From: Synechococcus sp. ROS8604
GTDB lineage: Bacteria; Cyanobacteriota; Cyanobacteriia; PCC-6307; Cyanobiaceae
Reading direction: 5' to 3'
Assembly: GCF_014279655.1 (NCBI RefSeq)
Contig: NZ_CP047946.1
Coordinates: forward strand, 1,302,001-1,366,000
Length of the DNA: 64,000 nt
The position numbers and the translations under genes are program-made. Each line of letters starts with the position of its first letter. The first letter of the stretch is position 1. Under the pieces are notes generated by a model, which had not been told where the DNA came from, ran no database searches, and was given only the letters and a program-made list of their open reading frames with translations. This document shows, one piece after another, positions 1 through 64,000 of the stretch.

Positions 1-1920
1 AGACCCACTAAACAGGGGCCAGGTCAGCGTTGAAGCAGCCCCTTTGCTGCCCAAGTTGACCGTTTCTTTTTGGCGAACGCTGGGACGATCTTTGCCGTCG
101 TTGAGCAGCTGACACAGCACCTGCTGGTTCAACAAATCGGCGTAATGCAGGGTGGGACAACACCAAGGAGCCAAGAGGGGAGTCGATTCGTCCTGAGCGG
201 GCAGAGACGTGTCTTCTGTCTCGGTCGCTGATGCATCGTCTTCCCCTGCAATGTCCTCGCTGCCGTGCGTGATGTGCTTGGCTTTCGTCTGCATCAAACG
301 GAACTGGGGATCGGGAAGGGTCTGTTTCAGCTGAAGGTTGAGCACCCGTCTGGATGGGCTTGCGATCAAGGCTTGAGCAAGTTCGGATGCCGAGGTGGTG
401 CCCTCCTCATCCAGGGAGAGGGGTAGCTCCAAGGCAATGGCTGCTTTGGCAACATCATTCAGAGCTCCACTTTCGGGCTCGTTGGCTTGAAGCACCAAAG
501 CGGGAAGATTGAAATCCTGGCAATGCTGAGTCCAGGTTGCATGCGCTGCTCGCAGGAAAACAGCCAAGAGTGAGAAGGGATCCTCTTCCCTTAGGGGTTC
601 CATCCACTGACGATTGCCCCCATCAGGTTCGCTGGCTCGGAGGTCTCCCAGAGAGTCCAAATCGGGTGTTGGGAGATCCAATTCGATCTGACCATGCTTC
701 AACTCGGCGGCGTGAAGAGCTTTGGCACAAAAGATCAGGGTCTCGAGTTGTCCGATCTGATCTTTGATGGATTTGAGGGCTGCTGGAATGGCACGAGATC
801 GGGGTTTTCGCCCCGCCAAAGCTGCCAAAGCCCCAGATGTCACCTCAGCGACAGGGCGAATCTTCGTTAAACAAAACTCCCAATCGCGTGCTTCACCTTC
901 AGAATCGAACTCAACGCGAAGACTCACCGCAGCTTGGGACTCACCAACGTTGAAGGCTGCCGCTTTGGCCAGGTTGGGACTCAGCAGCGGGATCCACTTA
1001 TTGCCGAGACAAAGAGCTTCGCTTTGTTCGCACAGCCACTGATCAAGGCTGTTTCCGGGGTTAACGCGCTCAGCGACCGCAGGAGCATGAATCCATAGCT
1101 GGGTCCCACCTTCATGGGGGCTGACATGGACTGCTGGTAGGTGGGGAGCACCATCCATTACCCAGTTGTTCAGGAGCAAACAGGGCTGATCGGTGAGGTC
1201 TTTGCGACGTTTATCTATTGGTGCCTTAATCGTGGTTCTGGGCGCACTTGCCCTGGTGTGCAGATGGGCCTTGGTGAGTAAGAGATCGCGATCAGCATCG
1301 ACTCCGCCGTTGAGTGGCAGCGATCGGGCCACATGACCGCGCGCTGGGTGTTGAGCAATCGGATAGCGATCGAGCTGCACTTCAACCACCGATGTGGCTG
1401 GTCCCTCAAGGCGATAGTTGCGATCGCCTTCTGGTAATTCGATCGAGGCGAGCACGCGATCATCGAGCGGGACGGCGAGCAGGCGCTCATCCTGTTGTTC
1501 CACCTGGGCCAGAAGGCTCGTCGTGGCTCTCTGCAAAATGCATTGCACCCCTCCTTCTGGAGATCGGCGTCGGCCTGCATCACGGATGATGCGCACCAAC
1601 ACACGGTCGCCATTCCAAGCGTGATTCAGCTGATGGTCACGGATGTAAATGTCTTCACCGCCGTCATCACGAATGGCAAAACAGAACCCTTTGCTGCTGC
1701 AGCGCAAACGGGCTTCGATTAACCCGATTTCATCGCCTCGGGAGACGGAACTCTCCTCTTCAAGGCTCAGCACTCCAAGCCGATCAAGGCCCTTAAGCGC
1801 AATGCTGAGTGACTGTTTGTCGGCTCGATTCGTTAATCGGAGAATTTTCTCGAGCTTGCTGACCTCAAGGGAACCGTCGTGGGGGACCTGGTCGAGAAGG
1901 TCGGCGACCGTGAATTTCAT
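1..1920 (-). CDS. RNase II/R-family protein, probably catalytically degenerate (3' end outside window)
   Basis: The gene reads leftward from an ATG at 1920 and is open to the window edge, giving about 640 visible residues. An RNase R-like cold-shock domain lies near residues 70-120 (GFCFAIRD, GEDIYIRD, NGDRVLV), followed by a region that aligns with the RNB catalytic domain (LWIHAPAVAERV, LCLGNKWIPLLSPNLA). Active RNB enzymes carry a cluster of metal-binding aspartates just before that point; here the stretch near residues 247-262 reads LLLNNWVMDGAPHLP. The usual TSPIRRY motif near the end of the domain is represented by CCPTLHY. I therefore see the fold but not the active site. The family degrades RNA 3' to 5'; this member may bind RNA or act as a partner instead. 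An intact paralogue lies at 30609-32699. Family assignment is good, loss of activity is inference. Confidence 0.8.
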   Translation of the reverse strand, partial: MKFTVADLLDQVPHDGSLEVSKLEKILRLTNRADKQSLSIALKGLDRLGVLSLEEESSVSRGDEIGLIEARLRCSSKGFCFAIRDDGGEDIYIRDHQLNHAWNGDRVLVRIIRDAGRRRSPEGGVQCILQRATTSLLAQVEQQDERLLAVPLDDRVLASIELPEGDRNYRLEGPATSVVEVQLDRYPIAQHPARGHVARSLPLNGGVDADRDLLLTKAHLHTRASAPRTTIKAPIDKRRKDLTDQPCLLLNNWVMDGAPHLPAVHVSPHEGGTQLWIHAPAVAERVNPGNSLDQWLCEQSEALCLGNKWIPLLSPNLAKAAAFNVGESQAAVSLRVEFDSEGEARDWEFCLTKIRPVAEVTSGALAALAGRKPRSRAIPAALKSIKDQIGQLETLIFCAKALHAAELKHGQIELDLPTPDLDSLGDLRASEPDGGNRQWMEPLREEDPFSLLAVFLRAAHATWTQHCQDFNLPALVLQANEPESGALNDVAKAAIALELPLSLDEEGTTSASELAQALIASPSRRVLNLQLKQTLPDPQFRLMQTKAKHITHGSEDIAGEDDASATETEDTSLPAQDESTPLLAPWCCPTLHYADLLNQQVLCQLLNDGKDRPSVRQKETVNLGSKGAASTLTWPLFSGS

Positions 1921-1959
1921 CGGAGCGTGAAAGAAACCGGCCTTCAGGACCGGGAGTTG

Positions 1960-1999
1960 AATCAAAACCGTTGCACTCGAAGAGTTGGTAATGCAACGG
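1960..1999 (-). terminator. Probable intrinsic terminator of the UPF0016 pair
   Basis: On the minus strand CCGTTGCA (1999-1992) and TGCAACGG (1975-1968) form a perfect 8-bp stem, followed by TTTTGATT. It sits between the UPF0016 genes and the RNB gene, all read leftward. The loop is long (16 nt), so the call is moderate. Confidence 0.45.
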
Positions 2000-2046
2000 C
2001 TGAATGACCACCCGACTCTAATCGCCCGACTTGCGCAATCCCCCTC

Positions 2047-2352
2047 TTATTCCTCCGTCTGGGTGGATCCCAGCCCGGCTTGGAGCATGGGCAGGAGCAA
2101 GCGGCCTCCGATCACCAGGAACCCTGTGGAGGCCACCAGTTGCAGCCACTCGGCGGGAATCACAGCCGACAAGGACCCTCCAGCAACAGCACCAATCAAG
2201 CTGGCGAGCACTAACGCGCTGGACGATCCCAGAAACACCGCCAACGGTCGATCGGATGTGCCGCTGATGGCCACTGTTGCCAGTTGGGTTTTGTCACCGA
2301 GCTCTGCCAGAAACACGGTCACAAAAGTGGAAATGAGGAGGGCGAAGTCCAT
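2047..2352 (-). CDS. Half-size UPF0016 (TMEM165/Gdt1) cation exchanger subunit
   Basis: This 101-residue membrane protein carries one ELGDKTQLAT motif (residues 17-26), the signature E-x-G-D-K/R-T/S of UPF0016 transporters, and three hydrophobic segments. Full-length members, such as the manganese exporter Mnx of Synechocystis, are about twice as long and carry the motif twice. The neighbouring gene at 2360-2689 is a second half-size member, so the two products probably assemble as a heterodimer equal to one full transporter. Known substrates in the family are Mn2+ and Ca2+, exchanged for H+. In a phototroph the likely job is manganese homeostasis for photosystem II, in the thylakoid or plasma membrane. 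The gap to the upstream half gene is 7 bp, so co-transcription is expected. Confidence 0.88.
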   Translation of the reverse strand: MDFALLISTFVTVFLAELGDKTQLATVAISGTSDRPLAVFLGSSSALVLASLIGAVAGGSLSAVIPAEWLQLVASTGFLVIGGRLLLPMLQAGLGSTQTEE

Positions 2353-2359
2353 AACAATT

Positions 2360-2689
2360 TCAGAGTGATTGGGTCTCTATCAGTGACTTCAAGGCCTGAC
2401 TTCCCAGCCACAAGCCCAGTCCCACCATCAACAAACCTGCCATTTGTTCCAGGCGTTCTGGGGGAAGGATGGTGGAGAGCCAACGTCCCACCAAGACCCC
2501 CACCAGGCTTGAACAGATCAAGGCCAGCGCGGCCCCGATGAACACCAACCATGGCTCGCCGGATTGGGCTGACAGAAGAAGGGTTGCCAATTGGGTTTTG
2601 TCGCCCAATTCAGCGAGGAAGACGGTGGTAAAGGTGCTCAGCAAAACGGCATTAAAACCAAGCTTGCTGTCGCTACCTGCTTCAGTCAT
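2360..2689 (-). CDS. Half-size UPF0016 (TMEM165/Gdt1) cation exchanger subunit, partner
   Basis: This 109-residue protein is the upstream partner of the gene at 2047-2352. It has a short polar N-terminus, one ELGDKTQLAT motif near residues 26-35 and three predicted helices ending in a hydrophobic GLLMVGLGLWLG segment. Two tandem half genes, each with one copy of the motif, are what remains if a duplicated transporter never fused. The two proteins differ outside the motif, suggesting distinct roles within one complex rather than a recent copy. Its start overlaps the end of the YkgJ-family gene at 2682-3056 by 8 bp, so the three genes form one leftward operon. Mn2+/H+ or Ca2+/H+ exchange is inferred from family knowledge. 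Confidence 0.88.
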   Translation of the reverse strand: MTEAGSDSKLGFNAVLLSTFTTVFLAELGDKTQLATLLLSAQSGEPWLVFIGAALALICSSLVGVLVGRWLSTILPPERLEQMAGLLMVGLGLWLGSQALKSLIETQSL

Positions 2690-3056
2690 CGGAATCCTGA
2701 CGTGAGCGAATCAACCGCTCGAACTTACGCAGTTCCAGGCTTCTTCCGCCATGAACCGATCGAATTTGCTGTCGACAGCAATCAATGGCAAAGCCATTGA
2801 CCTCCTCCGCTGGTACCGCAAATAAGTCGGCTAAACCGCTCACCCGGCAAAAGTCGGGTCGGTCCTCGTAAATCCTGCAGCGCCGGCCTCCCTGGTCGAA
2901 ATGCTTGCACCATCCGTCTTCTCCCACCATCTCCAAATAAATCGTTTGCTGGTCGTCCGATAACGCTTCAAGAGCTTCCGGTCGCTCGGCCGGCGCAAGC
3001 CTGCAACATGCTCCGCATTGACTCAGGCATGACCAGTGAAGAGGAGGGCGGCTCAT
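2682..3056 (-). CDS. YkgJ-family cysteine-cluster protein
   Basis: The 124-residue product has the CxxCGACC cluster near the N-terminus (CLSQCGACCRLAP), then WCKHFD, RRCRIYEDRPDFCR and a late DCC pair. This spacing is typical of the YkgJ / zinc- or iron-chelating CxxCxxCC family, which probably binds a metal or Fe-S cluster; its biochemical role is not established. It heads the leftward cluster with the two half UPF0016 exchangers and overlaps the first of them by 8 bp. That could mean a shared link to metal homeostasis, but it is inference from position only. The length is normal for the family. Confidence 0.82.
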   Translation of the reverse strand: MSRPPLHWSCLSQCGACCRLAPAERPEALEALSDDQQTIYLEMVGEDGWCKHFDQGGRRCRIYEDRPDFCRVSGLADLFAVPAEEVNGFAIDCCRQQIRSVHGGRSLELRKFERLIRSRQDSDD

Positions 3057-3174
3057 GGCTCAATTCAAATGCTGCTGTGACAAGGCATCACATTGATACC
3101 TCTCGATCAGGGCAATGCGGAGGAAAGCCCCGTACCCTTTTTGAGGCATCATGCTGATCAACTGCTTTCCTTCC

Positions 3175-3282
3175 ATGGGATTTGATATCCACCTGATTGC
3201 AAATTTTGGGGCCCTTGCTCTCATCACGCTTGCTGGCCCAGCAGTGATCTTCATTCTCTTCTACAGGCGCGGAGCTCTCTGA
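3175..3282 (+). CDS. psb30: Photosystem II protein Psb30 (Ycf12)
   Basis: A 35-codon reading frame starting at ATG 3175 encodes a single transmembrane helix with the Psb30 pattern: a short N-terminus ([11 protein letters not shown]), a hydrophobic core containing [12 protein letters not shown] and a positively charged end FYRRGAL. Psb30 is a small subunit of the photosystem II core near cytochrome b559 and helps stabilise the complex. An in-frame ATG lies 24 bp upstream at 3151 and would add eight non-conserved residues; the downstream start fits the family length. The last 22 bp overlap the 3' end of the convergent ClC gene. The gene is easily missed because of its size. Confidence 0.88.
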
Positions 3283-4625
3283 AGATTGGCGAGTGCGTGA
3301 TACACCGGTGTTCGGGAGACCAGCCGGCCGGTGTAAGCGGCGATGACTGCCGTGAGACAAGCTCCTGCAAATAATTGTTGATCGCCCACCAGTCGCCAGG
3401 AAAAAATCAGGGAGACCAGCGGCAATTGGGTGGCTCCAGCGAGGCCGGCTGCTAACCCAAGGCCAACGCCAACTTGGGTGCTGAATCCGATCCCAGCACA
3501 TACCGTGTAGCCGAGAACGGCACCAAACGTCAGGCATGGATCGATCAATCCGCCTGGAACTCCAGGTGCGAGGGCCAGCATCGGTCCGACCACTCTGACC
3601 ACCGTGATCCAAACGCTCATCAGACCCAAGCGGACATCACTGTGCTCGGAGCCAAGTTCGGGCATCCCTTGACTGAGCAGTTGCCTCACGAGTGCTTCAC
3701 CATCCGCCGTGCTCGTTCCCCAGCTCAACAGGGCGAGCAAACTGAGTGCCGCTCCAAGGCAAAGACCGTTGCGCAGGGGGCGCTGCCGGACCATTGGCGC
3801 CAAACGCGCTGTGGTCCAAACCAGACCACGGTTGAAGAATCCACCCACAAGACCAGCGGAGATCCCGATCGGAATGGCCAGCAACAACTGCTCTGTTTCT
3901 GGCGCGAACACATTGATCAGTCCCAATCCAAAGATCGGCTCTCCCCCAAGGTTTGAAAACCCAGCAGCAGCAACGCACACCAGCAAAGCTGGCCAAATCG
4001 TGACGATGGAATATTCAGCTGTGAGCTCCTCAAGCATGAACACAACGCCAAGCAGAGGCGTGTTGAAACCACCGGCTAGGCCCGCACCTCCACCAATGGC
4101 AACCATCTGCCGTTCGGTGAGAGCTGGTATCCAATTGGGCCAGCGTTTCTGAGTGGCGCGTGCCACGGCAGAGCCAAATTGCACCACCGGTCCTTCCCGG
4201 CCCAGAGGAAACATGGCGGCTGTGGCCACTGACCAAAGGATTCCTCTGTGCAGTGTGCTGCCTGCTTCCATCGCGGCTGGCATCAACAATGGATCCTCCA
4301 GGGCGTTCATCGTTGAAGGAATGCCCGATCCAGCGCCTCCCCGCCACGGTCCCCGTTGAAGAATCAACAGGATTGGCATCACCACTAACGGGGCAAGGGC
4401 AATCAGGAGACCAATCGAGCTCCAGCTGGTTTGGCCGGTTGTTGGCAGGAAATGGAAGAGCCACTCCTGAATTCGATCAACGAGATTCAAGGGGAGGCAA
4501 GCCAGGCCGATCAAGACACCAACAACGAGCAAGCCAATGAAATGGCGCCCAAGTCGACGGATCTCATTGAAGACCGATGCTGTGCCACGGAACCGTGAGC
4601 TGGTGGTTTTGCGTTCAGAGGTCAT
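3261..4625 (-). CDS. ClC-family chloride/proton antiporter
   Basis: The product (454 residues from the ATG at 4625) shows the ClC anion-selectivity motifs in order: [16 protein letters not shown], and [19 protein letters not shown]. The gating glutamate in GREGP and the pair of glutamates in FMLEEL are both present; in E. coli ClcA these carry the external and internal proton-transfer residues, so an exchanger is more likely than a passive channel. About ten hydrophobic helices are visible. I chose the ATG at 4625 because it overlaps the recJ stop as ATGA; an ATG at 4649 would add eight residues and overlap recJ further. The probable role is Cl-/H+ exchange for pH or osmotic control. Its 3' end overlaps psb30 on the other strand. 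Confidence 0.9.
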
Positions 4626-6532
4626 GGAAGAAGGCCAAGGCCAATGCAAGCGTCTCGGATGAGGTCAGCAACGTAAGGATGTCCCGCTCTGCTGTCTTCA
4701 GTTTCAAAGACACCGTTGCTGTTGACCAGCCCAGACAGTCGCTCTCCAGAAGGGTTCTCAATCTCTACGGTTGCGGCGTCGGGGCTCGTGCAGCGATAAA
4801 CCCCCAGGCCGCGGTGGAGATCCAAGCCGGCGTGATGTTCTCGTAGAGCCTGGATTTCGAGCTGCAGTTTTGCTTCTCCTTGCCAACGGTTGAGGCTGAT
4901 CCGGTAGGCAACATCCACGATCGCTGGCAGTGGTTGGCTTGGCTGCCAGCGCCAAGCGATGGCTTCCCTTTCACAGTCTCCCTGCCCCAAGGTGAGTTTC
5001 AGGTGTCCGCCGCGGAGCAACCGTTGGGAGATCACCTTGCAGCCTCTCGACCAAAACAGGGGCGCTGGATGGCCGATTCCAAAGGGTTCAAGAGAAAGCA
5101 ACGCCGACCACAGGTCGTGATTGATCGCTGAGAGCGAGAGGAGGGCTTCTGGTGCTACAAGAATTCCCTCCCCACGCGTTTGGATCCAGGACAGAGCCAA
5201 GCCATTGAGCTCCTCATGGAGGCGATGCACGTGCTCGGCTTTCACCGTGAATCCACCTGCGGCGGGGTGGCCGCCATGGCGTTCCAGCAGAGCGGTGCAG
5301 TGGTCGAGGGCTTTATCGACAGCGAACCCGTCGGGTGCGCGCACCGAGGCCCGCATCAGGCCGTCGCCATCCGCAGCCAGCAAGGCGGTTGGGCGTTGAA
5401 ATCGTTCCATCAATCGTGCCGCAACGATGCCAATCACGCCGTGATGCCAGTGGCCTTGGGCGAGCAGAAGAAACGGTGGTAGGGGATCACGGTCAGACTC
5501 CAATAAGGCCAGGGCCTCGGCCTCAATGGCATCGCAGAGCTCTCGTCGCTGTCGGTTGAGACTGTCGCATTGGCGGCCCAGCTCAATGGCGCTGTTTTGG
5601 TCGTCTGCGGTGAGCAAATCCACCACCAACTGGGGATCGCCGATCCGTCCCACCGCGTTGATTCTGGGGGCCAGTTGAAAACCGATGTCATCAGCGCGCA
5701 GGGGGCGATCGCCGAGTCCAGCGAGTTGCTGTAGGGCGCGTACTCCTGGGCAGTTGCTTCGATGGAGATGAAGCAATCCTTCTCTCAGAAGGGTTCTGTT
5801 GGCGCCTGTCAGCGGTGCCATGTCGGCCACCGTTCCAATGCAAAACAAATCACGAGCACTGGCGATGGCCGCTGGCTGGCGCATGCGTTCTGCGAGTTCG
5901 CGCGCTAGGACGTAGGCGAGTCCAACGCCGGCTAATCCGCGATAGGGAGAGTGTTCCGGGGTGGTGGCCGGATGAATCAAGGCGAGAGCTTTGGGGCGCG
6001 TCTTTGGGAGCGTGTGGTGATCGGTGAGCACCACCTCGATGCTCAGATCCTCTGCTCTGCTCAGGGCCTCATGGGCTGCCACTCCATTATCGACGGTGAC
6101 AATGAGCCGGACCCCATCGGCGTGGAGCTCATTCACCATCGAGCAGTTCAAGCCGTAGCCATCAGCCATGCGGCTTGGGATCGCTGCTTGGGGTTCAGCA
6201 CCCAAGCAGCGCAAGGTGCGAAGCAACAGCGCCGTGCTTGTCATGCCATCGGCGTCGTAGTCGCCACAGATCGCAACGCTTTCTGCCGTTAAACAGGCCT
6301 GATGCAAGCGTTGGACGGCCTTGTCCAATTCGGGGAAATGGCCATCAGGTTTTGGTAGGGGTGAATCACACAGAAGTGCATGGACCTGATCTGGTTCCGT
6401 CAGACCACGGCGGAACAGCAAGGCCTTGATGGGGAGAGGCAGTGGAACCGCATCCAAAGCCCTGGGGTCAATGCCCCTCGGTAGTTGCCATTGCTGAACG
6501 GACACGGCAGACGGCAACGGGCGGGTGCTCAA
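4622..6532 (-). CDS. recJ: Single-stranded-DNA-specific exonuclease RecJ
   Basis: The 636-residue protein has the DHH-phosphoesterase motifs expected of RecJ: GDYDADGMTS near residues 90-99, VTVDNG near 145 and VLTDHHTLP near 170, then a GTVADMAPL segment and a DHHA1 region with GGHPAAGGFTV further on. RecJ degrades single-stranded DNA 5' to 3' and works in recombination (with RecQ and RecFOR) and mismatch and base-excision repair. The length is normal and the Mn-binding aspartates and histidines all appear intact. It overlaps the downstream ClC gene by 4 bp, so the two may be co-transcribed although their functions are unrelated. The divergent neighbour is the CbbY-like gene at 6579, leaving a 46-bp shared promoter gap. 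Confidence 0.95.
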   Translation of the reverse strand: MSTRPLPSAVSVQQWQLPRGIDPRALDAVPLPLPIKALLFRRGLTEPDQVHALLCDSPLPKPDGHFPELDKAVQRLHQACLTAESVAICGDYDADGMTSTALLLRTLRCLGAEPQAAIPSRMADGYGLNCSMVNELHADGVRLIVTVDNGVAAHEALSRAEDLSIEVVLTDHHTLPKTRPKALALIHPATTPEHSPYRGLAGVGLAYVLARELAERMRQPAAIASARDLFCIGTVADMAPLTGANRTLLREGLLHLHRSNCPGVRALQQLAGLGDRPLRADDIGFQLAPRINAVGRIGDPQLVVDLLTADDQNSAIELGRQCDSLNRQRRELCDAIEAEALALLESDRDPLPPFLLLAQGHWHHGVIGIVAARLMERFQRPTALLAADGDGLMRASVRAPDGFAVDKALDHCTALLERHGGHPAAGGFTVKAEHVHRLHEELNGLALSWIQTRGEGILVAPEALLSLSAINHDLWSALLSLEPFGIGHPAPLFWSRGCKVISQRLLRGGHLKLTLGQGDCEREAIAWRWQPSQPLPAIVDVAYRISLNRWQGEAKLQLEIQALREHHAGLDLHRGLGVYRCTSPDAATVEIENPSGERLSGLVNSNGVFETEDSRAGHPYVADLIRDACIGLGLLP

Positions 6533-6578
6533 GCAGCCTGCATTGTGCTTCGTCCTTCAAGCTGTTGCCATGAATTGA

Positions 6579-7343
6579 ATGACCATCATGCCTGTCTTGA
6601 AGACCGTGTTCTGGGATGTGGATGGCACCCTTGCGGACACGGAAATGGATGGGCATCGACCTGCCTTCAATCGAGCTTTTGCAGAACAGGGTTTGGATTG
6701 GACCTGGGATCCAGAGACCTACAGAGGCTTGCTGAGCATTCCTGGTGGAAGCCTTCGGATGAAAACGTATGCCCAGCAGCAGGGAGAGGTCTTGACTGAC
6801 GCGCAGTTTGCTCAGCTGCGCGTTTCAAAACAGCGTCACTACCTCGCTGCAGTGCGTTCCGGCGCGGTCTCTCTTCGCCCAGGGGTCGCAAGACTGCTTC
6901 GTGAGCTTCAGGCTCGGGCGATTGAACAATGGATCGTGACCAGCAGTGGCGGTCCGTCCGTATCGGCATTGTTAGACACCCTGTTTCCCGGCGGCGACCA
7001 TCCCTTCGCTGGGGTGATTAGTGCCGATGATGTATCGAGGCATAAACCCGGTCCCGATCCTTATTTAAAGGCGCTGGAACGCAGCAAAACCGAGCCGAAT
7101 GCGGCTTTGGTATTCGAGGATTCAACCCCGGGTCTTCTTTCGGCCAGAACGGCTGGACTGCGTTGCCTGCTCATGCCTTCTCCCTGGGATCAGGAGCTCT
7201 ATCGGTATCAAGATCAGGCTGAGGCGGTGCTGGATCATCTAGGAAGTGCCCAGTGTCCATGCACTGTTTCAAGCGGCCCCCCTTGCTTGGAAGGGGTTAT
7301 CACGCTGGAGTACTTGCAAAGGCTTCTCGTCTTGCCTGATTGA
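6579..7343 (+). CDS. HAD-superfamily hydrolase, CbbY-like sugar-phosphate phosphatase
   Basis: The 254-residue protein has the HAD nucleophile motif FWDVDGTLADTE near residues 11-22, an alpha-helical cap with IPGGSLRMKTY, motif II VTSSGG, a lysine in SRHKPGPDPYL and the acidic motif VFEDSTPGLLSA. This arrangement matches CbbY, whose plant homologue removes phosphate from xylulose-1,5-bisphosphate, an inhibitory by-product of Rubisco. That substrate is an inference here. A second ATG at 6588 is an alternative start. The gene leads a rightward cluster with ycf20 and glycerate kinase, so a link to Rubisco side reactions and photorespiration would make sense. Its stop overlaps the ycf20 start (TGATG). 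Confidence 0.85.
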   Translation: MTIMPVLKTVFWDVDGTLADTEMDGHRPAFNRAFAEQGLDWTWDPETYRGLLSIPGGSLRMKTYAQQQGEVLTDAQFAQLRVSKQRHYLAAVRSGAVSLRPGVARLLRELQARAIEQWIVTSSGGPSVSALLDTLFPGGDHPFAGVISADDVSRHKPGPDPYLKALERSKTEPNAALVFEDSTPGLLSARTAGLRCLLMPSPWDQELYRYQDQAEAVLDHLGSAQCPCTVSSGPPCLEGVITLEYLQRLLVLPD

Positions 7344-7678
7344 TGACGACCCATCTCACCCGCTATGAACAGTTTCAGCGAAGGATTGCTGTTCAACTCA
7401 CACGTTTGCTAGCGGGATCTTGGCGTCGCCGCAGCCTGGGTGTTCTCTCCCTGCTGCTTGGGTTCATGCTGGGTAGCAATTTCACCATGTACTGGTTTGA
7501 AGAGATCGGTCAACGCCCCGTTGTCGTTTTCTTAATGGTGGTCGTGATCGAGCTGTTGATCCGAGCACGCACCTATACCAAGCGAGAACCATGGCCCCTG
7601 GGGTGGCTAGCCCTTGACAACATCCGCATTGGATGCGTTTTTTCGGTCGTTTTTGAGGCCTACAAGCTTGGTTCCTGA
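7343..7678 (+). CDS. ycf20: Ycf20 / DUF565 membrane protein
   Basis: The 111-residue product has an N-terminal basic region (RRIAVQLTRLLAGSWRRRS), a conserved hydrophobic run GVLSLLLGFMLGSNF, a second helix (VVVFLMVVVIELLIRA) and an ending with RIGCVFSVVFEAYKLG. This is the DUF565/Ycf20 pattern of cyanobacteria and plastids. Plant and algal Ycf20-like proteins affect non-photochemical quenching; the molecular activity is unknown. I placed the start at the ATG at 7343, which overlaps the previous stop; a TTG one codon upstream is in frame. Its 3' part overlaps the possible TTG start of the glycerate kinase gene. Confidence 0.85.
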   Translation: MTTHLTRYEQFQRRIAVQLTRLLAGSWRRRSLGVLSLLLGFMLGSNFTMYWFEEIGQRPVVVFLMVVVIELLIRARTYTKREPWPLGWLALDNIRIGCVFSVVFEAYKLGS

Positions 7679-8609
7679 TTCGTCGCAAATGGCTCCCAAA
7701 GGTCTGTCTTTGCTTCTTGAAGCCTTGGGTTGGTCCGATCCCGAGCGCTGGTGGGGCCATTGGCAGCAACGCGGTGGTTTTGATCTTGCCAGTTGCGTCT
7801 GGCCCGAGAACGTGAACGATGAATGGCTGCTGGGTGTGGCGTTTCCATTGCTCTCGCAGGTAGAGAGCCTCATGGGGATGGGTGGTCGTCCCCTGCTCGG
7901 ACTGAGCGCTCTTCCTGGATGCGGAAAAACCACCCTTTGCGATTGGCTTGTGCAAGCCAGTTCCGAATTGGGATGGTCGATCGCGTCTCTTTCAATCGAT
8001 GATTTTTATTGGCCTGGTCCAGAGCTTGATCGACGGATGGCAGGAAATCCCTGGGGTGTGCCCAGGGGAATACCAGGTAGTCACGATCTGGAGTTGATGG
8101 CCGTAGCTCTCGATCAGTGGCGAGAGACAGGGATATTGAACGCCCCTCGCTTTGATAAATCCCTCCGTCAAGGTCGAGGGGATCGCAGTGAATGGGTTCG
8201 CTCCACTCCTGATTTAGTAGTGCTGGAGGGATGGTTCGTGGGCGTTTGCGTGCCTGATGAGATTTGTTCCGCTCAGAACTTGCACTCGCTTGAGCTCACA
8301 AGCGAAGAGATGCTGTATCGCGAGCGGCTCATTCGGCTCATCCCTGACTATGCACCGATCTGGAATCGAATCGATAAGATTTGGCACCTCAAATCCCAAA
8401 GCGGTACTTCGAGCCGGCTTTGGAAGCGACAGCAGGTGGAGACCCAAGCCAGGACCACCGGTGTTCAAGTGTCTGAATCCGCTGTCCAAGATTTTGTTCG
8501 GATGATTGAAACGGCATTTCCAGCACCTTGGTTGCAGGATCTGCATCAATCTGATGTTGTGATCGATCTCACAAACCAACGCGCTGTTCGTGAGATCACC
8601 TTGAAATGA
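7614..8609 (+). CDS. D-glycerate 3-kinase
   Basis: A P-loop kinase of about 331 residues: Walker A GLSALPGCGKTTL, then LSIDDFYWPG, NPWGVPRGIPGSHD, RFDKSLRQGRGDRS and the conserved VVLEGWFVGV. These motifs belong to the plant/cyanobacterial GLYK type, related to uridine kinases. The enzyme phosphorylates D-glycerate to 3-phosphoglycerate, the last step of photorespiratory glycolate salvage. The longest frame starts with TTG at 7614 inside ycf20; an ATG at 7689, 11 bp after the ycf20 stop, gives a protein 25 residues shorter and may be the true start. It follows CbbY-like and ycf20 genes and converges with rpmF. Confidence 0.85.
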   Translation: MTTSALDAFFRSFLRPTSLVPDSSQMAPKGLSLLLEALGWSDPERWWGHWQQRGGFDLASCVWPENVNDEWLLGVAFPLLSQVESLMGMGGRPLLGLSALPGCGKTTLCDWLVQASSELGWSIASLSIDDFYWPGPELDRRMAGNPWGVPRGIPGSHDLELMAVALDQWRETGILNAPRFDKSLRQGRGDRSEWVRSTPDLVVLEGWFVGVCVPDEICSAQNLHSLELTSEEMLYRERLIRLIPDYAPIWNRIDKIWHLKSQSGTSSRLWKRQQVETQARTTGVQVSESAVQDFVRMIETAFPAPWLQDLHQSDVVIDLTNQRAVREITLK

Positions 8610-8611
8610 AT

Positions 8612-8788
8612 TCAGTCCTCGCTGTCATCAGCATCAGCAACGGGATACACAAAACCCTGTGCGCGACCGCTCAACACTGATTTGCCGATTGACATGGCAC
8701 GTTGTGCAGCAGTAGCTGCTTTTGCCTTCCAAACAGCATGTCGCTGGTTGCGCTTGCTCTTAGAGGTTTTCTTCTTTGGTACAGCCAT
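8612..8788 (-). CDS. rpmF: Ribosomal protein bL32
   Basis: A 58-codon frame on the minus strand starts [17 protein letters not shown] and continues with VWKAKA, which is the bL32 signature, ending in a short acidic tail (ADADDSED). No zinc-binding cysteines are present, as in other cyanobacterial L32 proteins. It is a large-subunit ribosomal protein. It is divergent from ftsH, with 87 bp between the two starts, and its 3' end lies 3 bp from the end of the glycerate kinase gene. The long in-frame N-terminal extension of the ftsH frame would overlap this gene, which argues for the later ftsH start. Confidence 0.93.
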
Positions 8789-8875
8789 TGCAGCCGGAAC
8801 TCTTCCAAACGTCCATATTCTCCTTTCGAGAGTCCGCTCGTCAAATCGCTACTCTTAATACATCGCAGGAACGGT

Positions 8876-10771
8876 GTGAGTTCAGGTCCGGAAGATCGTG
8901 AAATCATTGTCTCCCAGGCATCTGGGAGCGATGCCAAGGAAAAGCCCACCAATCCTTTTGCTCGCTTTAAATCGGATCCACCGCCGAGTTACAGCGAGTT
9001 ATTGACGCAAATTTCAGCGGGAAAAATCAAAGATCTGCAATTGGTTCCTGCGCGTCGGGAGGTGATTGTGGAATACGACGATGGCCGCAACGCCACTGTT
9101 CCCACCCTGGCGAACGATCAAATGATTTTGCGCACAGCCGAAGCCGCTGGTGTTCCCCTGACGGTGAAGGATGTTCGTCAGGAACAGGCCTTGGCTGGGA
9201 TGGCTGGAAATTTGGCCTTGATCGTTCTGATTGTGGTGGGCCTTTCGTTTCTTCTCCGGCGCTCAGCGCAGGCCGCTAATAAGGCCATGGGCTTTGGGCG
9301 CAGCCAAGCGCGGATCCGCCCTCAAGATGAAATCACCGTTCGATTTGAGGACGTTGCCGGAATTAGCGAAGCCAAGGAAGAACTCCAAGAGGTTGTGACC
9401 TTCTTGAAGCAACCGGAGAGTTTTATTCGTTTGGGTGCGCGCATCCCTCGGGGGGTGTTGCTGGTGGGACCGCCAGGGACGGGAAAAACATTGCTTGCCA
9501 AGGCCATCGCTGGGGAGGCAGGGGTGCCGTTTTTCTCCATCGCGGCCTCTGAATTTGTTGAGCTGTTTGTGGGTGTGGGTGCCAGTCGTGTTCGCGATCT
9601 GTTTCGCAAAGCCAAGGAAAAATCGCCTTGCATCATTTTTATTGATGAAATTGATGCCGTTGGTCGTCAACGCGGTGCAGGAATTGGTGGAGGAAATGAT
9701 GAGCGCGAGCAAACCCTCAATCAGCTGTTAACTGAAATGGATGGTTTTGCGGATAATTCAGGCGTCATTCTGCTTGCTGCCACCAACAGGGCTGATGTGC
9801 TCGATACGGCTTTGATGCGTCCGGGCCGGTTTGATCGTCGTATTTACGTTGATTTGCCCGACCGCAAGGGGCGTGAGGCGATCCTTGCCGTTCATGCCCG
9901 CAGTCGGCCGCTTTCAGACGACGTGTCTCTGGCGGATTGGGCCTTAAGAACCCCAGGCTTTTCAGGTGCTGACCTTGCCAATCTCATCAATGAGGCTGCG
10001 ATCCTGACGGCGCGAAATGAAAGCTCTTTTGTGGGCAGCTCTGAATTAGAAGCAGCGCTCGAACGCATCACGATGGGGTTGTCTGCCTCTCCTTTGCAAG
10101 ACAGCGCCAAGAAACGGCTGATTGCCTACCACGAAATTGGCCATGCCCTGGTGGCAGCCCATACGCCTCATGCCGATCCCGTAGACAAAGTGACGTTGCT
10201 TCCTCGCAGTGGCGGTGTGGGCGGATTCACCCGATTTTTCCCTGATGAGGAGGTGATTGATTCCGGCTTGGTCAGCAAGGCTTATTTGCGGGCCCGTCTT
10301 GTGATGGCTCTGGGTGGTCGTGCTGCTGAGATGGTGGTGTTTGGACCAGGTGAGATCACCCAGGGAGCGAGTGGAGACCTGCAAATGGTGTCTCATCTCG
10401 CCAGAGAAATGGTGACTCGCTTTGGATTTTCTTCTTTGGGGCCCGTTGCTCTTGAAGGCGGAGATCAGGAGGTGTTCCTTGGCAGAGATCTCATTCATAC
10501 GCGTCCCTCTTATGCGGAAAGCACAGGGAAAGCGATTGATGCCTGCGTCCGCCAGCTGGCAATTCAGGCTCTCGATGCGGCGATCAACCTGTTGGAACCT
10601 CGACGCGAGGTGATGGATCGTCTTGTTGAGGCGTTGATTGCGGAAGAAACACTATCGAGTTCTCGCTTCTATGAATTAGCAGGCCTAGATCATCCTCAAA
10701 ATGGAGAGAATCGATTGATGGAAAATAATTCTCATCAACCCGTTCTGGCTCAGAAGCCAGCTGCAACTTGA
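8876..10771 (+). CDS. ftsH: ATP-dependent zinc metalloprotease FtsH
   Basis: From the GTG at 8876, which follows AGGA by five bases, the protein is 631 residues. It has an FtsH extracytoplasmic-type domain (residues about 38-105), a single clear membrane helix ([16 protein letters not shown], about 112-127), Walker A GPPGTGKT (about 198-205), Walker [16 protein letters not shown], the second region of homology with RPGRFDRR, the zinc site HEIGH and the third ligand in ASGDLQM. FtsH complexes degrade damaged membrane proteins such as photosystem II D1. FtsH normally has two N-terminal helices; the first is not evident here. The open frame extends to 8702, but that part lies antisense to rpmF. 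The start remains the main uncertainty. Confidence 0.92.
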
Positions 10772-13614
10772 TCCGCTCCACTGCAGTGGCAAATTCAGTG
10801 GTCAATCCAGTGGCAAAGATTTTCCGGATGATCGGGCGTTTTGGGATCTTGTTGATCCCATTGATTGTTATTTTTTCAAGACTGCAGGTTGAGTGGTACT
10901 GGTTCGATCAATTTGAACTTGGGTCTGTTTACGGCAAACGCTTATTTTTTCAATTAGCAGGTGCATTCATTGCCTTTGTGTTCGTGGGCAGTTGTGCGTT
11001 TTGGCGTCAGTCTTGGCTGCGACCACCTCAAGCAGAAAAGGATGAGAGAAGACCTGTCTTAACCGGTTATCGCTACGGGCTCTGCCTCTTGGTATGTCTT
11101 CTGGTGATGCTCACCGTTTTAGCCCTTGATACCCGTTTGGCTTGGCTGGCCTGGAGTGACCCCTTTTCACTGTCGTATTGGTGGAGTCTTCCCTTTTCGA
11201 CAGGTTGGCCGCTGCTCAGCTTGTCCATTCTGGTGCTGACGTTGATCGTGTTCGGCTTGACCCGCAGCCGTCGTCTAGGTCTTGCCCAGGTTTATGGAAG
11301 TGTGTGTATCTGTTTGATTGTTGCGCGGAGTTGGGGACTTTGGAGCCTTGCCCTTTCAATTCCTGACCTCGGCCGCGTGGAACCGATGCTGGGGTCTGAT
11401 GTGAGCTTTGGTTTAGGTCGTTTTTCTGCGATCGCACTGGGGCTTGAATTAGTACTTTTGCAGCTTTTACTCACCCTTAGTACTGCTTTATGGAGTCAAT
11501 TAACACGTTCAACATGTCTCAGTGATTGGGCATTCTCAGGATTAACGAAGCGTCAGAGACATGGTTTGCGGCCTGGTTGTGCACTTTTGCTGGTGACTTG
11601 TTCTGGCTTGATGTGGCTTTCAAGGCACCAGTTGCTTTGGACTCAGGATGGAATCGTTGCGGGTGCAGGTTGGCTCGATGTACATCTGCTGCTTCCTTTG
11701 CGATCGGCGGGCGCTGTTGCGCTGTTTGTGTTGGCGATTGTTGTGTTGCCGTCACCCTTTTCCAGTTTTCGTCGTCGTCAGCTTCGGCTGATTTTGTCCT
11801 GTATCGCGGTGGCCTCCTTTGGCTTGGAAATGGTGTTGTTTCCGCTGATGCACTGGCTTGTCGTGCGCCCGCGGGAATTACAGTTGGAGACCCCCTATAT
11901 CAGTCGTGCGATTGAGGCCACACGTCAGGCCTATCAATTGGACCGTATTACCACCCAACAGTTTGATCCTTCTCCTCGCTTGAGCCCTAAGGATCGCGAG
12001 CAAGGTGCCAGTACCTTGCGCAATATTCGTTTGTGGGATAGCCAACCTCTACTCGCAACAAACCGACAGCTGCAGCAGCTCAGGGTTTACTACCGCTTTA
12101 CGAATGCAGCCGTTGATCGCTATCAATTGCGTCCTGATTTACTTGAACGCCAGCAAGTGATGCTCGCTGCGCGTGAACTCGACCAGGCAGCTCTCCCCAA
12201 GCGGTCACGCACTTGGCAGAATCGTCACTTCGTGTTTACGCATGGCTATGGATTCACCTTGAGTCCAGTGAACTCCAGAGGAGCCGATGGACTCCCTGAT
12301 TATTTCATCAGTGACATTGGTCGTTCAGCGAGTATTAGTGGTAATAAATTTCTTGATATTAGTCGCGACGATGTCAAGAATAATGTGCCAATTGGTCGGG
12401 CTGCACTTTATTTTGGAATGCTCCCATCTCCCTATGCCGTTGCTCCAACGCAAATCGAGGAGTTCAATCATCCAGAAGGCGATGAAAATACGTACAACCA
12501 TTATTCAGGTGGAGCTGGTGTTCCACTGGCGTCTTTAGAGCAGCGGATTGCTGCATCGATTTACATCCGTGACCCAAGGTTGCTGAATACGGGTGTCTTG
12601 CAATCAGATTCACGTTTATTACTGCGACGCGACGTTAAAAAGCGTGTGAAGGCTTTAGCACCATTTTTGCAGTTGAAAGGTGATCCCTATCTAGTCTCCG
12701 TTCCCATGGAGTCTGGTCTTGATCAGTATCAGGAAGATCAACATCAGTATTGGATAGTTGATGGATACACCAGCTCTAACACCTATCCCTATGCCTCAAT
12801 CCTTCCTGACGGACAAGAGATGCGCTATGTACGCAACTCAGTAAAAGCCATTGTTGATGCCTACAACGGAACAGTGCATCTCTATGTGAGTGAACCTGAC
12901 GATCCAATGATTCGTGGCTGGCAGAGGGTGTTCCCCGAATTGATCCAGCCCTTGGCTGCTATGCCACCGTCTTTGCGTCAGCATCTGATGGTTCCTAGTG
13001 CCTTGTTTGAATTACAGGTTCAACAATTGCTCCGATACCATGTAACGAATCCACGCATTTTTTATAGTGGAGATGATGTTTGGCAGGTTCCGAAAGAGCT
13101 GTATGGAAAAGCACAGATTCCCGTGGCTCCTTATCATATTACGGCGCAAGTAAAGCCCAGTGTTGATTCCGAATTTTTACTTTTACAACCTCTTACGCCA
13201 CTTGCTCGTCCCAATCTCTCCGGTTGGTTGGCGGCAAGAAGCGATGCTGAGCATTACGGAGAACTGATCTTGTTGCGTTTTCCTAGTGATGTTCCGATTT
13301 TTGGTCCAGAGCAGATCCAGGCTCTGATCAATCAGAATCCCATCATCAGCCAGCAGTTTGGCCTATGGGACCGTGCGGGCTCTCAGGTTGTTCAAGGCAA
13401 TCTTTTGGTCGTGCCACTCGGAAATGCTCTTCTCTATGTTGAGCCGATTTATCTCAGAGCACGTCGTGGTGGGTTGCCGACCTTAGTGCGTGTGGTTGTT
13501 AGTGATGGCAGTCGCGTGGCAATGGCCAAGGATTTACGCGGGGGCCTTGATGCCCTCTTGCAGGGAACTGGCTCGAAAGATGTGGTCGTGCAGGATCTAG
13601 ATAAGGCATTGTGA
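10768..13614 (+). CDS. UPF0182 large membrane protein
   Basis: The product is up to 948 residues. The first third holds about seven hydrophobic helices (for example FGILLIPLIVIFSRL, LCLLVCLLVMLTVLAL and AGAVALFVLAIVVLP). The rest is a large soluble region with conserved UPF0182 stretches such as ETPYISRAIEATRQAY, YRFTNAAVDRY, GYGFTLSPVNS and NSVKAIVDAYNGTV. Members occur in actinobacteria and cyanobacteria; their function is unknown. The frame opens with a TTG whose last bases overlap the ftsH stop (TTGA), suggesting translational coupling; later in-frame GTG and ATG codons at 10786-10828 are alternatives. Being next to ftsH might hint at membrane quality control, but that is only context. 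Confidence 0.88.
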   Translation: MIRSTAVANSVVNPVAKIFRMIGRFGILLIPLIVIFSRLQVEWYWFDQFELGSVYGKRLFFQLAGAFIAFVFVGSCAFWRQSWLRPPQAEKDERRPVLTGYRYGLCLLVCLLVMLTVLALDTRLAWLAWSDPFSLSYWWSLPFSTGWPLLSLSILVLTLIVFGLTRSRRLGLAQVYGSVCICLIVARSWGLWSLALSIPDLGRVEPMLGSDVSFGLGRFSAIALGLELVLLQLLLTLSTALWSQLTRSTCLSDWAFSGLTKRQRHGLRPGCALLLVTCSGLMWLSRHQLLWTQDGIVAGAGWLDVHLLLPLRSAGAVALFVLAIVVLPSPFSSFRRRQLRLILSCIAVASFGLEMVLFPLMHWLVVRPRELQLETPYISRAIEATRQAYQLDRITTQQFDPSPRLSPKDREQGASTLRNIRLWDSQPLLATNRQLQQLRVYYRFTNAAVDRYQLRPDLLERQQVMLAARELDQAALPKRSRTWQNRHFVFTHGYGFTLSPVNSRGADGLPDYFISDIGRSASISGNKFLDISRDDVKNNVPIGRAALYFGMLPSPYAVAPTQIEEFNHPEGDENTYNHYSGGAGVPLASLEQRIAASIYIRDPRLLNTGVLQSDSRLLLRRDVKKRVKALAPFLQLKGDPYLVSVPMESGLDQYQEDQHQYWIVDGYTSSNTYPYASILPDGQEMRYVRNSVKAIVDAYNGTVHLYVSEPDDPMIRGWQRVFPELIQPLAAMPPSLRQHLMVPSALFELQVQQLLRYHVTNPRIFYSGDDVWQVPKELYGKAQIPVAPYHITAQVKPSVDSEFLLLQPLTPLARPNLSGWLAARSDAEHYGELILLRFPSDVPIFGPEQIQALINQNPIISQQFGLWDRAGSQVVQGNLLVVPLGNALLYVEPIYLRARRGGLPTLVRVVVSDGSRVAMAKDLRGGLDALLQGTGSKDVVVQDLDKAL

Positions 13615-13640
13615 AGGTGAAGCCAGCCTTCACGAGGAAA

Positions 13641-13844
13641 TCATCCTTTCTGTCGATGATATTCTTCTAATGCTTTGCCTGGTTTAAATAGAATAAATAA
13701 GCCCCATATCAGCAATGGCACTGCTACGAGATAGGTATAGGCTCCAAGCTGTGGTGTTCCATCAAGTGGCTGTGGAATTTGACTGAGAATCCAGACTGGT
13801 ACTAACCACCAAGGACTGATTCCTAGTCGTTGAGTCTTCGAATT
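13641..13844 (-). pseudogene. Small membrane-protein frame with no usable start, possibly frameshifted
   Basis: On the minus strand a 67-codon open stretch encodes RLGISPWWLVPVWILSQ, a GTPQLGAY turn, a second helix (LVAVPLLIWGLFILF) and a basic tail KALEEYHRQKG. It reads like a normal two-helix protein, but it has no ATG, GTG or TTG at its beginning. In the adjacent frame ATGAAATTCGAAGACTC starts just upstream, and removing one A after that run would join the two as one protein. So either a one-base frameshift broke the gene or the start is unusual. The function is not recognised. The stop is 26 bp past the convergent UPF0182 stop. Confidence 0.4.
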
Positions 13845-14127
13845 TCATTGGAACCACGATCAAAAATGCTGAAATTGTGGTTAGGGAGACGTTTTTATCC
13901 CAGGTTTCTGGAGTAATTTTTAATCTTAATAACATGCACAAGCCAATATTGACAGCAATGATGAGTGAGAGGATGAGCAGTCGCTTGATGACCTCGCCTA
14001 AATAGTTAAGCCTTCCAAGCTCTCCTTCCAGTCGAAGAATTGAGGCATACGTTTCATCAGTGCCCTTGATCAACCCTTTCAGACTGGCCGAAAAAGAGCT
14101 GATTGGCATCGAGCATCTCTGGATCAC
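13762..14127 (-). CDS. Hypothetical membrane protein
   Basis: This 121-residue frame has an N-terminal polar half with helix-like periodicity (DETYASILRLEGELGRLNYLG), then two hydrophobic segments (LLILSLIIAVNIGLCMLLRL and LTTISAFLIVVP). The final 28 residues (from MKFEDS onward) overlap, in another frame, the start of the membrane-protein fragment at 13641-13844, and have a low-complexity look (STSLDSQSNSTAT). The natural end may therefore be near the LIVVP segment and the tail may be read-through caused by a frameshift. I do not recognise a family. It is AT-rich relative to the flanking genes. Confidence 0.4.
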   Translation of the reverse strand: MIQRCSMPISSFSASLKGLIKGTDETYASILRLEGELGRLNYLGEVIKRLLILSLIIAVNIGLCMLLRLKITPETWDKNVSLTTISAFLIVVPMKFEDSTTRNQSLVVSTSLDSQSNSTAT

Positions 14128-14491
14128 AGGGATGGCTTAATCACCGCTGATGACCTTCTGTGATTCATGCGTTCATTAGCTTCAAACACACGGTGGCTGC
14201 TACCACGAGACAGCTAGCAACAACAATGAATCCTATTGGATTGAGTCGAAGATGGTCTCATCATTTGTCTTACAGGAACCCCCATGCCTGTCTCTGATGA
14301 AACTGAATCGCAAATTCATGGAGTGCCCTTTCTCAAGCCTCTGCGTTCATTTCAAGCGGCTGCTCTAGGGAGTTGGTGCTTACGGTCAAAACACCTCAAT
14401 CGGAGTCCGATGAAATGGCGCACCATAAAAAAACTGGACAGATCGTTGACCTGTCCCGTACGTCATCATGCGGCCCTTTGGGCTTGAGTCC
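14128..14491. other. Gap between hypothetical gene and peroxiredoxin
   Basis: No convincing gene. A plus-strand frame at 14284-14487 (67 codons, MPVSDETESQIHG...) has no recognisable family. On the minus strand 14165-14257 holds a 30-codon hydrophobic stretch (IGFIVVASCLVVAATVCL) resembling a single-helix small protein, but no start codon precedes it. Confidence 0.4.
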
Positions 14492-15094
14492 CTAACCAAT
14501 CGCAGCAAAAAACTCTTTGCTGCCCTTGGGATCAGGCTTCATGGTCTTCTCGCCTGGTGTCCAGTTAGCTGGGCAGACTTCATCTGGATTGGACTGCACA
14601 TACTGGAATGCCTGCAAGACACGCAGGGTTTCATCGACATTGCGGCCAACGGGGAGGTTGTTGATCGTGGCGTGCATGATCACACCCTCAGGGTCGATGA
14701 TGAACAGGCCACGCAGGGCCACGCCTTCAGCGTCATCGAGAACGTTGTAAGCAGTGGAAATTTCCTTCTTCAGGTCTGAAACGAGCGGATAGTTGATATC
14801 GCCGATGCCTCCCTGATTGCGTGCCGTTTGGATCCAAGCCAGGTGACTGAATTGGCTGTCAACGGAGATGCCCAGCACTTCGGTGTTTTTGCTGGAGAAA
14901 TCTGAGTAGCGATCGCTAAACGCCGTGATTTCTGTTGGGCAAACGAAGGTGAAGTCCAGTGGGTAGAAAAACAGCACCACGTACTTGCCGCGATACTGAG
15001 ACAGGCTGATTTCTTTGAACTCCTGATCAACTACAGCGGTAGCGGTGAAATCAGGGGCCTGTTGGCCCACGCGCAGGCAACCGTTGTCGGTCAT
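14492..15094 (-). CDS. 2-Cys peroxiredoxin
   Basis: The 200-residue protein has the peroxidatic cysteine in [12 protein letters not shown] (near residue 51) and the resolving cysteine in DEVCPANW (near 174), which is the typical 2-Cys AhpC/Prx1 arrangement. It also has the GGIG loop and a C-terminal SKEFFAAIG, close to the GGLG/YF features that make eukaryotic-type 2-Cys enzymes sensitive to over-oxidation. It reduces hydrogen and alkyl peroxides with electrons from thioredoxin or NADPH-thioredoxin reductase, an important defence in a phototroph. The length and all catalytic residues are normal. It stands alone, with a 160-bp gap upstream that should contain its promoter. Confidence 0.95.
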
Positions 15095-15256
15095 GATGAA
15101 AGGTCGATGGGGATGTGACGGAAGCAGCAGACCTGACTCAATCCAAAGTCGGTCCGACTTCTAGTTACATCCCTTAATCTATCACGCCCTCGTCTGGGTT
15201 GTCGTGCGATGAATCGTTAATAAGCTTCCCTGCTGATGGGGTTCTAAAATCACTGG

Positions 15257-15550
15257 ATGATTGATCAACCCATGTCTTGGGATCAGGCCTTATTGCGGAA
15301 ATTCAGCAGTACAGGGCATTTCCGACTTTTAAATCAAGTGCGTAGTGAGCTTAAAAGCCAGCCACTCAACCGTGACTCCCAGACCAGAAAGCTCACACTT
15401 CAGGCAAGGCCCCACCATGGACAATCGGTGAGGCAACAGCGGCGTCCAAATCCAGTTCCTGAGGATCAACCGATCTTGATCATGGAGGAAACCACGAAAG
15501 ACAGCCCCACATCATTCAGAGAGCGGCTTAATGCAATCGAAATGCGCTGA
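15257..15550 (+). CDS. Conserved hypothetical protein
   Basis: A 97-residue frame; an ATG at 15272 (MSWDQALLRKFSSTGHF) is an equally good start and would give 92 residues. The N-terminal half (DQALLRKFSSTGHFRLLNQVRSEL) looks folded and helical, the middle is basic and glutamine/arginine-rich, and the end (SFRERLNAIEMR) is helical again. I do not recognise a domain. Its codon use resembles the neighbouring core genes, and it ends 38 bp before the tRNA-Met gene on the other strand. Confidence 0.55.
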   Translation: MIDQPMSWDQALLRKFSSTGHFRLLNQVRSELKSQPLNRDSQTRKLTLQARPHHGQSVRQQRRPNPVPEDQPILIMEETTKDSPTSFRERLNAIEMR

Positions 15551-15587
15551 GATTTGGTCGCGTTAGCGATTTAATCAAAACAAAAAA

Positions 15588-15661
15588 TGGCTCGGGGGAG
15601 ACTTGAACTCCCGACCTTGGGGTTATGAATCCCACGCTCTAACCAGCTGAGCTACCGAGCC
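15588..15661 (-). tRNA. tRNA-Met (CAT)
   Basis: The minus strand folds as a full cloverleaf: acceptor GGCTCGG/CCGAGCC, D arm GCTC-AGCTGGTTA-GAGC, an anticodon loop TTCATAA with anticodon CAT, and a T arm GGGAG-TTCAAGT-CTCCC. The discriminator base is A and the CCA end is not encoded. The first acceptor pair is a matched G-C, unlike initiator tRNA, so this is an elongator-type tRNA-Met; a tRNA-Ile with modified CAT cannot be fully excluded. It is 74 nt long. Confidence 0.95.
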
Positions 15662-15696
15662 GTTACTCAAATATTTTAAACGATCGCCCGGGTGGT

Positions 15697-16698
15697 TTAT
15701 GCGCGGCGACGTGCTGGGAGCTTGGCCATTGGGTCGAGTGCTGAACCACCACGTTGGCGAATTTCAAAATGCAGATGAGGTCCAGTGCTTCTTCCCGTGC
15801 TGCCCATGAGGGAAATTTTTACTCCCTGGGGAATCATTTGTCCTTTGCGAACTAAGAGGCGGCTGTTGTGGGCGTAACGGGTGGAAGATCCATCGGCGTG
15901 AGCTAACTCCACTAAATAACCGTAACCACTGCTCCAACCAGAAAATTTCACAACGCCGTCTTTGGCGGCAACGATGGGAGTACCAACGTTGTTGGCAATG
16001 TCGATGCCCTTATGCATGCGGCCCCATCGCCATCCGAAACCAGAGGTGAAAACACCTTTTGTGGGCCATATGAAGGATTGATTTCCAACAGACTCACCCT
16101 CAGTCCCAGGCAATGCGGGTAGAGCTGGAAAGCTGGCACCGCCTGAAACCGTTGGGCGAATCGCAAGCAGCTCTCTGGGAGAAGCCTTGGCAACACGCAC
16201 TTCGCTACCAATCGCCAAACGGGCTAGATCGAGACCAGGATTCAATGAGCGCAACTCACTCAAGCTGACTCCCTGATCTCTCGAAAACGTTGACAGAGAC
16301 TCGTTGGCTTTGATGCGTACAACGGATTGTGGAGCTGGAGGGGTTTGAAGCGGTGCTTTGCGGAGGACCGTTGTTCCGTCAAGACGGGTCGCACTAGCGA
16401 GGCTTTCCTCAGCGTCAGCAGGGATCACGATCCAAGCACCAGGCTTGATCGTGTCTTGGGACGCTTGGTCGTTAAGAGCGGTTAAATCTGAGTTGGAAAG
16501 TCCTAGATCGGCAGCTATATCTTGAAGAGTGCTCCTTGTCGAGACCTTGATCCAAAGCCTGCTTTGGGTCGCTGGTGCCGATGCCAGGAGAAATGGTGCC
16601 TGCACATGGCCAGCATCCGCAAACCCAGGATGCTGTGACAAGACAGATAAAGACGTTCCTGATGCGATTGCCGTAACGAGAACGAGAAGGGGCTTCAT
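15697..16698 (-). CDS. LysM-containing M23 family metallopeptidase
   Basis: I start this gene at the ATG at 16698 (333 residues), which begins with a signal-like sequence MKPLLVLVTAIASGTSLS; the frame is open further upstream, but that part lies inside trmL. Two LysM-like modules follow (VSTRSTLQDIAADLGLS and IKANESLSTFSRDQGVS). The C-terminal M23 domain has FTSGFGWRWGRMHKGIDIA and GPHLHFEIRQRGG, which supply the H...D and HxH zinc ligands of lysostaphin/NlpD-type enzymes. The product is probably exported and cuts peptidoglycan cross-links during cell-wall growth or division. The zinc ligands look intact, so it may be an active endopeptidase rather than an EnvC/NlpD-type activator. Confidence 0.9.
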   Translation of the reverse strand: MKPLLVLVTAIASGTSLSVLSQHPGFADAGHVQAPFLLASAPATQSRLWIKVSTRSTLQDIAADLGLSNSDLTALNDQASQDTIKPGAWIVIPADAEESLASATRLDGTTVLRKAPLQTPPAPQSVVRIKANESLSTFSRDQGVSLSELRSLNPGLDLARLAIGSEVRVAKASPRELLAIRPTVSGGASFPALPALPGTEGESVGNQSFIWPTKGVFTSGFGWRWGRMHKGIDIANNVGTPIVAAKDGVVKFSGWSSGYGYLVELAHADGSSTRYAHNSRLLVRKGQMIPQGVKISLMGSTGRSTGPHLHFEIRQRGGSALDPMAKLPARRRA

Positions 16699-16807
16699 CT
16701 GAATCAGCGATGGGTAACGATCCTGGAGAAGCCGCCACAGCTCAGGAACGGCCTGAAAGTAGCGGCTGTAGGACATCGGCGCAAGGGCTGAAGTGTCAGC
16801 TTGCCAA

Positions 16808-17338
16808 TTACCACAGTTGAAGCTGCAAGCCTGCGTGGTGGCTGACGATGGCGCAAGCCACGGAAAGATTGAGGCTCCGCACGCCCCCTTGGCCATCTTC
16901 TCCGGCGCTGCAGGGCATCGAAATGGTTGTGATTTGGGTGCAGCGACTGCGTGTTGCTTCCGATAAGCCGGTGTCTTCTCGACCGAATAACAAGGCATCT
17001 CCGCATTCGAACTGCATCTCTTGAAGAGGTACGCCGCCTCGACGGCTGCAGCCAATCACCCTGGAGTCTTTCCCAAGCGACTTAAAAAACGAATCGGTGT
17101 CCTTGTGGATCGTGAGATCAACGTGGGGCCAGTAATCAAGACCTGCTCTTTTTAAATACCGATCTTCAAGACTGAACCCAAGGGGCTCAATCAAATCCAG
17201 GGGTAAACCAAAAGCTGCGCAAGTACGGGCAATGTTTCCCGTATTGGGGGGAATTTGCGGTTCCCACAGTGCCACCCTCAAAGGCTTTTGAATCACAGGC
17301 TGTTCATTAAATGCTTGATCATTTGAGATTTGCTTCAC
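16808..17338 (-). CDS. trmL: tRNA (cytidine(34)-2'-O)-methyltransferase TrmL
   Basis: This SPOUT-class methylase of 176 residues has the three family motifs: PQIPPNTGNIARTCAAF, ALLFGREDTGLS and VRSLNLSVACAIV. TrmL methylates the 2'-OH of the wobble nucleotide of tRNA-Leu isoacceptors with S-adenosylmethionine. It starts with GTG at 17338, overlapping the upstream cobU stop as GTGA. The N-terminus carries about 20 extra residues before the conserved LRVALWEPQ strand, so a slightly later start is possible. It lies between cobU and the M23 peptidase gene on the same strand; there is no functional link beyond probable co-transcription with cobU. Confidence 0.9.
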   Translation of the reverse strand: MKQISNDQAFNEQPVIQKPLRVALWEPQIPPNTGNIARTCAAFGLPLDLIEPLGFSLEDRYLKRAGLDYWPHVDLTIHKDTDSFFKSLGKDSRVIGCSRRGGVPLQEMQFECGDALLFGREDTGLSEATRSRCTQITTISMPCSAGEDGQGGVRSLNLSVACAIVSHHAGLQLQLW

Positions 17339-17901
17339 GGAACGAGAATGCCTAATTGAGAAAGATTCAATGCTCTTCCCTGTACAACGAGCCAGCTATC
17401 GGCAGCGTATTGTTCTAGTTGTTGGGCCAGCCAACCTTGGCGGTCCCTAAACAATCCGCCAATCATTGTGGCGGGGACGACGCCCCAGCCTGTTTCTTCG
17501 ATCACGATCACGGTGGGGCATGTTCGTGTGAGAAGACTTTGGATGAGTTCTTCTGCCTCCTGAGTCCAGGCATGATCGTTGAGGTCGAGATGCGCTGCCG
17601 TATATCCGCCAAGCGCATCGATCAACAACGGTTGAGGGGGATCTTCTTTGCGAATGCATTCGGCAAGCTTGCGTCCTGGTTCGCGCAGCTGCCAGTGCAA
17701 GGGTCGTCTTTCGCGATGCAGCCGCATCCTCTCGTCCCAGCTTGGATCATTCGAACGATGCGCTGAGGTTGCGACGTAGGTGACCGTCTGTTGTGAGCTG
17801 AGTAAATGTTCAGCCCAGCGGCTTTTCCCTCCTCGGCTTGGCCCGCTTACCAGAACGAGCCCGTTCGGAAGCTTGGGTCTTTGCTTGTTTGGGCTAGCCA
17901 A
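17335..17901 (-). CDS. cobU: Adenosylcobinamide kinase / adenosylcobinamide-phosphate guanylyltransferase
   Basis: The 188-residue product opens with LVLVSGPSRGGKSRWAEHL, the CobU P-loop, followed by VTYVATSA, WQLREP, LIDALGGYTAAHL and VIVIEETGWGVVP. CobU phosphorylates adenosylcobinamide and adds GMP, activating it for attachment of the lower ligand in cobalamin synthesis. The cobyrinate chelatase gene cobN and the cobalamin-dependent methionine synthase metH lie elsewhere in this window, consistent with a B12-making (in marine Synechococcus, pseudocobalamin) organism. It overlaps trmL by 4 bp and is 5 bp downstream of the pxcA stop. No cobalamin riboswitch is evident upstream. Confidence 0.9.
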   Translation of the reverse strand: MASPNKQRPKLPNGLVLVSGPSRGGKSRWAEHLLSSQQTVTYVATSAHRSNDPSWDERMRLHRERRPLHWQLREPGRKLAECIRKEDPPQPLLIDALGGYTAAHLDLNDHAWTQEAEELIQSLLTRTCPTVIVIEETGWGVVPATMIGGLFRDRQGWLAQQLEQYAADSWLVVQGRALNLSQLGILVP

Positions 17902-17905
17902 CGGT

Positions 17906-19054
17906 TTATCCGCCCCCGTTCATGCCTCGCAGTGTGGCAACGGAGGATGGACTGACACGATTGAGGTATCGGAAGATCCAATATTTGAAAATTGTCGCCA
18001 AAATCACCGGGAATGTAGCGATGAATAGGAGGATAAAGTTTTCTCGGGCAGGGAATCCAAAGTGATTTGCAATGCCATCAAGCAGCACAGTCCAGCCTTC
18101 TGGACTATGAAATCCAACGAAGATATCGGTGAAGAGAATAATCGCAAATGCCTTGGCAGAGTCGCTTAATCCGTAAACAGCCTCATCAAAAAATCCGCGA
18201 AGAACTCTCAGCTCTTCGCGACTGAATAAGCAGACCATCACGAAAGCAAGCGTGGCTGAAATGTCAGCTAAGACATTTTTTACAGCATGGGTACTTTCGG
18301 CGTCCGCTTCTTCTTTGAGTTCAGAAGCTTTTTTTCCAAGTTTTTGTTGGAGCTCTTCTTGGCTTGGGATGGAGTCCCCACGAAGAAGGGCATCGAATTC
18401 AATTTCCGCCTTGTACACGCGCAACTTTTCTACGGCCTGCTCTTCAAGCTGTGGCTTCGGATAACTCAAGAAGGGCAGGTCTGGAGCAAAGCGGTCAACA
18501 GCAGGACTAATGATGTAGGTGCGGCTGACCTGTTGGACCAACAGTGGCACCAGAATCAGTAGTAGAAGAACCTTCAATGAGATCAGGGTTGAATCCCTGC
18601 GTCTCCGAAAGCCTGCAACTAAGGTCGCTTCACCCGCTGGATTGAGCTGCCTCCGCACCTTGTCGAACACCCCGAGTAGGGAGCGCGGCAGCGGATCAGG
18701 ATCCCGGGTCATGGTCGGAGCGGTCGAAGCCCGTTTAGGGCTGTACCGATTCACAACACTTTCAATCAGCTGAAGTTGTCGCAGTTCCTGAGGATCCAGC
18801 TGGGAGCGCTGATACTCCAGCTGATCGAGCGACGTACGACAAACATTGATCGCAACGCGAAACTTGCGCAGAACGGTTGCCTGAACAGATTTCGGAACAG
18901 AGAGCTCTAGATCGGGCCTGATGGGACGGTCGCCGTAGTACTCCAGTTCCAAGCTCTGGATCAAGAGGGCCGCTTCATAGCCGCGGTCCAGATCAGAGTT
19001 GACATCAAGGGAGTTGGCCTTGCCAAAGGCTCCGATCCAATTGCGAAATGCCAT
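17906..19054 (-). CDS. pxcA: Proton extrusion protein PxcA (CemA family)
   Basis: This 382-residue membrane protein has a soluble N-terminal part and four hydrophobic segments, the first being LKVLLLLILVPLLVQQV. The C-terminal third carries the strongly conserved CemA block, including FFDEAVYGLSDSAKAF, LFTDIFVGFHSPEGW and FILLFIATFPVILATI. PxcA is needed for light-induced proton extrusion and helps cells adapt when illumination changes; plastid CemA sits in the inner envelope. Length is normal for the cyanobacterial form. It lies 6 bp downstream of a Psb32-like gene and 4 bp upstream of cobU, in a long leftward run of genes. Confidence 0.93.
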   Translation of the reverse strand: MAFRNWIGAFGKANSLDVNSDLDRGYEAALLIQSLELEYYGDRPIRPDLELSVPKSVQATVLRKFRVAINVCRTSLDQLEYQRSQLDPQELRQLQLIESVVNRYSPKRASTAPTMTRDPDPLPRSLLGVFDKVRRQLNPAGEATLVAGFRRRRDSTLISLKVLLLLILVPLLVQQVSRTYIISPAVDRFAPDLPFLSYPKPQLEEQAVEKLRVYKAEIEFDALLRGDSIPSQEELQQKLGKKASELKEEADAESTHAVKNVLADISATLAFVMVCLFSREELRVLRGFFDEAVYGLSDSAKAFAIILFTDIFVGFHSPEGWTVLLDGIANHFGFPARENFILLFIATFPVILATIFKYWIFRYLNRVSPSSVATLRGMNGGG

Positions 19055-19060
19055 AGCTGG

Positions 19061-19741
19061 TTAGCGGGAAAAGACCCACCAGGTGGCCATTGGAACAATG
19101 GTTCCAACGACTAGAAGCACAATCACCCAGGTGAAAGCGTTGCTTTCGCTCGTTTCCTCGACCGTGGGAATGTTTGTGGGAAGAGTGGTGCGTTCAATTT
19201 GAACCGGAGGGCCGGGATCTTCACCGCCATTGAGAACAACCTCAATGCGTTCAATTCCATCCATGGACGCCTGGCGGAATCGCTCTCCATCTCGCATCGG
19301 CTGACTCATGGTGGTCCGCGCGGTACTGCGGAGCAAGGCGTCTGGCAGTTGATCACTCAGCTCTGCTGAGACAACAATTGCAGCTTGTTTGTTCTGGGTC
19401 TCCTCAAGGAAGAGGATGAGTGGACGCTCACTGCTGTTGTCGTTATTGGACCAACGTTCCACCAATTCCTCTCCGAATCCCGTGAGGCTCAGCCCGTAGT
19501 CCAGTTTCCGCAAAGTGATGACTCTGGCGTCCACCTTTGAGGATTCCAGTTGATTCAGCCGAGCTTCAATTTCATTTTTTCCAGCTCGACTCAACACATC
19601 AGCTGAATCAAGGACGGCTTTCTCCGGCGGCTGAGCTGGTAGGTCTTGAGGCGACAAGGCAAAACCCGCTGGTACTGCCAAGAAAAAACAGAGACTTGCG
19701 GCGATAAACAGCTGAAGAGACTTAAAAAGGCTAGGCATCAT
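19061..19741 (-). CDS. psb32: TPM-domain protein, Psb32 / TLP18.3 homologue
   Basis: The 226-residue product has a signal peptide (hydrophobic core LQLFIAASLCFFLAVPAGFA), a luminal TPM domain starting VLDSADVLSRAGKNEIEARL and containing RPLILFLEETQNKQAAIVVS, and a C-terminal membrane anchor (FTWVIVLLVVGTIVPMATWW). This matches Psb32 of cyanobacteria and plant TLP18.3, which protect photosystem II from photodamage and help its repair. In the repair context its place in the window near pxcA is sensible. A TerB-like gene lies 27 bp upstream on the same strand. The assignment to the Psb32 branch rather than a general TPM protein is probable. Confidence 0.82.
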   Translation of the reverse strand: MMPSLFKSLQLFIAASLCFFLAVPAGFALSPQDLPAQPPEKAVLDSADVLSRAGKNEIEARLNQLESSKVDARVITLRKLDYGLSLTGFGEELVERWSNNDNSSERPLILFLEETQNKQAAIVVSAELSDQLPDALLRSTARTTMSQPMRDGERFRQASMDGIERIEVVLNGGEDPGPPVQIERTTLPTNIPTVEETSESNAFTWVIVLLVVGTIVPMATWWVFSR

Positions 19742-19768
19742 GAGGCGTTCGATTGGTGGAGTCTGTCG

Positions 19769-20176
19769 TCAGCTGGCAAGGCTGTCGTGATTCAAGGCCA
19801 TGATCGCGTCCATCACGGCTTGTGCTTTGCCTTGAGGGAGATCAACGCTTTGAGAGAGCTCGTTGAGAAACGTTTGCTCTTCAGTCGTCACCGTCCTATC
19901 AGCATGAACCAGCTGTACGGCCACAGCGAGAGCCGTTTCCTTTTGGGACTCTTTGAGTTGGGGGAGGGCATCTTTGATCAATTGTCTTGATCCTTGCTCG
20001 CGAAGGCGTTTGAGTAGTTGGTCAAACAACATTGCCATCTCACTTTCGCTTCGATCCTTATAAGGGGTTCGATATTCCAGTTGACGCCTCAATGCGTGCG
20101 CTTCATCCTTGCCCAGTACTCCATCGCAAGCGACTGTGGCCAGTGCAATCGCGGCAAAGGCTTCGGATTCCGTCAT
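19769..20176 (-). CDS. TerB-like domain protein
   Basis: The 135-residue acidic, all-helical product carries the TerB pattern: AIALATVACDGVLGKDEAHALRR with a D-G-x-L-x-x-x-E metal-site motif, and a second similar repeat VQLVHADRTVTTEEQTFLNEL. TerB proteins bind calcium or magnesium; the name comes from tellurite resistance, but in cyanobacteria no such role is shown. It is the first gene of a leftward cluster with psb32, pxcA and cobU. A second gene with a TerB-like N-terminus is at 28142. Confidence 0.8.
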   Translation of the reverse strand: MTESEAFAAIALATVACDGVLGKDEAHALRRQLEYRTPYKDRSESEMAMLFDQLLKRLREQGSRQLIKDALPQLKESQKETALAVAVQLVHADRTVTTEEQTFLNELSQSVDLPQGKAQAVMDAIMALNHDSLAS

Positions 20177-20244
20177 CAGCGTTGGAGCGTTGACTTCTAT
20201 TTCAGCAAGAGTGCCTCGATCTGACTGCTCATGAGTTGCAAAAC

Positions 20245-20925
20245 ATGTTGAGATCCGCCCAATGGTGTTTGCTTGCAGGCGTGCTTGTTTTGGGGCTTTC
20301 CATCCTTAACGCCAGCACAGCAGAAACGGTCACTCCCAGCTTGGAGCGTGCCGATGTTCTCGCCGGGATGGCAGGCGTTGGCTTGATGCTCGTTTCCATC
20401 CTCTGGACAAGGGCTTCTCCACGCAGTCCGGAAGCTGTTGAACTGGAGGGTGAACAGGGTTTTGTGCTCTCCTCAGATTTAGCGGATACGGTCCGGTCTG
20501 AACTGGCGTGGGGCAGCCATCAGTTTCTGACCGCAACCTCTGCAGCCACCATTCTTGTGTTTTGGAAAGGCTCGGTTCTACTTCGTCGGGGCCTTTTAGG
20601 TTCTGGTGATTTTGCACCTGGTGAGATCTGTCGACGATCCCTGCAAAAACAAGAACTGGTATCGCTGGTCAAAACAGCCCTTTACCCGGGGAAAGCCGAA
20701 TTTGATCCGGTCTTGCCAGGCTTGCCCTCCGTGATGGTGCAACCCTTAGGTCAAAACGGATGGGTTGTGATTGGTGGTTGGTCGGAACGATGTTTTAGTC
20801 GTTCCGATGAACGTTGGCTCACTGGTTGGGCAGAGAGGCTTAAAACAACGCTGACCGTTGCCGAATCAGAATCAGAATCAGAATCAGAATCAGTTTTAGA
20901 AGCAGAAGAAGAATCGTTGATCTAG
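20245..20925 (+). CDS. Cofactor assembly of complex C subunit B (CCB2/CCB4-like)
   Basis: The 226-residue protein has two N-terminal hydrophobic helices (SAQWCLLAGVLVLGLSIL and ADVLAGMAGVGLMLVSIL), then a soluble domain with HQFLTATSAATILVFW, LQKQELVSLVKTALYPG and PLGQNGWVVIGGWSERCFS. This is the DUF2930/CCB2-CCB4 pattern; in chloroplasts these proteins help attach heme c(i) to cytochrome b6 of the b6f complex. A TTG at 20236 would add three residues; I prefer the ATG at 20245. The C-terminus ends in an unusual Ser-Glu repeat from a hexanucleotide array. It is divergent from the TerB-like gene. Confidence 0.8.
   Translation: MLRSAQWCLLAGVLVLGLSILNASTAETVTPSLERADVLAGMAGVGLMLVSILWTRASPRSPEAVELEGEQGFVLSSDLADTVRSELAWGSHQFLTATSAATILVFWKGSVLLRRGLLGSGDFAPGEICRRSLQKQELVSLVKTALYPGKAEFDPVLPGLPSVMVQPLGQNGWVVIGGWSERCFSRSDERWLTGWAERLKTTLTVAESESESESESVLEAEEESLI
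20863..20892 (+). repeat. Hexanucleotide array (GAATCA)x5
   Basis: Five perfect copies of GAATCA encode alternating Glu and Ser at the C-terminus of the CCB-like protein. The unit is a multiple of three, so copy-number change by slippage would alter tail length without a frameshift. Confidence 0.9.
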
Positions 20926-21064
20926 CACTACTTCTTTGCTGTCCGCTTGCGAGATGCCGCTGCTGCTGAAACAGTTGAAAGTAGATAAAACCAACACGCT
21001 TTGCTGGATGGGGCTTAAAATCAATTGCCGTCATTTAAACTCAGATTTTTCAGATTATTAACCT

Positions 21065-21391
21065 TTGAGCGAATCCACCGGTCGTGCTGACAAAGCACAG
21101 TTCTTCCCTTATCTAGTCACCCTTGCTTACGGTGAAAAAGCCACACCAACGCTTGCTCAGGTCGTTTTCCTGAGTGACAAAGCGGGTGAAGATACGAAGA
21201 CCATTGCGAAGTCTCTACTGGACAAAGCCAAAAACGTAGCGCCCCAAACTCCGAGGTTCGACTGGTCGACTCTTAAGGTGCAAGGAAGCCAAGTCTTGGA
21301 GGACAAAGAGCTATCGAAGTTGGTGGAAGCGGCATCCCAGGGTCAGGTTGGTGTTGGACGAGTTTCTGGGTTGAAACTCGTCCAAGATTGA
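21065..21391 (+). CDS. Conserved hypothetical protein
   Basis: A 108-residue frame opening with TTG at 21065 and lacking an internal ATG near its beginning. It reads as a compact soluble protein: AQFFPYLVTLAYGEKATPTLAQVVFLSD, a charged helix (DTKTIAKSLLDKAKNV), a strand-like segment (WTLKVQGSQVL type) and a glycine-rich end (GQVGVGRVSGLKLVQD). I do not recognise a domain. It is the last core-looking gene before the accessory island that starts near 21.4 kb. The unusual start codon is the main doubt. Confidence 0.55.
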   Translation: MSESTGRADKAQFFPYLVTLAYGEKATPTLAQVVFLSDKAGEDTKTIAKSLLDKAKNVAPQTPRFDWSTLKVQGSQVLEDKELSKLVEAASQGQVGVGRVSGLKLVQD

Positions 21392-21583
21392 CCACGAAAG
21401 GACTGCTGCAAAGCTCAGATTCATCGTCTGGAGTCCACCCGTCAGATGTCGCAGGAAAAACCTTTTGTAGGGTTACTAAGGGTGCTCACAGGGTTGGCTT
21501 CCTATTTGTATTCTCTGCACCGCTCCTGGCTTTGGATCCGCCTGGGATCAATGATTTACATCAAGCATTTTCATTCATCAATG
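21392..21583 (+). other. Left edge of accessory island, no convincing gene
   Basis: A 60-codon frame starting at 21446 (MSQEKPFVGLLRVLTGLASYLYS...) runs straight through the terminator at 21584, so it is unlikely as written. It could be the remnant of a short membrane peptide. Nothing else is visible. Confidence 0.35.
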
Positions 21584-21611
21584 GCCCCGCCACGAGCGGG
21601 GTTTTTTATTG
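21584..21611 (+). terminator. Intrinsic terminator, island type, copy 1
   Basis: The sequence has a 6-bp stem CCCCGC/GCGGGG with loop CACGA, followed by TTTTTTATTG. All 28 bases are identical to the terminator at 24505-24532. It closes whatever transcript precedes the island and sits 12 bp before the first CRP-like palindrome. Confidence 0.85.
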
Positions 21612-21623
21612 CTTTGAAGCAGC

Positions 21624-21639
21624 TGTGAGCAAGATCACA
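21624..21639. promoter_or_regulatory. CRP-type palindrome, copy 1
   Basis: TGTGAGCAAGATCACA matches the CRP-family consensus TGTGA-N6-TCACA exactly. It lies 107 bp upstream of the ATG of the broken gene at 21731. The same 16 bp occur at 24175, also 107 bp before a start codon. Marine Synechococcus have CRP-family regulators (for example PtrA); which one would bind is unknown. Confidence 0.6.
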
Positions 21640-21717
21640 GAGCCGCTTGACGGTGGTCATCACCTCAGCCATTGATTCCGGAGATGGTGTGTTCATCGAG
21701 AGGGAACAACCCTCCAC
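21624..21717 (+). repeat. Duplicated upstream element, copy 1
   Basis: About 94 bp match 24175-24266 with only scattered differences and a small indel. Shared blocks include the CRP-like palindrome, GTGGTCATCACCTCAGCC and GGAGATGGTGTGTTCATCG, then a G-rich run facing CCTCCAC that could form a hairpin in the leader RNA. It is a duplicated promoter plus 5' leader rather than coding sequence. Confidence 0.85.
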
Positions 21718-21730
21718 TGCTACTTAAATC

Positions 21731-22230
21731 ATGCCTCACTATACAGATTGGGTTACAACGTTTAAGGCCAATATCTGTCCTCAAAATCAACCTGAGACCA
21801 TCATCCTGCCTACCGACGGGGATGACATCCTCGTTGTTACACCTGATACCGGCGACGACATCATTGGCCTGGATGTAGGTCCAGTGAACAAGCCAGCTTA
21901 AAAAGGTTGGTGGACAGTTGACGGTGCTAATTTCCGTGCCACTCATGAGGATTCTTTAACCGAATGTGGCCATTCCATGGACATCTGGACGAATGGAGGC
22001 GCATCAACGTATTGCACTGGCTATTGCCTTGTGGATTCCTCTAACCCTGATGGTTCGACCTATGTGATTCGACCTATGTGAGGGAAACTTTCGAACCAGC
22101 TGCTGGGATGAATCGCTTTGGTGAATCCTTCAACCCTGTTCTTGGAGAAAGATCAAATTGGGGTGAAATTTGTGATGTTGGGCTATCGCCCAGGCGAGCA
22201 GAGGTGATGCCCAGCTTTGCGATTGTCTGA
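21731..22230 (+). pseudogene. Broken gene of unknown function (in-frame stop plus 14-bp duplication)
   Basis: Starting at ATG 21731 the frame reads 56 codons (MPHYTDWVTTFKANICPQN...) to a TAA at 21899. The same frame then continues without a gap as KGWWTVDGANFRATHEDS...TECGHSMDIWTNGG to 22081. There the 14-bp unit TTCGACCTATGTGA is repeated in tandem (22054-22067 and 22068-22081), shifting the frame by two. Skipping one copy restores a frame that runs as YVRETFEPAAGMNRFGES... to the TGA at 22230. The ancestral protein would be about 160 residues, soluble, with several cysteines. I do not recognise it. It follows the duplicated promoter element and is followed by a terminator at 22275. Confidence 0.75.
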
Positions 22231-22271
22231 ACAATAATGGTTGATCTACTGAGCTAAACCGTTTGAATGCA

Positions 22272-22519
22272 ATGCCCCGCCAATCGGTGGGGTTTTTTTA
22301 TAGCTACCAATCTTTAGAGGACGCTCAATCAGCTGCTAATGCTGCCGTTGCTAAAAATGGTCGATTTGTGATTTCTTCTGATGGCATCTCATTATCCAAC
22401 CTGTTCCATCAACTGACTTCTCTGAACTTAAAAATCAACTGAATGGGGGAAAGCGCCGTGTTTTATACCCCCCGTTTGAGGGATTTGGATACAGGTTGTT
22501 ACATCTACTCTTTGCGTAG
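22272..22519 (+). pseudogene. Frameshifted gene remnant
   Basis: One frame gives SYQSLEDAQSAANAAVAKNG followed by RFVISSDGI before losing sense; a second frame, open from 22382, continues with QPVPSTDFSELKNQLNGG, KRRVLYPPFEGFGYRLLHL and a stop at 22517-22519. Together they read as one small protein split by a frameshift near 22380. The only ATG (22272) falls inside the terminator hairpin, so the true 5' end is missing or replaced. The family is not recognised. The Coq4-like gene begins 15 bp after the stop. Confidence 0.5.
22275..22299 (+). terminator. Intrinsic terminator, island type
   Basis: The stem CCCCGCC/GGTGGGG has one G-T pair, the loop is AATC, and a run of seven T follows. It resembles the 21584 and 24505 terminators and closes the broken gene at 21731-22230. 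Confidence 0.8.
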
Positions 22520-22534
22520 GAGTTTCATCAACAG

Positions 22535-23251
22535 ATGTCAGAACAGCAACACTACGTGCGGTCATCATTTTCTAAAAGTGCTACAAAGTTAGCGGTTTCC
22601 ATTTTGCAAACAGCAAAGCAACCTGAAAAAATTTTTCAACACGGCAGATATTTTGCAATCCCAGGACAAACTAAACTGGAGAAAGATTGTATTGAAAGAG
22701 TTCTAGCCACCCCAAAAGTTCAGGAGCTACTCGCCAACCGACCTTCACCACTATGGCCAGATCTGGAGCAAATGGCTGCTATGCCTAAAGGAAGTCTTGG
22801 TTGGTGCGTGCATCGCCGCCTGGAGAAACTTGGGATTTCTTTTTTAGTTGATCAATCGCTGATATCAGAATGCCAAACTGATGAAGAATTCGCGATAACC
22901 AGATTTATACGTTTGCATGAGATTCACCACACGATCCTCGGTCTTCCGATCACAGTCGCAGGTGAAGCTGCTGCGACGGCGTTTTATGCAAGCACTGGAT
23001 CAAGCCCCTATCACATCGGAGTTCTTTCATCATGGATGCTCCGCGGTGCCTACGAACCAAATGAGCGCAGGCTGATCTGGGATGCAATCGGTTTCGGCAT
23101 TGCAGTTGGCCAGGAGGTTACTGAACTTTTCTCCCCTCGTTGGGAAGATGGCTGGGAACGACCGATCATCGATTGGCAGAACGAATTGGGTATCGCCAAG
23201 CTGCTGATGACATCTCCGTTCCAGGAGGACTTGGAAGACATCTATGCCTAA
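22535..23251 (+). CDS. Coq4-family protein
   Basis: The 238-residue soluble protein resembles COQ4: the central segment RLHEIHHTILGLPITVAGE has the metal-binding pattern of histidines followed at a distance by a glutamate, and is preceded by GSLGWCVHRRLEKLG and followed by a helical region with ERRLIWDAIGFGIAVGQEV. In other organisms COQ4 works in ubiquinone synthesis, where it has been linked to removal of the ring C1 carboxyl group. Cyanobacteria make plastoquinone, not ubiquinone, so a different substrate is likely. The stop codon abuts the ATG of a 39-residue double-glycine peptide (TAAATG), which suggests that the two act together. The sequence is intact, unlike its upstream neighbours. 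Confidence 0.78.
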   Translation: MSEQQHYVRSSFSKSATKLAVSILQTAKQPEKIFQHGRYFAIPGQTKLEKDCIERVLATPKVQELLANRPSPLWPDLEQMAAMPKGSLGWCVHRRLEKLGISFLVDQSLISECQTDEEFAITRFIRLHEIHHTILGLPITVAGEAAATAFYASTGSSPYHIGVLSSWMLRGAYEPNERRLIWDAIGFGIAVGQEVTELFSPRWEDGWERPIIDWQNELGIAKLLMTSPFQEDLEDIYA

Positions 23252-23371
23252 ATGTTCCGATTACGCCATTTCACTAGGGCTCAAGATGAGATTTCAGAGC
23301 AAGAGCTGGAAGGTGTGGCTGGTGGTGGATTCAACTGGCTCATTGGAGGTACGCTAGTCAGGATGAGCTAG
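23252..23371 (+). CDS. Short peptide with double-glycine leader
   Basis: A 39-codon frame starts at the base after the Coq4-like stop. The N-terminal part ends DEISEQELEGVAGG, which matches the double-glycine leaders of Nif11/NHLP-type ribosomal peptides and class II bacteriocins (acidic residues, L at -7, GG at -2/-1). The predicted core after GG is only 14 residues: GFNWLIGGTLVRMS. It has no cysteine and just one threonine and one serine, so lanthionine-type modification is unlikely; an unmodified or truncated peptide is possible. Such leaders are cut and exported by a C39-peptidase ABC transporter, which is not in this window. The frame is short, but leader and placement support it. Confidence 0.62.
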   Translation: MFRLRHFTRAQDEISEQELEGVAGGGFNWLIGGTLVRMS

Positions 23372-23409
23372 TTCAACAAAGGATCTGAACATTTCCGATA
23401 ACATGAGTC

Positions 23410-23856
23410 ATGGGCATATTCACTAATAAGATGGATTGGAAGTCCAGGAAAGGCAAGACGGTTATTTTCTTGCTGTCTCTAAGCGTGATTGTTCCAATTA
23501 TTGGCAAAGTCGTTCATCGCTATTCTTCCTCAAAACCAACGGTCTATTCCTCGCTTGAGAAAGCAGAGGCTGCATGTACTTGGTGGAGGCAGACTGGTAA
23601 TGTTCATGAATCAATATCCTGGGATAATGCTCGACATGCTCTTGGTCTCTTTGAAGGTCAAGGAAGTTGTGATTTTGTAAATCCCTCTCTTACGAGGAGA
23701 TACCCCATGAATGGGAAGAACCTCGTCCTCTCCCGTGTTTGTGTTAACGACAAAGCCAATAATACAATTATAGGAAGGAGAAATAAAGCATTAGAAAGTA
23801 GTAAGTGGATTAAATGGAAGAACGAAGGTACTTATGAGATGGTTGCAACATTTTGA
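23410..23856 (+). CDS. Hypothetical protein with N-terminal membrane anchor
   Basis: The 148-residue product has a basic start (KMDWKSRKGK), one hydrophobic helix (TVIFLLSLSVIVPIIGKVV) and a soluble outside domain with paired cysteines (AACTWWRQTG, GSCDFVNPS, SRVCVNDKAN). Base composition is clearly more AT-rich than the core genes. No family is recognised. It follows the double-glycine peptide by 38 bp on the same strand and could belong to the same transcript; immunity or export accessory function would be speculation. Confidence 0.55.
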   Translation: MGIFTNKMDWKSRKGKTVIFLLSLSVIVPIIGKVVHRYSSSKPTVYSSLEKAEAACTWWRQTGNVHESISWDNARHALGLFEGQGSCDFVNPSLTRRYPMNGKNLVLSRVCVNDKANNTIIGRRNKALESSKWIKWKNEGTYEMVATF

Positions 23857-24174
23857 TATTGATTCATTGAATGATATCTTGCTAAATGCTTGCCCCTAAA
23901 TGCACCACACAACCCAATGTCCGTTGCTGGGTGTGGTTCAAGGGCAACCCTCTAAAGCATGAGGGGTGTTGGAAGGGGGGGGATGGAGCTCTCTCTGTTT
24001 TGGGGGGGATCCGTATCGAGCACTTGGACGCTTTTACTTGCCGTTTCCCCAGTGGAAGCTGGTCTTCACGGAACCAGCAGACATGGAAAACCCTCCATCC
24101 ATTCCCGAAGGCGAACGATGGAAGCTCTACCCAAGTGAACTGAAGTAGCTCACGGTGTAATGACGTAATGCCCC
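23857..24174 (+). other. Gap with two poly-G tracts and a doubtful frame
   Basis: Runs of eight G (23975-23982) and seven G (24002-24008) lie 19 bp apart. A GTG-initiated frame at 23966-24148 (60 codons) crosses both runs and ends with protein-like sequence (RFYLPFPQWKLVFTEP, SIPEGERWKLYPSELK). A second frame from 23886 covers the upstream part. This looks like a decayed or phase-variable gene; no family is recognised. Confidence 0.35.
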
Positions 24175-24190
24175 TGTGAGCAAGATCACA
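24175..24190. promoter_or_regulatory. CRP-type palindrome, copy 2
   Basis: TGTGAGCAAGATCACA is identical to the site at 21624 and lies 107 bp before the ATG of the 64-residue double-glycine peptide. Confidence 0.6.
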
Positions 24191-24266
24191 GCACCGCTTG
24201 ATCGTGGTCATCACCTCAGCCTTTGATTCAGGAGATGGTGTGTTCATCGGGGGGAAACACCTCCAC
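24175..24266 (+). repeat. Duplicated upstream element, copy 2
   Basis: This is the partner of 21624-21717. The run GGGGGG (24249-24254) faces CCTCC (24260-24264) across AAACA and could close a short hairpin. The two copies now drive different downstream sequences, so the element, not the gene, was duplicated or kept. Confidence 0.85.
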
Positions 24267-24281
24267 AACACCTTCAAACCA

Positions 24282-24476
24282 ATGACCAACATCGAACTCA
24301 CTCTTGATCAACTCACTGCCCTTGCTGGTGGCGTGCAAATGGGACCTAATGGGGAAACTTGCACTGACCGTTTTACCTGGAAAGACATCCAGGACATCTT
24401 TGGTGGTGGCAAGGGCATTGTTCATCCTGAGTTCCGACTCAGCGGTAGTGAAGGACCTGGTGGTACGAGCTTCTGA
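24282..24476 (+). CDS. Bacteriocin-like precursor with double-glycine leader
   Basis: A 64-residue peptide beginning MTNIELTLDQLTALAGG. The leader shows the class II/microcin pattern: hydrophobics at -12, -7 and -4 (L, L, L) and Gly-Gly at the cut site. The 47-residue core is glycine-rich, with one cysteine (ETCTDRFTW), an aromatic/charged segment (WKDIQDIFGGGKG) and a GSEGPGGTSF end. Export with leader removal by a C39-type ABC transporter is expected from the family; none lies here. The gene has its own duplicated promoter element with a CRP-type site and a strong terminator 28 bp after its stop, so it is a self-contained transcription unit. No Shine-Dalgarno sequence is obvious before the ATG. 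Confidence 0.72.
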   Translation: MTNIELTLDQLTALAGGVQMGPNGETCTDRFTWKDIQDIFGGGKGIVHPEFRLSGSEGPGGTSF

Positions 24477-24504
24477 GGGACAGACAAGCAACAAACAACA
24501 TCAA

Positions 24505-24532
24505 GCCCCGCCACGAGCGGGGTTTTTTATTG
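24505..24532 (+). terminator. Intrinsic terminator, island type, copy 2
   Basis: Identical to 21584-21611: stem CCCCGC/GCGGGG, loop CACGA and T run. It ends the transcript of the double-glycine peptide. Confidence 0.9.
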
Positions 24533-25322
24533 AAGACTCAACAAGCGCCACGCTGAAACTGTCTTCTGTAGCTTTCAGCAGGCAGCAATTGACCGCTTTT
24601 TTATTGCTATAAACCTCATTCTAAATCCAGGCACGTACATTCTTGGTGCTTAGATTGTTGTTGGTGGCATCGTTCTGTTTCAACGGCTGGACACCAAAAT
24701 GGAGGAAGGAAGTGTGGTGCTGATCTGATATCAGCTGCCAGTCAAGCAACAACAGCAGTATTCGCAGGACACGTCTCTATACTGTTATTTGAAACTATAG
24801 AAGTAATTAGAGTTATCTGGTAATTTGTTGGTAAGTATGGGTGGCTGGTTGTAATTATTTGTATTCTCGTCTGGAATGTTTCCCAGTCACTTGATGACCG
24901 AGATGACACCAATCGCATTCAGAATCAGTTAAATAGAAAAGCAGAAGAGCTTTATCAGCGTGATCAGGAGCAAAGACGTCTTAATTGAGGAGAATATGGC
25001 AATATAAAAGGTCGGCTTAACGTAGCCAATGATGCTGAATGCTTAATCCACATGTATTCGATAACATAAAAGATTGCCTTTGGCTTTCCTCGAGCACAAC
25101 TCTCCTCTTTGGGATATCTACTTTAATGTCGAACCGATGCCTCGCCATGAGCGGAAATTTTTATTGCAGCAGAGAGCTTTAAGCAGTTGCTTTCCTGCTT
25201 TGCCTCAAACCAAAATGATCTGTTGCTTGAAAGATGGGTTCTGTTTAGGCAACGATCGGCAACGAAGGATGCAAACTCCTTTAGTGCCCAGGGCGTTGAA
25301 GCCAGTCATTTAGCAAGAACGT
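24533..25322 (+). other. Gene-poor, degraded right part of the island
   Basis: No intact gene. Fragments that read like protein are 24824-24988 (a helix YGWLVVIICILVW, then a charged tail RNRKAEEL/YQRDQEQRRLN type, with no start codon) and a stretch near 24630-24728 (NLILNPGTYILGA, in-frame stop, IVVGGIVLFQRLD). Both look like small membrane proteins that have lost their starts or gained stops. The region is AT-rich. A frame at 25074-25313 runs through a terminator-like relic and is not convincing. Confidence 0.5.
25139..25166 (+). terminator. Decayed copy of the island terminator
   Basis: GCCTCGCCATGAGCGG followed by AAATTTTTATTG matches the 28-bp terminator at 21584 and 24505 except for a handful of substitutions that break several stem pairs. 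It marks the end of a former unit of the same type. Confidence 0.55.
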
Positions 25323-26540
25323 TTAAAACAGCACTGGAGGTTGAGATGTCTTCGTGTTTGGGTCTCGATCGTTTGTCTCCTCCTCAATCGTGACCTGGGA
25401 ACGCACTTTGTTTCCCGGTGCCGTGAACGTAAACGACCCCTCATCCCCCACGGATCCGCTCAATGTCTCTGCTTCGGTGATTTGATTGTTGCTTTCACGC
25501 TCTACGCGAACCCCACCCGTTGCCAACACTTCGTCGGTTTCCCAATTCCAACGGCATTGGCGCGCTTGCAACTGTTCTCCTGGTTGTTGGATGCGACAGC
25601 CTTCGGGAATGACCACGGACGACTGATTGAGTTCAGCAAGGAAACTCTCACCATTGATCTGGGTTTGATTAATCAAACCCTCAAATGGATCGTTGCTACT
25701 CAGGGTTTGTTTACGGAAATTCCAGTTGGTGTCTTTGGCGCGTAAGAGGCCTTTGTTTTTCGGCATGGTCACGATCACAGGGGATTTCACTGTGATCAGG
25801 CCCTTTTGCGTATTGCCTATTAATTCCCGCCCTTCCAGTTGCTCTAGAACAACGCCTTCCTGATCTCGGCGTTGACCCAGAACTGGTCCATTGGCCTTAA
25901 GTGAACCGTCCTCGAGGTTCCAGGTGGCCTGGCCTGTGCGAACTGCCGTATCTGGTTTGAAAGTGAGGGCCAGCTTGTCTTGCCAGCGATCGAGTTGGAC
26001 GGGGCCGCTGAGTGTGAGGCTATTGGTATCTTGCTGAAGGATGGCAAGGGTTGCGGTGATTCTTGAACGATCATCAAATGCCCTTGGCTGTTGTTCCATG
26101 ATCAGGCGAGAAAGTTCTGGTTCCCAACGCAACCTTTCGCCTTTGATTAAAATCTTTTGCCCATTTATTTGTTGAAGTTGAACATCTCCTTCAAGCATGA
26201 TTTGTTCGCCGTCGTTGATGACTACGGCGAAATCAGCCTTGATTTCGAAGGATGGTTTGTTTTTGTTGTAGAGAACACCAACCGGTCGCTTAGCTCTCAC
26301 CAATCTTCGAGTGAGTTCATAGCGCGCCTCAGGACTTGAGAGTTTCCAGTCGATATCTCCGCTTGATTTTTTCTGTTCGAGCTCTAATTTGCGAAAGACA
26401 AATGGCAGCGGTGCATCCGTTTTTGAACGGTTCTCTGTTGAGGAGGCGCAGCCCAGCACGAGAACGCTGAGAATCACTGGTGTGATCCAGGTGCTGCTTT
26501 TCAGCAATCTGAAGTGGTTGAATCGCTCGGCAAAGGTCAC
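25323..26540 (-). CDS. LptC-like lipopolysaccharide export lipoprotein
   Basis: The 405-residue protein has a lipoprotein signal (helix ITPVILSVLVLGCASS with lipobox cysteine near residue 31). The remainder is a repeated beta-strand fold with LptC/OstA-like segments such as LEGDVQLQQINGQKILIKGERLRW and MLEGDVQL. E. coli LptC is about half this length; cyanobacterial members are commonly duplicated or extended. It should sit in the inner membrane facing the periplasm and pass lipopolysaccharide from LptBFG toward LptA/LptD. It overlaps metG by 4 bp and is probably translationally coupled to it. Assignment rests on fold-like pattern and lipobox. Confidence 0.72.
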   Translation of the reverse strand: MTFAERFNHFRLLKSSTWITPVILSVLVLGCASSTENRSKTDAPLPFVFRKLELEQKKSSGDIDWKLSSPEARYELTRRLVRAKRPVGVLYNKNKPSFEIKADFAVVINDGEQIMLEGDVQLQQINGQKILIKGERLRWEPELSRLIMEQQPRAFDDRSRITATLAILQQDTNSLTLSGPVQLDRWQDKLALTFKPDTAVRTGQATWNLEDGSLKANGPVLGQRRDQEGVVLEQLEGRELIGNTQKGLITVKSPVIVTMPKNKGLLRAKDTNWNFRKQTLSSNDPFEGLINQTQINGESFLAELNQSSVVIPEGCRIQQPGEQLQARQCRWNWETDEVLATGGVRVERESNNQITEAETLSGSVGDEGSFTFTAPGNKVRSQVTIEEETNDRDPNTKTSQPPVLF

Positions 26541-28081
26541 AGTGCTTCTTCAAGTTCCAATCGTTGCATCACCGGTTGTGGCTGGGGGAGCGGGTGGCCC
26601 GATTCCAAGCCTCCCCACTGCAGCTGTCCCGTCCAGTCGGTGGCTGATGAGCTTTGATTGAGCTGGGTCAGAATCCGCTCACTCAAATCGGGAACCAGTG
26701 GTTGCAACAGCCATCCCACTAGTCGAGCGCTTTCTAAAACCCCGTATATGTCGATGGCGACTTGCGCGTCTTGACCACCCTTCTTCATCTTGCTCCAAGG
26801 TGCTTGATCATTGAGATATCCGTTCGCTTGAATGGCGAGCTGAAGGATGGCCTCAGCCGCGTTTTGAAATGCCATGGAGGGCATGGCTGCCCGGACAGAA
26901 GCAATCGCTGTTTCGGCAGCCTGGCGTAACGCATGATGATCGCTGTCTTCTCCGTCAACGATCGGAGTGCACTCGTTAAACCATTTGCGAGACATCGAAG
27001 ATGTTCGGTTCAGCAAATTCCCAATGGTGTTAGCAAGGTCATTATTAACGAGGTCAACAAACCGCTGTTGCTGGAAATCCCCATCGTCTCCAAATTGAAT
27101 ATCACGTAAGAGATACCAGCGAACGGCATCAGTGCCACAGCGACTCAGGAGCACGTCTGGGTCAAGAACGTTTCCAATCGATTTGCCCATTTTTTGCCCT
27201 TCTCTGGTTAAAAAACCATGACCAAAAACCTTTTTGGGCAAAGGTAAGCCTGCAGACATCAACATGGCCGGCCAGTACACAGCATGGAAGCGCAAAATGT
27301 CTTTGCCAATCACATGCTGATCCGCTGGCCAGCCAACAGCGTTTAGGCGCTCTAGGTCAATGCTTCCACCGTCATCTAAGAGAGCCGTGAGGTAGCCGAG
27401 TAAGGCATCAAACCACACATAAAAGGTATGGCCTTGATGCCCCGGTACGGGTAATCCCCAGTCCACATTCACCCTTGAAATGGAAAAGTCGCGTAACCCT
27501 CCAGCCACAAAATTTTGAATCTCTTTGCGTCGACTCGCTGGTGCAATGAAATCAGGCTGACTGAGCAGGGCTTCAATCTTTTCTTGGAAATGGGATAAAC
27601 AAAAGAAGAGGTTCTCTTCATCTCTCCACTCCAATGGCTTCTGGTGGATGGAACAAGCCGGGTTGGTCGCTTCGGCAGGATCATCTTTGAACTCCTCGCA
27701 GCCAACGCAATACCAACCGGTTTGCCGTCCACTGCGAATATCTCCAGCTGCTTCACAGCGTTGAAAAAATTGTTGGACCAGCGGCAAGTGGCGAGTGGAT
27801 GTGGTTCGAACAAATCGATCGTGGCTGATATCCCATTCTTTCCAGGCCTTTTCGTAGCTGGCTGTGACCCGATTGCAGTGATCGATGGGACTGATTCCTT
27901 GAGCAGCGGCTGTGCGTTGGATTTTTTGACCGTGTTCATCAACGCCAGTCACAAACACCACGTCGTGTCCTTCCAGTCTCTGAAAGCGAGCCAGTGCATC
28001 ACAGGCAATGGTGGTGTAAGTGCTTCCTAAATGTGGTTTGTCGTTGACGTAGTAAAGAGGGGTTGTAAGGGTATAAATCAT
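26537..28081 (-). CDS. metG: Methionyl-tRNA synthetase
   Basis: The 514-residue protein begins IYTLTTPLYYVNDKPHLGS, containing the HIGH-class motif as HLGS, and has the KMSKS loop as KMGKSIGNVLDP. A zinc-knuckle region is visible (WYCVGCEEFKDD, NPACSIH) and the anticodon-binding helical domain follows. It lacks the C-terminal EMAP-like dimerisation domain of the long E. coli form, which is normal for cyanobacteria. It charges tRNA-Met, including the tRNA gene at 15588. Divergent from the TerB/Mo-nitro_C gene, with 60 bp between starts. Confidence 0.96.
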   Translation of the reverse strand: MIYTLTTPLYYVNDKPHLGSTYTTIACDALARFQRLEGHDVVFVTGVDEHGQKIQRTAAAQGISPIDHCNRVTASYEKAWKEWDISHDRFVRTTSTRHLPLVQQFFQRCEAAGDIRSGRQTGWYCVGCEEFKDDPAEATNPACSIHQKPLEWRDEENLFFCLSHFQEKIEALLSQPDFIAPASRRKEIQNFVAGGLRDFSISRVNVDWGLPVPGHQGHTFYVWFDALLGYLTALLDDGGSIDLERLNAVGWPADQHVIGKDILRFHAVYWPAMLMSAGLPLPKKVFGHGFLTREGQKMGKSIGNVLDPDVLLSRCGTDAVRWYLLRDIQFGDDGDFQQQRFVDLVNNDLANTIGNLLNRTSSMSRKWFNECTPIVDGEDSDHHALRQAAETAIASVRAAMPSMAFQNAAEAILQLAIQANGYLNDQAPWSKMKKGGQDAQVAIDIYGVLESARLVGWLLQPLVPDLSERILTQLNQSSSATDWTGQLQWGGLESGHPLPQPQPVMQRLELEEAL

Positions 28082-28141
28082 GGTCCTCTCGGGGTGTTCC
28101 CCTTCCGGCCTTGGATCCTAACGACCCCCCTTCGCTTCGTC

Positions 28142-28792
28142 ATGCCACTTCTCAACGTTGCGTCTGTCGATGAGGCCAGGTCAACTTGGCTGGCAGCGTT
28201 GCATCAGCTGGCCCTTGTTGATGGAGACTTCGATCCTGAGGAACAGCGGCAGCTGGCTGAGCAACTCAATGACGACTGTCCTCTCCAAGACTTTGATTGG
28301 AAGCATTGGCGAGCTCCTGATCTTGATGACATCAACCGTCTGTTCGCTTCGGACCCCAATCGTGCGGAGCAATTCCTGAGGTCAGCGGTCGTGGTTGCTT
28401 TAGCGGATGGTCATCTCAGCCACTTTGAACTTGATTTACTCCAAACCTGGGCCTCAGCGCTTGGCCTCAATAGTGAACTGATTAACAGCTTGGTTCCATC
28501 CTCTTCACGGGAGCCCCAGCCTTGGAAACCCTTGGATCCCCTGAAGCAATGGCTCGATGATTTGGATCCTCGTGACGAGAGGATTTCGTCCTTCATCGTT
28601 CAGCTGATTCCTTCTCAGTGCCCTTTTGAGCGAGACATTATTTTGTTTGGCCGCAAGCTGGTTCATGTTCCAGCGATGTGCAAAATCAATCCCTTGTACG
28701 AGCAGCTGATAGTGCTGCGTTTTCGTTGTCTTGGCCACCTTTCCATGGATGAACAACTGCGGATCAGCTGTCGCGAATCGGCTCAGGTATGA
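28142..28792 (+). CDS. TerB-like plus Mo-nitro_C (nitrogenase-associated) domain protein
   Basis: From the ATG at 28142 the protein is 216 residues; the frame is open upstream to 28031, but that part overlaps metG. The N-terminal half is helical and TerB-like (LHQLALVDGDFDPEEQRQLAEQL and ALADGHLSHFELDLLQTW, each with a D-G motif). The C-terminal part has CPFERDIILFGRKLVHVPAM and CKINPLYEQLIVLRFRCL, the signature of the so-called Mo-dependent nitrogenase C-terminal family. Despite that name, the domain is widespread in non-diazotrophic cyanobacteria and its function is unknown. No nitrogenase genes are present here. Its stop overlaps the next gene by 4 bp. Confidence 0.78.
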   Translation: MPLLNVASVDEARSTWLAALHQLALVDGDFDPEEQRQLAEQLNDDCPLQDFDWKHWRAPDLDDINRLFASDPNRAEQFLRSAVVVALADGHLSHFELDLLQTWASALGLNSELINSLVPSSSREPQPWKPLDPLKQWLDDLDPRDERISSFIVQLIPSQCPFERDIILFGRKLVHVPAMCKINPLYEQLIVLRFRCLGHLSMDEQLRISCRESAQV

Positions 28793-30612
28793 CCACGCAA
28801 ACTTGCCGTAGCCCAGTGGTGGTCTGGGGTGGTGGCACGGGCGGTGTTGCCGCCGCACTTCAGGCTGCTCGATCCGGTGCCGAGACACTTCTGCTCACCC
28901 CAGGGCGTTGGCTCGGAGGGATGGTCAGTACAGCGGGAGTGTGTTGTCCTGATGGCAATGAACTCGCCCCTTGGCAGACCGGCTTGTGGGGTGCCTTCCT
29001 CAGGGCTCTCTATCAAACCGAGCCAGAAGGCCTCGATCAGAACTGGGTGAGTTGTTTTGGTTATCGGCCAACGACAGCTGAACGGATTCTTCAAAATTGG
29101 GTGCAGGAACTCCCGAATCTTCAGTGGTGGGCTAATTGTCAGCTGCTGGATGTGGAACGTTCAGGACCAGCGGTGCAAGCAGTACTGATCGAACGCGCTG
29201 GAGGTGTTCATCGCATTGGTTGCGATGTGGTGATCGATGGCAGTGATCGCGGAGAGTTACTGCCCTTGGTGCAGGCACCCTTTCGTTTGGGTTGGGAGGC
29301 TCAGGAGCTGTGGGGAGAACCGAGCGCGCCTCAAGCGCATCGTCTTAAAACGGAAGCCTTTTTTCGAGAGCAGCCAGTGCAGTCACCCACATGGGTGGTG
29401 ATGGGTCAGTTGCACAGCGATCACCATTTCGCTGATCCTGCTTCAGGGCGGGGGCTCGATGCTCCCCCGGTGTTGTCGGAGCCGTTTGAACAGGCCTGCG
29501 CAGCCTTTGGTGTGAATCGCACCATCAGTTACGGGCGCTTGCCTGGGGGATTGGTGATGCTGAACTGGCCCTTGCATGGCAACGACTGGCATCGAGGATT
29601 AGATCGAGCCTTCGACCCCAATCCCAAGGTCCAGCAGGAGCTGATGGCTGAAATGCAAGCCCACAGCCTGCATTTTGCCGATGAACTTCAGCGGTGTAGT
29701 GCCGGTGGGTTAACGCGGGGCAAGGCGTTCCCCCACGAGTCTGGAAGTCCTGCTCCCTGGTTGGCGGCCATGCCCTATTGGCGTGAGGGGCGCCGGATGA
29801 TTGGTCTCAAGACGGTGATCGAACGGGAGATCTTGCCTCAGACGACCGGGCAATCGATCGCTGCGCTTCCATTCAATGACGCTGGTGCGTTGGACTCGAT
29901 TGCTGTTGGCAATTACGCCAACGACCATCACTATCCCGGTCCTGATTGGCCGCTTGCCCCCAAAAGCTGTCGCTGGGGTGGCCGTTGGTCCGGGACTCCC
30001 TTTTGCATTCCCTATCAAGCACTAGTCAGTGCTGACCTGGAGAACTTGTTGAGCGCTGACAAGGCCTTCAGTACCAGCCATATGGCCAACGGGGCTACAA
30101 GGCTTCAACCGCTTATTTTCAATGTGGGGCAGGCTGCTGGAGCAGCTGCGGCCTTGTCGATTCGGCTCCAGCGTCCACTCGCTGCTCTGCCCGTTCGCCT
30201 CCTTCAAGAGCTCCTGATCGAGGAGCCCACAGCTCCCTCTGGAATCGTTCCGCTTTGGGACACTCCTTGGCATCATCCAGATTGGCAACACAGACAGCGC
30301 GCATGTCTAGATCACCCAGAGCTCCTCGGCGGCGATGGGTCTTGGCTCGGTTCTGATGCGCAGTCTGGGATGGCACCTCCTCCCCAGCCTCAACAGGATG
30401 TTTGGTCAGGAACGCTGCTGCCTGATGGCCAAGGTGGATACGAATTGGAACTTGTGAGCGGCCTGCGTTGGCCCTTGATCACCCTCGAGCCTGACTTGAG
30501 CAGTTGGCTGGCGCATCAGGAACGCCCGAAGGCCGTTGAGTTGCTCGCGGTGGCCAACCCCTGGGGGCCCTGGTTACGGGGCATCAGCCTGCAGGGCTCC
30601 AGGGGAATTTAG
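28789..30612 (+). CDS. FAD-dependent oxidoreductase
   Basis: The 607-residue protein opens with PVVVWGGGTGGVAAALQAARSG, a variant of the FAD-binding GxGxxG motif, and has LGGMVSTAG and a VIDGSDRGELLPL segment typical of the FAD_oxidored family (PF12831), which contains many poorly characterised enzymes. A second nucleotide-binding region appears near FSTSHMANGATRLQP and NVGQAAGAAAAL. No signal peptide is evident. The substrate is unknown. It overlaps the preceding TerB/Mo-nitro_C gene by 4 bp and converges with the RNase II gene with a 4-bp overlap. Confidence 0.8.
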   Translation: MTTQTCRSPVVVWGGGTGGVAAALQAARSGAETLLLTPGRWLGGMVSTAGVCCPDGNELAPWQTGLWGAFLRALYQTEPEGLDQNWVSCFGYRPTTAERILQNWVQELPNLQWWANCQLLDVERSGPAVQAVLIERAGGVHRIGCDVVIDGSDRGELLPLVQAPFRLGWEAQELWGEPSAPQAHRLKTEAFFREQPVQSPTWVVMGQLHSDHHFADPASGRGLDAPPVLSEPFEQACAAFGVNRTISYGRLPGGLVMLNWPLHGNDWHRGLDRAFDPNPKVQQELMAEMQAHSLHFADELQRCSAGGLTRGKAFPHESGSPAPWLAAMPYWREGRRMIGLKTVIEREILPQTTGQSIAALPFNDAGALDSIAVGNYANDHHYPGPDWPLAPKSCRWGGRWSGTPFCIPYQALVSADLENLLSADKAFSTSHMANGATRLQPLIFNVGQAAGAAAALSIRLQRPLAALPVRLLQELLIEEPTAPSGIVPLWDTPWHHPDWQHRQRACLDHPELLGGDGSWLGSDAQSGMAPPPQPQQDVWSGTLLPDGQGGYELELVSGLRWPLITLEPDLSSWLAHQERPKAVELLAVANPWGPWLRGISLQGSRGI

Positions 30613-32699
30613 TGAGCAGAAGCCACCAGCCTGAGTTGATCACGAGCTGAGTCAACATGCTGCACATTGACGAGCAGGCCCTCACCTGGTTCTGAATCTC
30701 TTGGGCATTCAGCCGCCACATCCATGGCTAGATCGTCAATGCGCACCAGTCCAAGCTGATCCTGAGGACGCAACCAGCGCAAGAACTGAGCAGCCCACTG
30801 CTCTTTGTGATGGAGTTCAAACCACACCTGTTGCCAGTGGCGTTGGTCTTCCCTCGAAATTCCAATGCCTTCACGCACCGCTGCATCAAAGTCGGTGATG
30901 AGCAGTTGCATGGCATCGCGATCCAGGGCTTCCTCGCCATTGAGTTGGGCTTGGAATTGCCGCTGCACAACAAGATCGCCATAGCGGCGAATGGGGGATG
31001 TGGCTTGGGCATAGGAGGCAAGTCCCAAGCTGAAGTGGGCTGCGGGTTGGGTCCCCATGATTCCGCGACTGAGACAGCGCTTGATGGCGGCGAATCGAAC
31101 GGCTCCATCTGGCAGTGCCTCCAATTCGGAGCTGGGGGGGAGGTCAGCAGTCAGTTGGCTGCGGAATGGCAAAGCCAGGTCCTGCACTTCCGCAATTCGG
31201 GCTACCACTGCACCAGCCAAAATCATCGCTTCAGCAACCATCTGCCTGGATCTCCCAGGTTCACTGACCTCGAGAGACGGCTGACCATCTCGACAACGAA
31301 TCCTGCCTTCTGGCAGATCCATGAGAAGGGCCCCATTGCGAACTCGGCAGTCCCGCCTGCGGCTGAGAAGCGCATCCAATTCTGCTAAGTCGGTGTCTTC
31401 TGGTGGCGCTAATTCGATCAACTCATCGGCGTCTTCGTAGCTGAGTCGATAGGTGGGTTGCACCCAGCTGCGTTGGATTCCGTGATCTCCGAGCTCACCG
31501 TCGCTGGTGAGTTCAGCCCAAATGCTCCAGGCAGCCGTTCGCGTCCGTGCTCGCAAACTGAAAGGCCCCGTCGACAAGCAATCTGGAAACATCGGCAGAT
31601 TGCCTTTCGCTAAATAGAGGCTGCTACCGCGCCGCCTGGCTTCGAGGTCGAGAGCTGAGTCTTGATCGATCAGTCGCCCCGGGTCTGCGATGTGAATCCA
31701 GAGTCGTTGCGTGCCATCCTCGCGACGCTCCAGCGCGATCCCGTCATCAATATCTCGCGTGTCTTCATCGTCGATCGTGACGCAGCGCTGATCGCAAAGA
31801 TCGATGCGCTCGGAGTCACCGGGGCGTTCGCTTGTATTGAGCTCCACCAAGCGCTCAGCTTCCTCGAGCAGAGCCGGGCTGAATCCTGATGACCAGGTTG
31901 TGCCAGCCATCGATGCCAGTTGATGGGGGTCCCAAAGGCCGAGGTCCACCAAGAGAAGGCGAAGATCTGCCCGGTCTTGATCAAGACGCAGACCCACCAG
32001 ACTTTGCTGAACGACCCGGTCAAGTTGGGCGAATTCGAGGGACCCTGAAACCACCTCCTTGAGTTGTTCCAACCTGTCGCTAAGCGCTGGTGGAAGGCTT
32101 TGCAAATCAAGTTGTTGTCGAGCGCTGAGTAGCTTTTTCCAACGCTGCTCTATCTGTTGTTCAAGAGCTTTGAGCCGTTGTTGTCGTCGTAGCGGTTTGA
32201 GTTCGCCAGCTGAGCGAGCCTTGATCTGATCCTGTTTGTAACGGAACCAAAGCTGGGGCCCCATCAAGGCCAACCAACACAGTGCTAATTGGCTCGGGTT
32301 GGTACCTCCACAGACGAGATCACTAAAAAAGTCGATCTCGACTGTCTCGTCTGATTCCAGGAGCAAGAGCCAAGCTGCGCCCCAACTGCGACGATCGAGA
32401 CAAGAGGGGTGGACGTTCTCGGCTTTGAGATGCCAAGGAGATGCCCCCAGCCCATCCGGGAGATCGGCTCCGGAAGGCAGGGGGCAGAGAAGATTGAGTT
32501 GTCGCTGGGGTAAGACAACGGATTTGCGATCAAATCCAAGCTTCAAGCGCGCTTTGCTGCCTTGAAGAGATTCGACGACAGCCAGTTGATTCCCCTTCGA
32601 CTCTTGAACGCCGACAAGATCTCCTGGTTGGAGAGCGGACGAAGCCAGTGGATCAGCCTTCTGGGTTAACGAAGGGAAGCAACGCCACAATGCGAGCAC
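30609..32699 (-). CDS. RNase II/RNB-domain exoribonuclease
   Basis: The 696-residue protein contains the catalytic aspartate cluster [19 protein letters not shown], followed by [29 protein letters not shown] and [15 protein letters not shown]. All are hallmarks of an active RNB-family 3'-5' exoribonuclease. It lies directly after rpmG and rpsR; the ATG at 32699 overlaps rpsR by 47 bp, which is long, so the actual start could be later although few start codons are available. It may take part in mRNA decay or RNA maturation. Compare with the paralogue at 1-1920, which lacks this aspartate cluster. Confidence 0.92.
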
Positions 32700-32874
32700 G
32701 CTTTACAGCATTGGTCAGGTCGCGCTGCTGCTTGGCAGTCAACCCAGTCAAACGACGAGGAAGGATTTTTCCGCGTTCGGTGATGAATTTCTTGAGCAGA
32801 TCCACATCTTTGTAATCAATGGGATCTCCAGGTTTGATCGGAGAAAGACGCTTCTTAAAGAAGGAACTAGACAT
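32653..32874 (-). CDS. rpsR: Ribosomal protein bS18
   Basis: The 73-residue protein has the S18 core: [20 protein letters not shown] followed by [19 protein letters not shown] and ALLPFV. It binds S6 in the small-subunit platform. It lies 38 bp after rpmG and overlaps the RNase gene downstream, an arrangement common in picocyanobacteria. Confidence 0.97.
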
Positions 32875-32912
32875 AACTCAGGAAAGCTGTTGAACGATGG
32901 ACACCTGCAAAA

Positions 32913-33113
32913 TCACTTGATTTCCTTGTGGAGAGTCATTTTGTTGAGCTGGGGACAGAATTTCATGATCTCCAGCCGCTCAGTGGTGTTCCGTCTGTTC
33001 TTCTCCGTCGTGTATCTAGACACGCCGGGAGAACGCTTTTCGGAGGCGGAGGCGGACCGGCATTCAGTGCACTCGAGAGTGATCACGATCCGGACGCCCT
33101 TGTTTTTAGCCAT
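32913..33113 (-). CDS. rpmG: Ribosomal protein bL33
   Basis: I start this gene at the ATG at 33113 (66 residues, [20 protein letters not shown]); the frame is open to 33182, but the extra residues are not conserved. The N-terminal CTEC is present, and the second cysteine pair of zinc-binding L33 has become a single cysteine in MKFCPQLNK. It is a large-subunit ribosomal protein, first of the rpmG-rpsR-RNase group. Confidence 0.95.
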
Positions 33114-33241
33114 AAAGGACGTTGCGCCGCAGAAGCGAAGCGTAGTAACAAACAACGACTCTACATCTTCAGCTGACAGCACAAACAGTTTTGATGATTG
33201 CGCGGAGCTTCGTAGGATCGATATCCGATTGAATCGTTGAC

Positions 33242-35692
33242 GTGCGGGTCTCCCTTTCCTGGTTGCAGGATCTCGTCCAGGTAAATGAAGCCGCTGATCA
33301 ACTCGGCGAACGCCTATCCATGGCTGGATTTGAGGTGGAGGAGATCGATGATTTGAGTCGATTCGCCCAAGGTGTTGTGGTGGGCCATGTGTTGGAGCGC
33401 GATAAACATCCCAATGCCGACAAACTCAGTGTTTGTGTTGTGGACATAGGGGCGGAGGAGACGGTTCAGATCGTTTGTGGTGCCAGCAATGTGCGGGCAG
33501 GCATTCATGTTCCTGTCGCCACCATTGGTGCTGTTCTTCCTGCGGTCAATCTCACGATTAAGGCTGGTGAGCTGCGTGGAGTGGCGAGCCAGGGAATGAT
33601 TTGTTCGCTCGCAGAGCTCGGGCAACCCACGGATGTTGACGGCATTGCGGTCTTAGATGATCTGCTGGACAGTCTTCCGGCACCTGGTACGGCAGTGGCG
33701 TCTTGCCTTGGGTTGGATGACACTGTTTTGGAATTGGCGATCACCGCAAATCGGCCAGATGGTCTGTCGATGACCGGTATTGCAAGGGAAGTCGCGGCAC
33801 TGACAGGTGCCGCTCTGCAGTTGCCCAAGCCGGTGGCGCCACAGGCGACAGCTGATTTGAACCCCTCAGCCGACCATGCTGCCGCCATGAAAGAGGGGGG
33901 TGTGTACGCCTTGACCGAAGTGAGTGGTCTCGATGGTGGGAAAGATGCTCCTGCCTGGCTCCAACAGAGACTTCTTCGGGCTGGTGTAAAACCCGTGAAC
34001 GCGATTGTGGACATCACCAATTTGGTGATGTTGGAACAAGGTCAACCTCTCCATGCCTTTGACCTTGATGCCTTGGAACGGTTGTGTGGCCCCGATCTCA
34101 AGCCTGATGATTTTGGACTTAGGCAAGGACGGGCGAAGGAACCCTTTACGGGATTAGATGGCCGCACCATCACGGTTGACGAGCGTGTTCAGTTGGTCAC
34201 CTGTCGTGATCGACCGGTTGCGATTGCGGGGGTGATCGGCAGTGCTGAGAGCGGAGTGACGGCCACGACCACCAAAATCTGGTTGGAATCAGCCCTGTTC
34301 ACTCCCGCCTCGATTCGCAGCAGCAGTCGTGCAACAGGGTTGCGCACGGATGCCAGTTCTCGTTACGAAAAGGGGTTACCGCGTCAGATCACCTTGCCTG
34401 CAGCGGGTCGTGCACTCGAACTAATGGAACAGCTCCTAGACGGAGTGGCAGGCCGCAGTTGGCAGTGCTGTGCCGAGGAAGGCCCGGAACCCGTGGTGAC
34501 CCTTCGCCGTCATGCTCTTCATCAACTGCTAGGTCCCTTGGCTTCTGACGACGATCAAGGAACCGATGTGAGTGATGAACAGGTGGAGGCGTGTCTGTCT
34601 GCGCTTGGTTGTGAGCTCAAGGCTTCAGAGGGCGGTTGGTCGGTGGTGGTGCCTCCTTCCCGTCGGATGGACCTGCTTCGGGAGGTGGACCTGATTGAGG
34701 AGGTGGCTCGTCTTGTGGGTTTCGACTGTTTTGGTGCTCACTTGCCTGATCCTTTGGTTCCCGGTGGTCTCACAGATATGCAGCAGGCGGAGCGCCGTTT
34801 GCGCCGTCGGCTTTGTAGTGCGGGCCTCCAAGAGATCACCTGCTTATCGCTCACCGGAGCAGATGCGGATGATCCCAATCGGATTCCGATTAGCAACCCA
34901 TTGTTGGCCGAAACCAGCCATCTCAGAACCGCGCTCTGGCAGGAGCATCTCCAGGTCTGTCAACGCAACCTGCAGGCTTCCCAGCCCGGTTGTTGGCTGT
35001 TTGAAATCGGCCATGTGTTCCAGCCGAAGGGCCAGGAGATTGTGCAGACAGCCCGTCTTGGTGGGGTGATTTGCGGAGAACGGCGTCTTTCACGCTGGGC
35101 GACAAGCGGTAAGGCTCTCGTCCCCGATTACTACATGGCTCGTGGAGCACTCGCCTCCGTTTTGCACTCCTTGGGCTTGGAAACCAACGACCGCCCCTTA
35201 TCGGACGATCCGCGTCTCCATCCCGGTCGGGCTGCAGCGGTGATGGTGGAAGGCCGAGCCCTTGGTTGCTTTGGCCAGCTTCACCCCATGTTGTGTGCTC
35301 AGTACGAGCTCCCTGATGCCACCTATTTGTTTGATCTGGATTTGCACCGTCTCCTGGAAGCGGCAACGCGTCGCAATCGCTGGGTGCCTTCCTTTAAGGC
35401 CTTCTCAACGCTCCCAGCGATGGAACGAGATCTCGCCATGCTTGTGCCAAAGACATTACCCGCTGCTGACTTGATGCAGGCCATTCGGAAAGCGGGGAAG
35501 CCCCTTCTCGAAAGTGTCGAGTTGATTGATCGGTTTGAAGGTGGTCAACTCCCAGATAATCAGTGCAGCCAAGCATTCCGGCTTCGGTATCGCGGCAAGG
35601 ACAGCACGCTCACCGATGAGCAGCTTCAGCCCGTGCAAGAGAAGGTTCGACAGGCTTTGGTCAAACAATTCAAGGTTGAACTTCGCAGTTGA
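33242..35692 (+). CDS. pheT: Phenylalanyl-tRNA synthetase beta subunit
   Basis: The 816-residue protein starts with GTG and [14 protein letters not shown]. Next come the OB-fold tRNA-binding domain ([19 protein letters not shown]), a B3/4 editing region ([22 protein letters not shown]), a B5 region ([18 protein letters not shown]) and a C-terminal FDX-ACB anticodon-binding domain ([18 protein letters not shown]). It forms the alpha2-beta2 enzyme that charges tRNA-Phe and edits mischarged tyrosine. pheS is not in the window. The 3' end overlaps the convergent methylase gene by 23 bp. Confidence 0.97.
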
Positions 35693-37064
35693 TGCGCTTC
35701 AGGAGGACCAGGCATTCCAGATGGGTTGTCTGGGGGAAAAAGTCCACGGGTTGAATGCGATCAATGGCATAGGGACCGTCGTCTGAGACCAGGCGCTTGA
35801 GGTCCCTCGCCAGGGTTGCTGAGTCACAACTCAGGTAGGCCAGGCTCTTGGGTGGACAGTTCAAAATGGCTTCGAGCACATCTGCTGCTAATCCTTTTCG
35901 CGGTGGGTCCACCACAAGAGCATCGTGATCTGGCAGGGAATCACTCAGCAGAGAGGCCACGTCACCGGCTTCAAAGCGAGCATCCATAAGTCCATTTAAG
36001 GCCGCGTTTTGGCGCGCCTGTTGGACTGAAGCCGGATTGATCTCAAGCCCCACCACGCCTATGCCAGCTGCAGCGATGGGCAAGCTGATCGTCCCGATGC
36101 CGCAATAGGCATCAATGATGCGCTTGCATCCTTCACGCTGAAGAAGCCACTCCCGCAAAACAATCACGATCTGCTCGGCACGAGCGGTGTTTATTTGGAA
36201 AAAGGTGGTGGTTCCAAGCAGGAGTTGAAGATCGCAGAAGCATTCGCTGATGCAATCGCGACCAGCGAGCGTGTGGGTGATCGCTCCGAGCACGGTATTG
36301 CTCCGGCGCGGTTGCAGGTTCAGGGTCACACCTGCTACAGCAGGCCAACGGTTCATCCACTCCAAGGCCAGTTCTTTGATTCCTTTGAGTTCGGGTGTGG
36401 CACTGACCAAGGTGATCAGGATTTCGCCTGTTCGCATACCCACGCGCAAACCGAGGTGGCGAAGACCGGGTTCTCCACGCAAGTCAGCATCGGCTGGCCA
36501 ACCACTGGCTTCTAGGTCTTGTTTCAGGGGTTTGATTAAGGCATCGATGCGTGGGTCTAAGACAGGACAACGATTGAGGTTCACGATCTGATGGCTTCCA
36601 CGGCGGTAGTACCCCAACCGCAGCTGATCCTCTTGTCGAAGCAGGGGAATCAGAGCTCGATTGCGATAGCCCAAGTGCTCAAGATCGCTGTTGATCGGTT
36701 TCGGGGACTGGATGTCAATCCCACCGATCCGTTTCAGGGTTTGCTCAAGACGGTTGCGCTTCCATTCCCCCTGAATACTTTCTTCGAGGTGTTGGAGAGA
36801 ACACCCTCCACAGTCTTTGGCAAGGATGCACGGAGCTTTTCTCGAGCCTGGGGCCGCCACCAACGTTTTGAGATGGCGCGCAAACCATTGCGACTTCTTG
36901 CGTTGCAGCAATTGCACCTGGGCCTTTTCCCCTGGAAGCAACTGGGGAACGACCACCACCCAGCCTTGCCAGCGAGCCAATCCCAGGCCCTGGTGATTGA
37001 GATCGGTGCCCAGAACGGAGATGATTTGACCAGCTAGTGGTGGGTCGCTCAAGGACTGGGCCAT
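35670..37064 (-). CDS. 23S rRNA (uracil-5-)-methyltransferase, RlmD/RumA type
   Basis: The 464-residue protein has an N-terminal TRAM domain (GLGLARWQGWVVVVPQLLPGE), the Fe-S cysteines (CILAKDCGGCSLQH), the SAM site IIDAYCGIGTISLP and the catalytic loop with VVDPPRKGL and YLSCDSATLARDL. Members place a methyl on uracil-5 of 23S rRNA (RlmC/RlmD) or tRNA (TrmA). The Fe-S site favours the RlmD/RumA branch; the exact target is not certain. It faces pheT and is followed on the other side by apcD, which is divergent. Confidence 0.9.
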   Translation of the reverse strand: MAQSLSDPPLAGQIISVLGTDLNHQGLGLARWQGWVVVVPQLLPGEKAQVQLLQRKKSQWFARHLKTLVAAPGSRKAPCILAKDCGGCSLQHLEESIQGEWKRNRLEQTLKRIGGIDIQSPKPINSDLEHLGYRNRALIPLLRQEDQLRLGYYRRGSHQIVNLNRCPVLDPRIDALIKPLKQDLEASGWPADADLRGEPGLRHLGLRVGMRTGEILITLVSATPELKGIKELALEWMNRWPAVAGVTLNLQPRRSNTVLGAITHTLAGRDCISECFCDLQLLLGTTTFFQINTARAEQIVIVLREWLLQREGCKRIIDAYCGIGTISLPIAAAGIGVVGLEINPASVQQARQNAALNGLMDARFEAGDVASLLSDSLPDHDALVVDPPRKGLAADVLEAILNCPPKSLAYLSCDSATLARDLKRLVSDDGPYAIDRIQPVDFFPQTTHLECLVLLKRINCEVQP

Positions 37065-37144
37065 TGCAAAGGCGTAACACCAATCGCTGCAAATTCATGC
37101 GAAGCGATCGATAGCTCTAGACTCATTCAAGCTTGCCAGCTGAC

Positions 37145-37639
37145 ATGAGCGTTGTTCGGGATCTGATTCTCCAAGCAGATGACGATCTGCGTTACCCCAG
37201 CAGCGGTGAACTGCGATCCATGGTTGATTTCCTCAGCCAGGGTTCGATTCGTTTATCGGTTGTTCGAAGTCTCACTGAGAACGAGAAGAAAATTGTCGAC
37301 GAATCAGCGAAACAGCTGTTCAGTCGAAAACCGGAATACGTTGCTCCTGGAGGCAACGCCTTCGGTCAGAAGCAGCGTGCCCAGTGCTTGCGGGACTACA
37401 GCTGGTACCTTCGCCTCGTAACCTACGGCGTTTTGGCAGGCAGTACGGAGCTTATCCAACAGATTGGTCTTGTGGGTGCCCGCGAGATGTACAACAGTCT
37501 TGGTGTTCCAATGCCTGGAATGGTGGAAGCCATGCGCTGCATGAGAGGGGCTTCCCTTGCACTTCTTTCAGAAGACCAGCAAGCACTTGCGGCTCCTTAC
37601 TTTGATTACCTTATCCAAGGGATGCAGACCTCGACCTAA
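37145..37639 (+). CDS. apcD: Allophycocyanin alpha-B subunit
   Basis: I start at ATG 37145 (MSVVRDLILQADDDLRYPS), giving 164 residues; an ATG four codons earlier is possible. The chromophore cysteine is in QRAQCLRDYSWYLR and the conserved YGVLAGSTELIQQIGL and REMYNSLGVPMPGMVE segments match ApcD more closely than ApcA. ApcD is a terminal emitter in the phycobilisome core and passes energy mainly to photosystem I and in state transitions. It has its own terminator directly behind it and is a single-gene unit, away from apcABC, as usual. Confidence 0.95.
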   Translation: MSVVRDLILQADDDLRYPSSGELRSMVDFLSQGSIRLSVVRSLTENEKKIVDESAKQLFSRKPEYVAPGGNAFGQKQRAQCLRDYSWYLRLVTYGVLAGSTELIQQIGLVGAREMYNSLGVPMPGMVEAMRCMRGASLALLSEDQQALAAPYFDYLIQGMQTST

Positions 37640-37661
37640 ACCGTCTTGCCTTGATCCAATG

Positions 37662-37686
37662 GCCGCCGGAAGAGGCGGCTTTTTTA
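37662..37686 (+). terminator. Intrinsic terminator of apcD
   Basis: The perfect 6-bp stem GCCGCC/GGCGGC with loop GGAAGA is followed by TTTTTT, 22 bp after the apcD stop. Confidence 0.92.
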
Positions 37687-38456
37687 TTGCCAACAACCAC
37701 CAATCTTGCTTGCATACGTCTTAAGCGAGACGCAAGATGTGTCTTATTTCTGGTCTCATCTGCTATTTCTGCACCCCATGATGGGGCGCTGTTCATGGGG
37801 GCTGTTCATGGAAGCCTTGCTAGGCGTGAAGGCGATCCCTTGGTTGGCAAGAGTTGATGTTGTGGGTGCAAGGTGTTGCTGGATGGAGCCTCCCATAGCC
37901 AAGCGCACGGAAAGTTTCTTTTGGTCGCATAAAGAGTCTTGATTTGGACTTAAAATGGGACCAAGCATATGTCTTGTATGAGATTAATGAGACATAGGTT
38001 TGGCTGGGGCCAGGGCTTGGTCTCTGCTGTTGATTGTTCGCCCTTTTGCTTGGCTCAGTGAGCTGGCGCGGTAGGTCAATCGTCTTGCGTCACTGTGTCT
38101 ATAGCAGGTACGCAAACTTTAAAACCCTTGCCCTGGCTTGTCTTGGCTTTGGCCAGGGTTGCCTTGGACACGGGATTGGAAGGCTTGGACAGCGTGTACA
38201 TGCTGATCCGATCGCGATTCGAAGAACGATGGAGCTTTAGGTCTGGATGACGATGTGGTTTTTATTGGTTCAGGGGACAAGGGATTGATTGGGTGGCTCC
38301 CGCATTTAAAACGATGGAAAAGTGATGCGATAACAACAATTCAATCGCGCATCTTGCCTGAGACTCAATATGGGTCTTGATTTGGGACTAGGGCGCGACA
38401 TATAAGTCTGGAGTTTCTCAGCTAGGTCTTGCAATGAGTCCTATGAATTGACTTGA
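37687..38456. other. Sparse intergenic region after apcD
   Basis: Apart from the 51-codon frame at 38095-38250 there is no convincing gene. Similar short phrases recur: GTCTTGATTTGGACT near 37929 and GTCTTGATTTGGGACT near 38374, and several AGAC/GTCT pairs such as ATGTCT...AGACAT (37969-37995). They could be protein-binding or small-RNA elements. Longer frames at 37706 and 38034 lack a family and look accidental. Confidence 0.4.
38095..38250 (+). CDS. Possible small protein
   Basis: A 51-codon frame starts with GTG (MSIAGTQTLKPLPWLVLALA) and continues with RVALDTGLEGLDSVYMLIRS and an arginine-rich end. The middle is an amphipathic or single membrane helix and the reading is free of odd codons. 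It lies alone in a long gap, and a CCCTGGC/GCCAGGG inverted repeat falls inside it. No family is recognised. It could equally be chance. Confidence 0.35.
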   Translation: MSIAGTQTLKPLPWLVLALARVALDTGLEGLDSVYMLIRSRFEERWSFRSG

Positions 38457-39530
38457 CTAAGACGGCTGCGACTCTTTGTCTTTGTAGAGCTCCCGCAGCA
38501 TCTGATAAGCCTCATTCAGTCGTCTCATTCCATCCGTAGAGCCACCTGCATCTGGATGGGCTTCAATCGCCTTTTTCTTGTAGGCATCTCGGATGGAGCG
38601 CAGTGTGAGGGATGCTCCAGCTTGCGTGGGCAGATCGAGCAAGCGCAAGGCTCCATGCAGGGTCATGGTGGATTCCAAGGTTTCAAAAGAAGTCACACGC
38701 CGACTCCGTTTGAAGCGGTTCACAAACCGACGAATCAAGGTTGGGATCCGATCTGCCACGCTTCCGGCGGCAAACGGATCTTCGAGAACGGCAGCAGCGA
38801 CAATCACATGTTCAAATTTTGGAGACTGAACGGACCATTCAGCGCAGACATCCTGCATCGATTGGTTTATTTGGCTCCAGGTGAAGGTGCGTCCCTCGCT
38901 TCCATCCAATTGGGGCCAAATATCTCGAGCCATCCAGAGCATCACCGCCTCCAGCACCGTTGCTCCGGGTTTCGATCCATAGAGATTGGTCCAATGTTCA
39001 ATGGCCTTATCGCTGCAAGCGGTGAGGTGATCAAAGCTGACCACGGGGACAAAGGGACTGTCACGTCGTTCTTCTGGCGCTTTTGGATGTTGCAGGCTGG
39101 TTCGGATGGCCTGCGTGCGGCTGCGCACAAATCCGGGTAAGTCGATGCCTCGACTTTTCGTGCTGTTGTCCTTGGGTTGACTCGTGTCGGCGGATAGCAC
39201 CGCAGCGATGTCTTGCGTCTCAGGCTCTTGACGACGGCGAACCAAGACGATGGCCCGGTCTTCGTCGTACGAGGGTTCCGTTGCTCGCGAGCTTTGCTCG
39301 GATGTCACTGCATCCGTGGAGGTCGAGACCGATGACAGCTCTGAATCTTCGATGCCGCCGGTGTCGAGAAAACCATCAACAGGTGTTTCAAGATCGGGCT
39401 CGTCCGTCCAGATCTCTTCCAGCAATCGCGTTAAGCAATCGCCTCTGGACCTGATGCACCACTCCTTTTTCAGCTCGTCGAGGCGATCAACGAGATGATC
39501 AGGTAGTTCAAGTGTGATCCGACGCCCCAT
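38457..39530 (-). CDS. Ribbon-helix-helix plus J-domain protein
   Basis: The 357-residue protein begins with MGRRITLELPDHLVDRLDEL, a typical ribbon-helix-helix DNA-binding start, then has a disordered acidic/serine-rich linker (about residues 45-130) and a helical middle region (LTACSDKAIEHWTNLYGSKPG). It ends in a J-domain with AYKKKAIEAHPDAGGSTDG and MRRLNEAYQMLRELY. The HPD motif needed to stimulate Hsp70 ATPase is intact. So it may recruit DnaK to DNA or to a repressor complex. A DNA-binding N-terminus on a J-protein is unusual. The DUF3370 gene follows upstream on the same strand. Confidence 0.82.
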   Translation of the reverse strand: MGRRITLELPDHLVDRLDELKKEWCIRSRGDCLTRLLEEIWTDEPDLETPVDGFLDTGGIEDSELSSVSTSTDAVTSEQSSRATEPSYDEDRAIVLVRRRQEPETQDIAAVLSADTSQPKDNSTKSRGIDLPGFVRSRTQAIRTSLQHPKAPEERRDSPFVPVVSFDHLTACSDKAIEHWTNLYGSKPGATVLEAVMLWMARDIWPQLDGSEGRTFTWSQINQSMQDVCAEWSVQSPKFEHVIVAAAVLEDPFAAGSVADRIPTLIRRFVNRFKRSRRVTSFETLESTMTLHGALRLLDLPTQAGASLTLRSIRDAYKKKAIEAHPDAGGSTDGMRRLNEAYQMLRELYKDKESQPS

Positions 39531-39572
39531 TCAGCTTGCCGCGATGATCTGAGTAAAAGAGATGAGCGAAGC

Positions 39573-41258
39573 CTATCGACCTTGTAGTCGGCGCAACCAA
39601 TCTTGTTGCGCCTTAATGGCATCGCGATACCGTTGCTCCAGCGAGTCATTGACGCGCTGAGGCATGATCATCGCTGGCGGATATTGCTTGGTACCACTGG
39701 ATGGTGCGGCAACAGCCGGAGGTGCAATCCTTGGGGCTGGTTTCGGATAGGTCCGTGGTGTGGCTCGTGGCTGCGGTGTTGCTTGCGGCCTTGGTTTGTT
39801 CTCGTTCGCTTGAAGAGGTTTCGGCTTTGCATTGATCGCTGGTGGCGGCGTTGGTGGAACCACCTTGCGTTTTTTGGCCGCTTCCTCAGCTTTTCTTGCC
39901 GCTTCCAGCATCTCTTCCCGGCGCCGAATCAAGGCGAGCTGGGTCACGGGCACCACGCTGAGCAAGTGACCCGGTGTGGCATCCGCTGGATAAACAACAC
40001 TCACCGTGACGGGATTCACAGCGTTGGCTTGAGTGTTGATTTGGCCGAGGGGCAGGCTCTGCCCTGATTTCATCCCAACATGAACTTCTCGATAGCCTTC
40101 GGCACTTTTAATTCCGATTGATCCCCGAAATGCTGTGAAAGGTTTTCGACCGGATGCCACTGGATGGCTTAAGACCAACTCATGAGCACCACCACCAGTG
40201 AGATTCATCTCAACATCAAATCGTACGCCATAGGTGCCAACATTGTTCAAGGCGGAGTCAATCATTCGTGTTGATAATTGATTCACCTGTATATCTCTCG
40301 TTCCAAAATGATGTTTGCGGGTGCTTGTTAGTGGAATATGCAATGCACCCTGTGAGAGATCATGATTAATCGAAGCCTTGTACTCATCGCCAATGGCAAC
40401 GCCAGCAACTCTGGAAAAGACTTTGCCGGTACGGATTTCATTGAGACGATTTAAATAAATTCGCCCTGGAGCAAGTCTCTTGCTGTCTAGAACGGCAATC
40501 AGCTCCTGCTCTTGGTTGGTCTCCTCCGCTGCAACGACAGCCAGTTGGAAAGGTCCGTCGCTGCGGCCTCTCAACAGCCCGTTCATAATTCCTCTCGCAG
40601 GAAGAACTGAGCTCACAATCACTTTGCGACTTCGCGCTGGGATTGTTATTTCTCGAGGTAATTTGCGATCGAGTTCCCCTCTCAGCATTTGTACAGCTGT
40701 TGCGTCCCCTGGACCTGTGTTCCAAGGGCGTCGGCCAAGGGGCTTCACTCCCATCAAGCGATTGGGGTGATAAGGGGCCTCAAAGCTATTTTTAACGGAG
40801 CCTCTTTTGAACTTAAGAGTGACAGGATTGTTGCCTGGGTTGATGGCTATCGCTGCCACGGTTAGCAAGCCTCTGGCCCGGCGTCCTCCTAATTTGCTGC
40901 TGTCTTGGGGGTAATACTTATGATGCATATGGATGCCGAATTCACCATTAAATGTGAATTCGGCATTCCTCAAGGGCTGGTTGTTTTCGGCGGCGGTTGC
41001 AGTACCAGGCGTTGTGTTGACGAGGATTCCAGGCCCTTTGACAATTTCGGGTTGGTTGGAATGCAGGACGGGAACGTTATTAAAGGTGCCATTGAGAGAA
41101 CGCGCCCTTTGCCCAGCCATTAAGGGCACATAGGCGTAGGCCTGCTCCATGACAGCGAAATCGTGTGTCGCAATTGCGACACTGATTAGGACCAGTTTTG
41201 ATAATCGGTGCGACACGCGAGACTGGTTTTTGAGCAGTGAGGCTTGAGATTTCCGCAA
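39573..41258 (-). CDS. DUF3370 exported protein
   Basis: The 561-residue product has an N-terminal signal-like region (LSKLVLISVAIATHDFA, then VMEQAYA), a large DUF3370 domain (including PLRNAEFTFNGEFGIHMHH and LLTVAAIAINPGNNPVTLKF) and a proline/lysine/alanine-rich C-terminus (VVPPTPPPAINAKPKPLQ and similar). The fold is predicted beta-rich and extracytoplasmic. The family is found in cyanobacteria and has no known function; the proline-rich tail suggests a span across the cell wall. A coiled-coil stretch (RRREEMLEAARKAEEAAKKR) separates domain and tail. Confidence 0.8.
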   Translation of the reverse strand: MRKSQASLLKNQSRVSHRLSKLVLISVAIATHDFAVMEQAYAYVPLMAGQRARSLNGTFNNVPVLHSNQPEIVKGPGILVNTTPGTATAAENNQPLRNAEFTFNGEFGIHMHHKYYPQDSSKLGGRRARGLLTVAAIAINPGNNPVTLKFKRGSVKNSFEAPYHPNRLMGVKPLGRRPWNTGPGDATAVQMLRGELDRKLPREITIPARSRKVIVSSVLPARGIMNGLLRGRSDGPFQLAVVAAEETNQEQELIAVLDSKRLAPGRIYLNRLNEIRTGKVFSRVAGVAIGDEYKASINHDLSQGALHIPLTSTRKHHFGTRDIQVNQLSTRMIDSALNNVGTYGVRFDVEMNLTGGGAHELVLSHPVASGRKPFTAFRGSIGIKSAEGYREVHVGMKSGQSLPLGQINTQANAVNPVTVSVVYPADATPGHLLSVVPVTQLALIRRREEMLEAARKAEEAAKKRKVVPPTPPPAINAKPKPLQANENKPRPQATPQPRATPRTYPKPAPRIAPPAVAAPSSGTKQYPPAMIMPQRVNDSLEQRYRDAIKAQQDWLRRLQGR

Positions 41259-41437
41259 GTTCCAAACCTAATCGTCTGGTTCAGGAGCGCCAAGTGTGTG
41301 ATGGCAGTCCCGATTTCTGGAACAATTCGCCAGGATTATGGGAAAGCTTGTGTTTACTCATGCTGCCTCCCTTTTTCTGTCAGCCATCGTGTGAGTCCAG
41401 CCATTGGCGGAGTCATCACCAGCAACGAAAGTTGGAG

Positions 41438-41545
41438 ATGCTCCGTTTCTGGCGTGATGGACTCGAGCGTCAACTGGCTGCCGTCACCGCAGCGATGACC
41501 ACCCTTGAAGGTCAAATCCAGCGGGATCACAGCGAAGAGTCTTGA
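41438..41545 (+). CDS. Small conserved-looking helical protein
   Basis: From ATG 41438 the frame encodes 35 residues, MLRFWRDGLERQLAAVTAAM and then TTLEGQIQRDHSEES; an in-frame TTG at 41432 would add two. It is one amphipathic helix with regular hydrophobic spacing. A longer open frame begins at 41237, but that part is low quality and overlaps the DUF3370 gene start. Its 3' end overlaps the convergent sigma-factor gene by 19 bp. I think it is a real micro-protein, but without comparison the evidence is modest. Confidence 0.45.
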   Translation: MLRFWRDGLERQLAAVTAAMTTLEGQIQRDHSEES

Positions 41546-42174
41546 TCGGCAAGCTCCTGTCGCAACTGGGCTAAGGCCCGTTTCAGCCTCCGTTGCATGG
41601 TCATGGCGCTGACACCCTGCTTTTTCCCGGCACCACGGAGGCTGGCACCTTCGATCACCACCTCAATCAGCGCCCTTTTCTCTGTAGGCGGCAACCCGTT
41701 GATGGCATCCCAGACACGTCGGGCCCTTTCCTGCATCAGCAGAGGCTGCCATTCAGGTTGGTTTGCTGCCACCCTGGTTTCGTCTAAGGGTTCCCAAGAC
41801 TGACGGCGTCGATAAATCTGAACGTTGAGTTCGATCTCTGCGGTCATCCCCTGACTTTTGGCCGATTCTGAGGAATTGGTTTTGATGCTGCTCTGCGCTT
41901 GTTCTTGAAGGCGTCTGGGGAGTCTGATCAGCCCCACACTGTCTCTGAGGTAGTGAAGGATCGCTCCTTTGATGTGAGGCCTTGCATAGACCTCAAACGG
42001 CTTGTCTTGGCCTTGCTCATACCCTTCGGCGGCACGCAATAAGCCAAGCCTTCCCACTTGCTTGAGATCATCACGGTCCAGGCCCGACCGTTTGGCGTAG
42101 TGGCCAGCAATGGGATCGACCAGGTTCAGATGTCGCTCAATGCGTTCGTTTCGGATCGTTTGTCGTTTGTTCAT
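41527..42174 (-). CDS. Alternative sigma-70 family factor
   Basis: The 215-residue protein has region 2 features (LVDPIAGHYAKRSGLDRDDL, KQVGRLGLLRAAEGYEQG, FEVYARPHIKGAILHYLRD) and a region 4 helix-turn-helix at the end (LRGAGKKQGVSAMTMQRRLK). The short length and lack of region 1 place it with group 3 (SigF-like) factors of cyanobacteria, known for stress and surface-motility control. No anti-sigma gene is adjacent. It converges with the small gene at 41438. Confidence 0.88.
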   Translation of the reverse strand: MNKRQTIRNERIERHLNLVDPIAGHYAKRSGLDRDDLKQVGRLGLLRAAEGYEQGQDKPFEVYARPHIKGAILHYLRDSVGLIRLPRRLQEQAQSSIKTNSSESAKSQGMTAEIELNVQIYRRRQSWEPLDETRVAANQPEWQPLLMQERARRVWDAINGLPPTEKRALIEVVIEGASLRGAGKKQGVSAMTMQRRLKRALAQLRQELADQDSSL

Positions 42175-42231
42175 GGCTGTTGTTGAAGGAGAGGGTCGGC
42201 AGCGGCCGGTGGTCCTTCTTCAGGCAGACAT

Positions 42232-43128
42232 TTAGGAGGGGGACCCCACAACCGTGTTTCCACGGATTTCGAGCACCACCTCGCGCAATAAGGCCTCTGG
42301 ACCCTGCATCCTTAGCCAATGCAGATCTGCGCCTGTTGTGGCCAAGAGATACCCGGCAAATCCAAGGGCATTCACGCTGAAACCTGCGGCTCCTTCTCGC
42401 CGACGCCTCACCATCGCCATCCATTGCGGGGTTAGTAACAGGTTGTAAAAGGACTTTGGGCGTTGATCTTGAGATGGATGACCAAGGCCTAATTGTTCAG
42501 AGAGTGATAAGTAGCTGGCGTAGAGGCCTTGAGCTTGTGCGGAGATGTCATTACTTTGGCTGATTCGCGAGACAACGGAGCAACCGTTCCATAACGGATC
42601 GCTAGCTGTTTCGGATTTTTCTTTTGATTCCAGGCGTTTTTGAAACCAGAGGTCTCTGGGACAACTTCTCTCGTCTTTGCTGCGGGGCAGAAGTTGAAGA
42701 TGCCGATGGGGCTGACTTGCCCCTGCAATTGGTCCACTATTGAAAAACCACAGTCCGGAGGTGTCTTGGTCCACGTGAACCAACGCAGTCCAATCCGATA
42801 GATCTAGCCAACCATCCTGGGCGGCCCAGTCGGCCGTGATCAGCAGCATGTGTCCGCGTTGCACCGGATATTTGTTCAGGATCACGGCATGACCTGGATC
42901 CAAACGCGCCACCTCCAGGTCCCTATCCCAGGGTTTAAAAGGATTGGGTTTCGGCCCCTCTCTCTTTAAGTGTTTGGGTAAGCGGCTCTCGAGAGTTCTC
43001 AATTCAAAATTGGATTCTGCACTCTCTTCAAGACGTTCTAATGAAGTACTGAGAGGAACCAGCGCACCCGACTTAAGAGCCTTTTCGCTTTTCTCGAGCG
43101 CTCGATTCCAATAGGTCTCAGTTCTCAT
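42232..43128 (-). CDS. Ap4A phosphorylase (ATP adenylyltransferase)
   Basis: The 298-residue protein has the phosphorylase-type HIT motif QPHRHLQLLPR, preceded by LNKYPVQRGHMLLIT and LWFFNSGPIAGAS, and a C-terminal LLTPQWMAMVRRRREG region typical of ATP adenylyltransferases. It splits diadenosine tetraphosphate with phosphate into ATP and ADP, removing an alarmone that builds up in stress. The start overlaps the SpoIID-like gene by 11 bp, so both are probably co-transcribed. Confidence 0.92.
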   Translation of the reverse strand: MRTETYWNRALEKSEKALKSGALVPLSTSLERLEESAESNFELRTLESRLPKHLKREGPKPNPFKPWDRDLEVARLDPGHAVILNKYPVQRGHMLLITADWAAQDGWLDLSDWTALVHVDQDTSGLWFFNSGPIAGASQPHRHLQLLPRSKDERSCPRDLWFQKRLESKEKSETASDPLWNGCSVVSRISQSNDISAQAQGLYASYLSLSEQLGLGHPSQDQRPKSFYNLLLTPQWMAMVRRRREGAAGFSVNALGFAGYLLATTGADLHWLRMQGPEALLREVVLEIRGNTVVGSPS

Positions 43129-44107
43129 TTGTTTTCAACCTCGCTAAGGATGCGCCCACGTAATAACGACCGAGGATTTCATTGAACTTGAGCCCTTTCA
43201 TGGCCAGATCTTGAGCGCCATGTTGACTCATACTTGCTCCTAAATGGCTGTGTGCTTCAGCAGCGATTTCACTGGTCGATGCATACAACGATTCCACAAG
43301 TCCTCCCTGGAAACTGAGAACGAGGCCCTGGGTGGCTTTGGCGGCGGCGGCAGTGGACGCGCTTTGACTTTTTAGGCCTCCATAGGCTTGCCAACGCGTG
43401 GTGTCGCCAAGATTGAAATCGGAATCGGCAGGACGAACAAGATGCACGAGGGCGTAGGACCGAGCCGCCACAGCTTGTGCTTTTAACGCTTCAGGATTCC
43501 AATGACTCGGCATCTCTGCCCCAACCACAGAAGCAACGTAACGCTCCAAAGACAGCTGATTAATCACAAGCCAACCGCGACCTCTGTTGAGGAAATAGAC
43601 GGTCTCTGGATAGGAGCTTTCATTGACAACAATGGCCCCATTTTGGCCTGATTGACAGGTCACCAAATTCGAACGACGCTCGCTGAGAAGGCGTTCAAGG
43701 GCTCTTTTTTGCACGATCTCACCGGTGCTGAATCTGCACTCGGCCTGCCCTGATAGGTCCACGCGACGGGGTGGTGATTGACTTAACAAAGCAACGCGCA
43801 CAATCGGATTGCCTGGGGCTCCGAGGGGCTTAGCACCAGGCGTTGGCTGCACGACCGATTGGGGTCTCGGAGTCTTGTTCTCCGGCTCATCACTTGATAG
43901 CTGACTAGAGGAATGACGCGCTGGCTGATCGGTTCCGGAGCTTTCCAGCAGCGTTTCGAGGGTGTGTTTTTGGCTTCGCTGTTGTTCCAGCTGACCAATG
44001 GCCTGGACACTCCAGGTGATCGCGCCGATCAGCCCCGCGGTGGCGGTCATCCCCAGCAACAGTGGTGTGAGCTGTCTCACTGTCCCTCGGACAACACTTT
44101 TGATCAT
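43118..44107 (-). CDS. SpoIID/LytB-domain protein
   Basis: The protein (329 residues from the ATG at 44107; an ATG at 44119 adds four) has an N-terminal membrane helix (LLLGMTATAGLIGAITWSV), a proline/serine linker and the SpoIID block LERYVASVVGAEMPSHWNPE, LKAQAVAARSYALVHL and SQHGAQDLAMKGL. SpoIID enzymes are lytic transglycosylases acting on denuded peptidoglycan; outside spore formers they help cell-wall remodelling and separation. The alignment-critical glutamate in GAEMP is present. Its start overlaps head-on with the SDR gene start (CATG at 44105-44108). Confidence 0.87.
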   Translation of the reverse strand: MIKSVVRGTVRQLTPLLLGMTATAGLIGAITWSVQAIGQLEQQRSQKHTLETLLESSGTDQPARHSSSQLSSDEPENKTPRPQSVVQPTPGAKPLGAPGNPIVRVALLSQSPPRRVDLSGQAECRFSTGEIVQKRALERLLSERRSNLVTCQSGQNGAIVVNESSYPETVYFLNRGRGWLVINQLSLERYVASVVGAEMPSHWNPEALKAQAVAARSYALVHLVRPADSDFNLGDTTRWQAYGGLKSQSASTAAAAKATQGLVLSFQGGLVESLYASTSEIAAEAHSHLGASMSQHGAQDLAMKGLKFNEILGRYYVGASLARLKTNEN

Positions 44108-44846
44108 GCCTGAAATCAACAGAGTTGCTTGGATTGGCCGTGCATTGATCGTGGGCCGTGGTGGTCTTGGTAAGGCATTGGCGCAGGAACTGCAACGTCG
44201 TCAGCCCGCTTTGGAGGTCCTGCTGTGCGGTCGCAGCGTGGTTTCAGAGCTCGACGATGGCGGAGAGTGGCTGGTGGACCTGGAGTCCCCTCAGAGCCTT
44301 GAGGCGTTGTCTCAGAGGCTCCTAGACGATCCACAGCCGCTGCGTTTGGTGTTGAACGCCACAGGGCGACTGCATGGAGGTTCGCTGACCCCTGAGAAGC
44401 GCCTGCAGCAGGTGAGTGCCGGTCAATTGATGGAATCCTTTGCGATCAATGCCGCGGGGCCCCTGCTCTTGGCGAAAGCGATTGAGCCTGCCCTGAAGCG
44501 TGACCAGCCGTTTCACTTTGCGAGCCTCAGCGCCAGGGTCGGGAGCATCGGTGACAACAGAAGTGGTGGTTGGTATGCCTACCGCGGAGCCAAAGCCGCC
44601 CAGAACATGTTTTTGCGCTCGTTGAGTGTGGAGTGGGCGCGGCGCTTTCCACTCGCCACGGTGACGATGCTGCATCCAGGCACCACCGATACAGCCCTGT
44701 CCAAGCCATTCCAAAATTTTGTCCCGCCGGATCGTCTGTTCAGCCCCCAGAAAGCGGGCGCCATGTTGCTCGATGTTTTGCTCCAGCAGACAGCAGAAGA
44801 CAGCGGCCGCTTTCTGGCTTGGGATGGTCAGGACATTCCTTGGTGA
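44106..44846 (+). CDS. Short-chain dehydrogenase/reductase
   Basis: I start at ATG 44106 (246 residues); the frame is open upstream to 43998, but that would run through the SpoIID-like gene. The Rossmann motif appears as IVGRGGLGKALAQEL, the asparagine in VLNATGRLHG, the catalytic serine in HFASLSARVGS and YAYRGAKAAQNM supplies the Tyr-x-x-x-Lys pair. The MLHPGTTDTALSKPF loop is like that of C-factor/CsgA-type SDRs. It is an NAD(P)H-dependent oxidoreductase of unknown substrate. The final 19 bp overlap the convergent DUF2237 gene. Confidence 0.88.
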   Translation: MPEINRVAWIGRALIVGRGGLGKALAQELQRRQPALEVLLCGRSVVSELDDGGEWLVDLESPQSLEALSQRLLDDPQPLRLVLNATGRLHGGSLTPEKRLQQVSAGQLMESFAINAAGPLLLAKAIEPALKRDQPFHFASLSARVGSIGDNRSGGWYAYRGAKAAQNMFLRSLSVEWARRFPLATVTMLHPGTTDTALSKPFQNFVPPDRLFSPQKAGAMLLDVLLQQTAEDSGRFLAWDGQDIPW

Positions 44847-45235
44847 GCGTGTGTTTTGAGGACGTCCAACGGGATTACCTTGAGCGCTGTGTGTTCCGTC
44901 GCTTCGAGGCGTACGGGTGGCGCCATCCCGTCGTCGTAGGCCTGTTTCCAGCGTGGGGCGCAGACACACCAGTGATCGCCTGGTTTGAGGCCAGGGAAGC
45001 CGAAGTCGGGCATGGGAGTGCTCAGGTCATTGCCCTGGGCCTTGCTGTAATTCAGAAATCGTTCTGACATCACACAGCAGACGCTGTGTTGCCCCATGTC
45101 GCTTGGATCGGTGCGGCAGTGTCCATCTCGAAACCAACCCGTCATCGGCTCACAACTACAGCCTTCAAGCGCACCGCCTAAAACGTTCAGATCACCCTGC
45201 CCAACTGGCTTTTGCTCTTGTTGTTGTGACGGCAT
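44828..45235 (-). CDS. DUF2237 family protein
   Basis: From the ATG at 45235 the product is 135 residues; the open frame reaches 45277. It has the DUF2237 pattern: NVLGGALEGCSCEPMTGWFR followed by DGHCRTD, SVCCVMSERFL, GNDLSTPMPDFGFPGLKPGD and HWCVCAPRW. Conserved cysteines suggest metal binding, but the function is not known. The plus-strand frame across this interval is a shadow of this gene. It overlaps the SDR stop. Confidence 0.85.
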   Translation of the reverse strand: MPSQQQEQKPVGQGDLNVLGGALEGCSCEPMTGWFRDGHCRTDPSDMGQHSVCCVMSERFLNYSKAQGNDLSTPMPDFGFPGLKPGDHWCVCAPRWKQAYDDGMAPPVRLEATEHTALKVIPLDVLKTHAHQGMS

Positions 45236-45346
45236 TTGCTTGCATTGGCTGCCAGGAGTCTGCCGAACGACTGGCACATTCCGAGACGAGATGGTTGACG
45301 GATCACGGGGGTTAGGCGTTAAAGGTCGTTCAGTTATGCCTCCTCG

Positions 45347-45577
45347 ATGGATTGGGAGTTCACTGAAGACGCGGCGTTTATCGCCCTCTGCGATGCGTTC
45401 CGCGAAAGTGGCGAATCATCGGCTATAGAGATCCTTGCCAATGGTGAGGGAGCCTTCCACTTTCAGGATCTTGCGCAGAACGCTGCGGGAGAGGGATTCG
45501 ATTTGAGCGAATCCAGTGCCCTGGATGATTTTCAGCAGGAAGTCATCGACACGATGGAAAAGCTCTGCCAGGAGTGA
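45347..45577 (+). CDS. Small acidic conserved hypothetical protein
   Basis: The 76-residue product is strongly acidic, with two helical blocks (DAAFIALCDAFRESGESSAI and LDDFQQEVIDTMEKLCQE) around a short strand (AFHFQDLAQNA). No domain is recognised. It is divergent from DUF2237 (gap 111 bp) and converges with the gene at 45606. Confidence 0.6.
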   Translation: MDWEFTEDAAFIALCDAFRESGESSAIEILANGEGAFHFQDLAQNAAGEGFDLSESSALDDFQQEVIDTMEKLCQE

Positions 45578-45605
45578 TCCTGCAGAGCTCATGACGATTG
45601 GGCTG

Positions 45606-45878
45606 TCAGCTGAAGTAAAAGCTGATTTCCTTGTCCTTCAACCCTTCCCAGCCAGCTTCGATTAATCGGGAGTTTAGGACGTCTTGGCTGAAATGCTTGG
45701 CCCCGGTGCGCACGATGCGGTTGCGCATTGATTTACGCACTCCACTGCGCTTGCGTTGAGCCTCTTGATCCATCACCTCGCGATAAAGGGTGAGCATCGC
45801 TTCCGGAAGAGGGCTTCCATCGATGTCCAATCCAGCCTTAATCGCATTGTCGATGGCGTCTGGGCCGCTGAAGTCCAT
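45606..45878 (-). CDS. Conserved hypothetical protein
   Basis: The 90-residue basic product has MDFSGPDAIDNAIKAGLDID, then EAMLTLYREVMDQEAQRKRS and RNRIVRTGAKHFSQDVLNSR, with a C-terminus LKDKEISFYFS. It is fully soluble and helical. I do not recognise the family with confidence. It lies 53 bp downstream of the metH stop on the same strand and may be co-transcribed with it. Confidence 0.6.
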   Translation of the reverse strand: MDFSGPDAIDNAIKAGLDIDGSPLPEAMLTLYREVMDQEAQRKRSGVRKSMRNRIVRTGAKHFSQDVLNSRLIEAGWEGLKDKEISFYFS

Positions 45879-45931
45879 GGGAGTGCATGCGTGACCTCAG
45901 AAGTCTGAGGCAACGCACTGCTGCATGGGGC

Positions 45932-48900
45932 TTAGGCGCTGAAGTAGCGAGCGTTGCTATGCAAAGCAACCAGGGCTGTTGTGCTCTGTTCAGGATGCAG
46001 TTGGTCGCTTTCATCCATGGTCAGACCGATGCGATCGGCCTGCAGCCATTCCAGTTGTTGGCGCGAATCCGCCACGTTGGGACACGCTGGATACCCAAAG
46101 GAATAGCGGCTACCCCTGTAGCGCTGGGCAAGAATGTCCCTGAGAGGCATCCCCTTGGGATCAGAGAAGCCGCATTCACGGCGAATGCGGGCATGGGTCC
46201 ACTCCGCCAGCGCCTCTGCCATCTGAACGGCTAAGCCGTGAAAAAAGAGATAGTCGCTGTAGGCATCCTTGCGAAACAGCTCCTGGCTGAAGCGACTGGC
46301 TTCTTCGCCCATGGTGACGGCTTGCATCGGCAGCACATCGCAGGGTTGGCCCTCTTTGAGATCTCGGAAGAAATCGGCGATGCAATAGCGATTGCCACTG
46401 CGTTGACGGGGGATATCAAATCGTCCCAGCACTGCACCACCCTCCGGCTTGAACACCACTACGGAGTTGCCTTCCCGTCCGCAGGGGAAATAGCCATAGG
46501 CGACTGCTGGATGCAGCAAGTGGTCTTCTTTGGCGCGCGCCAGCCATTTCTGAAGGATTGGCTCCGCCTTATCAGCGAGGTCTTGTTCGTACTCGTCCCG
46601 GCTTTGGTTTTTGGCTTTTCGCATCTGCCATTGACCCGCGAAGAGGGCTTGTCGGTCGAGGAAGGCAATCACCTCGTCGAGTGGAATCTCTGCCTCACCT
46701 TGCAAGACCGACGCACCCAGGAAGGGGGTGATAACGGCTGTTTCTTCAGGAACGGCATCCGAGCGCTCGAAGCTGACGGGAAGCTTGAGATCCGCCGTCT
46801 CAGCTTGTTTTGACGGGCTCTCAGGCGATGCGTCGCTGGGATCAGGGGATTCCGCGTCACCTCCAATTGAAAGACCTTCAGGGGTGCCATCGAGAAAGCC
46901 AGCGCGATCATCCCAGCGATCTTTTGACTTCGCCGCCACAAGCGCATCCATGAATCGCAGGTCAGTAAAGGCATCCCGTCCATAAATGACCTTGCCGTCA
47001 TACACATCGCTGCAGTCTTTGTTCACAAATCTGGGCGTTAATGCTGCCCCTCCAAGAACAACAGGAACGTTGATTCCAGCTTCATTGAAAGCTTGCAAAT
47101 TGTCTTTCATGAAGGCTGTTGACTTCACAAGCAGACCACTCATGGCGATGCAATCAGCCTGATGTTCTTGCTGAGCCGTAATGATTGCATTGACGTCTTG
47201 CTTGATACCAAGGTTGATCACCTCATAGCCATTATTTGTTAAAATAATGTCCACCAAGTTTTTGCCAATATCGTGAACATCTCCTTTGACTGTTGCGATT
47301 AAGAACTTGGCTTTAGCGGATCGTTCCCCTTCTTCTTTCTCCATGAATGGTTCCAAAAAGGCCACGGCAGACTTCATGGTTTCCGCGGATTGAAGAACGA
47401 ATGGGAGCTGCATTTGCCCAGAGCCAAACAGCTCTCCCACAACCTTCATTCCATCCAGTAGGAAAGTGTTAACGATATCCAGTGGCGGATAGTTTTCTAA
47501 ACCCTCTTTAAGTGCATCTTCTAAACCAATTCTCTCGCCGTCAATAATGTGCTGTTTGAGCCGTTCTTCCACGGCTAGGTCGCTTAAGGATGGTCCTGAT
47601 TCGCGAGCGGCCTTGGCGCTAACACCTTCGAATAAGGTTGTAAGCACTGTGAGCGGGTCATACGTGCAAACATCGCCTTCGAATCCACGACGATCATTGA
47701 TTAAGTCGCGACAAACTTTCTGATGCTCTTCGCTGATTTTGATGAGCGGAAGAATTTTTGCTGGGGACACAATGGCTGCATCCATTCCAGCTTCGCAGCA
47801 ATCATGCAAAAAGACTGAATTCAGCGTGATTCTGGCAGCAGGAGACAAGCCAAAGCTCACATTGGACACACCAAGAACCACGTGAACCTGGGGGAGATCC
47901 TCGCGAATTCTGCGAATGGCTTCAATGGTTTCCGCACCGTTGCGTCGATCTTCTTCAATGCCAGTGGAAATTGGCAGCGCCAGCGCGTCGTAAAAAATTT
48001 CTCGCGCTGGAATTCCATACTCGACAGCGTCTCGATAGGCTCTTTTTGCAATGGCAACTTTCTGGTCTGCAGTGCGGGCCATGCCGTCTTCATCGATCGT
48101 GCCAATCACAACCCCGGCGCCATAACGCTTGGCGATTTCTAAGACTTTGAAGAAGCGTTCATCTCCATCTTCGTAGTTGGTTGAATTGAGGATGCATTTG
48201 CCGCCGGCAACCTTCAGGCCTGCCTCCATTTTCTGCCACTCCGTTGAGTCGAGCATTAAGGGAAGGTTCACATTGGTGACCACTCGATTCACGAGCTCCC
48301 GCATATCTCTTTCGCCATCACGGCCGACATAGTCGACATTCACATCTAAGATGTGAGCATTCTCTTTCACCTGTCCTCGCGCAACAGCGACGAGCCCATC
48401 CCAGTCTTCTTCATTCAGCAACTCACGCACTTTCTTGGAGCCACTGGCATTGAGTCGCTCGCCAATGATTAAGAAGGAATTGTCTTGTAGATAGGGTGTT
48501 GCTCCATAAATGGATGATGCGGCGGCTTCATAGCTGAGAGCTTTTCTCTCATGGTGATATGAGCGCACCTTTCTGGGCGCGGCGCTCAGTTCTGATGAAA
48601 TTTCAGAGAGCGCCGCAATATGGGCAGGCGTTGTCCCGCAACATCCACCAATGACTTGAACGCCAAGATCCTCCACGAAGTGCATGAGTTGCATCTTCAG
48701 TTCCACCGGTGTTAGGCGGTAGTGCGCCACACCTCCAACATTTTCTGGCAAGCCTGCGTTGGGGATGCAGCTCACCACGAAGGGAGCATTATCTGTTAAG
48801 TAGCGCATGTGCTCTTTCATTTGTTCAGGGCCTGTTGCGCAGTTCAGGCCGAGCACATCAATGGGGAAGGGTTCAATAATGGCAACAACAGCTGCAATGT

Positions 48901-49552
48901 CGGAACCCACCAGCATGGTGCCTGTGGTTTCCATCGTGACGGACACCATCAAGGGGCGGCGTTCACCGCTGGTTTCAAAGGCCTGTTCAATGCCTTGGAG
49001 CGCTGCTTTGATCTGCAGAACGTCCTGACAGGTTTCGATGATCAGTAGATCCACATCCCCGGCAATCAGTCCTTCCGCTTGCTCCTGATAGGAATCGCGA
49101 AGCAGATCAAAACTGATGTGTCCGAGCGTGGGTAATTTCGTGGTGGGCCCCATCGATCCCGCCACGAATCGTGGTTTTTCATCGGTGCTGTATTCCATGG
49201 CCACTTCTTTGGCCAGCTCTGCAGCCCGCTTGTTGAGCTCGAAGGTTTTGTCCTCTAGGCCGTACTCGGCCAGCACCACAGAAGCGGCGCCAAACGTATC
49301 GGTCTCGATGACATCACAACCGGCGTCAAGAAACTGTCGATGCACGCTTTGAACGGCATCGGGCCTTGTAACCACAAGGTTTTCGTTGCAACCTTCCAGG
49401 GCTTCTCCGCCGAAATCATCGGCGGATAGGTCCATTTGCTGCAGGGAGGTGCCCGTGGCTCCGTCAAACACCAACACGGGCCTGGACGGGTCATGCAGAC
49501 GTTTTAAAAAGCGAGAGGCGTTGAGGGTGGGGGTCTCAGTAACGGCCTGCAT
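45932..49552 (-). CDS. metH: Cobalamin-dependent methionine synthase
   Basis: The 1206-residue enzyme shows all four modules: the homocysteine domain ([14 protein letters not shown] at the start, zinc site [13 protein letters not shown]), the methyl-folate domain ([20 protein letters not shown]), the B12 domain with the cobalt ligand motif [14 protein letters not shown], and the C-terminal activation domain ([27 protein letters not shown]). It transfers methyl from 5-methyltetrahydrofolate to homocysteine. No B12-independent metE occurs in the window; cobU and cobN fit a B12-making cell. No riboswitch is evident in the 58-bp gap to ilvE. Confidence 0.97.
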
Positions 49553-49610
49553 CGCTTAATCGCTTCTCTCACCCCATTCTATGAACTGCTCTTGATCCCA
49601 AGAGCCATCC

Positions 49611-50549
49611 TTAGCCTTCGAGCTCGATCCTGGTCACCCAGTGGCTGAACTCCGGATCCTTTCCTTCCGTAATCGCAACCAGACGTTTTCTTAAGGCATC
49701 CATCACCGGTCGGTTGGTCGGCAAGACGGTGGATTCGAGTTGACGAATCGGCGTGATTTTCGCGGCCGTTCCCGTGAGGAACACTTCATCAGCGATGCAA
49801 AGTTCAGTTTTATCCACGGGGCGTTCGATCACCTGCAATCCCATGTGCTTGGCCAGCTCAATCACGCTGGAGCGGGTGATTCCCTCAAGAATGTCTTGAT
49901 CAACGCCAGGGGTGATCAGGACGCCATCGCGCACTAAAAACAGATTCATCCCACTGGCTTCGCTCACCTTTCCCCGCGTGTTCATGAGCAGGGCTTCATC
50001 AAAGCCGCTGGTGACGGCTTCCGTTTTGGCAAGCGAACTCGTGATGTAAGCACCACTGATTTTTCCGCGTAGGGGAAGGGAGCGATCCTCCTGCCGGGTC
50101 CAACTACTGATTCGGCAACTCACGCCATCGGGAGAGAGGTAATCGCCAAGCTCTAAGCCGTAAATCAGAAAATCAGTCTCGATGTTGTGCAGCCGTGGTG
50201 CGATGCCTAAATCACTGGTGTAAACAAACGGTCTGAGGTAGATCGGCGTCGTGGGTTTGTTCGCCATGAGTACGGCGATCAGAGCCTCCATCACCGTTTC
50301 TTCCGTCAGATCAGCGAGCAAGAGCTTGGCGCTTTGTGAGAGGCGGCGCGCATGGCGATCGGGTCGAAACAACAGCATGCCGCCAGGTTTTTCCGGATCC
50401 GGTATGGCGCGCATGCCTCCGAACGCACCGGTGCCGTAGTGCAGGGCATGGGTTGCGATCGACACTTTGGCCTGGTCAAACGGGATGCAGCGGCCTTCAA
50501 ACCAGGCGTAGGGAAGGAACTGATGCATCGCACATTGATCGATGCTCAA
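49611..50549 (-). CDS. ilvE: Branched-chain amino acid aminotransferase
   Basis: The 312-residue fold-type IV PLP enzyme has HALHYGTGAFGGMRA, FRPDRHARRLSQSA, the lysine region KISGAYITSSLAKTEA and NLFLVRDGVLITPG, EVFLTGTAAKITPI. It makes Leu, Ile and Val from their keto acids and glutamate. An ATG at 50528 (MHQFLPYAWFEG) is an alternative start seven residues shorter. It lies just upstream of metH on the same strand and is divergent from cobN (55-bp gap). Confidence 0.93.
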   Translation of the reverse strand: MSIDQCAMHQFLPYAWFEGRCIPFDQAKVSIATHALHYGTGAFGGMRAIPDPEKPGGMLLFRPDRHARRLSQSAKLLLADLTEETVMEALIAVLMANKPTTPIYLRPFVYTSDLGIAPRLHNIETDFLIYGLELGDYLSPDGVSCRISSWTRQEDRSLPLRGKISGAYITSSLAKTEAVTSGFDEALLMNTRGKVSEASGMNLFLVRDGVLITPGVDQDILEGITRSSVIELAKHMGLQVIERPVDKTELCIADEVFLTGTAAKITPIRQLESTVLPTNRPVMDALRKRLVAITEGKDPEFSHWVTRIELEG

Positions 50550-50604
50550 ATTTTCTCACTCACCTCGCGCGGTTGGTGGGATGTGATCAGACCAGAATGG
50601 AGAC

Positions 50605-53600
50605 ATGCATCGACTGAGCAGTCTTCCGGGCGCCGAAAGCAACGAGGTTTTCACCGTTGTTGAGCAACCGCCCGCCCCGATTCTTTTCCTGACGAGCGCA
50701 GCGACCGATATCAGCACCCTTTCAGCCTGCCTTCGGCAGCCAGAGCTGCAGCATTGGAAGGAGCAGTTGCGAGCTTTACCCCTCGATTGTCTTCGGCATC
50801 CCGCTCAAATTGATCACTATCTGGCCACGACGGCGAGCTTGGCTCGGGTGCTGGTGGTGCGCCTGCTGGGTGGGCGAGGTCACTGGAGTTATGGGCTTGA
50901 ACAGTGCCGGCGTTGGCAGGCGTCTGCGCAACATCGAACCTTGCTTGTTTTGGCGGGGACCGCCGATCAAGACGACGAACTCCATCCGATTGGATCGGTG
51001 TCTTCGACGCTGTCTCAACAATTAGCTCTGTTGTTGCGCGAAGGGGGGATGCCCAACATGACCAAGGTTTTGAAGGCGATTCATCCCTTCATCACCAGCA
51101 GCAACGAACCAGATCCCCTTCACGACGCCAAGGATCTTGAGCCGGAACGGATGGCGGACCCAGCCCCGTTTGACTGGCGTGAGGAACCAGGGGCAAGGGT
51201 TGGTGTTTTGCTGTATCGGGCCCATGCCCGCGCGGCTGACACGGATTGGTGTCATCAACTGTTGAAGGCGCTGAGAAGCCGTGGCCTCGCACCGCGTGCG
51301 CTCTGGGTGAGCAGCTTGAGAGATCCCGTGGTTCAGCAGGGGGTGCAGCGAGCGTTTCAAGCGCAGGATGTTCAGCTCGTGGTCAGCACCACAGCGTTTG
51401 CATCGGTCCAGTTCCAGGAGGCAGGGCTGGGCACTCCCCTTTGGGATGGTCTTGATCTGCCGGTCTTGCAGCTGCTGTCCTCGGGACGAGCCAAGCAAGC
51501 CTGGGACGCCACCACCCAGGGGCTCGATCCCATCGATCTCTCCCTTCAAGTCGTGCTTCCTGAGTTGGATGGACGCATCACCACAAGAATCGGAGCCTTC
51601 CGTGAAGTCCTGGATGCGGAATCCAGTTTGTCGACGGCGGTCAAAGGTTTGGTTCCCGACGCTGCTGGGCTGAATTGGCTGGCCGACCATGCCCGTTGTT
51701 GGGTGGATCTTCGTCAGACGGAGGCAGCAGAGAAGCGGGTGGCACTGGTGCTCGCGAATTACCCCGTTCGCAATGGCCGTTTGGCCAATGGGGTTGGTCT
51801 GGATACACCCGCCAGCACCATGAACCTCTTGAACTGGCTCGCTGAAGCCGGAGTTGCGCTTGGGAGTGAGTCGCTGCCTGATGAATCGCAAGCGCTGATG
51901 GCCCAATTGTTGTCGGGACGTAGCAACGATCCGGAGAGTTTTCACCTTCCGCCTCTTGGCTATCTCCCCCTCAACCACTATTTGCGCTGGTGGCGACGGC
52001 TCACACCCCAAGCCCGATCCCTGATTGAGGGTCGCTGGGGTTCGCCGGAACAGGCCGTGGATCTTGAGGAGAAGGGGTTTGCGGTGCATGGCGTGCTGTT
52101 TGGGCATGTGGCCGTGTTGATTCAGCCCAGCCGTGGCTATGAACCCGATCAAATCAGCGATCTCCACTCCCCTGATCTCCCTCCACCGCATCGATATTTG
52201 GCCCAATATCTGTGGCTTCAGGAGGTGCATGGCACCCAGCTGATGGTCCATGTGGGCAAACATGGCAGCGCGGAATGGCTACCGGGTAAGTCGGTTGGAC
52301 TGAGTGAAGCCTGTGGGCCAGGCCTGGCGCTCGCTCCGATTCCGCATGTTTATCCGTTCATCGTGAATGATCCAGGCGAGGGATCCCAAGCCAAGCGTCG
52401 GGGCCATGCCGTGATTCTTGATCACCTCACCCCACCCTTGGGTCGGGCTGGGCTGCACGGATCTTTGCTGTCTCTCGAAGCCTTATTGGATGAGTACGTG
52501 GAGGCGCGTCAGGTTGCTGCTGAGCGTTGTGATGTGCTCGAGCAGCAAATCAAGCAGCTGCTACAAAGCCTGGATTGGCCTTCCTTCTCCAACCCAGCGA
52601 ACGATCTACCCAGCGCAGCTGATCCAGACAACGACTCCTGGGCCCGCTGTCTTGATCAGGTGGAGACCTATCTCTGTGAGTTGAAGGAGGCGCAAATCAG
52701 AACGGGCCTGCATCGTTTTGGCAGCCAGCCTGAACCCTCGATTCAACGGGAGCTCCTGCTGGCGATTGCGCGATCGCCGTCTGGTGGCTGCCAAGGCATC
52801 ACCCAGGCGATGGCCAAGGTGGTTGGACTGGAATGCGACCCCTGGTCGGATGAAGACGGTGCGCCTCTAAGCGACCACGACTGCAGAACCCTTGAGACGT
52901 TGGGCTGTGATCAGCCCAGACGGGTCTCGGCCGCTGTGAGTTGGCTCGATGCTCAAGCGCTCCGCTTGTTGGAGCAGATCACAGATGCGCCCTCAGAGCC
53001 ATTGAGCCCTTTGCTGCAGCAGTGGCTTTACGACAACAAGGAGCCTGCATTGCTGCGCTTGCGCGACGAGCTGTTACCGCGTTTGTTGGCCTGTGCTTCC
53101 AGTGAAAAGAAGGCCTTCCTTGCTGCTTTAGACGGGCGAAGGATCGCGAGCGGCCCCTCCGGCGCCCCAACACGAGGACGTCCAGATGTGTTGCCAACGG
53201 GGCGTAATTTCTATTCCGTTGATCTGCGTGGTCTTCCTACCGAAGCGGCTTGGGATTTAGGGCGGCGAAGCGCTGAGCAATTGCTGGACCTCTACCGACT
53301 TGAGGAAGGAGAGGATCTACGGCACCTCGCGTTGTCTGTCTGGGGTACAGCCACGATGCGAAACGGCGGTGAAGACATCGCCCAAATGTTTGCCCTGCTT
53401 GGCGTTCGTCCTCTCTGGGATGGGCCAACACGGCGCATGGTGGACCTGGAAGTGATTCCTTTGAGCCTGTTGGCTCGACCCAGGGTGGATGTCACCTTGC
53501 GGATGTCTGGACTGTTTCGCGATGCCTTCCCTCAGCTTGTGGGCTGGGTGGATCGTGCTGTGCACCTGGTCTCAGCACTCGAGGAAGCAGACGCTGAAAA

Positions 53601-54369
53601 TCCGCTTGCTGCGATCACCCGTCAGGAGGGTCCTCAAGCCAGGATTTTTGGATCGGCACCGGGTGCCTATGGCGCTGGATTGCAGGCCTTGATCGATTCA
53701 GGTCAATGGGAGAACCAGGACGACCTTGGCGAGGCTTTTTTAGCCTGGAGTTCCTGGAGTTATGACGGCGACGTTCAAGCCCAGGCCAATCGCTCTGGCT
53801 TGGAAGCTGCTCTTCAGCATGTGCAGGTGGTTCTGCATAACCAGGACAACAGGGAGCACGATTTACTCGACTCTGATGACTACTACCAGTTCCATGGGGG
53901 CATGACGGCAGCGGTGCGGCGCTCGGGAGGCACCTCTGTGCAGCCCTGGTTTGCGGACCATTCTCGCCAAGAGCGGCTTCGCATTCATTCGCTCAGCCGT
54001 GAAATCGACAAGGTGGTGAGAAGTCGGTTGTTAAACCCTCGCTGGATCCAGGGAATGCAACAGCATGGCTACAAGGGGGCGTTCGAAATGGGAGCCAGCC
54101 TTGATTACTTGTTTGCCTACGACGCCTCAACCGAAGCGGTTCCTGACTGGTGCTACGGGGCCATCTGTGATCAGTGGCTGCTGGAAAAGGACACACAAGA
54201 CTTTTTGAGCCGATCCAATCCCTGGGTCCTCAGAGACATGGCCGAACGATTGATGGAAGCCGCCAACCGAGGGTTGTGGGCTCAACCGTCCCCCGATCAG
54301 CTCGAGCAGATCAGGGGATTGGTCCTCCAAGCGGAGGAGGCTGTTGAGAAAGGAGGCCTTAGTTGTTGA
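50605..54369 (+). CDS. cobN: Cobaltochelatase CobN subunit
   Basis: The 1254-residue protein has CobN/BchH-type blocks: [80 protein letters not shown] and [20 protein letters not shown]. The lack of chlorophyll-specific features and the length favour CobN over magnesium chelatase BchH/ChlH. In aerobic B12 synthesis CobN inserts cobalt into hydrogenobyrinate diamide; in cyanobacteria it may work with ChlI/ChlD as helper ATPases, because cobST are often absent. Its 3' end overlaps the next convergent gene by 11 bp. Confidence 0.92.
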   Translation: [1254 protein letters not shown]

Positions 54370-54934
54370 GGTCGCGGACCATGGCCTTGAAAGGATCGAT
54401 GGATCCCGGCTTAGCCGAGGGGCTGCGGTTGGCCGATGGGTTGCTTGGCTGAATCTCGGGTTCGGATTTCAGTTCTTCCTTGCGGCCCACAGGAGCCGCA
54501 TCAGGGGCCATTGGTGTGTTGACACCAGCTGTGCGCAAGGCATTCCCCTTGAGCTTTTGATCCAGCTGCTCCTGGGTCATCGTCTCGGCGAAGGTCTTTT
54601 TCACCGGCTTGGGAATTCCGTCCGAGAGCAAGGACGGAATTGAAGGTTCCTCGTTTGGTTTTTCTTCGCCCAGGCCTTGGGAGCGGGTTCCAACGGTGAC
54701 GTCCATCGCATCAACTTTGGTCACCAACTCCTTGTTGCCAGGGTTGTCGGCGGTTCCGGGGAAGGTGCGACGAATCGTCTTGGCCTCGCGCATGTAGTCC
54801 ACGTTTCCGTAGGACGAAGACGTGTCGGAGTCGAGATAGAAGGCTTCGGCTTTTGGCTTGGCACGATCCTTGGGAACGTCCTGTTGACCGTCATCCTTGG
54901 CGCTTGGATTCAGCAGCCGATCAAAGAGGCCCAT
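54359..54934 (-). CDS. Conserved hypothetical, mostly disordered protein
   Basis: The 191-residue protein is charged and proline-rich with little hydrophobic core. It has a start MGLFDRLLNPSAKDDGQQ, a conserved-looking block FYLDSDTSSSYGNVDYMREA, then TIRRTFPGTADNPGNKEL, and an end DPFKAMVRDLNN. The pattern resembles a cyanobacterial protein of unknown function (short helices at both ends joined by linkers). It may bind a partner through these short motifs. It is 27 bp downstream of the PHP gene on the same strand. Confidence 0.68.
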   Translation of the reverse strand: MGLFDRLLNPSAKDDGQQDVPKDRAKPKAEAFYLDSDTSSSYGNVDYMREAKTIRRTFPGTADNPGNKELVTKVDAMDVTVGTRSQGLGEEKPNEEPSIPSLLSDGIPKPVKKTFAETMTQEQLDQKLKGNALRTAGVNTPMAPDAAPVGRKEELKSEPEIQPSNPSANRSPSAKPGSIDPFKAMVRDLNN

Positions 54935-54961
54935 TCCCGTGTTCCAGATCGTTGAGTGAAT

Positions 54962-55618
54962 TTAGCGGCCTTTTAGGTCCAACCCGTGGGTATCGGTGCC
55001 GCAGGTACGCAAAAGGCCAAGGTTCTTTAACTGTTGGTCGATCGATTCACAGATCAACGGTGTGCAGGCCCAGTGCTGTTGCATGTCGTAGTCGTACCAG
55101 GCTTCACCCCCGTCGAAACCCAGTTCAGCCGCTGCATCAATCAACACCGAGAAGCTCAATCTGTAGCGCCCTGGATGGGCCAGGATTGCCAGCCCTCCAG
55201 CGTTGTGAATCGCCTTGCGAACCTCACCAGCCCTCAGAGGGGCGCCCACAGCGGCATCGCCGCTGGAATAGGGCACAAGTGCGGGATGTCCTGGCGTGAA
55301 GCCAAGGGCAAGGACATGGACCAAACAACCTTGCAGGATGCAACTGATTTCCATCCCACTCCAAAGCGTCGGCGTGTTTTCGCCGCGATTGCGAGCGCGA
55401 TCAAGCCAGTCGTGCATCGGTTCATAGCCAGCGATCGAATGGTGATCCGTGACTGCGATGTGACTCAGCTTCCGCGCCGTGGCTTGTTCAATCAGAGCCA
55501 CGGGTTCCAGGCTTCCGTCGCTGCAAACGGTGTGGCAATGAAAATTCAGTGAGCCAGGACAGCTCTCTGGTCCAATCGTTTCGAGGACAGCCCGCAACGG
55601 GTGCTGATCAGGCGTCAC
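54962..55618 (-). CDS. PHP-domain phosphoesterase
   Basis: From the GTG at 55618 the protein is 218 residues; the frame is open to 55708, inside hemJ. Metal-binding motifs are LNFHCHTVCSDGS, IAVTDHHSIAGYEP, LWSGMEISCILQGC with HVLALGF, AILAHPGRYRL and CGTDTHGLDL. This is a complete PHP set of histidines and aspartates as in the histidinol-phosphatase/YciV group, which hydrolyses 3',5'-nucleoside bisphosphates or short RNAs. The substrate cannot be told. It overlaps the hemJ stop by 11 bp. Confidence 0.85.
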   Translation of the reverse strand: MTPDQHPLRAVLETIGPESCPGSLNFHCHTVCSDGSLEPVALIEQATARKLSHIAVTDHHSIAGYEPMHDWLDRARNRGENTPTLWSGMEISCILQGCLVHVLALGFTPGHPALVPYSSGDAAVGAPLRAGEVRKAIHNAGGLAILAHPGRYRLSFSVLIDAAAELGFDGGEAWYDYDMQQHWACTPLICESIDQQLKNLGLLRTCGTDTHGLDLKGR

Positions 55619-56201
55619 CAACGGACTCCTGCGCAAGCGCTGCTTCACGAAGACGACGCCAGCGGGCATAAAACTGAATCGTTGCGGCCATGAACACCAC
55701 CAGACCAACGGTTAACCAGGTTGCTGCCCCTGTGGGGAACTGGGTTTTAAACACCACCAGCATCACCACCAAGACCAACAGCAGCGTGGGCAGTTCGTTG
55801 AGAGCTCGGAGTTGCCGACCGCTCCATTGGCAGACCCCAGCCTGAAGTTGGCCCATCAGTCGATAACAGAACACGTGATAGGCCAATAACAGCCCCACAA
55901 AACCGAGCTTTGCGTGCATCCAGCCTTGGTGCAGCCAGGACGGCTGCGCGATCAAGAGCCCTGCTGCCATGGTCACGGTGAGGATCAAACCAGGTGTGGT
56001 GATGATGTTGGCGAGGCGCCGTTCCATCACGGCGTACTGCGCCTTGAAGGCTTCGCGTACAGGCGACTCCTCCTCCTCTGCTTCAACGTGATAAATGAAC
56101 AGCCTGACGAGATAGAACAGCCCGGCGAACCAGACCACCACTCCAACAATGTGAAGGGTCTTGAACCACAGGTAAGCCTCAGGTGGAAGCGTCAGTGTCA
56201 T
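55608..56201 (-). CDS. hemJ: Protoporphyrinogen IX oxidase HemJ (UPF0093)
   Basis: The 197-residue membrane protein has the UPF0093 start YLWFKTLHIVGVVVWFAGLF with the conserved heme-ligand histidine, LVRLFIYHVEAEEE, ITTPGLILTVTMAAGLL, WMHAKLGFVGLLLAYH and RALNELPTLLLVLVV. HemJ oxidises protoporphyrinogen IX to protoporphyrin IX, the last step shared by heme and chlorophyll synthesis. It is the usual PPO of cyanobacteria (no HemY/HemG). It is in an operon-like row with the PHP gene; the photolyase-like gene lies 35 bp upstream. Confidence 0.95.
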   Translation of the reverse strand: MTLTLPPEAYLWFKTLHIVGVVVWFAGLFYLVRLFIYHVEAEEEESPVREAFKAQYAVMERRLANIITTPGLILTVTMAAGLLIAQPSWLHQGWMHAKLGFVGLLLAYHVFCYRLMGQLQAGVCQWSGRQLRALNELPTLLLVLVVMLVVFKTQFPTGAATWLTVGLVVFMAATIQFYARWRRLREAALAQESVGDA

Positions 56202-56236
56202 GACCCCATCAATCTCACCTGAACAATAGAAAGCCG

Positions 56237-57643
56237 CTAGCTGAGCGAGTCAAGAAATTGTTGTGCCTTGGTGTAATGCGTTTCCATGACCTCTGGCGCC
56301 ATGCGATCAAGATTTCGAGCCATCATCGCTAGGCGGGGTTGAGATCGAAAAAATTCTCCATGGCGGTGAATGAAACTCCAAAACAAGCCGTCCCAAATGC
56401 CGCACCAATCTCCAGGTTTGTAGTCAGACATTTTGCGCACATAATTGGATCCAGATAAATAAGGCTTACTTGTAAAGATTCCTCCATCAGCAAATTGACT
56501 CATCCCATAGACATTGGGGACCATCACCCAATCGTAGGCATCCACGAACAGTTCCATGAACCAGGTGTAGATACGGGTGGGGTGAAAGCCGCATAGGAGC
56601 ATCATATTTCCGAGCAACATTAAGCGCTCAATATGATGGCAATAGCCAGTGTCTATCGCGCGCTTAATGGCATCATCAATCGGAGGTATTCCTGTTGTTC
56701 CTTGATAAAAAGCATCGGGAATAGGGCGATCTTCAAAATTCCAAAAATTGCTATTGCGCATCGTGACTCCATGGCGCAAGTACATGGCAGCCATGAATTC
56801 ACGCCAACCAATGATCTGTCTCAGAAAACCTTCAAGAGAATTCAGGGGGATCTCAACGCTGTCTGCGGCTTCCAGGGTTCTGTTCAAAACCTGTTGGGGC
56901 GTGAGCAGTCCGAGGTTGAGCATCGGCGTCAGCACGCTATGCCACATCACGCGGTGATGGGAGCTGATGGCATCCTCATAGGTGCCAAAACCAGCCAGTC
57001 TTTGTTCCAGAAAGGTATCTAACCATTGGTATGCTGATAAGTGATCAACGGGCAAATCAATCGATTGTTCCTCAGGAACCGTGATTCCCTTAGGAAGTTT
57101 TTTACGGTTGTCTGCGTCATAACTCCAACGTCCACCCACAGGAGCTCCCTGAGCATCGATCAAGACACCTAAGCGCTTGCGCTGCATTTGATAGAAGTTG
57201 GCCATCATTGGCTTGCGTCGACCATTGAAATGGTCATCCATCACTTCGGTTGGCGTAAGCAACATCGGAGTGGACAGAACCTCTAAGACACAACCTCTTC
57301 GTTGCAGCGTGTTTCTGACTCTTTTGGTTAAAAGATCATCGATTGGATCAGCGAGGTAAAACGTTTGGTAGCCAGAGTCGATCAGTTCGCTCAGAAGATC
57401 TGACGTCTGTTGCTGGGCATTGGGCGTCAGCGTGATGAGGCGATGGCCTTGGGATTCCAGACGCTTCTGGTAGGCCAGCATCGATTGCTGATGCAATTGG
57501 CGCTTGCGGGGATGGATCGTGAGGGGCCAATGAGGATCACCTCCAAGAATTAAGCCGTCAGCAATCAGGGCAATGCTTCTGTTGGCACGAATCCCCGGAT
57601 GGTGTTCGAACAGCTGGTGGGGAAAGACAAGGGTGATTTCCAT
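56237..57643 (-). CDS. Cryptochrome/photolyase family protein (PhrB-related, DPRP family)
   Basis: The 468-residue protein matches the deoxyribodipyrimidine-photolyase-related family (PF04244): EITLVFPHQLFEHHPGI, DDHFNGRRKPMMANFYQMQR, FLRQIIGWREFMAAMYL, GMSQFADGGIFTSKPYLSGS and NYVRKMSDYKPGDWCGIWDG. Bacterial (6-4) photolyases of this group (FeS-BCP) hold a 4Fe-4S cluster; after MSDY they carry a CxxC pair. Here the same place reads KPGDWCGIW with a single cysteine, so the cluster may be absent. FAD-binding sequence otherwise looks normal. It should repair UV lesions or sense blue light. It lies 6 bp downstream of the small secreted gene at 57650. Confidence 0.85.
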   Translation of the reverse strand: MEITLVFPHQLFEHHPGIRANRSIALIADGLILGGDPHWPLTIHPRKRQLHQQSMLAYQKRLESQGHRLITLTPNAQQQTSDLLSELIDSGYQTFYLADPIDDLLTKRVRNTLQRRGCVLEVLSTPMLLTPTEVMDDHFNGRRKPMMANFYQMQRKRLGVLIDAQGAPVGGRWSYDADNRKKLPKGITVPEEQSIDLPVDHLSAYQWLDTFLEQRLAGFGTYEDAISSHHRVMWHSVLTPMLNLGLLTPQQVLNRTLEAADSVEIPLNSLEGFLRQIIGWREFMAAMYLRHGVTMRNSNFWNFEDRPIPDAFYQGTTGIPPIDDAIKRAIDTGYCHHIERLMLLGNMMLLCGFHPTRIYTWFMELFVDAYDWVMVPNVYGMSQFADGGIFTSKPYLSGSNYVRKMSDYKPGDWCGIWDGLFWSFIHRHGEFFRSQPRLAMMARNLDRMAPEVMETHYTKAQQFLDSLS

Positions 57644-57649
57644 AGCGTC

Positions 57650-57964
57650 TTAACCGGCCTCGCCCGCGAGGCGACAGGCACGCCGTCCAAGAGCTGTGGC
57701 TGGGATGCGATCCACCAGTCCGCCTCGTGGGCTGAGCTGTTGGTTGCGGCAGTCCATCACCACGCGCTCGCGATGCCCTTGTTGATCTTCCAGTCGCATG
57801 CGCAATTGCCAATGATTTTTGGCGCTGCGGGTGATCTCATCGGCGCACACCACTCCTGTGCACAGGCCGGGTGCGGCGAAGGCCCGAGCGGGAGTTAGCA
57901 GCGTGAGGGCGACCCCGATCACAACGATGAAGATCAGGTTTGTGGCTTGAAAGCAGCGCTTCAT
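57650..57964 (-). CDS. Small exported hypothetical protein
   Basis: The 104-residue product has a clear signal peptide ([20 protein letters not shown] with AFA cleavage site), then a basic mature part with four cysteines ([35 protein letters not shown]). It could form two disulphides in the periplasm. The family is unknown. It overlaps uvrC by 4 bp and precedes the photolyase-like gene by 6 bp, so it lies within a DNA-repair row without an obvious reason. Confidence 0.65.
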
Positions 57965-59916
57965 GCCGTGTCCTCGCCTGCCATCACCACGTTGTCCTCT
58001 TCAGCTTCCTGAGGATGAAAATAGGCGCGAATCTGTTTGGCCAGCGAGAGCCCCACCCCGGGGGCTTGATGGAGCTGATCCACGCTGGCGATCTGAATGG
58101 CGTCAATCGATTGAAAGTGGGCGAGAAGATCTCGCACGCGTTTGGGGCCCAGGCCAGGGATGTCAGACAGGCGTGAGCGTTTCATTCGCTGCCCCCTCTG
58201 CTGCCGATGGAAGGTCACGGCAAAGCGATGCGCCTCGTCGCGTAAGCGTCGCAGCAAGGCCACTCCAAGTTGGTCGGGCTCGCTTTCAAGGGGCTGCTTG
58301 GCTTCCGGGAGGAAAATCTCTTCCCGTTGTTTGGCCAGGGAACACACCACAAGATCCTCATGCAAATCCAACTCGCGCAAGGCTTCCATCACGGCGGATA
58401 GCTGACCCTTGCCCCCGTCAATCATCACGACATCGGGCCAGTCATGGAGACCATCCATGTTCAGGCTGCTGCTGGATTGGCGCCTGATTTCAGCCAGGTC
58501 AGCCCCTTCAGCTTTCACGCGGGCCCATTTGCGAAAGCGCCTGCGCATGATTTCTGCCATGGCCATGAAGTCATCGCTGTGACCGGCCTGAATGCTGCTG
58601 CTTTGGATTTTGTAGCGGCGGTAATGCTGCTTGGCAGGAAGCCCGTCGATGAAGACCACCTGTGAGGCAACAGCATCACTGCCCTGAATATGACTGATGT
58701 CATAGCCCTCGATTCGTCGTGGAGGTGTGGTTAATTCAAGAAGTTGAGCCAGATCTTCCGTTGCTAAGGCCTGCTGTTCCTGGCTTTGGCGAGCCCGGCC
58801 TAATTCAAATTCAGCGTTTCGCATCACCAAATCAATTAGATCTGCCTTTTGGCGTCTTTGAGGATGCAACACCTGAACTTTGCGCTCTCTTTGTTCGCTT
58901 AACCAGTCGGCAATCAAGGACTGTTGCGGAAGCTGATGCTGCACTAAAACTTCCGGAGGTATTTCAACGGCGTCGACCTGGCTGTAGTGCTCTTCGATGA
59001 CCCTCTGAAGGATTAATCCCGACCCTAGGTCTGTTGCATCTGCTGCAAAACCAAGACGGCCAACTAGTTTTCCGGCACGCATTTGAAACAATTGAATCGC
59101 TGCAAAATGATCATCTTGGGCAACGGCAAGCACATCTCTGCTCACGGATGCATCCGGTAAGCTCATTTTTTGATCAGCAGTTAACTGATCAATTCCTTGA
59201 AGTTGATCGCGTATTCTGGCAGCAGATTCAAAATCAAGCCTCTCGGCATAGCGCTCCATCTGCTGATTAAGGAGTTGCCGAAGTTCGTCGCTCCGACCTT
59301 GGAAGACCATCGCAACTTTGCGTAAAATTTGGTGATAATCTTCAGAACTTACCTTCTCTTGGCAAACTCCTGGGCAACGACCAATCGAATAATTAAGGCA
59401 GGTGCGATTTGGATAAAGAGGACGTGGTCGTTGGCGTAGGGGAAACACTCGTTTGACGAGAAAGAGGGTTCTTCTGAGCAAGCCCACATCCACATAGGGT
59501 CCATAAAATCGATCGAGTGGGCTGCGAAATCTCCGACGTCGGGTAATAAAAATGCGAGGGTATGGTTCGCTCCACGTAATGCACAGATAGGGATATTTTT
59601 TGTCGTCCTTCAGCAGTACATTGAAATGCGGTTGCTGGTTTTTGATCAGATTGGATTCCAGTGCGAGCGCTTCCGCCTCGCTGTCCGTGACGATGAACTC
59701 GATTTCGCAGATCTGCCGCACCATCAAGCGGATGCGCGGGCTCAGGTCATGGCTGCTGCGAAAGTAACTACGAACCCTGCTACGCAAGGTTTTTGATTTT
59801 CCGACATACAGCAAGCGGTCGTCGGCATCGCGCATGAGATAGCAGCCCGGCTCAGGGGGGATCTCTTTCAGGCGCTGTTCCAGGCGCTCCGGTTGCTCAA
59901 GCAATGGACGCTGCAT
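57961..59916 (-). CDS. uvrC: Excinuclease ABC subunit C
   Basis: The 651-residue protein starts with a GIY-YIG nuclease domain ([33 protein letters not shown]), followed by a UvrBC-interaction helix ([20 protein letters not shown]), an RNase H-like nuclease ([30 protein letters not shown]) and a C-terminal helix-hairpin-helix region ([17 protein letters not shown]). It makes the 3' and 5' cuts in nucleotide excision repair with UvrAB. Length and catalytic residues are normal. A coaD gene is divergent 55 bp away. Confidence 0.96.
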
Positions 59917-59971
59917 TTGTCGAATCTAGAGACCCTGAGCTGCATAGGATCCGATCAGTCCTGCATGGCTG

Positions 59972-60454
59972 ATGCGCGCTCTCTACCCGGGCAGTTTTGA
60001 TCCTCTCACCCTTGGTCATCTCGATTTAATCGAGCGTGGCTGTTCTCTGTTCGGGGAGGTGGTGGTTGCTGTTCTCCAGAACCCAGGTAAATCCCCTGCT
60101 TTCAGCCTTGATCAACGGCTGGAGCAAATCACCCAGGCCACCTCCCATCTGCAAGGGGTCACGGTGACCAGCTTTAACGGCCTGACGGTGACCTGCGCGC
60201 GCGAACACGGTGCCCAGTTGATTTTGCGCGGCTTACGCGCGATGAGTGATTTCGAATATGAGCTTCAGATCGCTCATACGAACCGATCTTTGGATTCTGA
60301 ATTTGAGACCATTTTCCTCAGTACTGCAGCCCACTACAGCTTTTTGAGTAGTTCGGTTGTGAAGGAAGTGGCCCGTTTTGGAGGTCGTGTTGAACACATG
60401 GTTCCAGCGGTGGTGGCGGAGGACCTCAAGAGGTTCTTTAATTCGGCTTTATAA
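59972..60454 (+). CDS. coaD: Phosphopantetheine adenylyltransferase
   Basis: The 160-residue enzyme has [20 protein letters not shown] with the TxGH nucleotidyl-transferase motif, [35 protein letters not shown] and a final [18 protein letters not shown]. It makes dephospho-CoA from 4'-phosphopantetheine and ATP. The start ATG at 59972 fits the family. A Cdv3/DivIVA-like gene follows 10 bp later. Confidence 0.96.
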
Positions 60455-60464
60455 GTCATTTTCG

Positions 60465-61448
60465 ATGAGCGAGATCCAGTTCTCCGTGCTCGATCAGCTC
60501 GACCAGCTCGAGGAAATAGTTCTTGAAGGAAGCCGCATTCCTTTTAGTGGTGGAAGGCTGGTGAATGAGCAAGATGCCGTCGAGCTGATGGATGGCGTCA
60601 GGGCGTCGCTGCCCGGGCAGATTGCCCAGGCTGATCAGTTGCTGCAAAAGAAGGACGAATTTATTGCCTCGGCACGCAATGAGGCCGACGAATTCATTAC
60701 CTCGGCACGCAATGAGGCCGACGAAATTGTTCAAAAAGCCCAGCTTGAGCGCGAACAGCTCGTCAGTGCAGCTGCGGTTAGGCAGGAAGCGGAACGCCAG
60801 GTGAATGAGATGCGGGATCAGGTTCGCCAGCAGTGCGAACAGTTACTCCAGACCTCTCGCCAGCAGGCCGCTCAAATGGAGCACGAGATGCAATCCAAGC
60901 AGGTCCAGTTGGAGCAGCAATTTGCCACCCGTCGGCAACAGTTGGAGCAGGAGGCTCTGCAACGCCGTCAACAACTCGATCAGGAAGCGCTCGAACTCAA
61001 GCGCCAATTGGCCGAGCACCACGAACGCAGCCGCCAGCAGTCCGCTCAGGAGCTAGAGCAGATTCGCAATGAAGGGGTCAAGCTCCAGAAGGAGGCCCAA
61101 ACGGAAGCTGAGCGGATTCACAACGATGCTCTTCAGTTCCGCCAGCAGACCCAACAACAGTGTGAATCGTTGATTCAGCGCACACGGCATGACGCTGCAT
61201 CTGTCCAGGACGGAGCCAACCGCTACGCGGAGCAAACGCTGGGAGAACTCGAGCAACGACTCAAGGAGATGGCCCAGGTGGTTTTGGCTGGTCGCCAAGA
61301 GCTCGTGAAAATTCAGATGATCCGTCCCGAAAGCTCTGCTCCTGAGACCGAAAGTTCCGACTCGCCAACCCGTCAAGGGAAAGCGGTCTCGATGAACAAA
61401 GCGCGTCGTGCCGCCTCCAGGCTCAGATCGATGAAGGGCACGGGCTGA
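60465..61448 (+). CDS. Cdv3/DivIVA-like coiled-coil cell-division protein
   Basis: From ATG 60465 the protein is 327 residues. The N-terminus (VLDQLDQLEEIVLEGSRIPF, SGGRLVNEQDAVELMDGVRA, then SLPGQIAQADQLL) matches the Cdv3 group of cyanobacteria, distant DivIVA relatives that help position the division site. A very long coiled coil rich in Q, E and R (about residues 55-285) and a basic tail follow. A near-perfect 33-bp tandem repeat lies at residues 64-85 (FIASARNEADE, FITSARNEADE). The last 26 bp overlap the convergent peptidase gene. The frame open upstream to 60378 belongs inside coaD and is not used. Confidence 0.8.
   Translation: MSEIQFSVLDQLDQLEEIVLEGSRIPFSGGRLVNEQDAVELMDGVRASLPGQIAQADQLLQKKDEFIASARNEADEFITSARNEADEIVQKAQLEREQLVSAAAVRQEAERQVNEMRDQVRQQCEQLLQTSRQQAAQMEHEMQSKQVQLEQQFATRRQQLEQEALQRRQQLDQEALELKRQLAEHHERSRQQSAQELEQIRNEGVKLQKEAQTEAERIHNDALQFRQQTQQQCESLIQRTRHDAASVQDGANRYAEQTLGELEQRLKEMAQVVLAGRQELVKIQMIRPESSAPETESSDSPTRQGKAVSMNKARRAASRLRSMKGTG
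60654..60719 (+). repeat. 33-bp tandem duplication in the Cdv3-like gene
   Basis: Two 33-bp units (60654-60686 and 60687-60719) differ at only two bases. Each encodes 11 residues, which equals three heptad turns of coiled coil plus a half-turn, so the phase of the coil may change. Confidence 0.9.
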
Positions 61449-62697
61449 GGCTGTAGACGGTTCTTAAAATCCGGCCGATCGTTGCGTTCGGTCGGCTGGC
61501 ACCATTCGAAATCATGCTCACGTATCGCGGACCGTCCGCGGTTTGGAGAATGCCAGAAATAGAGCGCACACCGCTGATGGTGCCAGTTTTTCCCCAAAAC
61601 TTGCCTTGAATGGGCGTGCCGATGAAGTAATTGCGCAGCGTCCCTCGCTGTCCAGCAATTGCCATGGAAGCTTGGTAGTAGGAAGCGTAGGGATGTTGAT
61701 TCATCCGCATCAATAACGCAGCGATGGTCTGACTGGATACGCGGTTGTTGCGCGACAGTCCACTGCCATCGGCAACCCTGAGTCCCTGCACAGGGATTCC
61801 TTGTTGTTGCATCCAGCGGTGAGCGGCCGCTGAGGCCGCTCTCACGTCCCATTGGTCGGCTGCTTGTCGGAGCAGCACTTCAGCTGTGAAGTTATGACTT
61901 TCCGTGTTGGCAAGGCTGAGCAGAGCGTGCATCGGAGCAGAGGTTTCCTCATGCAGCACGATCTGATCGTCGCTTTGTTGTGGTTGATCGGTGTTGCGGA
62001 TCGGTCGCGCTTGTTGGACCTGAACGTTTCCGCCGCGACGCTTGACCTCTTTCTTGAACAGGGTTTCTAGGCGTCGATAGGGATCGCTTACGGCCCCTCC
62101 CAGGGCGTTGCTGGTTAGGGCCAACCGCGTAATCGGCGCTCCATAGGCATAGGCGCGATCTGCAGGGTGCCAATCGTTCGGCCACCAGTTCTGACGGGGT
62201 TCTTCTCGCACCATCAAGTTCACGGGCCCGGTGGTGGTTCCCCGCGCTCCTCCCTGGCCCATGGCTGCCATGGCAAACCGCTGTAGACCTGCAATTCCAA
62301 GATCAGGATCCCCTTGACCTTTGAGTTCAAGGGTGCCGTCGGCACGTTGGACGAGTTGCGTACGCAGGCGGAAATCAGGACCCAACTGGTCGAGAGCGAA
62401 GGCTGTACTGATCAGCTTTTGATTGGAGGCTGGAATGCGCGCCATCGCGCCATTCACGTCACCCAGCAGATCTCCATTGCTGTTGACCACTGACACGCTC
62501 CATGCCCTGGCAACGGGGGCTAGCAAGCGATTCAAGGCATGCTGCATAGGAACACAGGAGCGCCCCCGTTGTTGAAGATCGGGAAGAGGCTGGTCAGAGG
62601 GTGGTGCTGGAAGAGTCAGCAGCGCAGGCTCGGCCCGAGCAGGCATCGACGCTGTTGTGGTCGCCGCCAGCGTGAGGAAAAGGAGAGCTGCTTTCAT
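61423..62697 (-). CDS. D-alanyl-D-alanine carboxypeptidase/endopeptidase, PBP4 (S13) type
   Basis: The 424-residue exported protein has a signal peptide (ALLFLTLAATTTASMPARA), the SxxK motif in IPASNQKLISTAFAL, the SxN motif in VADGSGLSRNNRVS and KTG in GKFWGKTGTISGVRS, all in the S13 order. It also has HPADRAYAYGAPITRLALTS. It removes the terminal D-Ala and cuts D-Ala-mDAP cross-links in peptidoglycan. It overlaps the DUF4330 gene by 4 bp and the Cdv3-like gene on the other strand by 26 bp. The cell-wall link with Cdv3 is suggestive but not proven. Confidence 0.92.
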   Translation of the reverse strand: MKAALLFLTLAATTTASMPARAEPALLTLPAPPSDQPLPDLQQRGRSCVPMQHALNRLLAPVARAWSVSVVNSNGDLLGDVNGAMARIPASNQKLISTAFALDQLGPDFRLRTQLVQRADGTLELKGQGDPDLGIAGLQRFAMAAMGQGGARGTTTGPVNLMVREEPRQNWWPNDWHPADRAYAYGAPITRLALTSNALGGAVSDPYRRLETLFKKEVKRRGGNVQVQQARPIRNTDQPQQSDDQIVLHEETSAPMHALLSLANTESHNFTAEVLLRQAADQWDVRAASAAAHRWMQQQGIPVQGLRVADGSGLSRNNRVSSQTIAALLMRMNQHPYASYYQASMAIAGQRGTLRNYFIGTPIQGKFWGKTGTISGVRSISGILQTADGPRYVSMISNGASRPNATIGRILRTVYSLSPCPSSI

Positions 62698-63209
62698 TGC
62701 ACCTTGACACCGCTAACGGTCCCATTCAGGCGGTAAAGCGCACCTTCCAGTTCTACGGGTGTGCCGACTTTCAACTTGGTACCAGCAAGAACAACGCCAG
62801 ATTTCGAGACGGTTGCATCGCCTTCCAACACAAAGCGAGCATTCAGCTTGTTAATGCTTGCCCGGTTGGGATCGGGGGCTGTCACGACGGACCCATCGGG
62901 TTGAACCGCCACCAGGACGCGGTTGATGTCCTCAACGCGAATGAGCTTGACGCTTCCGGCGGGTTGATTGCGAATGATGATGCTCGTCCGTCCAGCCGCA
63001 AGAGCTTCCTGCACCAACGCTTCGGGGTCAGCTGCGCTCACATGACGCACGTCGACCATCACTTGCACGGGTTTGACCGACCCGTTGGCTTTGGCAAACG
63101 TGTTGGAGAGCTTTGGACTCCAAAGCACACCGCCAACCGCCAAGAGTGCGATCAGTCCAGCGGTGACATCCAGAGCAGGCACCCCGCGCGATCGGTCTTT
63201 TAAAGCCAT
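62694..63209 (-). CDS. DUF4330 membrane-anchored protein
   Basis: From the ATG at 63209 the protein is 171 residues; 63224 would add five. It has one N-terminal helix (VTAGLIALLAVGGVLW) and a periplasmic part made of beta strands (VKPVQVMVDVRHVSAAD, TSIIIRNQPAGSVKLIRVED). This matches DUF4330 from cyanobacteria; the function is unknown, although strands and position suggest an envelope-related role. It overlaps the PBP4-type gene and is 46 bp from the DUF1995 gene. Confidence 0.78.
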   Translation of the reverse strand: MALKDRSRGVPALDVTAGLIALLAVGGVLWSPKLSNTFAKANGSVKPVQVMVDVRHVSAADPEALVQEALAAGRTSIIIRNQPAGSVKLIRVEDINRVLVAVQPDGSVVTAPDPNRASINKLNARFVLEGDATVSKSGVVLAGTKLKVGTPVELEGALYRLNGTVSGVKVQ

Positions 63210-63255
63210 TCCAATTCCGATCACCTGGCCACAGTAAAAGCGATGTCTGGGAACA

Positions 63256-63957
63256 TCAACTACGCAGATCTTCGATGAAGCGGTCGACCGCTCCTAATTG
63301 ACGTCCAAGACTGTCATCCTCGCCGTTTAGCGCCATGGCAATCGCCTCGGCGTCTGGTTTTGAGGGCATGGTGGCGAGGAACCGATAGCCATCAGGATCC
63401 GCTTGAAACAGATGCCACATCTCCTGTTCGGTTTGCAGGAGTGCCCCTTCCGCGAGCGGCTCTAGGTGGAAGGCAGACCGCCAAATGGAGAGAAACCCTT
63501 TGCGTCTACCCCTGGCAACACTGCCAATGCCCACACCGGCGTCCTCAAGTTTTCCGTTGAGAAGAACGACCGCTCCCTCCCAGTCGTTGCAGATCTGTTC
63601 AACCAAGCTGTAATCACTTGGCTGCGGTCCAATGGCCAAGAGCAATCGGCCCTTGAGCTCGGGGTCGCTGGAGAGCATCAGATCCTTGAGGGCAAGGCAG
63701 TGCGACGCGAGCTCTGGGCTTTCCCGTTGCGCTAGGGCTGCTGATCCCGCATCTGGCCAGCCCAAGACCACGTCATGTCCTTCAGCCTGCAAGGCCTGCG
63801 CTAGCCGTAACGCTGGATTGAGGAGCCTGAGTCCTTCGAAGCGCCAGGTCACGGTCCAGCGACGTTGCTGACGATCGCAAAGAGCTTGCTTGAGGGAGGC
63901 GAGGGTCATCGCCTCGGCCTCGACAAGATCGGCAGGAAGGGTGACGGACAAACTCAA
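63256..63957 (-). CDS. DUF1995 (LPA3-like) protein
   Basis: The 233-residue protein begins VTLPADLVEAEAMTLASLKQ and has WTVTWRFEGLRLLNPALRLA, VLGWPDAGSAALAQRES, SDYSLVEQICNDWEGAVVLL and a C-terminal EEEMWHLFQ-type segment (ALLQTEQEMWHLFQADPDGY). This is the pattern of DUF1995, whose plant member LPA3 helps assemble photosystem II (CP43). A similar role in this cyanobacterium is an inference. It is the last complete gene before the right edge. Confidence 0.75.
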   Translation of the reverse strand: MSLSVTLPADLVEAEAMTLASLKQALCDRQQRRWTVTWRFEGLRLLNPALRLAQALQAEGHDVVLGWPDAGSAALAQRESPELASHCLALKDLMLSSDPELKGRLLLAIGPQPSDYSLVEQICNDWEGAVVLLNGKLEDAGVGIGSVARGRRKGFLSIWRSAFHLEPLAEGALLQTEQEMWHLFQADPDGYRFLATMPSKPDAEAIAMALNGEDDSLGRQLGAVDRFIEDLRS

Positions 63958-64000
63958 CTCGATGGATGGTGTGGGCGGAGAGTACCTAGACGTCAGACGC

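Follow-up and report, generated by a model that had tools for sequence, protein, structure and literature searches.

Class II promoters of Escherichia coli carry a CRP site centred at -41.5 and a -10 hexamer at -12 to -7; CRP reads TGTGA through residues R180, E181 and R185, and its cAMP pocket comprises G71, E72, R82, S83, T127 and S128. The locus described here resembles these class II and tandem promoters in its TGTGA-N6-TCACA palindrome, in a second dyad whose place, counted from the predicted start, is -41.5, and in a candidate regulator in relatives that combines a cNMP-binding domain with a Crp HTH and keeps R180, E181 and R185. It differs from the E. coli CRP regulons in that a whole promoter of ~100 bp together with a hairpin leader is conserved as a unit before many unrelated genes, many of them predicted to be exported, and in that the orthologue has other residues at T127 and S128 of the cAMP pocket. 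We consider it probable that the two stretches analysed are copies of a genus-wide element, a predicted promoter with a short 5′ leader that is likely cAMP-CRP-activated in relatives, and whose regulator and PF00211 cyclase were not found in the genome at hand.

CRP-like sites in cyanobacteria have been described before. In the accessible part of their report, Xu and Su (2009, PMC2633013) report that 13 of 17 crp-less cyanobacterial genomes carry intergenic CRP-like sites without an explanation, for which they suggest another CRP/FNR member; WH8102, WH7803, CC9902 and RCC307 are classed there as crp-less, with no site signal. Compared with that portion of their study, the present analysis links a CRP orthologue to a cyclase close by and to one specific promoter unit. 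For Syn_GI122, a marine picocyanobacterial genomic-island module, neither a target promoter nor a regulon is named in the available text (Dore et al. 2020, PMC7522525). The CCRG-2 RiPPs and other double-glycine bacteriocin precursors (NF033456; Wang et al. 2011, PMC3140520; PMC8120280), are relevant in that a peptide of our locus passes the CCRG-2 cut-off; the accessible sections of PMC3140520 and PMC8120280 mention no shared promoter.

Two copies of the element in the window

The window, by which we mean the whole analysed stretch of 64,000 nucleotides, contains two stretches (21624-21717 and 24175-24266) that are ~90% identical and each open with TGTGAGCAAGATCACA, an exact TGTGA-N6-TCACA palindrome. 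They form a repeat, with 90% identity over an 86-nt ungapped alignment of 21623-21708 with 24174-24259, and are followed by ATG codons at 21731 and 24282, each 107 bp past its palindrome (Table 1). Exact TGTGA-N6-TCACA sites number three in the whole window, and allowing up to one mismatch gives seven, compared to a shuffled mean of 2.37, with seven reached in 3 of 100 shuffles. The palindrome by itself is only mildly unusual; chance does not come near to explaining the 86-nt repeat or its recurrence elsewhere.

We call the gene behind copy 1 broken because its similarity to an intact relative runs on in the same frame beyond the stop, where 19 amino acids match at 68% identity. The peptide behind copy 2 has an ELTLDQL...GG leader and scores 25.3 bits against NF033456 (curated cut-off 24), which places it in the CCRG-2 family; its export and double-glycine processing are predicted. 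The initial annotation had described the near-identical pair, the exact palindromes, their distance to the ATG, the broken first gene and the double-glycine second one, all of which we confirm. Weak matches to Trp_leader and isrJ, below the Rfam cut-off, overlap the terminator-like stretches that stand near the two units.

Table 1. Features of the two element copies and their surroundings, in window coordinates.
Feature	Position	Strand	Basis or remark
Terminator-like 28-nt repeat (GCCCCGCCACGAGCGGGG + T run), just upstream of copy 1	21584..21611	+	Direct repeat D2
Copy 1 palindrome TGTGAGCAAGATCACA, predicted distal CRP site	21624..21639	+	Exact CRP-type palindrome
Copy 1 second dyad TGA-N6-TCA, predicted proximal CRP-like site	21648..21659	+	Centre 22 bp downstream of first
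Copy 1 GATGGT, predicted -10	21683..21688	+	Putative role; predicted transcript start A21695
Copy 1 leader hairpin GAGGG-AACAA-CCCTC	21700..21714	+	Predicted fold; arm covariation
Broken gene behind copy 1, 56-aa frame	21731..21901	+	Relative of MPH-starting protein of G006
Copy 2 exact CRP-type palindrome	24175..24190	+	Window palindrome search and repeat alignment
Copy 2 second dyad TGA-N6-TCA	24199..24210	+	Letters of the window; architecture from 90 copies
Copy 2 GATGGT, predicted -10	24234..24239	+	Putative role; predicted transcript start A24246
Copy 2 leader hairpin (GGGGG / CCTCC)	24249..24264	+	Predicted fold; arm covariation
64-aa double-glycine peptide, CCRG-2 family RiPP	24282..24476	+	NCBIfam NF033456
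Terminator-like 28-nt repeat after copy 2 gene	24505..24532	+	100% identical to 21584..21611

Architecture, distribution and downstream genes of the element

A common order emerged from 90 non-redundant copies in 32 genomes (out of 137 parsed, themselves part of all matches): the palindrome, a second dyad 22 bp on, a near-invariant GATGGT, and then a covarying hairpin. The TGTGA half site is perfect in 72 of the 90 copies and TCACA in 81, with both perfect in 65. TGA-N6-TCA lies at exactly the same offset in 66 of the 90 and only once at another offset between 17 and 60, although part of this fixed spacing arises because the copies were gathered by homology. GATGGT itself occurs in 69 of the 90 copies, and the A at hexamer position 2 (A60) and the T at position 6 (T64) are both kept in 89. 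The mutual spacing of TGA-N6-TCA and GATGGT would be right for a class II or tandem CRP promoter if A71, the predicted start, is used. Taken as a -10 sequence GATGGT is poor, which counts against a promoter model. In 65 representative copies, the hairpin arms fold at -7.9 kcal/mol with their own partner versus -6.4 kcal/mol with a swapped one (permutation p 0.0002), and three control regions in the same arm-swap test gave no difference. Another RNA hairpin, GATG/CATC inside the conserved block, had been seen by eye and was dropped because variant copies break the pairing without compensation. The overall architecture would suit a tandem CRP promoter followed by a hairpin leader, the transcript start being predicted, and the base-specific conservation at fixed spacing looks like that of an old, selected promoter.

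Within the genus, blastn at E ≤ 0.001 found element copies in 24 of 31 genomes, and profile R1 at E ≤ 0.01 gave 276 matches in 30 of the 31; 58 of 66 candidate copies were taken in A1, the other eight being judged decayed or odd. The top match of the genus scan was copy 2 of the window, yet this copy is itself among the model's sequences. A family scan, with a model from one genus and 15 candidates scored per genome, recovered the element at E ≤ 0.001 in 50 of 271 genomes and at ≤ 1e-10 (“strong”) in 31 of those 50, with strong matches also present in other picocyanobacterial genera.

The genes behind the element are diverse, and many of them look exported, including CCRG-2 double-glycine peptides, RTX proteins and pilins. 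Other double-glycine peptides and Sec-signal-like proteins are likely targets as well, their export being predicted. Matches to the CCRG-2 family at E ≤ 0.001 were found for 18 of the 105 downstream proteins scanned (A4 took 105 of 113 non-redundant proteins, the other eight having looked broken, very short or doubtful). Class counts were taken from family scans because a crude export classifier left 42 of 119 unique proteins unclassified. The CCRG are “co-culture responsive genes”, the partner being Alteromonas.

A CRP orthologue and a cyclase in relatives, not found in the window's genome

Co-occurrence and residue matches suggest that a cyclic-AMP-responsive regulator probably activates the element, and the gene for it is present in most element-bearing genomes. 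In G024 this CRP orthologue carries a cNMP-binding domain and a Crp-type HTH (PF00027, 7.4e-20; PF13545, 3.5e-09; PF00325, 5.2e-05). Relative to E. coli K-12 CRP, the orthologues of G024, G126 and G299 keep R180, E181 and R185, and the stretch RETASR is invariant in all 14 rows of regulator alignment A3; in the cAMP pocket G71, E72, R82 and S83 are kept, with T127 replaced by L and S128 by N.

At E < 1e-90 the regulator is present in 20 of the 31 genus genomes. Across the family (E ≤ 1e-30) it occurs in 27 of 31 strong-element genomes versus 30 of 240 others, a comparison whose 1e-10 line was chosen after the results were known, and, independently of that line, in 37 of the 50 genomes that gave any element match versus 20 of the 221 that gave none. 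In the genus of G217 the element is found in 2 of 41 genomes, the same two that hold the regulator, and in G299 the element match and the regulator match are ~76 bp apart. A PF00211 cyclase is encoded by 19 of the 20 regulator-bearing genus genomes versus 4 of the 11 others, and in 17 of the 20 it lies at most 10 kb from the regulator on the same contig. Among the 50 genomes that gave any element match the regulator went undetected in 13, and it went undetected in four strong-element genomes (G000, which is the window's own, G006, G027 and G124). G003 has the regulator and yet one weak element match only; in 30 genomes that carry the regulator, mostly as a more distant orthologue, no strong element was recorded; G002 has a cyclase but no regulator, and the reverse holds for G019. 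We do not claim that the regulator gene controls itself: of 14 regulator loci fetched, 10 lack an exact palindrome and four have one; among these four the array in G001 was followed, and it consists of element copies before other genes.

In the mechanism that we favour, the membrane cyclase (CHASE2-type in G024) would make cAMP, and the cAMP-bound CRP orthologue would bind at two places, centred at about -63.5 on the palindrome and at about -41.5 on the weaker dyad, and so activate GATGGT, a poor -10. Transcription would start near a conserved CA, and the RNA would carry the small hairpin before the start codon.

The one-contig genome of the window yielded neither a CRP orthologue nor a PF00211 match. 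The CRP-cyclase island of G024 lies between a Coq4-like gene and what we take to be speA (the names NtcA, gatB, ndk and thiO are likewise our presumed assignments) and is absent at that place in G000, where island genes left no trace at E ≤ 0.01; the copies there would therefore be orphans. We infer that this absence reflects a loss, and the best reading of the window copies is that they are orphaned promoters of a cAMP-CRP secretome regulon. Consistent with this reading, a frame of at least 60 aa stands behind 2 of the 7 copies read in G000 (out of 9 profile matches) versus 91 of 110 in regulator-bearing genomes (p 0.004). The corresponding count in other regulator-less genomes is 13 of 14, and a general decay across regulator-less genomes was rejected, the difference not being significant (15 of 21 versus 91 of 110, p 0.23). 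The main doubt is that both palindromes are still perfect, which is odd for an orphan unless the loss of the island or the arrival of the copies is recent, or some other protein binds them.

This doubt bears on the best-surviving alternative, in which a different regulator common to all these strains (NtcA, PtrA or another CRP-family paralogue) reads the element as a promoter and the window copies are still active; we regard it as unlikely. It would account for palindromes that remain perfect though the CRP orthologue was not found, and for the frames retained in the other regulator-less genomes. Four other CRP-family proteins of G000 lie above the PF13545 cut-off; Xu and Su (2009, PMC2633013) propose, in the accessible part of their study, that in cyanobacteria lacking crp the CRP-like sites are read by non-CRP members of the superfamily, and the available text of another study presents PtrA as a CRP-type gene of WH8102 that acts in phosphate stress (PMC9948718). 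However, E181 is kept in none of the four aligned G000 proteins, nor does any of them keep the orthologue's residue set (R180, E181, R185, G71, E72, R82, S83). Element copies are also fewer in genus genomes without the CRP orthologue (7, versus 17 with it; Mann-Whitney p 0.01), and the pattern in G217 and G299 tracks the orthologue rather than a universal factor. The single CRP-family regulator proposed by the initial annotation is accordingly borne out in relatives, where the orthologue tracks the element across genomes, but not in this strain, where it was not found.

Mobility, leader RNA and a possible secretome switch

The pair had also been seen as a mobile or recombining cassette, an idea that several more copies before short double-glycine ORFs were expected to support; many further copies were found, many of them in front of such ORFs. 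In its strict form, in which a MITE-like or array unit spread and the palindrome is a structural end, so that spread rather than regulation explains the copies, we find this improbable. The element is duplicated in arrays along with its gene, with five copies at 870-bp steps in G024 and a further array in G001. The identical 28-nt terminator-like sequence stands on both sides of the window unit, recurring after gene 2, and its exact 18-nt core is found at these two window places only; five consecutive T between -45 and -5 occur in 20 of 90 copies versus 4.9% of control stretches. These observations, together with the many unrelated genes behind the copies, lend partial support to the mobile part of the earlier claim. 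Against it, the window repeat search found no inverted repeats of at least 20 nt bounding the element, none of the viral contigs searched carries the exact pattern, and the conservation is base-specific at fixed spacing, like that of an old promoter, with a covarying hairpin. A phage origin was rejected on the same viral-contig result. Least probable is an element acting mainly as RNA, a riboswitch-like or translational cis-regulatory leader with an incidental palindrome: the covarying hairpin between the conserved block and the ATG speaks for it, but no Rfam family matches the element at the gathering score (the sole such match in the whole window is a tRNA, and nearby weak matches fall below the cut-off), and both the palindrome and the GATGGT block are among the strongest columns, with protein-DNA-like spacing.

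Returning to the cAMP-CRP promoter, we tentatively propose, at somewhat less than even confidence, a one-switch secretome, in which a CRP-cyclase island would control scattered genes for peptides, RTX proteins, pilins and enzymes, up to dozens of them, by way of a standard promoter-hairpin unit. The promoter would move from lineage to lineage in company with its regulator, as two genomes out of 41 in the Prochlorococcus-like genus would exemplify, the switch would drive CCRG-2 peptides, and loss of the island would have left orphaned promoters here. The analysis connects, across marine strains, a CRP orthologue with a cyclase that usually lies close to it and with a large candidate target set, which includes function-unassigned peptide families thought to act between cells. 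If the model is true, the window's strain would be a natural knock-out.

Anatomy and distribution of the element

The initial annotation described a near-identical repeat in which each copy carries an exact palindrome 107 bp before an ATG, and this description held: copies 1 and 2 share 90% identity over 86 ungapped bases, the exact sequence TGTGAGCAAGATCACA is present in both, and an ATG follows each palindrome at that distance. The palindrome alone is weak evidence, because the 7 window sites found with one mismatch allowed were equalled in 3 of 100 shuffles. A third exact TGTGA-N6-TCACA is probably coding, as it lies within a long open frame and its 16-mer recurs at 13288 in locus L108. Other features are listed in the table.

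Coordinates of features in the window and in compared genomes
Feature	Location	Coordinates	Description
Element copy 1	Window	21624-21717	
Element copy 2	Window	24175-24266	
Third exact palindrome	Window	8558-8573	Within 331-aa open frame
Coq4-family protein	Window	22535-23251	238 aa; PF05019, 1.7e-11; between copies 1 and 2
Small ORF	Window	23252-23371	39 aa with GGG stretch; resembles small double-glycine peptide; under NCBIfam cut-offs
Vanadium-dependent bromoperoxidase match	G007 (L221)	300-2165	622 aa; best E 4.9e-123; preceded by element copy
Element array L046	G024:C1	2279388-2283951	Six copies, five at exact 870-bp steps
PF00211 cyclase domain	G006:C3	163633-164160	205 bits; 381-aa frame

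The element is real and widespread. Further copies, for which the initial annotation had proposed a search, were recovered in the same genome, the genus, and the family. Using blastn, we found four additional copies in the genome that contains the window (2.88 Mb, one contig; E<1e-7), one of which precedes a truncated relative (MKNSELTLDQFTTISGG..., 29 aa) of the double-glycine peptide behind copy 2, and detected the element in 24 of 31 genus genomes (E<=0.001). A sequence-only profile built from 58 copies, whose E-values are rough, hit 276 sites (E<=0.01) spread over 30 of the 31 genomes (0 to 37 per genome). Among 271 Cyanobiaceae genomes of at least 90% completeness, 50 genomes in 11 of 34 genera had a match at E<=0.001, and 31 genomes reached <=1e-10 (strong elements). 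An exact pattern with a sensitivity of about half (it fits 37 of 72 known copies) matched 34 stretches in named genomes, 27 from Synechococcus/Prochlorococcus and 7 scattered elsewhere, where we estimate that roughly 3 would arise by chance; the same pattern, catching about half of known copies, had no match in viral contigs.

The 58 aligned copies span 96 columns with zero gaps, which is partly expected because the copies were gathered by homology. Anatomy counts are given for 90 non-redundant copies from 32 genomes, taking the palindrome's first base as position 0. TGTGA occurs at 0 in 72 copies and TCACA at 11 in 81. In 66 copies the second dyad, TGA-N6-TCA, has its first base at 24; elsewhere between 17 and 60 it occurs only once. 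A60 and T64 occur together in 89 copies, the hexamer at 59-64 is GATGGT in 69, and CA is found at 70-71 in 68. A transcript start at A71, as predicted here, would place the hexamer at -12 to -7 and centre the second dyad at -41.5 and the palindrome at -63.5; -41.5 is the class II position of CRP-dependent promoters. A small hairpin lies 3' of the conserved block, and in 65 representative copies its arms paired better with their own partners than with swapped ones (-7.9 vs -6.4 kcal/mol; permutation p 0.0002), a difference that was not seen in three control regions.

Genes behind the element

Family scans covered 105 of 113 non-redundant downstream proteins. At E<=0.001, NCBIfam models identified 18 CCRG-2 RiPPs, 16 RTX hemolysin matches, two type IV pilins, two class IIb bacteriocins, and one Nif11 leader; Pfam recovered RTX repeats (14), N_methyl (2), Nif11 (1), and a calpain-type protease (1). 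Of 119 unique proteins, a crude motif script assigned 77 to export-like or MPH-family classes and could not classify 42, so export is a prediction for the group rather than for each protein. In the array L046, the copies read precede repeated copies of a Sec-signal-like protein. In G013, a Nif11-leader peptide (prochlorosin-type, L080) follows a weaker element copy whose palindrome is perfect. Passages from studies of RiPPs and double-glycine peptides in cyanobacteria (e.g. PMC3140520, PMC8120280) make no mention of a shared promoter, and one cites altered prochlorosin expression in MIT9313 with a heterotroph; searches of open-licence literature turned up neither a title nor an abstract dealing with the element promoter or its regulon.

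Co-occurrence with a CRP orthologue

Two proteins stood out in a CRP-family search, one presumably NtcA and another present in many genomes, hereafter the regulator, which was found in 20 of 31 genus genomes (E<1e-90); fragments of it occur in G020. Compared with E. coli K-12 CRP at residues of known functional role, it keeps R180, E181, R185, G71, E72, R82, and S83, and does not keep T127 and S128. The window's genome has four CRP-family proteins that exceed the PF13545 cut-off, and all four lack E181. In 17 of the 20 regulator-bearing genomes, the contig with the regulator also carries a PF00211 cyclase at most 10 kb away; the cyclase is on other contigs in G029 and G030 and absent from G019, giving 19 of 20 vs 4 of the 11 others. 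In G024 the regulator adjoins a gene we take to be speA; a DUF3307 protein, a cNMP-binding protein, and a CHASE2-cyclase come next. G006, in which the regulator was not found, has a cyclase domain that scores unusually high. Dore et al. 2020 (PMC7522525) present an island module in which adenylate cyclases sit close to CRP, and Xu and Su 2009 (PMC2633013) report a CRP orthologue absent from 17 cyanobacterial genomes, 13 of which have unexplained CRP-like sites.

Across the family, the regulator (E<=1e-30) was present in 27 of 31 strong-element genomes vs 30 of 240 others (Fisher p 2e-17, kinship ignored), and in 37 of 50 genomes with any element match vs 20 of 221 (p 2e-20, kinship ignored). 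Among the 24 genus genomes at least 90% complete, 16 had both and four had neither, while one had the regulator but no strong element and three had a strong element but no regulator (p 0.014). The clearest contrast is in the genus of G217, apparently Prochlorococcus-like, where the element occurs in two of 41 genomes and the regulator in the same two (p 0.0012): G217, with 17 copies, and G299, whose single copy matches about 76 bp from the regulator match. Element arrays also lie at most about 6 kb from the regulator in G001 and 8-13 kb from it in G024 (L046).

The window's own strain

Neither the regulator nor a PF00211 cyclase was found in the window's genome; at the syntenic place a Coq4-like gene lies 123 bp after speA, and five island genes searched there gave no match at E<=0.01. 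A Coq4-like gene also adjoins the island's place in relatives. Seven of nine element matches in this genome were read, and a frame of at least 60 aa follows two, copy 2 and L218, the latter with a degraded palindrome, vs 91 of 110 copies in regulator-bearing genomes (p 0.004). Such frames follow seven of eight copies in G006, two of two in G027, and four of four in G124, all without the regulator, and pooling all regulator-less copies gives 15 of 21 vs 91 of 110 (p 0.23); decay is thus a trait of the window's strain and no general law.

Because 13 of the 14 copies in the remaining regulator-less genomes still stand before intact genes, we place slightly less confidence in a CRP-dependent element and slightly more in the alternative that another regulator common to these strains reads it, with the window copies still active, an alternative we nevertheless consider unlikely. 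What speaks most against a loss of long standing is that perfect palindromes persist in the window. On balance, the element is best read, with reasonably good confidence, as a putative promoter-leader unit that depends on CRP and belongs to a secretome regulon, and in the window's strain it has probably been orphaned.
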